Positions 1 to 22,510 of a stretch of 22,510 nt of DNA are shown one piece after another. Position 1 is the first letter of the stretch, and the number at the start of each line of letters is the position of its first letter. The notes under the pieces are model-generated. The model did not search any database, was not told where the DNA came from, and saw only the letters and a list, made by a program, of their open reading frames with translations. This DNA is from a virus: the IMG/VR virus record IMGVR_UViG_3300009419_000111, positions 1 to 22,510 of that record, one strand, 5' to 3'. The position numbers and the translations under genes are program-made.

Positions 1-215
1 CCGCCTCGGCCGAGGCGGTTTGGCACGGCTACCGGATTGCCGAGGTTGATCTCTATGGTCAAGTTACCCTCTGCACGGAAAAACCCGCTGACGCCTGCTA
101 CGAAGTTATGCACCCGCGCGGTGCACGTCATGTGTACGGTGTCGGTCTGGTTTACTTGCTCGGCTTGGAGCGCTTGACCAACATCAAGGGCTGGCGGCTG
201 GAGGAGCTTGTATGA
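1..215 (+). CDS. Unknown phage protein, C-terminal part (5' end outside window)
   Basis: An open frame enters from the left edge (first full codon at base 3) and ends with TGA at 213-215. About 70 residues are visible, beginning ASAEAVWHGYRIAEVDLYG and ending GWRLEELV. The visible part looks like a compact globular C-terminus with Tyr, Trp and Val-rich strands and no transmembrane segment. I do not recognise the family. It overlaps the next gene by an ATGA junction (ATG 212, TGA 213), so it is the upstream member of a run of small translationally coupled genes. The frame is supported by the overlap and by ordinary protein-like composition rather than by homology. The first 18 bases form a perfect palindrome inside the coding frame. 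Confidence 0.7.
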   Translation, partial: ASAEAVWHGYRIAEVDLYGQVTLCTEKPADACYEVMHPRGARHVYGVGLVYLLGLERLTNIKGWRLEELV

Positions 216-472
216 ACGAAGTAGCTGAGCTGGTCGCATGGCAGCAGACCAAGATAGCCGCGCTGGAGGAGCAACTGCGGGCGGCCGAGAAGGCGGCGCT
301 TACACCACAGTTGACTAAAACGCAATTGCCCGCGCGTGACGAATTGGCCGTAACTTTCTTGCACGGTATCTTAGGTCGCGGCGGTATTAGCGACATGGAT
401 ACCAATGTCGCTAACGCTTTTCGTTACGCCGACAAATTTATAGCTGCACGGGCGGCGAAGGAGTCAACATGA
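212..472 (+). CDS. Small protein with N-terminal coiled coil, unknown function
   Basis: The product has 86 residues. Residues 1-28 (MNEVAELVAWQQTKIAALEEQ onward) show a heptad-like pattern rich in Glu, Gln, Ala and Leu, predicted as a short coiled coil, so the protein may oligomerise. Residues 40-86 look like a helical globular region. A strong ribosome binding site (GGAGG) lies about 8 bases before the ATG. The start overlaps the upstream stop by ATGA, and the 3' end overlaps the next gene the same way. The second half vaguely resembles the short C-termini of other phage accessory proteins, but I do not recognise a family. It is cytoplasmic by composition, with no signal peptide or membrane segment. 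Confidence 0.75.
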   Translation: MNEVAELVAWQQTKIAALEEQLRAAEKAALTPQLTKTQLPARDELAVTFLHGILGRGGISDMDTNVANAFRYADKFIAARAAKEST

Positions 473-849
473 GCAAGCGCATTTCAGAGCAATCAGGAAT
501 CCAGCTAAACATCTGTTTAGCACTGGCACTTCGCCCGATCTATGCCAACCTGATGGCTCCTTTACCAGCTATCGCCGTAATCGCTGGACGTGTCGAGCTG
601 CACAACTGCATTGCTAAACACGTCATCGACTACACAGACCCGCTGCTGTTTACGCGCTATTTATTGCACCGCGTTGATTTACTACAGCGCTACGCCGGAC
701 AATGGCGGGCTTCACCGATAAACCGCGAGCACCATAGTCACGTAGCCGGAGGCTACACAGCGATGGAAGCTGTAGCCCGCATGTACGCAGCTACCGTACT
801 GGGTTGGAACGCACCGCTACCGCCTGAAGTGGAGGACTTATTGTTATGA
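469..849 (+). CDS. Unknown 126-residue phage protein
   Basis: Start ATG 469 is preceded by AAGGAG at good spacing and overlaps the previous stop by ATGA. The product is mostly helical, with a mildly hydrophobic N-terminal stretch (residues about 14-44) that is too broken by charged and Pro residues to be a confident membrane segment. It has several His and Tyr residues in the middle (INREHHSHVAGGYTAMEA). The C-terminus is acidic (PPEVEDLLL). I cannot assign a family or function. Its placement in a coupled set of small + strand genes ended by the terminator at 1263-1295 suggests an accessory host-interaction or early-type function, but that is inference only. Confidence 0.75.
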   Translation: MSKRISEQSGIQLNICLALALRPIYANLMAPLPAIAVIAGRVELHNCIAKHVIDYTDPLLFTRYLLHRVDLLQRYAGQWRASPINREHHSHVAGGYTAMEAVARMYAATVLGWNAPLPPEVEDLLL

Positions 850-1199
850 CCGATTTAGTCGATCCCATCGAGGTACTGCTTGACTGGTACAAGCAGCCGG
901 AAGCCCTCGCCGCCCTTTATGGCAAGTTACCCCCTGAAGCCCTAGCCAAGAAGATGACCACGGCCGAGGTCATGCACGGTTACATTCGGCAGAACCTTGA
1001 CCCTGACCCGCTGTACGGCGAGAAAATGTGCGCCTACCTGCACAAACGGTTCCCTGATCCCGATCAGGCCAGTGCGGTTCTGACCGCAATGTCGGCGCTA
1101 CCCTACGATTTCTTGACATTTTGCGTCGGGATAACTGTAGGCTCGATGGCACAGTGTGAGTTACCCCTTGCTAAAAACGCTAGTTACCCCTTAGACTAG
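846..1199 (+). CDS. Unknown 117-residue phage protein, last gene of the first + strand run
   Basis: ATG 846 overlaps the preceding stop (ATGA), and a GGAGG lies about 12 bases upstream. The 117-residue product is acidic and helical in its first two thirds (MTDLVDPIEVLLDWYKQPEA, then LPPEALAKKMTTAEVMHGYI). A more hydrophobic patch near residues 85-103 (YDFLTFCVGITVGSMAQC) could be a buried helix or a weak membrane segment. No family is recognised. It is the last gene before the intrinsic terminator, so the four genes 1-1199 probably make up the end of one transcript. A 7-bp inverted repeat with a 2-base gap (1053-1068) lies inside the gene and is probably incidental. Confidence 0.75.
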   Translation: MTDLVDPIEVLLDWYKQPEALAALYGKLPPEALAKKMTTAEVMHGYIRQNLDPDPLYGEKMCAYLHKRFPDPDQASAVLTAMSALPYDFLTFCVGITVGSMAQCELPLAKNASYPLD

Positions 1200-1341
1200 C
1201 GCCAACTGTGGCCGAAAGGATGCCGAGCATAGAAGCACGGACTGCTTGCGCTTTTCACAGCCGCCCCTGTAACTCTCCAGTGCAGGGGCTTTTTTAGCTG
1301 TACGCGCTATGGTAAAGTGGGGCATTACTGGAGCTGCCATC
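1200..1341 (+). other. Intergenic region holding a terminator; no gene seen
   Basis: This 142-base gap separates the small-gene run from the next coding block. Apart from the terminator at 1263-1295 it holds a weak 5-bp hairpin (AAGCA/TGCTT) near 1230-1246. A TATGGT resembling a -10 box lies at 1308-1313, but there is no convincing -35 at the right distance. The open frame downstream could be opened at 1309, but that ATG has no ribosome binding site and sits in the putative -10. I see no tRNA or coding potential. Confidence 0.5.
1263..1295 (+). terminator. Rho-independent terminator
   Basis: A perfect 7-bp stem, GCCCCTG (1263-1269) and CAGGGGC (1283-1289), can be extended inward by a G-U pair. 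It closes a 13-base loop and is followed at once by six T residues (1290-1295). It lies 64 bases after the stop of the 117-residue gene and before the next coding block, as expected for the end of the first + strand transcript. It also means the genes from 1342 onward need their own promoter or read-through. Confidence 0.88.
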
Positions 1342-2232
1342 ATGCCCGCCATTTACGCCCCTACATTGACCACACGGGTCATCATGACCGCTGCTGCGTC
1401 GCAGTCGTTCAAGCTGACCAGCCTAGACGGCACGTATAACGTATTTTTTGACGATGTTAGCGTCGCTACAGACGCTACGCTCGAACAAATTTTCGCGCTG
1501 TTTATTACGACTGAAAATGTGTTGCCGTCCTTCGTAGACCTCGGCTTCTTCACGAGCTATCGTCCAGCCACCAGCATACTGCGACTTGAACGCACAGACG
1601 GCGGTGAGATCACCTGCGATCCGGCAGTAAACTCGACGTCTCGCGTGGTGGGTAACACCCTTACAGTCACGCTTGCTGGCGGTACTTGGACAGGCGGTGC
1701 GCTTGAGACGGAAGCCGCCGTGGTTTCGCCGGAAGATCCACAGGGCTTTTTCACGATCAGCAACGATCCGTCAGTATGTTCGGACTACGCTAGTGCCCAA
1801 CAACAGCGCTTGCAACCAGCCACCCCACTGGCTATCAGCTACAAATACGCCGCAATGCCAAACTCATGTTCACACCGTGTGGACATCGCCAGCACAGGCA
1901 CACTCGACTTTCGGCACATCGGCGGTTCTGGCATCCTCATTATAACGAACCGAGGCGAAGGTGAGGCAGGCAATCCGTCAAACCTCGTGGCGATCCCTGT
2001 TCCTCCTTCGCCGATGGAAGTTTTCATCCAGTTTGACTTTGACACGATGATGGGCGAGGTGAGCTACACCGGCTACGCTCAGAGCTTCGCAATCAAGCCT
2101 AGCATTGTGCCTGAAGCCTTTGGTGCGTTTGGTGTATTGCTCGGCGTAAAAACTGCGGCGACGCCTAACTCATGCAGCGCTGTGCCGATGGAGATTAAAT
2201 TCTGGCCTGCCTCCGCGCCAGATGAGGCATGA
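1342..2232 (+). CDS. Beta-rich structural-type protein (paralogue A of a pair)
   Basis: I place the start at ATG 1342 rather than the in-frame ATG 1309. GGAG (1330-1333) is 8 bases from 1342, nothing is upstream of 1309, and the resulting N-terminus MPAIYAPTLTTRVI matches MPAVYQNTLTLRAI of the gene at 2664. The 296-residue product is rich in Thr, Ser, Gly and beta-branched residues with little charge, as in beta-sandwich fibre or decoration proteins. It repeats the pattern PNSCS (residues 173-177 and 275-279). Residues 225-251 (MEVFIQFDFD... GYAQSFAI) align with residues 134-160 of the second protein. The function is not known; a tail-fibre, receptor-binding or particle-surface role is my inference. 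Its stop overlaps the deaminase start (ATGA at 2229-2232). Confidence 0.75.
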   Translation: MPAIYAPTLTTRVIMTAAASQSFKLTSLDGTYNVFFDDVSVATDATLEQIFALFITTENVLPSFVDLGFFTSYRPATSILRLERTDGGEITCDPAVNSTSRVVGNTLTVTLAGGTWTGGALETEAAVVSPEDPQGFFTISNDPSVCSDYASAQQQRLQPATPLAISYKYAAMPNSCSHRVDIASTGTLDFRHIGGSGILIITNRGEGEAGNPSNLVAIPVPPSPMEVFIQFDFDTMMGEVSYTGYAQSFAIKPSIVPEAFGAFGVLLGVKTAATPNSCSAVPMEIKFWPASAPDEA

Positions 2233-2660
2233 TGCAACCTACCGAGTTTATGCGCCATACCGGCGCTATGTCGCTGGCAGACGAGATTGCCACCTACAGT
2301 AGCTGCGAAATGCGGCAAGTCGGGTGCGTGATCTTGGCCGGTGACTCGGCAGTCTTCGCGTGGAACCACGGGGCTGTCGATGACGGCCACGCCCACCACG
2401 CCGAGATGCGCTGCCTTGAGAAAATGCGCTCGCGTGGCCTGCCCACACTGGGCGCAACCGTTTACGTTACATGCCGCCCCTGCATGCGCTGTTCTGGCGA
2501 GCTTCTAGCCGCTGGCGTGGCCGCTGTTTACTACCGCGATCCGCAGCCAGACATGACCAGCACCACGGGACTGGGCGGCCTAGGTGTGCGCGTGGACGGT
2601 GGCTGGAAGCAGCGCATGGTGCAGACCATGTGGGCAATCGATCAACGACTTGGGGACTGA
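2229..2660 (+). CDS. Zinc-dependent cytidine/deoxycytidylate deaminase
   Basis: The 143-residue product carries the deaminase signature: HHAEM with H57 as zinc ligand and E59 as proton shuttle, and TCRPCMRC with C85 and C88 as the other zinc ligands. These are the residues of the cytidine/dCMP deaminase superfamily, which hydrolyse the amino group of a cytosine-type substrate to make a uracil product. A free-nucleotide enzyme of the dCMP deaminase type would feed dUMP toward dTTP for phage replication. The protein is about the size of small phage dCMP deaminases, but I cannot exclude cytidine, guanine or nucleic-acid substrates. Either ATG 2229 or ATG 2232 may be used; 2229 overlaps the upstream stop. 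It lies between two putative paralogous structural genes, an unusual place for a nucleotide enzyme. Confidence 0.88.
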   Translation: MMQPTEFMRHTGAMSLADEIATYSSCEMRQVGCVILAGDSAVFAWNHGAVDDGHAHHAEMRCLEKMRSRGLPTLGATVYVTCRPCMRCSGELLAAGVAAVYYRDPQPDMTSTTGLGGLGVRVDGGWKQRMVQTMWAIDQRLGD

Positions 2661-2663
2661 ACC

Positions 2664-3269
2664 ATGCCAGCCGTCTACCAGAACACCCTTACTCTACGCG
2701 CCATCGTGGCGCTCGCTAACCAGAACCTGTACGCAGGTGCTACCGACTACAGTGGCACGCTGGTGTACGACATCGCGACCGAGACGCTTTCTGTGACAGA
2801 GGGCGGATTAGGCTTAACCCAGCCTTCTGCCCGCCAGAATGCGGATACTGTTGTGCAGTTTGACTACCCAGACTTCGATACGAATCCGGCTGAGGTGTTC
2901 TTCGCTCTTGTTAGCAACGAGCCGAACCCTGACAACAACAGCAATTTTTACGCGCGAGTTGACGTGTTCCGCAATGGCCTCGCACCGTTCCAAGACATTT
3001 TCCAAGTTAAGCTGTACGGTGAGGATGCCACGAGCGTTAACATCACGCCGCCCCCTGCTGGAACGCGGGTCACTGTGGCTTTTCGCCCGTTAAACAGCGG
3101 CGTCGATCTGGTCTGGGACGGCTATTCGAGCAGCATTGGTGTGGGATCTGGTGGGCCGCTGTACCAGCCGCAAGGGCCGCAGACGTTGGTAACTGCCATG
3201 CTGGCCGGTTCGATTGAGGCGGTGTGCTTCTACGAGAACATCCGCCCGCTCGGTGGGTTTGAGTCGTAA
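2664..3269 (+). CDS. Beta-rich structural-type protein (paralogue B of a pair)
   Basis: This 201-residue product starts at ATG 2664, three bases after the deaminase stop, with GGGGA about 8 bases upstream. The N-terminus MPAVYQNTLTLRAI matches the protein from 1342. Residues 134-160 (TRVTVAFRPLN... WDGYSSSIGV) align with its residues 225-251, sharing Val, Phe, Gly-Tyr and Ser positions. FYARVDVFRNG resembles CSHRVDIASTG of the partner. The composition is rich in Asn, Pro, Gly and aromatic residues, typical of lectin-like or jelly-roll folds in phage fibres. No enzyme motif, signal peptide or coiled coil is seen. A particle-surface or adhesin role is an inference. It ends convergent with the primase gene, four bases from that gene's stop. 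Confidence 0.75.
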   Translation: MPAVYQNTLTLRAIVALANQNLYAGATDYSGTLVYDIATETLSVTEGGLGLTQPSARQNADTVVQFDYPDFDTNPAEVFFALVSNEPNPDNNSNFYARVDVFRNGLAPFQDIFQVKLYGEDATSVNITPPPAGTRVTVAFRPLNSGVDLVWDGYSSSIGVGSGGPLYQPQGPQTLVTAMLAGSIEAVCFYENIRPLGGFES

Positions 3270-3292
3270 CCTGCTACATTACGCAGTAGGTT
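3268..3292. terminator. Possible bidirectional hairpin terminator between convergent genes
   Basis: AACCTGCT and AGTAGGTT form an 8-bp stem with one G-U pair and a loop of about nine bases. On the + strand it is followed by TTTTAG, a short T run. It covers the junction of the convergent genes ending at 3269 (+) and 3274 (-), and overlaps the last codons of the primase gene. The minus-strand side has no T run, so termination there would be weaker. Confidence 0.45.
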
Positions 3293-5595
3293 TTAGCGGT
3301 AGAGTTAAACAGCTCTATCGTTTTTGGCTGTGATAGCTCGACGATAACGCCTTGATCCGCCAAGCCTTTGATAGCTGCCAGCGTTGCACCCGCAGAACCA
3401 CGCGGGTCTCGACTGAACAACTTGAGGCCGTACAAGCGGCGTTGATAGTATGCCCACGGGATACAGCGGTTCTCGACATGCGACGCTGTGACGCCATACG
3501 AAACCATGCGCGACGGCTCCAAACCGATAAACTCCTGCGTGACCTTCAGCGCAAGCTCTAACTGTTTATTATCCTCACGCACGCCCTGCACCAGCGTACC
3601 CATCTCACCCGTATTGAATTTTTCGAGCATGATGGCGATGTCGAAATTGACCATCTGGCTCGCCCATTTCACGTCGTCGGTACTGATAACAGGTTGATAG
3701 ATGTTCCGGCCGATGGCGATAAGCGCTGCAACCTTCAGCATCTTGAGGTACGCCCGCGACCATAGCTGCCGCACCACGTCGCTGCTTGCGTCGTTGATCA
3801 AGTCGTCGCAGTATTCGTTGTAGTCCATAGCCGCATTGTCCGCAGCCGGATCTAGCTGAATATCGATCACCTTGCCCGACTCGATGATGGCGTGGCACTG
3901 CTGGCACAGGGCACTGAGCATTTCGATCAGTCCGCGTTCCGGTACAGCCGCAGCCATCTGGCGGTTCAGTCGCGGACGCTTGCCCTGATAGTGGATCAAC
4001 ATGAAACGGCTGACCAAACCTTCGGCCAGCAGATCCGGCGTGATCACCTCGAAAAACTTCTCGGGTGTAGAGTCGCCTAGGATCGTAAGGGCAGGCGACT
4101 TAATGACCTTGGTGTTCTTGGTCTTGTCCGCGTACACCGTCGGCCGAATAACCCCCGAGTGCCCCGACTTACCGTAGGCATCCAGCAATAACCGCCGCAA
4201 ACCAACCTGCACCCCGTTGGCCTTGGCCGAGGACAAGTTGCTCAACCACATACCGCACTCACCGATCAGTGAGACGAAGCAGGTATTTCCCTCGCTCATG
4301 TAGTTAAGCACGCCCTGCGCTGACGCCATGTCGGACGGGCCGATAAACTTCTCGACGCTAGGTGACGTGGCCGTGACCATGTTGACCAACGCACTGATCC
4401 CGTTGCCCACAGCTTCCTTGCCGATGCCCGTGGTGGCGATAGTAACAAGGTACTGATTCAACCCCGTACCGGACACGTTAAACGCCTTGCCGCAGATACC
4501 CGCCATAAAACCGAGCGCACCAGCTAGTGCAAGCTCAGCGACAGGGCGGGGCGCGGCGTCGTAAATGTACTGGGCAATGTCACCGACCATACCGACAGGT
4601 TTCGAGTAAGCGTCGTGCACAAACGGCAGGGAGCCGAGCTGGATGTCCGGCACAGCGAGGCGCTGCAAGGTAGCTTGGGGTAAATCGCCGACCACTGTAT
4701 CGATGTTGGTCGGAGCACTACGCTGGGCCAGCCCGTCAAGTAACGCGTCCAGCGACACTTCCGGTAGCATCCGGTCAAACGACCGCTGGATCATTGTGGG
4801 CAGGTAATCTGGGCGCTTGGCCTTATCGCGCTGCCCCAACGCTGACGCTAGGAAGATACGTTCGATCTGTGCTGCGTTTTTCGTGTAGAAGGCCAGAATA
4901 TCGATCAGGGCGAAGTCGGCTTCAGACTGGGACGCGTAGTATTCGTTCCAGTTGCCCATGTAGAGGGCGTAGAATTTCTTGCCGTTGCTAGCACTGTAGG
5001 CAGCCGAGCACACGGCGTCATCGCTTTGAGTCTGTGGGCTATTACCGTCGTGGCAAACGAGGCTGCTGGCCGATTTAGGCGCAAGCTCCTCCCACAACTC
5101 GACGAGCAGATCCTGCCTGTCCGCAATCGGCCGGTCAAGGTAGACGTTGCCGGTACAGGTAAAGAACCGCGCTGTGGAGTAGATTTCGAGCGGACGACGG
5201 TTGCGTCCCTTCTCGACTTCACCGCGCACGATGATGTGGTGACCTTTGCCGCTCGGTGAGATCTCGGTGTAGCTGTCGAATGCGGTGATCAGGTTGGCTT
5301 GGCGTAGCTTCAGGTCAACGTCGTCAACGTCGTCTAGGTCGATGACCGCGAACGGGTCGAGGGCTGTAAGCACAAAGCCGATACCTGACCACAGGTTCGG
5401 TTCGGCGTATACAGCCGCACAGGTTTCGGCATACGAAGCCCAAGTGGCGGGATTGGTTACGCTGGCCGGTGCGCCGGTAACGCCGCAGTACGGAACCTTA
5501 GTCGGCTTCTTACCCGCGTCGCGCGTTTCATATCGCCAGACTACCCACTGTGGCCGCTCACGCAGCGACAGGGGTAAATTGTCATAGTTGGTCAT
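3274..5595 (-). CDS. Primase-polymerase with C-terminal DUF3987 helicase-like domain
   Basis: I chose ATG 5595 (MTNYDNLPLSLRERPQWVVW), preceded by AGGATCGCAGG, giving 773 residues. Residues 1-150 look like the bifunctional primase-polymerase domain of the NrS-1 polymerase type: VIDLDDV (D86 and D88 as likely metal ligands), SPSGKGHH (113-120) and EIYSTARFFTCTGN (137-150). Residues about 205-275 resemble the helix-bundle domain of that family. Residues about 320-690 match DUF3987, with ATTGIGKEA (387-395) in the P-loop position and SLIGECG (442-448) as a Walker-B-like strand. It should make primers at the phage fork and may unwind DNA. The P-loop has Glu where Ser/Thr is usual after GK, so ATPase activity is uncertain. 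It is co-transcribed with the HTH gene, overlapping it by 14 bases, and faces away from the other replication genes. Confidence 0.85.
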   Translation of the reverse strand: MTNYDNLPLSLRERPQWVVWRYETRDAGKKPTKVPYCGVTGAPASVTNPATWASYAETCAAVYAEPNLWSGIGFVLTALDPFAVIDLDDVDDVDLKLRQANLITAFDSYTEISPSGKGHHIIVRGEVEKGRNRRPLEIYSTARFFTCTGNVYLDRPIADRQDLLVELWEELAPKSASSLVCHDGNSPQTQSDDAVCSAAYSASNGKKFYALYMGNWNEYYASQSEADFALIDILAFYTKNAAQIERIFLASALGQRDKAKRPDYLPTMIQRSFDRMLPEVSLDALLDGLAQRSAPTNIDTVVGDLPQATLQRLAVPDIQLGSLPFVHDAYSKPVGMVGDIAQYIYDAAPRPVAELALAGALGFMAGICGKAFNVSGTGLNQYLVTIATTGIGKEAVGNGISALVNMVTATSPSVEKFIGPSDMASAQGVLNYMSEGNTCFVSLIGECGMWLSNLSSAKANGVQVGLRRLLLDAYGKSGHSGVIRPTVYADKTKNTKVIKSPALTILGDSTPEKFFEVITPDLLAEGLVSRFMLIHYQGKRPRLNRQMAAAVPERGLIEMLSALCQQCHAIIESGKVIDIQLDPAADNAAMDYNEYCDDLINDASSDVVRQLWSRAYLKMLKVAALIAIGRNIYQPVISTDDVKWASQMVNFDIAIMLEKFNTGEMGTLVQGVREDNKQLELALKVTQEFIGLEPSRMVSYGVTASHVENRCIPWAYYQRRLYGLKLFSRDPRGSAGATLAAIKGLADQGVIVELSQPKTIELFNSTAKTYCVM

Positions 5596-5797
5596 CCTGC
5601 GATCCTTCAAAATGCTGAACAATGCGGGTCAAATGCCCCACGCTTGTGTTCGCGGTGAGCCGCCCGCGATTGAGCAGCCCAAGCCACGGTAGCGGTACGT
5701 CCGCTTTAATGGCGAGGTCTTCGAGTGTGAGTGAAACGGGCCGGTGCTGTACCAGCTTCTCAGCTTGGACAAGTAGCGGCGGACGGTTTTCGGTCAT
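5582..5797 (-). CDS. Small helix-turn-helix DNA-binding protein (Cro/CI-like)
   Basis: The frame is open up to 5908, but ATG 5797 is the sensible start: it follows CAGGAGAAACCACT, a strong ribosome binding site, and the upstream codons lie in AT-rich control DNA. The 71-residue product carries SLTLEDLAIKADVPLPWLG (22-40) and SVGHLTRIVQHF (52-63). This is the layout of a lambda-repressor-type HTH with a short C-terminal helix, and there is no separate oligomerisation or peptidase domain. It is likely a Cro-like repressor or small activator. It lies first in the leftward operon, directly beside the divergent region with repeated motifs, and overlaps the primase gene by 14 bases. Autoregulation and control of the rightward replication promoter are inferred from position. 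Confidence 0.82.
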   Translation of the reverse strand: MTENRPPLLVQAEKLVQHRPVSLTLEDLAIKADVPLPWLGLLNRGRLTANTSVGHLTRIVQHFEGSQDDQL

Positions 5798-5831
5798 AGT
5801 GGTTTCTCCTGAATCATGCCGCAGGCTAACA

Positions 5832-5856
5832 CATAAAATTTTTTGACTCAAGCGAA
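5832..5856. repeat. Operator-like repeat unit 1
   Basis: CATAAAAT (5832-5839) is followed after 11 bases by AGCGAA (5851-5856). The same two blocks recur downstream at 5874-5881 and 5895-5900. The blocks are offset by 42 and 44 bases, near four helical turns, so a protein bound to both would sit on a similar face of the DNA. The unit is a candidate site for the neighbouring HTH protein. Confidence 0.5.
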
Positions 5857-5864
5857 AATAGTTG

Positions 5865-5893
5865 TTGACAGCGCATAAAATAATTCGTATCTT
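5865..5893 (+). promoter_or_regulatory. Sigma70-type promoter for the replication operon
   Basis: A consensus -35 TTGACA (5865-5870) is followed by a 17-base spacer and a -10 TATCTT (5888-5893, four of six consensus bases). Transcription would begin near 5900, leaving a leader of about 20 bases with GGAG before ATG 5920. This is the best host-type promoter in the window and serves the + strand genes 5920-13865. Confidence 0.8.
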
Positions 5894-5900
5894 GAGCGAA
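5874..5900. repeat. Operator-like repeat unit 2, overlapping the rightward promoter
   Basis: CATAAAAT (5874-5881) lies in the spacer of the predicted promoter, and AGCGAA (5895-5900) lies just past its -10 box. A protein bound here would block RNA polymerase, so this copy is placed as a repressor operator. It matches unit 1 at 5832-5856. Confidence 0.5.
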
Positions 5901-5919
5901 CCAACCACGGAGACACAAC

Positions 5920-6327
5920 ATGCAACTAACCGCCATTCAACGTGACTTACTGATCAAATGGTCAGCGGCACGCGAAACGCTGGAGACAGCGAAAGAGACG
6001 GAGCGTAAGCTACGCGACGAAGTTCATGCAAGCATTTTTCACGATATTAGTGGCACGCAGACTGTCCCGCTTGCCCACGGTTTCAAGGTGAAGTGTTCAA
6101 CCACTGAGAAGCGTACCTTGCGGGGCGACGCGACAGAAATTGGCGCACTGCTTGCTGCGCACCCGACGCTGGCCGATGCAGGCGTGATAACATGGGAACC
6201 TAAGCTGAGCTACGGCAAGGCCAAAAGTCTCGTGGATCGCGAAGCTCTCCAAGCGCTTAACGAGCACATCGACGTAACGCTTGGCACGCCGAGTATCACA
6301 ATCGAAGCTCCGAAGGACAACTCATGA
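5920..6327 (+). CDS. Unknown 135-residue protein at the head of the replication operon
   Basis: The first gene after the rightward promoter; ATG 5920 has GGAG about 9 bases upstream. Residues 5-38 form a charged helix with heptad character (IKWSAARETLETAKETERKL), followed by a beta-rich part (VPLAHGFKVKCSTTEKRTL). The C-terminal segment contains VTLGTPSITIEAPK. Short proteins of this design, with a helical N-terminus and a C-terminal pattern like GTPS-hydrophobic, commonly sit beside Sak4-type ATPase and SSB genes in phages; I recall them as uncharacterised (possibly DUF7173). The role is unknown. Linkage suggests a recombination or replication accessory. It overlaps the next gene by ATGA (6324-6327). 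Confidence 0.78.
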   Translation: MQLTAIQRDLLIKWSAARETLETAKETERKLRDEVHASIFHDISGTQTVPLAHGFKVKCSTTEKRTLRGDATEIGALLAAHPTLADAGVITWEPKLSYGKAKSLVDREALQALNEHIDVTLGTPSITIEAPKDNS

Positions 6328-7022
6328 CGCTTAAGCTGACTACCACCAACGCGGCGATTAACGTCGGCCCGAAGGTACTGGTCTACGGCCGCCCTGATGC
6401 GGGCAAGACGACGTTACTGCTGACTGTACCGAACACCTTGGTAATCAGCAGCGAAGACTTGATGAGCCTGCGCGGACACAACCTCCCGCTGTTCAAGATC
6501 GGCACTGTCGAAGAATTCCTCGAATTGATCGATATTCTCGACGATCCAAACGTATTTAGTAACTACGGCGCTGTCGGCGTTGACTCGGTTACTGACATCA
6601 GCCGCATGCTACTTGAGCGGATGGTGAAGGAGCAGAAGGACGGACGCAAGGCACAGTACATCGTGCAGGACTACGTGATGACGTTCTTGCGCAAGCTGCG
6701 TAACATCAACACGCCGGTCGTAGTGCTGGCATGGCAGCAAGAATACGGTGGCGAGGTAACACCCGCCGCCACTGGTAAGATCTTAACCGAGGCACTGGGG
6801 CACTTTTTCAACGAAGTCTTCCACTTGGCTCGCTGGCCTGCCAAGGACGAGAACCAACGGGACATCGTTGATCCCGCGACTGGTCGTCCGGTTGAGCGCC
6901 GCTTTTTGCAGACTCGCACGGCAAACGGTATTTTTGCCCGCGACAATACCAACACCCTCGAACTTTTTGAACCCGCCGATCTCGGCACAATTCTGGCTAA
7001 ATTAGCCGCAACTGGAGCTTAA
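6324..7022 (+). CDS. Sak4-like P-loop ATPase, single-strand annealing recombinase
   Basis: The 232-residue product has a Walker A motif GRPDAGKT (22-29) and a Walker-B-like strand YGAVGVDSVTD (81-91). The conserved TPVVVLAWQQEYGG follows, and the C-terminus is NTLELFEPADLG. This is the layout of the RecA-core AAA_24/Sak4 family of phage single-strand annealing proteins. Such ATPases promote annealing of ssDNA, usually together with a phage SSB, whose gene (DUF669) follows here after 3 bases. The length fits the family. ATG 6324 overlaps the upstream stop (ATGA) and has AAGGA nearby. Function in recombination-dependent replication or repair is inferred from family and neighbours. Confidence 0.87.
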   Translation: MTLKLTTTNAAINVGPKVLVYGRPDAGKTTLLLTVPNTLVISSEDLMSLRGHNLPLFKIGTVEEFLELIDILDDPNVFSNYGAVGVDSVTDISRMLLERMVKEQKDGRKAQYIVQDYVMTFLRKLRNINTPVVVLAWQQEYGGEVTPAATGKILTEALGHFFNEVFHLARWPAKDENQRDIVDPATGRPVERRFLQTRTANGIFARDNTNTLELFEPADLGTILAKLAATGA

Positions 7023-7025
7023 CCC

Positions 7026-7673
7026 ATGAGCCAACATCTACCTCCGCTAAACTTCGACGCAACGCAGACGAATCTGCCAACAGGCGCGACGTTGCTGCCA
7101 GAAGCCATCTATGACTTCAAAATCGTTGCACACGAATACGCGACCAAAACCGACACTAACGAAACCGGCCTCAAACTGAAGCTGCAAGTGGCGAGCGGCG
7201 ACCATTTCGGCGTGATTGTTACCCACAGCTTGAGCCTGTGGTACAAAAACGAAGACGCCCAACGTATCGCGGCTCAGGAGCTTTCTGCTTACTGCCACGC
7301 TACCGGCGTGCCAAAGTTGACCGACGCCTCCCAACTCTACGGCAAGCCGTTCCGTGCCCGTGTCATCTTGCAAGAGTTTGAGAAGAAAAACGCGGCTGGT
7401 CTGAAAACCGGCGAGAAGCAGTCGTCTAACAAGGTCACCCAGTGGTTCTACTCCGACGGCTCGGATCTGGTCAAGGGTCAATTCGGTTTGGCTGGCGCAC
7501 CACAGGCCGGTACAGCTCCGCAAATGACTCCGCACGCGCAACCGGCCGTTCAGCCTGTCGTGCAACCGCAGGCTCAGCCAGCAGTGCAGGCACAGCCACA
7601 GGTACAGCAACCGGCACAACCACAACAGGCCGCACCAGTTGCAGCGCAACCGGCATGGGCTGCTCCACAATAA
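7026..7673 (+). CDS. DUF669-type single-stranded DNA-binding protein
   Basis: Residues 1-150 match the DUF669 pattern: GATLLPEAIYDFKIVAHEY, LKLKLQVASG, SLWYKNEDAQRIAAQELSAY and GKPFRARVILQEF. Members act as phage SSB-like proteins and often follow a recombinase gene, as here. Residues 155-215 are a flexible tail of Gln, Pro and Ala that ends AWAAPQ. It lacks the acidic DDDIPF-like tip used by bacterial SSBs to recruit partners. GGAG lies about 8 bases before ATG 7026. It probably coats ssDNA at the fork and supports the Sak4-like annealase. A strong hairpin follows the stop. Confidence 0.82.
   Translation: MSQHLPPLNFDATQTNLPTGATLLPEAIYDFKIVAHEYATKTDTNETGLKLKLQVASGDHFGVIVTHSLSLWYKNEDAQRIAAQELSAYCHATGVPKLTDASQLYGKPFRARVILQEFEKKNAAGLKTGEKQSSNKVTQWFYSDGSDLVKGQFGLAGAPQAGTAPQMTPHAQPAVQPVVQPQAQPAVQAQPQVQQPAQPQQAAPVAAQPAWAAPQ
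7536..7652 (+). repeat. Low-complexity Gln/Pro/Ala-coding tract in the SSB gene
   Basis: Imperfect repeats of CAG/CAA, CCG/CCA and GCN codons encode residues 171-209, such as VQPQAQPAVQAQPQVQQPAQ. The tract accounts for the long antisense open frame seen opposite this gene. It is a linker-type disordered tail, likely variable in length between relatives. Confidence 0.75.
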
Positions 7674-7687
7674 CTTAGTCGCGTAAC

Positions 7688-7713
7688 AACTGTGGGCAAT
7701 CATGCCCACAGTT
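7688..7713 (+). terminator. Strong intergenic hairpin, possible attenuator or partial terminator
   Basis: AACTGTGGGC (7688-7697) and GCCCACAGTT (7704-7713) form a perfect 10-bp stem with a 6-base loop. It is followed by TTCATT, only a short broken T run. It lies between the SSB stop and the next ribosome binding site. It may terminate a fraction of transcripts or protect the 3' end of the upstream mRNA. ATG 7702 falls in its loop, which argues against that start for the next gene. Confidence 0.6.
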
Positions 7714-7728
7714 TCATTGGAGGTTAGT

Positions 7729-8307
7729 ATGCCACGCCGAATGGAGTTAGACGCCGATGGTCGCGTCGTACCCCCAACGAGTTGCCCCAACTGCGGCAAT
7801 CCGACTGTAGACCTTATCCTGAACGTCGCTTTTACCACGATTCAAGAAGTTGTACACCCTAAACACCGCTACCAGTGCCCGCGCTGCGGTGCTGCCGTCC
7901 TGACGCACCCCGACAGCTTTGAGCCTATGGGCTACATGGCTGACATGGACACGCGCCGGATGCGCCACCGTACCCACACGTTCTTGGAACAGCTTTGGCA
8001 CAGCTCGTATATCACGCGAAACGCCGCGTATAACCAGCTCGCCGCCCACCTAGACATACCGCCTGACCAGTGCCACATCTCATGGCTGCATTACAATGAG
8101 TTGGTCATGGCGCGGGACTATCTGCGGGGTCGGGTGGCAGACATGAAACTGAACCTGCGGCGCTGTGCAAAGAACCGCAAGCGCAACCAAAAACGCATTG
8201 AGGAGCAACGGCAAAATGAGCTTGAGTACAGAAAAAACGCACGACGTGAAATTAAGCGACATATCCGCAAGGATAAAAGAAGCCGTGTCAAATTCTTTCA
8301 CAAATGA
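7729..8307 (+). CDS. DUF3268 zinc-ribbon protein
   Basis: I chose ATG 7729, which follows TTGGAGGTTAGT, over in-frame ATG 7702, which sits in a hairpin loop. The 192-residue product has a zinc ribbon from C19-x2-C22 and C50-x2-C53. A helical part (PMGYMADMDTRRMRHRTHTF, then YNQLAAHLDIPPDQCHIS) follows, the layout of the zf-DUF3268 family found in phage genomes. Residues about 145-192 are a highly basic tail of Lys, Arg and Glu (HIRKDKRSRVKFFHK at the end), likely to bind nucleic acid or be disordered. The molecular role is not known. It lies between the SSB and the nuclease, and its basic tail overlaps the nuclease gene by 92 bases if that gene starts at 8216. Confidence 0.8.
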   Translation: MPRRMELDADGRVVPPTSCPNCGNPTVDLILNVAFTTIQEVVHPKHRYQCPRCGAAVLTHPDSFEPMGYMADMDTRRMRHRTHTFLEQLWHSSYITRNAAYNQLAAHLDIPPDQCHISWLHYNELVMARDYLRGRVADMKLNLRRCAKNRKRNQKRIEEQRQNELEYRKNARREIKRHIRKDKRSRVKFFHK

Positions 8308-9094
8308 CGACGGCGCACGCAAGCATCTCGGCTGTTCAATTCTCGGCAAGCCGTGTGATCGGTCTATCTGGTACAGCTTTCGCTGGGCGACTGTACCGAA
8401 CCACTCGCAACGGCTGCTGCGTATTTTTGACCGAGGCCAGCGCGAAGAAGACCGGATGCTCGACATGCTGGTTCGTGCGGGCGCTGAGGTATCCCGCGTA
8501 GATCCCGCCACAGGCGCGCAGTATCGCGCTGACCTTGGCGTTCCGCACCTCGGGGGCAGTCTCGACGCCATCGCGGTGCTGCCGCCAAGTCTCACCGGCT
8601 GGGCGGTTCCCGTACGCGTTGTAGTCGAGTGCAAAACACACGGTAACTCGCCGTTCGGGCAAGTGAGCAAAAAGGGTGTCGCTGCCGCGTATCCGGCACA
8701 CTACATGCAGGGCATGCTGTACGCCTACGCGCACGACATCGACTACGTGCTGTACATGGCGCTGAACAAGAACGACGAAACGCTTTATTTTGAGCTGTAC
8801 GCAGTTGATCGCGTGCTGGCACAGCGTAACGTCAAGCGCGCACGGGACATCATTAGCGGCGAAACCCCGCGCATCTTCGCCCGCATCTCGACCAATCCGA
8901 CGTCCTTCGCGTGCAAATTTTGCGATCATGGGGCGGTGTGCCACTTTGGTGGACAGCCCCGCGTGTCCTGTCGAAGCTGTAGGCATGTTAAACCGACAGA
9001 CGCAAGTGAGTGGTACTGCGGTAAGTGGAACGCCGTGATCCCGACCAAAGACGACCAGTTAAAAGCCTGCCAAGCATGGGAGCAGTACGACTGA
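8216..9094 (+). CDS. PD-(D/E)XK nuclease with Cys cluster (Cas4/RecB-like exonuclease)
   Basis: The 292-residue product from ATG 8216 has LGGSLDAIA with D117, VVVECKTH with E138 and K140, and HYMQGMLYAY with Q165. Together these form the PD-(D/E)XK catalytic core with the QxxxY motif. C47 near the N-terminus and C233, C236 and C242 toward the C-terminus are placed like the four Cys ligands of an iron-sulfur cluster in Cas4/AddB-type nucleases. C252, C255 and C268 could form a further metal site. The gene has GGAG before ATG 8216; an alternative GTG at 8285 would cut the overlap with the previous gene to 23 bases and still keep the conserved region (HLGCSILGKPCDRSIWYSF). It likely resects DNA ends to feed the Sak4/SSB pathway. 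It joins the helicase by a TGATG overlap. Confidence 0.82.
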   Translation: MSLSTEKTHDVKLSDISARIKEAVSNSFTNDDGARKHLGCSILGKPCDRSIWYSFRWATVPNHSQRLLRIFDRGQREEDRMLDMLVRAGAEVSRVDPATGAQYRADLGVPHLGGSLDAIAVLPPSLTGWAVPVRVVVECKTHGNSPFGQVSKKGVAAAYPAHYMQGMLYAYAHDIDYVLYMALNKNDETLYFELYAVDRVLAQRNVKRARDIISGETPRIFARISTNPTSFACKFCDHGAVCHFGGQPRVSCRSCRHVKPTDASEWYCGKWNAVIPTKDDQLKACQAWEQYD

Positions 9095-10758
9095 TGAGCA
9101 TCTATCAACCGCGCTGGTATCAGCAAGAAGCCTGCGACGCCGTGTTCGACTTTATCATCAAGCCGGAAAATCGGGGTAAAAACCCACTGGCTGCCTTGCC
9201 CACAGGTACAGGCAAGTCCCTCGTGCTGGCAATGATCGCCAAGCGCGCGATGACGACGTATCCGAGCACCCGCGTGCTTATGCTGACGCACGTCAAAGAG
9301 TTGGTCGAACAGAACGCCGAGAAGCTGTCCGAATACTGGGAAGGCGCACCGCTGGGCGTCTGGTCGTCAGGGCTGAAGAAACGCGAGTGGCATACGCCGT
9401 GTACTTACGCCGGTATCGGCACAGTGCGGTCGAACGTGGCGTTGCTGGGGCGGCGCGACATCGTGATGATCGACGAAGCCCACAGGGTGTCACCAAGCGA
9501 AGAAGCGACGTACAAAGACGTGCTGTCGCAGTTGCGCGGGATCAATCCGAACATGGTCGTGGTCGGCCTAACTGCCACGCCTTACCGCCAAGGGCAGGGC
9601 ATGCTGACGGAGCCGTACAACAAGCGCGGGCAAGACGATCCGGTGCTGCCGCTGTTCAATGACATTGTGTATGACATGTGCAGCTTCGAGGGCTTCAACC
9701 GCTTGCTCGACGAAGGCTTTTTGGCTCCGCTGACCAGTCGCCCGACCAAAATGGAAGTGGACGTCACCGATGCCAAGTCGCGCGGCGGTGATTACGTGCT
9801 GGATAGTCTGGCCGAACAGGTCAACACCCCCGAGAAGATCGTCGCGGTCTGCGATGAAATTATCGAATGCGGCGAAGAACGGCGTTCGTGGTTGGTGTTT
9901 GCGTCAGGGCTACAGAACGCCGACTTGCTGGCTACTGAGCTTAATTCGCGCGGCTACAGCGCTGCTGTCGTATCGGCCAACACCAAGAACCGCGATGAGC
10001 TACTCAAGGCGTTCAAGGCGGGTGAGCTGCGCTGTATCGTGAACAACGACGTGCTGACGACAGGGTTCGACTATCCGGCACTCGACTTGATCGCTGTGGT
10101 GCGTGCCACCAAGTCAACCTCGCTTTGGGTGCAGATGCTCGGACGGGGCACACGGCCGCACCCTGACAAAGAAGACTGTCTGGTGCTCGACTTCGCTGGT
10201 AACACCAAGCGGCTAGGCCCGATCAACGATCCAGTCCTGCCACGCGGTCGCGGTAAAGGCTCAACCGCTGAAGCGCCGGTAAAGATCTGTCCGACGCCAA
10301 CCTGCGGCGTGTACCTGCATGCCTCGGCGCGTGTCTGTGATCACTGTGGGCACTTGTTCCTAGGTCACAAGAACATTACCGAACACGCAAGTACGCTGGA
10401 GCTTATCGCGCGCGAGGAAAAACGGTACGAATGGCGCGAGCTGGACAACATCGGCTATAAGCACACCGTGAACAAATTCACAGGCGCGCGCGTGATGCAG
10501 GTTGTATACACGACGAAAAACCGCGAGCGTTACTACCTTCAGCACACGTTCAACGGCGCTGGCACAAGCAAGGCGTCGCAAGACTGGTGGCTGCTCCACG
10601 CCCGTGCGCCGGTTCCGCTAACCAACGATGAGGCCATGAGCCGCATCCCTGAGATCAAAACGCCGTTCAGCGTCGAGATCTTAATTTCAGCCCGCACAAA
10701 AAACCCGAAGGTGGTAAATTATGGCTTCGCCAGACCAACTGTACCCGTTAGTGCCTAG
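9094..10758 (+). CDS. SF2 (DEAD/DEAH-type) helicase
   Basis: The start is ATG 9094 (MSIYQPRWYQQEACDAVF), overlapping the nuclease stop by one base; the longer frame to 9025 lies inside the nuclease gene. The 554-residue protein shows the Q-like motif RWYQ (7-10), Walker A PTGTGKS (36-42), DEAH (127-130), TATP (160-163), and motif VI QMLGRGTRPHPD (347-358). C399, C404, C415 and C418 form a zinc ribbon after the helicase core. The C-terminal 115 residues (KYTV-type segment HTVNKFTGARVMQVVYTT, then DWWLLHARAPVP) resemble the extra domain of phage RecQ/RIG-like helicases. It would unwind DNA in replication or recombination. The gene end overlaps the small Cys-protein gene by 38 bases. Confidence 0.9.
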   Translation: MSIYQPRWYQQEACDAVFDFIIKPENRGKNPLAALPTGTGKSLVLAMIAKRAMTTYPSTRVLMLTHVKELVEQNAEKLSEYWEGAPLGVWSSGLKKREWHTPCTYAGIGTVRSNVALLGRRDIVMIDEAHRVSPSEEATYKDVLSQLRGINPNMVVVGLTATPYRQGQGMLTEPYNKRGQDDPVLPLFNDIVYDMCSFEGFNRLLDEGFLAPLTSRPTKMEVDVTDAKSRGGDYVLDSLAEQVNTPEKIVAVCDEIIECGEERRSWLVFASGLQNADLLATELNSRGYSAAVVSANTKNRDELLKAFKAGELRCIVNNDVLTTGFDYPALDLIAVVRATKSTSLWVQMLGRGTRPHPDKEDCLVLDFAGNTKRLGPINDPVLPRGRGKGSTAEAPVKICPTPTCGVYLHASARVCDHCGHLFLGHKNITEHASTLELIAREEKRYEWRELDNIGYKHTVNKFTGARVMQVVYTTKNRERYYLQHTFNGAGTSKASQDWWLLHARAPVPLTNDEAMSRIPEIKTPFSVEILISARTKNPKVVNYGFARPTVPVSA

Positions 10759-10933
10759 TCAAGCGGCGCTCATTCGCCTCCGTGACGCACTAGCGGCAAC
10801 ATACGTGCAGCGTAGTTGTCTACCCTGTGATCATTTCGACGAGGCATCCGAGCAATGCCGCCTCGTCAACAAGCGGCCGCCCGCACGCGTGATTGCGTAC
10901 GGCTGCGAACAGTTTGACTATATCCCGTTCTGA
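10721..10933 (+). CDS. Small four-Cys protein with SSB-tip-like C-terminus
   Basis: The 70-residue product has C33-x2-C36, C46 and C62, spacing that fits a single zinc or iron-sulfur site. The block CLPCDHFDEASEQCRLVN followed by PPARVIAYGCEQFDYIPF is recognisable in small uncharacterised phage proteins beside helicase or polymerase genes. The last six residues, FDYIPF, resemble the C-terminal tip of bacterial SSB (DDDIPF), which binds many replication proteins. ATG 10721 has AAGGTGG upstream and overlaps the helicase by 38 bases; the clamp-like gene starts 8 bases later. The function is not established; a replisome adaptor is my inference. Confidence 0.8.
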   Translation: MASPDQLYPLVPSQAALIRLRDALAATYVQRSCLPCDHFDEASEQCRLVNKRPPARVIAYGCEQFDYIPF

Positions 10934-10941
10934 GGTGCACC

Positions 10942-11883
10942 ATGTTAGAAATCAAGAAGTTGAAAGCCGCCATAACGGCTGAAAATCACATCTCGTTTCG
11001 TGGCGGTTTCGCAATCGCCACGGACGGCGGAACAACAATCGCCACCCCGACAACCATTGAGCTTGGTCTAGCACCGCGCGGCATGCAATTGCTTAAGAAC
11101 GTCGAAGCGTCCGAAGGCTCAGTGTTCACCACTACCGAGCTTAACGGTCAGCTCAGTGTAAAACTGGGGCGGCGTACGCTGAAGGTCGCAGCAATGCCGG
11201 TGAACGACGTACCGCACAACGTGGCGTATGGTCAGCAGTACACATTCGACTTTGCGCCGCAGTTGCGGGCGTTCCTCAAGCAGTGCAAAGGCACGTCCGC
11301 TGACAGCTTGTCGGCAAAGGTCAGCTCTACCGGCGGCTTGGTGTGGTGGACGGATCGCTCTACGCTACTGGCGACTTCGCTTGCACTGCCTGACTTTACG
11401 GTCTTCGTCGAAGACTTGACCAAGGTCATCAGTGTGGGTGAGAAGATTGTTTCCGTGTCTGCTGGCCCACACAGTGTGACGTTCTACTACGAAGACGGCT
11501 CATACGCGGTTGCACTATGTGTCGAGCCGATGGATCTGCCGCTAAAACAACGCGTGCTCGCACTGCTGGCTAAGGCAGGCGATCTGTCACTACACCAGTG
11601 GGACTTACAGCCGTACGCGAAAACCATCAAAGACATGCTGAAGGCGATGCCCGCTGAGCAAGTCAAGCTCCAGTCTGACGCCATTGTGATGCACCACGAA
11701 AACGCCACGCTGACGGAAGAAGTCGCGCTACCCGTGGGAGGTACAGTCGTGGTCAAAGCCTCGGCGCTGCATGCCGCTATCAACCTGTCGTGCTTTGAGT
11801 GCGTGGAGACTGGCCCTGCCCTGTACTTCCGCAGCGACGCCGTGTGTGTCGCCGCCTTCCGGTTCACGGAGACGCGGCCATGA
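10942..11883 (+). CDS. Sliding-clamp-like (DnaN-fold) processivity factor, putative
   Basis: The 313-residue product can be divided into three units of about 100 residues: 1-97, 98-200 and 205-313. Unit 1 opens with LKAAITAENHISFRGGFAIA, unit 2 holds WWTDRSTLLATSLALPDF and VTFYYEDGSYAVALCVEP, and unit 3 ends VKASALHAAINLS, ALYFRSDAVCVAAFRF. The closing pattern resembles the last domain of beta clamps, where a helix and strand pair are followed by a strand ending in MPMRL. Phage clamp-like proteins I recall have the same middle-domain rhythm. It stands directly before the DNA polymerase gene with an ATGA overlap. A role as a phage polymerase processivity ring is inference; overall sequence identity to DnaN is low. 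GAGG precedes ATG 10942. Confidence 0.62.
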   Translation: MLEIKKLKAAITAENHISFRGGFAIATDGGTTIATPTTIELGLAPRGMQLLKNVEASEGSVFTTTELNGQLSVKLGRRTLKVAAMPVNDVPHNVAYGQQYTFDFAPQLRAFLKQCKGTSADSLSAKVSSTGGLVWWTDRSTLLATSLALPDFTVFVEDLTKVISVGEKIVSVSAGPHSVTFYYEDGSYAVALCVEPMDLPLKQRVLALLAKAGDLSLHQWDLQPYAKTIKDMLKAMPAEQVKLQSDAIVMHHENATLTEEVALPVGGTVVVKASALHAAINLSCFECVETGPALYFRSDAVCVAAFRFTETRP

Positions 11884-13865
11884 GTCTATTCTTCGATGAT
11901 GTGCCGGTAGTGCACAAAAAGCATGTACGCAAAGGCGCAATGCCGCCAATACCGGCAGCGTGTCGCGGGTGGAAAACGCCAGCGCTGCCCTATCACTACG
12001 TCAATGCCCACACGATTGGTGTCGATACCGAGACGCGCGAGATGGACTTCGAGCACGGGGCTGGTTGGGGCAAAGGGCGCAGCTTCATCGCGGGTGTGTC
12101 GTTAGCTGCCATGTTCAACGACGGGCACGTCGAGAAGTGCTACCTGCCTATGCGCCACAAGAACAGCGACGGGTACAATATGGACGTCAACAGCACGTTG
12201 GCGTTCCTGCGCGACTTGCTCGGGCGTAGCATGCCTAAAGTCGGGGCAAACATCCTATACGACGCGGGCACGCTCGCTGCTGAGGGTGTGTGGCTCGGTG
12301 GCCGGTGGCACGATATTCAGGCGATGGAAGCGCTGTTTAGTGACGACGGCTACGTCGGCTTGGACTACCTCGGTACGAAGTACCTTGGGCGTGGCAAGGC
12401 TTCCGACGGTATGTACGACTACATTCGCGCCGCTTGGCCGAACACGTCCGAGAAAAAGCTGCGGCAGCATATCTGGGAGATTCCAGCTCCAGTCGCAGCG
12501 CACTACGCCGAAGACGACGCCGAGTTGCCGTTGCTTATTCTTCAGCGCCAGTGGCCGATCATGATTGAACGCGGCCTCAAGGACGTGTACGACATGGAGT
12601 GCGAGCTGCTGCCGCTGCTGGTAAAAATGCGCCTTGAGGGTGTATCGATTGATCTAGGCTACGCTGAGGAGTTGCATGCCAAGTTAGGTGTCGAAATTGA
12701 ACAAGACCAAGCTAAGCTCGACGCGGCGTACGGCTGGACGGGTAGTGTGGACAGCGGCCGTGACTTAGCCCGCCTGTTCGACAGTCAGGGCATCAAGTAC
12801 GGTTTCACCGACGCAGGCGCGCCGTCGTTCACTAAAGAATACCTGAAGGGACTTGTGGGCAATCCGGTCGTCGATAGCATCTTGGCGATTCGCGAAAAGT
12901 CCAAGATCCGTGGCACGTTCTTGGAGTCGTACCTGATTAACGGCAACGTGAATGGCAAGGTGCACTGCGACTTCAACCCATTGCGCGCCGACGAAGGCGG
13001 TACACGCTCCGGTCGGTTGTCCGCCTCTAATCCGAACCTGCAAAACATCCCGTCACGCAGCGATCTTGGTAAGCTGGTTCGTAAGTGCTTCATCCCCGAC
13101 TACGGCCATTTCTGCTGGCAATCATCAGACTATTCACAGATTGAATACCGGATGCTTTGCCATTTCGCTGTCGGTATGGGCGCTGACGAAGTGCGCGCCG
13201 AGTACAACAACAACCCAATGACCGACTACCATGTGTTCACACAGGCGCTGGTTAAGGCTAAAACAGGGCTTGAGATCCCGCGTAAGCCGATCAAGAACAT
13301 TAACTTTGGCCTGCTGTACGGGATGGGTATCCCGCTGCTTACAAGGCAGCTCGGCATTACACGGGCAGAGTCTGACTCTATTTTTTCGGCCTATCACCAA
13401 GGCGCGCCATACGTGCAAGCCACGATGGACTGGGCCGCACAGTTGGTGCACCGCGAGGGTATCGCGCGCACGATCATGGGGCGGCTGTCGTACTTCGACA
13501 AATGGTCACCGCGCGGTTACCATCCTGACGCAGTGCCGATGGACTACGCAGCGGCTATTCGGGCCTACGGTTCACAGATCGAACGTGCCCACACGCACAA
13601 GGCCATCAACCGCACCTTGCAAGGCTCAGCGGCAGACGTGATGAAAAAGTCTATGGTGGACTGCTACAAGAGTGGTATTTTTGACCAGATCGGTGTGCCG
13701 CGCCTAACTGTTCACGATGAGCTTGACTTCAGCGTTCGTGACGACAGCCCTGCGACTCGCGAGGGCTTTAAGGAAATGCAGCACATTATGGAAAATTCGA
13801 TCCGGTTACGGGTTCCGGTTATTGTCGAATCTGATCGGGGCAGAAGTTGGGGTGAACTCGGTTGA
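11880..13865 (+). CDS. Family A DNA polymerase with 3'-5' exonuclease domain
   Basis: ATG 11880 overlaps the upstream stop (ATGA) and has GGAG before it; upstream in-frame codons lie inside the clamp-like gene. The 661 residues hold Exo I DTET (49-52), Exo II NILYD (124-128) and Exo III YAEDD (209-213). The polymerase motifs are A DYSQIEYR (417-424), B RKPIKNINFGLLYG (468-481) and C HDE (612-614). Proofreading and polymerase sites therefore look intact; there is no 5'-3' exonuclease domain. F476 occupies the position where Phe rather than Tyr lowers dideoxynucleotide use in E. coli Pol I. It is the probable replicative polymerase of the phage. The N-terminus MSLFFDD could serve as a clamp-binding peptide. 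The last 60 bases overlap the convergent gene ending at 13806. Confidence 0.95.
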   Translation: MSLFFDDVPVVHKKHVRKGAMPPIPAACRGWKTPALPYHYVNAHTIGVDTETREMDFEHGAGWGKGRSFIAGVSLAAMFNDGHVEKCYLPMRHKNSDGYNMDVNSTLAFLRDLLGRSMPKVGANILYDAGTLAAEGVWLGGRWHDIQAMEALFSDDGYVGLDYLGTKYLGRGKASDGMYDYIRAAWPNTSEKKLRQHIWEIPAPVAAHYAEDDAELPLLILQRQWPIMIERGLKDVYDMECELLPLLVKMRLEGVSIDLGYAEELHAKLGVEIEQDQAKLDAAYGWTGSVDSGRDLARLFDSQGIKYGFTDAGAPSFTKEYLKGLVGNPVVDSILAIREKSKIRGTFLESYLINGNVNGKVHCDFNPLRADEGGTRSGRLSASNPNLQNIPSRSDLGKLVRKCFIPDYGHFCWQSSDYSQIEYRMLCHFAVGMGADEVRAEYNNNPMTDYHVFTQALVKAKTGLEIPRKPIKNINFGLLYGMGIPLLTRQLGITRAESDSIFSAYHQGAPYVQATMDWAAQLVHREGIARTIMGRLSYFDKWSPRGYHPDAVPMDYAAAIRAYGSQIERAHTHKAINRTLQGSAADVMKKSMVDCYKSGIFDQIGVPRLTVHDELDFSVRDDSPATREGFKEMQHIMENSIRLRVPVIVESDRGRSWGELG

Positions 13866-14078
13866 GTAAGTGTAAAAGTGTAGCGCGAAAAGCAGCGCTA
13901 CGCCTACGATACACACCCACGCAGCGTAGTCAGCTTGCGCCATGCCCATCATACCGCCAACGGCGATGAGCACCCAAGCTGACTGCTTACTGAGGCACGA
14001 GGTGTCGTACAGTTTGTTTGGCAGGGCAGTGACAACAGAAGCGAGCGACGTCGCTGCAAAGTAAAGAATAGGTTCCAT
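13806..14078 (-). CDS. Small membrane protein (90 residues), possibly lysis-related
   Basis: The start is ATG 14078 (MEPILYFAATSLASVV), after GAGAGGACG and one base past the upstream stop; the longer frame to 14213 is antisense-like and has no ribosome binding site. Hydrophobic helices are likely at residues 3-20 (weaker), 32-48 (SAWVLIAVGGMMGMAQ) and 50-71 (DYAAWVCIVGVALLFALHFY). The C-terminus TPTSAPIRFDNNRNP is polar. The topology is like that of small holins or accessory lysis proteins, and the gene follows another membrane protein after the tip gene. No endolysin is visible here, so the lysis assignment is only suggestive. The last 60 bases run antisense to the end of the polymerase gene. 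Confidence 0.75.
   Translation of the reverse strand: MEPILYFAATSLASVVTALPNKLYDTSCLSKQSAWVLIAVGGMMGMAQADYAAWVCIVGVALLFALHFYTYSTEFTPTSAPIRFDNNRNP
13878..13903. terminator. Hairpin just past the polymerase stop, possible + strand terminator
   Basis: GTGTAGCGC (13878-13886) and GCGCTACGC (13895-13903) form a 9-bp stem with one wobble pair and an 8-base loop. It begins 13 bases after the polymerase stop codon. No T run follows on the + strand, so termination is uncertain. On the - strand it falls inside the coding region of the 90-residue membrane protein. Confidence 0.35.
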
Positions 14079-14079
14079 A

Positions 14080-14436
14080 TTAAACGTCCTCTCCGAACAA
14101 TTTGCGCGCGAAGCTGACTCCGGCCGCGTGTACAATATGCGCGACTGCCGGTGCAAGCCATGCAGCGCCAGCCACCCAAATCGGTGTCTTGACCAGCAGT
14201 GTACCATGTGCATCTAGCAAGTAAATAAATGCCCACAGTCCACCAGCAATAGAGAACAGCACCCGTACGTGCAGTGGCATGGGGTGACCGGCGGTAGCTT
14301 TCGGCGGTTTGTACAACGCACCCAGTAGAACGCCTAGGGCGAGTGCAATCAAGCTGCCCAAGACAATGAAATCGCTGGAGTGTAGGCTAACTACACTCGA
14401 AATGGGTGAGGGCTGGCTATGCGTTAGCTGGGTCAT
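14080..14436 (-). CDS. Three-helix membrane protein (118 residues), holin-like
   Basis: I chose ATG 14436 (MTQLTHSQPSPISSVV), whose start overlaps the end of the tip gene by 20 bases; a GGAT lies about 10 bases upstream, a modest ribosome binding site. Three hydrophobic helices are visible at residues 21-42 (SDFIVLGSLIALALGVLLGA), 55-76 (LHVRVLFSIAGGLWAFIYLL) and 84-106 (PIWVAGAAWLAPAVAHIVHA). A charged C-terminus ARKLFGEDV follows. Size and topology fit class I holins, which make inner-membrane holes at lysis, but no sequence family is recognised. The gene follows the tail tip gene, a common holin position. The 90-residue membrane gene starts one base after its stop. Confidence 0.75.
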   Translation of the reverse strand: MTQLTHSQPSPISSVVSLHSSDFIVLGSLIALALGVLLGALYKPPKATAGHPMPLHVRVLFSIAGGLWAFIYLLDAHGTLLVKTPIWVAGAAWLAPAVAHIVHAAGVSFARKLFGEDV

Positions 14437-17407
14437 TTTTGTAAATCCGTTGGTCGTCCTGCACCAGTTTAACACTCCATAACTGATTGTCACGTTCTTC
14501 TTTCTCAGCCACGCGGTATACGTTCGCGGAATATACACCCGTGTCCAGCGTCAGGATGTACTGCGTCACGACGGCCTCCATTGCGTCAGTATTTACATTG
14601 AATGAGATAGGTTCGGCGAGGCGAATAGTGTCGTCGCTGACTACAGCTTCTACGCCGTGGCTTGAGGTTGTTCCGTCGGGTCGCTGGAGTTGCAGCGTCA
14701 TGGCTCCGGCAGGTACTTCAAACAGGTCTTGGATCGGCTGGGAAAGCGTCACGGTGCGCAGATCGCCTGCAAGCGCCAGAACCTCGCCGTCGAAATACTC
14801 GGCGTTGCTGAAGTCGGCCACCAGTACCGTCGCCTCGGGAGTGAGCAAAGCGCCTTCCTCCAGCACGGTAATGTCCAAGCCGTTGCGCTGGTACTGTATT
14901 TTGTTGTACAGCCGCCACGCGTGTGTTTGCGCCCACTGTTCGTCTCGCACACCGCGCAGCTCGACCTTTTGCGGATTAACGGCCGACTTGTCCGCCGGAA
15001 TAAAAATGGTCTTCGGTCGGTCAAAGTCTGTCGCGTCACGGAAGGTCACTTCTACCCCGTCAAACCGGCGCTTGGAACCCAGTGCCAGCGTGCGGGTCGA
15101 ATTGGAGGCCAACGTGTTGCGGTGTGTCAGTAAAAGTGTGGGCACATTGTTGGCTGTCGCGTACTCAACAACCATCTGGCTGCCGCGTCGGTACGCTTTG
15201 CCGAAATAAGCGCTCGCCACAACATCGACCATTTCCTCAAATGAAATTTTGCTATCGTCGAAAACGTGGCCGAATTCTTTACCAAACAAACCAATTCGCG
15301 CCATCGCAGCGAAATACTCGCTGTCCTCCGGCGAGCCAGCGCTGAAGCCGGTAACCGCCCCGCGACTGATGTGCGGATCGTTGACCATAGCGTTCAAGAT
15401 GGCGGGTAAGTTGGCATCTGCTGTAACGTAAGGCGCGCCTGTGCTGTCTACACCGCGCAAAACGCGGGTGGCGTCAACGACTACACGGCGCTCTGACACG
15501 CTGGTCGTGGATACGTTCGCAGCTACGCGCGTGAACAACGTGGTCACGTCGCCCATACGTGCGTATTCACTCTCAAGCGGTTTGCGTCCGAAGTAGATCT
15601 GCTGCACTTGCAGGGCGTCTGTGTAGTTAATACCGGCTTCTTCCACGAGCGCACGGCGGCGGACACGCAAGAATGCTTTTGTGTTGGCAGGCGGGATAAA
15701 GCTCATATCCACCGTGTAGATGTACAACGACAGGCCCAGACCCTGCAAGCTGTCTGGCCCGCCGTAAAATGTACCTTCGCCGTAAGTTGTCACAGCAAGG
15801 GAACCGTCGGCATACCGCCAGTTGACTTCCAGCTCCAAGCCGAGCACCAAACCGAATTTGTCGCCATTACCGTTCGACTGGTAAAAGCCCTGCGACGCGG
15901 TAATGTTCACCCACAACGTGCCACCGAACCACTGTTCGCGGTTAATAGGGTTAAGCTCAATCTCACCCAACCACGGCCGTTCGACGCGCGTCATCGGGTA
16001 GACGACGGTGCGCTGAGCTTCGGTCAATGTAGTGAGTGACTGCCAATTTGGATTCACTTGTCGAACGTCACTCAAAAACATCACGCTCGGATAGACAGCG
16101 GTAATCGTGTACTCACCGTTCAGGTTAAAACGCGCGGGGCTGGCGCTGTCGAAAGTTTGCGTCAGTGTGTCGGCGCTGAACCCGTAGGCTGCATTCAAGC
16201 CGCGATCAAGTAAAAATTCGATGTCGCGGCTTGACAGCGTTACACCATCGCCCCGCAGCCAAGGTGCGAACGTGCCCGACTTGGTGTAGCCGAAACGCAG
16301 CGTAGTGCTGTTGGGTTTTTCTGTGACGTAGAAAAAATCGGCGACGTTAAGCTCTCGCACACCTGCGGCAAAAATAGCGAGCTTTATCTCACGGAAGACA
16401 AGTCGCGTATCGACATCTATACCGTCGAACAATGCTGGGTCACTTACCTGCATTTCAACATAGAATATGCTGCTGGTGGCTCGAACGACGCGGAACGTGC
16501 CAGTAAGCGTACGCGGCGGCAGCCCTAGGAACAGATCGGTCGAGCTGTCCAGCACGATCTTGTCGCCTACGGCGTAGTCTTCGTCAAAGGGCAGGACGCC
16601 AAATTCCTTCGAGATGCTGCCGTCAGCGCCGAAGGTCAGCACGAGCGAGCGGCTGAGGGGTGCTTTAGGCTTGGGCAGGGTCTGCCCATTCAGTGCGGTG
16701 TACTCGCGCACATACAGGAATTCGTCAAACTCAAAGTTGGCTGTAGGCCATTGAGGCGTGCCCACAAAGTGTTGGGGTTGCTGGTTGATCGACGGATAGG
16801 TGTTCGGACGGTAGACAGCCGCCGTGGAGTTGTCTAGTGTGTCGAGGGGTACTTCGCCTTCGTACACGCCGTGCACAATGACTTCACCGCGTGTAACACA
16901 GTACGCACCGTATTCGACTTCGACACCTTTCTCGAACACAACGTAAGCGGGCGCGATAAGGTCAGGAACCACGAGCGTGCGGCCGTATAGATCAGGTATA
17001 CGCTCAAGTGGGCGGGCTTCGTTACGCCGCTGCGACAGCCGGTTCGATTGTCCGCTACTGTCGCGCGATGTTGTTGGAATTGTGGGCACGGGAGGCTGTA
17101 GCAAATACGCCACAGCGACAAGGGCGATAAACCCGATAGCCAACACAACGAGAAAGGGCAAGAAACCTGCGCCGCGAAATACCACGTAGCGTCCGGCCGG
17201 TAGCTGGGCCAGTTGGTCGAATTCGTAGCTGTTGCCCAGTGGGATGCGCTTGTGATCGGCCACGTAGTCGGCGTATAGCCCGAGGGTGGCATCCCAAGTC
17301 TTAATGTGCGTCAGCAGTAGCTGCTGAAGGCTGTCGCCTGTCCAAGTCTCAGATGCCGCGCCGTCGTGTGTCGTGTAGACTAAGGTGTAGGTTTTGCAAA
17401 TTTCCAC
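14417..17407 (-). CDS. TipJ-type tail tip protein with gpI-like N-terminus
   Basis: The 996-residue product begins at GTG 17407, which follows GGGGCGACGTAC and overlaps the peptidase gene by 28 bases. Residues 1-80 are polar. Residues 81-103 form a long hydrophobic segment (FLPFLVVLAIGFIALVAVAY), followed by Pro and Ser and then NRLSQRRNEARPLERIPDLYG (from 122). This order, hydrophobic run then a motif around LYG, resembles lambda gpI, while the following 800 residues match the TipJ/host-specificity type (DLIAPAYVVFEKG and a beta-rich series). It should build the tail tip, contact the host and help DNA transit. It stops soon after the region ending NDPANA, with no long C-terminal receptor-binding extension. 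It is shorter than lambda gpJ (1132 residues) in spite of the fused N-terminus. Confidence 0.87.
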   Translation of the reverse strand: MEICKTYTLVYTTHDGAASETWTGDSLQQLLLTHIKTWDATLGLYADYVADHKRIPLGNSYEFDQLAQLPAGRYVVFRGAGFLPFLVVLAIGFIALVAVAYLLQPPVPTIPTTSRDSSGQSNRLSQRRNEARPLERIPDLYGRTLVVPDLIAPAYVVFEKGVEVEYGAYCVTRGEVIVHGVYEGEVPLDTLDNSTAAVYRPNTYPSINQQPQHFVGTPQWPTANFEFDEFLYVREYTALNGQTLPKPKAPLSRSLVLTFGADGSISKEFGVLPFDEDYAVGDKIVLDSSTDLFLGLPPRTLTGTFRVVRATSSIFYVEMQVSDPALFDGIDVDTRLVFREIKLAIFAAGVRELNVADFFYVTEKPNSTTLRFGYTKSGTFAPWLRGDGVTLSSRDIEFLLDRGLNAAYGFSADTLTQTFDSASPARFNLNGEYTITAVYPSVMFLSDVRQVNPNWQSLTTLTEAQRTVVYPMTRVERPWLGEIELNPINREQWFGGTLWVNITASQGFYQSNGNGDKFGLVLGLELEVNWRYADGSLAVTTYGEGTFYGGPDSLQGLGLSLYIYTVDMSFIPPANTKAFLRVRRRALVEEAGINYTDALQVQQIYFGRKPLESEYARMGDVTTLFTRVAANVSTTSVSERRVVVDATRVLRGVDSTGAPYVTADANLPAILNAMVNDPHISRGAVTGFSAGSPEDSEYFAAMARIGLFGKEFGHVFDDSKISFEEMVDVVASAYFGKAYRRGSQMVVEYATANNVPTLLLTHRNTLASNSTRTLALGSKRRFDGVEVTFRDATDFDRPKTIFIPADKSAVNPQKVELRGVRDEQWAQTHAWRLYNKIQYQRNGLDITVLEEGALLTPEATVLVADFSNAEYFDGEVLALAGDLRTVTLSQPIQDLFEVPAGAMTLQLQRPDGTTSSHGVEAVVSDDTIRLAEPISFNVNTDAMEAVVTQYILTLDTGVYSANVYRVAEKEERDNQLWSVKLVQDDQRIYKNDPANA

Positions 17408-17700
17408 GTACGTCGCCCCATGAGAAAAGTCTGTAGCGGCTCAGCCACAACACCACGCTGCGTAAGGTGCAGCACTTTCCCGCAATGGTACACGCCAACG
17501 TGCGCGCCGTGCAACACACCGCCGTCAACTAGCACAAAACAGCCTTCGGGTGTAGCGCTGTCACTCAGTTGGTTGTTTGCCAGCAGCGTGTTAAAGTCAG
17601 CCACGCCCGTGCCGTGAATCGCGTTGAATGCCTCGGTGGCGAAGCTGCTGCAATTATAGTTGTCGCTATAACGCCGCGTGTAGAGATCTGCCCAACTCAT
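17380..17700 (-). CDS. NlpC/P60-type cysteine peptidase, tail-associated
   Basis: The 106-residue product has the NlpC/P60 catalytic set: C17 in YNCSSFATEAF, H67 in GAHVGVYH and H78 in KVLHLTQ. This matches the peptidase half of lambda gpK, which cuts peptidoglycan stem peptides as the tail tip crosses the wall. It lacks the JAB domain that gpK carries at its N-terminus, so it is a peptidase-only form. ATG 17700 overlaps the DUF1833 stop (ATGA). The 3' end overlaps the tip gene by 28 bases. The gene order tail protein, DUF1833, NlpC/P60, TipJ is typical. It acts in the virion and periplasm. Confidence 0.88.
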   Translation of the reverse strand: MSWADLYTRRYSDNYNCSSFATEAFNAIHGTGVADFNTLLANNQLSDSATPEGCFVLVDGGVLHGAHVGVYHCGKVLHLTQRGVVAEPLQTFLMGRRTWKFAKPTP

Positions 17701-18176
17701 AGCAGCGGACTCAGGCCGACAAAGCGGCTCAAAGCGTATGTCTCACCTGTGCCCGTGTCGTTCATAGGCGTTGCCGCTGCGGTGAACTGCACAATATCCT
17801 GTTTAAACACAAGCTCGTCTACGACCAGAGGCAGCTCATAAAGGGCGTCGGTGCTGTCGGATCTGTAGCCACGGTATACGGCGGCAATCGGCTGCGTTAG
17901 GTCAGCCGTGGACAGTAGGTTAATAAGCTCGTAACCGAGGGCGAGCTGAATTTCTAGCTTGTAGTCAAGGTCACCCGTGACGCCCGCCGCTTTCACCGTA
18001 GACTGCACGAACGGGAAGAAGACAGCCACGCCATCAACCTCGCCCGTGAAACCGGCGTAGTCGTTACGCGTAAAACGCACCGGCTCCGCCCACGATGGAT
18101 GCGTCAGCTCCATCGTGTCGATTAACACGACCAGCGGGTTGCTCGTCAGAAAGAATTCAGTCACTGCGTCGGTCAT
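17697..18176 (-). CDS. DUF1833 minor tail protein
   Basis: I use ATG 18176 (MTDAVTEFFLTSNPLVVLID), which overlaps the upstream stop (ATGA), rather than the in-frame TTG at 18191. The 159-residue product shows the DUF1833 layout: DTMELTHPSWAEPVRFTRND near the start, AAVYRGYRSDSTDALYELPL in the middle, and a C-terminal YALSRFVGLSPLL. Members lie just before the NlpC/P60 gene and take the position of lambda gpL in the tail tip. It is likely a beta-rich structural part of the baseplate-like hub. There is no iron-sulfur Cys set like that of gpL. It is coupled to the peptidase gene by the ATGA overlap at 17697-17700. Confidence 0.85.
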   Translation of the reverse strand: MTDAVTEFFLTSNPLVVLIDTMELTHPSWAEPVRFTRNDYAGFTGEVDGVAVFFPFVQSTVKAAGVTGDLDYKLEIQLALGYELINLLSTADLTQPIAAVYRGYRSDSTDALYELPLVVDELVFKQDIVQFTAAATPMNDTGTGETYALSRFVGLSPLL

Positions 18177-19087
18177 TGGTTTAATCCGCAAAAACGCCCA
18201 TCGTCGAGGGTAAACAGATGATTGATCTGTTCTGTGAAGACGCCCGATATTTCCTTACGGAACGTGTCGTTAGCCGGTACGCTCACTTGCGTCAAGTCGG
18301 CTGCGACGCCGCCAGTCGTGCCAAGGGCAAAACTAACCTCAATAGGTACGACGTCCCACCCCGTCGGGCGGTAAAAGTTGATCTTGATGTCAGTTGCATC
18401 ACTCGCGGTTGAGGCAAGAATCCATGCGGCTGGCGGCAGCTCCGCTGAAACGGCGGTAATCATCTGCAACAACGCCTCGAACAGCGTCGAAGCCGTGCGC
18501 CCAACAGCAGCAGTGCCCACACTGGAGCGCACCACAATAGAGGCGTAGTAAATGTCGGCGTAAGGCGCGCCAGCAAGCCGGATGCTCGCAGGCATGCACT
18601 GCACAATGTCACCGCACGCCGCCGGTAGTAGTGCGCGGATCTCGGGGCTAACGTCAATCCAGTCGCCGTTGGTTTCGATAGCGTTGCGTACCGCCTCGCT
18701 GTAGGCCAACATGTCTGACGCGCGGTACGGTCTGAACATAATTGTGGCCTGCACCATGTACGTGCCGCCCGCCACAGACGCCAGCCCGAACGTGTCCGGT
18801 TTTAGGTAGCACAGATGCGGCATCAAGCTGGTAGCTTCCGCCATGAGGCACATCCAAAAAGGCTGTAGACCTTCACGCATACCGTCGCGGTAGAATGCCT
18901 GCATATAGTCGTACTGGATCGCCGTGCACTGCCAAGTCACAGCCAGCTCGGTGTAGCTGTTAGCGTAACCCCTGCGGACGCGCGGCGGGCCGCCAGCCAG
19001 ATCAGTGACGATAAGGCCGCTGTTGTAGTTAAAGCCGTACGAGCTTTGACTCGGCTTTAAGTCGGGGCGGAGCACGGGATAGATCAT
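18173..19087 (-). CDS. Minor tail protein downstream of the tape measure
   Basis: A 304-residue product from ATG 19087, which overlaps the tape measure stop by ATGA (19084-19087). The N-terminal MIYPVLRPDLKPSQSSYGF, then RVRRGYANSYTELAVTWQCT, and a repeat-like tail of beta strands are what I recall from the tail-tip adaptor proteins next to DUF1833, in the position of lambda gpM. The ribosome binding site is weak, so translation is probably coupled to the tape measure. It ends LDDGRFCGLNQ and overlaps the DUF1833 gene by ATGA. The exact family name is not recognised; position and composition support a structural tail role. Confidence 0.78.
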   Translation of the reverse strand: MIYPVLRPDLKPSQSSYGFNYNSGLIVTDLAGGPPRVRRGYANSYTELAVTWQCTAIQYDYMQAFYRDGMREGLQPFWMCLMAEATSLMPHLCYLKPDTFGLASVAGGTYMVQATIMFRPYRASDMLAYSEAVRNAIETNGDWIDVSPEIRALLPAACGDIVQCMPASIRLAGAPYADIYYASIVVRSSVGTAAVGRTASTLFEALLQMITAVSAELPPAAWILASTASDATDIKINFYRPTGWDVVPIEVSFALGTTGGVAADLTQVSVPANDTFRKEISGVFTEQINHLFTLDDGRFCGLNQ

Positions 19088-22000
19088 GAACGCTTTCTCA
19101 CGGCAGTCGTGTTGCGGGTGAGTGACTTGGACATTTGACTATTCGGGTTGTCCATCTCACGCGCTACGATAGCACCTGCCTGCGTGGCAAGCAACTTTTG
19201 CGCCTCCTGCCGCGCGGTAATGCGGATCTCGTCAGCACTGATGCGCTCGACACTGTGGGCAACACCACCCGCATTGTTGACTACGGTAACTTTCATGCCG
19301 CCCGCACCACGCGTGTTTTTCGCTGCAATTGACTTGCCGCTGTTGACCGCTTGGAGCAAACCAAGGTTGCGCTTGGTGGCGTCGGCGTTGACTACAAACT
19401 CACCGTTGGACAGGCGGGCAGGGATACTGTCGCTGCGGCTTGTGCCTTTACCCGCGACATAACCACCGTCAGCAAAGGCGGCGAGCGCCGACAAGCTCTT
19501 GGTCAAGCCGAAGGTGCTGGTGATGCCTGTCATGGCCGGTACGCTGTTACCGCCTGCTGTCGCGAGGGACACGGCCGCAGCGGCAGGGGCGGCGGCAGTA
19601 GCGATTGCGGTCATGGCTGTTACTTGGGCCGCCGTGGTGGCTTTGGTCGCCAGCAGCGCCACTGCCACGTCTTTTTTGGCTATCAAACTTTTGAACACCG
19701 ATTGTAGGGCGAGCTGGATACCGAGCTTAACTACAGCGGAAATAGCTTCCTGCACAATAGTCTGACCGAGCTGCCGGAATTTTTCAGTCAGGACTTCGGC
19801 TGTTGTAACGCTGCGGCCAAGGTCTTGCTCCATTTGCGCTTTAAGCTCGCGGGTGTTCGTGGCAACGTCAGCGATGGCCGCAGCGATACCGTCAACAGCC
19901 GAAGTCAGGCTACCCTGAATCATGTCCGCGATTGCAATACCGTAGGCAGGCATTTGTGCCATAAAGTTAGCGAAGCCGAGCTGTGCGAAGCCTAGAATGC
20001 CCACACTGTCCGACATAGCTGCATTCAAGCCGAGCTGTTCTGCTTTGATGCCCCATAGCTGCTGTCGGTAGCTGGACAGGCTCACACCACCTTGTTCGTA
20101 CAACCAGTTAAGGGTGGCTTGCTTCTGTGCCAACACCTCGGCCTGTCCGATAGTGGCGTCGTATGCTTCCTTACGCGCTGCCTCCATGTCGATCTGCTGC
20201 TGCATCAGAGTCAGCTCGACACGTAGGTCACTTTCGTTCGACTCGAACAGCGGCAGCTCTCCGATGGCTTCAGCACGCTTGCGAATTTCAAGCAACTTCT
20301 GCTCGATGACTAGCTGCTTGCCGTAGACGCCTTGCAGCGCCATTTCTTCCTGCATTGCTTTGACTACGCCGTACGAGGCGTCCTCAGCCTCTTTACGCGC
20401 CTCGGCCAGCTCGTACGTTTTTCTGGCGTAAAACTTAGCACTGACTGCATTGCTACGATACAACGCGCCTAGTGCTTTTTCCATCCGGTCAAAGTTTGGC
20501 TCGCTGCGGTATTCGTCATGCAGCTCTTTGGTGACTGAAGCAAGCCGTTCTGTCTCGACGCGCTCGGCCACTAAATTACGAAGCGTCTGCTTCTCGCCAT
20601 CGCCAAGTGGCGCGAGCTTCTGCGACCGCAGTTGCTCAATCAAACCCATCATGGCCTGATTGATTTCGCGTGTCGGCTCAAGGTCAAACGCTAAGTCGAT
20701 AGCGTTCTGTTGTTCGCGTCTGAACGCCTCGATAAGCTCAAGCCGTTTCTTTAGCTTTTCTTCTTCCTCGTCGTTACCGCCGGTAGGGCTGGTTCCGGTG
20801 CGCAACGCAGCCTGTGCAGCAGCTTCTTTCTGCTTCTGCTGCCGACGCTGCAAAGCCCGCTCATTGACTCGATCACCAAACAAATCGAGCGCATCGCGGC
20901 CAACAGTCTGCTCCGGCGTAAAGCCGAAGCCTTCTTCCGGCTCAAGCCGGTACTTCATTGTCACGACCAGCGGCTTGCCCGTGAAATAACCAAACACTTC
21001 ATTGATGAGCATGGCCCAGCCGTTAAAGATCGTGGTGAACAGGTCGTCCACGCCTTTGATGAACCACTGTGCCGCCGCCTTGGCGTTACGCCAGACGTTC
21101 ATCATGACGGTCAAGATCCAGTCGAACCCAAATGCCACGCCCTTGGCAAAAGCTGTGATACCTGCCATCAGTACGTCAGTGAACGACTTAAAATCGGCCT
21201 CGCCCAGTCCGGTAAAGTCCATGAACGCGTTCGCCATAGTGACGATGGTGTCACCAAAGAACGCGCCAAGCTCCTGCACCGCACCGAGCACGACGTCCCC
21301 GAAGGTTACGCCGGTTTGCGTGTTCACGATCATCTGGTCGCCGAAAGCAGCAGCGATCCCGAGAATTGCGGTCAGCGCGAGTAGGATAGGGCCGAAGCTA
21401 AACGCAGCGATCATCATCCGCCCCGCCGTCGCTGCGGCGACGCCCAGCCCGCGCCAACTTGCCGCCCATACAGCGTTCAGTGCGATACCTGCGACCGCGC
21501 GGGCGCTTAATGCAGCGTTGACAGCCAGAAAAGCGCTGAACCGCGCCGTGGCGCTAAGGGCAGCCAGTGCCAGCATGCTAAAGCGCGTGATCACGCCGCT
21601 CAGTACGATAGCCAGCCCAGCGACAGGGCCACGGAGCCGCAACACAGCCAAACCGGCTTTAGCCAGCAGGGCAGAGGCCAGCGCGAGCACACCCCAAATA
21701 CGCGGCGCGAGCAAGGCGAGAATCAGTGGCAGAATAAAGATAAGTGCCCCACCGAGGATGTTCAGGTTCGCGCTCAGCAGTGCAATGCCGGACGCGATTG
21801 TCGCAGTGATGCCCACAGCTTTATCGAATTCACCGAACGTCTGCATCAGGTTGTTGCGGAGGACTTGGAACGCGTCGCCGATAGTCCACTTCAACTTGGC
21901 AAACTTCTCATCGACAACCGCCGCAGCACCGGCCAAACCTTTACGCATGATGTCAGCCGTAATCTTACCCTCGGGAGCCATTTTAAGCAGCTCACCACGG

Positions 22001-22510
22001 GTGACGTTCAACGCCTTGGCGATGTTGTCCACAACGATAGGCGCGTTTTCCATCATGGAACGGAATTCGTCACCGTCCAGTTTGCCCTTGTTGAACGCCT
22101 GCGACATCTGAATCATGGCGGAGCGGGTTTCGGACGACGTTGCGCCGGTCAGCTTCAGTGCCTTAGCCAAGGTTTCAGTCATGCGTGCCGCTTCGTCCAT
22201 CGTGCCGCCTGACTGACTGATCGCCAAGTCGAGACGCACGAACGTAGTGGTCAGCTCCTGTACCGGCGCACGCGCGTTGTTTGCAATTTTGAACATCTTG
22301 TCAGTGAGCTGGTTGACCATTTCCATCGGCTCGGCCACGGTGCTCAAACGGTTTTGCAGTCGAGTGTATCCGTCAGCCATATCGACCAAGTGGTGTGCCG
22401 TCAGTGACGCGCCGCCTAGTGCTGCCAAGGTCTTGGCCCAGCGCAAGCCGTCGGAACGCAGGAAGCTGCATTTGCGCTGTAGCGTGTCCATTGCGCCCGC
22501 GTGTTGTGAC
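19084..22510 (-). CDS. Tape measure protein, N-terminus outside window
   Basis: The frame is open to the right edge (22510), so the first ATG inside the window (22491) is probably internal. At least 1141 residues are visible. Residues from ATG 22491 match the lambda-type tape measure N-terminal domain: DMADGYTRLQNRLSTVAEP, LDLAISQSGGTMDEAARMTE, AFNKGKLDGDEFRSMMENAP. A long hydrophobic region of several helices follows (about residues 240-375), then charged coiled-coil segments (EEEEKLKKRLELIEAFRREQ and similar). A conserved C-terminus (VAGKGTSRSDSIPARLSNGEF) closes the protein. It sets tail length, fills the tail tube and is ejected with DNA; the hydrophobic helices may help cross the inner membrane. 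The stop overlaps the next gene by ATGA. Confidence 0.92.
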   Translation of the reverse strand, partial: SQHAGAMDTLQRKCSFLRSDGLRWAKTLAALGGASLTAHHLVDMADGYTRLQNRLSTVAEPMEMVNQLTDKMFKIANNARAPVQELTTTFVRLDLAISQSGGTMDEAARMTETLAKALKLTGATSSETRSAMIQMSQAFNKGKLDGDEFRSMMENAPIVVDNIAKALNVTRGELLKMAPEGKITADIMRKGLAGAAAVVDEKFAKLKWTIGDAFQVLRNNLMQTFGEFDKAVGITATIASGIALLSANLNILGGALIFILPLILALLAPRIWGVLALASALLAKAGLAVLRLRGPVAGLAIVLSGVITRFSMLALAALSATARFSAFLAVNAALSARAVAGIALNAVWAASWRGLGVAAATAGRMMIAAFSFGPILLALTAILGIAAAFGDQMIVNTQTGVTFGDVVLGAVQELGAFFGDTIVTMANAFMDFTGLGEADFKSFTDVLMAGITAFAKGVAFGFDWILTVMMNVWRNAKAAAQWFIKGVDDLFTTIFNGWAMLINEVFGYFTGKPLVVTMKYRLEPEEGFGFTPEQTVGRDALDLFGDRVNERALQRRQQKQKEAAAQAALRTGTSPTGGNDEEEEKLKKRLELIEAFRREQQNAIDLAFDLEPTREINQAMMGLIEQLRSQKLAPLGDGEKQTLRNLVAERVETERLASVTKELHDEYRSEPNFDRMEKALGALYRSNAVSAKFYARKTYELAEARKEAEDASYGVVKAMQEEMALQGVYGKQLVIEQKLLEIRKRAEAIGELPLFESNESDLRVELTLMQQQIDMEAARKEAYDATIGQAEVLAQKQATLNWLYEQGGVSLSSYRQQLWGIKAEQLGLNAAMSDSVGILGFAQLGFANFMAQMPAYGIAIADMIQGSLTSAVDGIAAAIADVATNTRELKAQMEQDLGRSVTTAEVLTEKFRQLGQTIVQEAISAVVKLGIQLALQSVFKSLIAKKDVAVALLATKATTAAQVTAMTAIATAAAPAAAAVSLATAGGNSVPAMTGITSTFGLTKSLSALAAFADGGYVAGKGTSRSDSIPARLSNGEFVVNADATKRNLGLLQAVNSGKSIAAKNTRGAGGMKVTVVNNAGGVAHSVERISADEIRITARQEAQKLLATQAGAIVAREMDNPNSQMSKSLTRNTTAVRKRS

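Follow-up and report, generated by a model that had tools for sequence, protein, structure and literature searches.

A divergent beta-type sliding clamp encoded beside a family A DNA polymerase in a viral genome fragment

Several cultured phages, namely vB_PmaS-R3 (Paracoccus), DLP1/DLP2 (gp28), Kakheti25, Me-ZS1, VpKK5, CAjan and SE4, carry directly upstream of their family A polymerase gene (polA) a clamp of about 310-340 aa that belongs to the phrog_947 family, and in phages such as R3, DLP1/DLP2, CAjan and SE4 its annotation reads 'DNA polymerase III beta subunit' or 'replicative clamp'. The gene order published for the Stenotrophomonas phages DLP1/DLP2 is exonuclease, helicase, small ORF, clamp and DNA polymerase, the clamp being named 'replicative clamp' (PMC4559383). 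A phage clamp located beside PolA had already been named by means of HHpred (PMC7472734), and HHpred also pointed to a beta subunit in phage Vid5, where the polymerase next to it was termed DNA polymerase B (PMC6266253). Here we have analysed a stretch of 22,510 nucleotides of the virus record IMGVR_UViG_3300009419_000111 (the window), in which a 313-aa protein of this same family is encoded just before a family A polymerase. The exonuclease-helicase-small ORF-clamp-pol order of R3 and the DLP phages matches that of the window (Table 1), and the small ORF occupies the slot filled by an HD-domain/hypothetical ORF in those phages. Downstream of polA, on the opposite strand, there are genes that include one for a minor tail protein.

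Table 1. Features of the clamp-polA locus and of the genes preceding it in the window.
Feature	Position	Strand	Remarks
Cas4/RecB-like exonuclease	8165..9094	+	phrog_1990 E=8e-83
Superfamily II DNA helicase	9025..10758	+	phrog_16 E=3.5e-92
Small conserved ORF between helicase and clamp	10721..10933	+	phrog_23504, function-unknown family
Divergent beta-type (DnaN-like) sliding clamp, 313 aa	10942..11883	+	domains about residues 1-96, 97-194, 195-313
ATGA stop/start overlap, clamp and polA	11880..11883	+	4-base overlap recurs in many relatives
Family A DNA polymerase, 3'-5' exonuclease domain, 661 aa	11880..13865	+	PF00476 E=2.4e-63
PolA N-terminal tail MSLFFDDVP, candidate clamp-binding peptide	11880..11906	+	disordered yet conserved

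Other genes were also recognised in the window. The same replication region contains a primase/helicase-like protein (3274-5622, minus strand; phrog_3022, E=7.6e-201) with an NrS-1 polymerase HBD-like domain (PF22763), and a dCMP deaminase-like protein is encoded at 2229-2660 on the plus strand (phrog_174, E=4.3e-21). A Sak4-like ATPase (phrog_124, 6324-7022) and a ssDNA-binding protein (phrog_6015, 7026-7673), both on the plus strand, suggest that a recombination module adjoins the replication genes.

The clamp ORF comprises 313 codons, from an ATG at 10942 to a TGA ending at 11883, and polA proper starts at the ATG at 11880, a longer ORF with a GTG start from 11799 being a mechanical extension. 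The preliminary description, made from the sequence alone, had reported this ORF, its ATGA junction with polA and the C-terminal string ALYFRSDAVCVAAFRF, and all three are present as described; it had also identified the protein as a clamp. Searches with the 313-aa protein alone gave no match in Pfam or NCBIfam, tblastn with the single sequence against phages and IMG/VR found nothing, and phmmer against the PDB returned only noise. These searches fail because the protein is too divergent, so that a family profile is needed. Related loci were gathered through the better conserved PolA, from IMG/VR plus cultured phages, and an iterated family HMM that was seeded with eight phage clamps, and did not include the window protein, collected 59 distinct ORFs. 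The window clamp was found by this leave-one-out HMM at E~1e-19. Furthermore, when a 47-member family profile was run against the PDB the top 52 matches were all beta clamps (best 1.4e-12) and the three domains were covered. Almost all the members of this family (45/47) matched phrog_947 and 17 of them matched TIGR00663 dnaN individually, while the window clamp matched phrog_947, a 'DNA polymerase processivity factor' family in PHROGs, at E=4.6e-8 over residues 9-254.

The predicted structure led to the same identification. An AlphaFold2 model of the clamp, obtained with the family alignment as input (pLDDT 87.3, pTM 0.85), contains three units in a row, each with the order helix-3 strands-strand-helix-3 strands, which correspond to the three DnaN domains. 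The fold comparison with DnaN proposed in the preliminary description was run with Foldseek on this single-chain model, and beta clamps of the PDB were matched at E~1e-13. VIA-align against DnaN gave a Z of 21-22 and an rmsd of 2.7-3.3 Å, with about 296 of the 313 residues aligned and spanning residues 1-312. The threefold rhythm that had been noticed in the protein is therefore seen in the structure, as three repeated units, but it is weak in the sequence: shuffles scored as high in 2/500 and 12/500 cases for units 1-2 and 2-3, and units 1-3 were no better than shuffles (278/500 as high). Among the tests run, none gave evidence against the clamp fold. Family profile, predicted fold and synteny thus strongly support that the 313-aa protein is a three-domain beta-type (DnaN-type) clamp homologue, as originally proposed, and a gene unseen by Pfam and single-sequence BLAST is now settled as a beta-type clamp. 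It adds a very distant member to an already known family of phage clamps: its identity to the cultured phrog_947 clamps named above is only about 13-20%, which is why tblastn with the window clamp misses them.

The pairing of this clamp with polA extends well beyond the window. An upstream clamp ORF is found in nearly all PolA relatives of at least about 40% identity, often with the 4-base overlap kept. When two cultured clamps were used as tblastn queries against the phage collection, 363 records were matched by one (P0004) and 170 by the other (P0006), the two sets overlapping, and many of the matches carry the name DNA polymerase beta subunit, replicative clamp or processivity factor. Below about 36% identity, most PolA relatives lack a detectable clamp on their contigs, which may be fragments, in a search that detected 7 of 7 positives. 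In one PolA clade (L062-L093), about 32-36% identical, no phage clamp was detected on contigs that reach 75 kb in length. A clamp accompanying a phage PolA had been considered unusual and worth noting for that reason; as the pair occurs widely and has been annotated before in hundreds of phages, this expectation does not hold. The module is better placed as a common phage replication set, in which a repair-type polymerase apparently owes its processivity to a ring of its own.

The polymerase is Klenow-like and lacks the 5' nuclease domain. Both its exonuclease residues (D49/E51/D128/Y209/D213) and its polymerase residues (D417, R468/K472, H612-D613-E614) are conserved, and Klenow fragment provides the closest PDB chains. 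A scan of genome contigs gave only PolA matches at 26-32% identity in bacterial genome records, and these were set aside. In T7 polymerase, the thioredoxin-binding loop sits in the thumb. In the AF2 model of the window PolA (pLDDT 90), as judged by inspection, the helices H259-284 and H293-303 of the thumb region are joined by a short connection. This short connection, together with the nearest matches being to Klenow, does not suggest a T7/thioredoxin mode for this enzyme.

Residues 1-17 of PolA are predicted to be disordered (pLDDT<50). Clamp-paired PolA relatives keep the pattern [LMF]F[WF][ED][DE] at positions 3-7, and the linker after it varies. Where no clamp was detected, 16 of 28 relatives have Q..[LM]F at the N-terminus, when 0.2-0.9% would be expected from random windows or shuffles, a count to be read bearing in mind that the motif was spotted in the same sequences before counting, that the sequences are related and that the contigs may be incomplete. 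Bacterial beta-binding peptides have the general form Q..LF. On the PolA tree, four changes are needed for the clamp label. L058, which is clampless and carries QQSLF, sits among clamp-bearing rows at a poorly resolved fork, L060 is clampless and has no Q..[LM]F motif, and L025 (QGMFF) and L088 (QAGLFF) are clamp-bearing and combine both tail forms. This correlation suggests that a single type of tail could hook either the phage clamp or host DnaN. It is possible, although we would not yet call it probable, that the disordered tail is a replaceable clamp hook and that clamp ownership and tail type switch together, with [LM]F[WF][ED][DE] denoting use of the phage's own clamp and Q..[LM]F denoting use of host DnaN where the clamp has been lost or is lacking. 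The difference in tail between clamp-paired and clampless PolA may be new, and the motif would offer a simple testable rule to predict which clamp, that of the phage or that of the host, a phage PolA works with.

We consider it very probable that the clamp is the processivity factor of the adjoining PolA, and the gene pairing makes a ring dedicated to PolA plausible. Two clamp subunits would close head-to-tail into a six-domain ring, which the host DnaX/delta/delta' complex would load at primers; the PolA tail MSLFFDDVP would then dock in the domain II/III pocket of the clamp, tethering the polymerase, and translational coupling through the ATGA could help matched synthesis of both proteins. 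The clamp-loader families delta (PF06144) and delta-prime (PF13177) were absent from the window, from six complete related phages and from seven further contigs (14 records), in a search for which control genomes gave matches. As no loader of these two bacterial families is found in the window or its relatives, the host loader probably loads the clamp, and since the protein is shorter than cellular beta (313 aa against about 366) the loops that touch host loader subunits may be missing.

The same lack of PF13177 and PF06144 genes in the fragment and in related genomes would also fit a loader-independent factor, that is, a three-domain clamp-fold protein in monomeric or open-ring form that binds DNA directly, with no need of host loading. 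Loaderless viral clamps, according to Kazlauskas and Venclovas (NAR 2011), reportedly tend to carry a positive charge and may contact DNA directly, a pattern that would favour this alternative. However, the window clamp has a net charge of -3 and its relatives are mostly acidic too, unlike that pattern, and a loader is present in the host. The acidic character makes a loaderless DNA-binding clamp less likely, if indirectly, and we regard this explanation as improbable; a positively charged clamp of that kind is disfavoured by the pI of 6.2. Still less credible is that the clamp fold serves mainly some other use, for instance to occupy the host replisome or modulate it (as a decoy or toolbelt), with PolA working without it. 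In its favour, the contact between clamp and PolA in our preferred reading is one that we infer, but the conserved clamp-polA adjacency, the frequent 4-base overlap and the conserved tail of clamp-paired PolA argue against it, and we give it very little weight.

When compared with other processivity systems, the clamp shares with bacterial DnaN the three clamp domains and gives a full-length structural match and a profile match to it, at about 10-14% identity. It is about 50 residues shorter than DnaN, and its partner is a family A polymerase whereas that of DnaN belongs to family C. The clamps of the T4 gp45/PCNA type also have the clamp fold, and Foldseek matches to T4-like clamps were weaker (about 225-245 columns). 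The gp45 clamp has two domains per chain and forms a trimer (PMC4858162). The window clamp, in contrast, has three domains per chain. In T7 gp5-thioredoxin, too, a processivity partner accompanies a family A polymerase of a phage; no long thumb insertion is apparent in the PolA of the window, whose system has a clamp where T7 uses the host thioredoxin.
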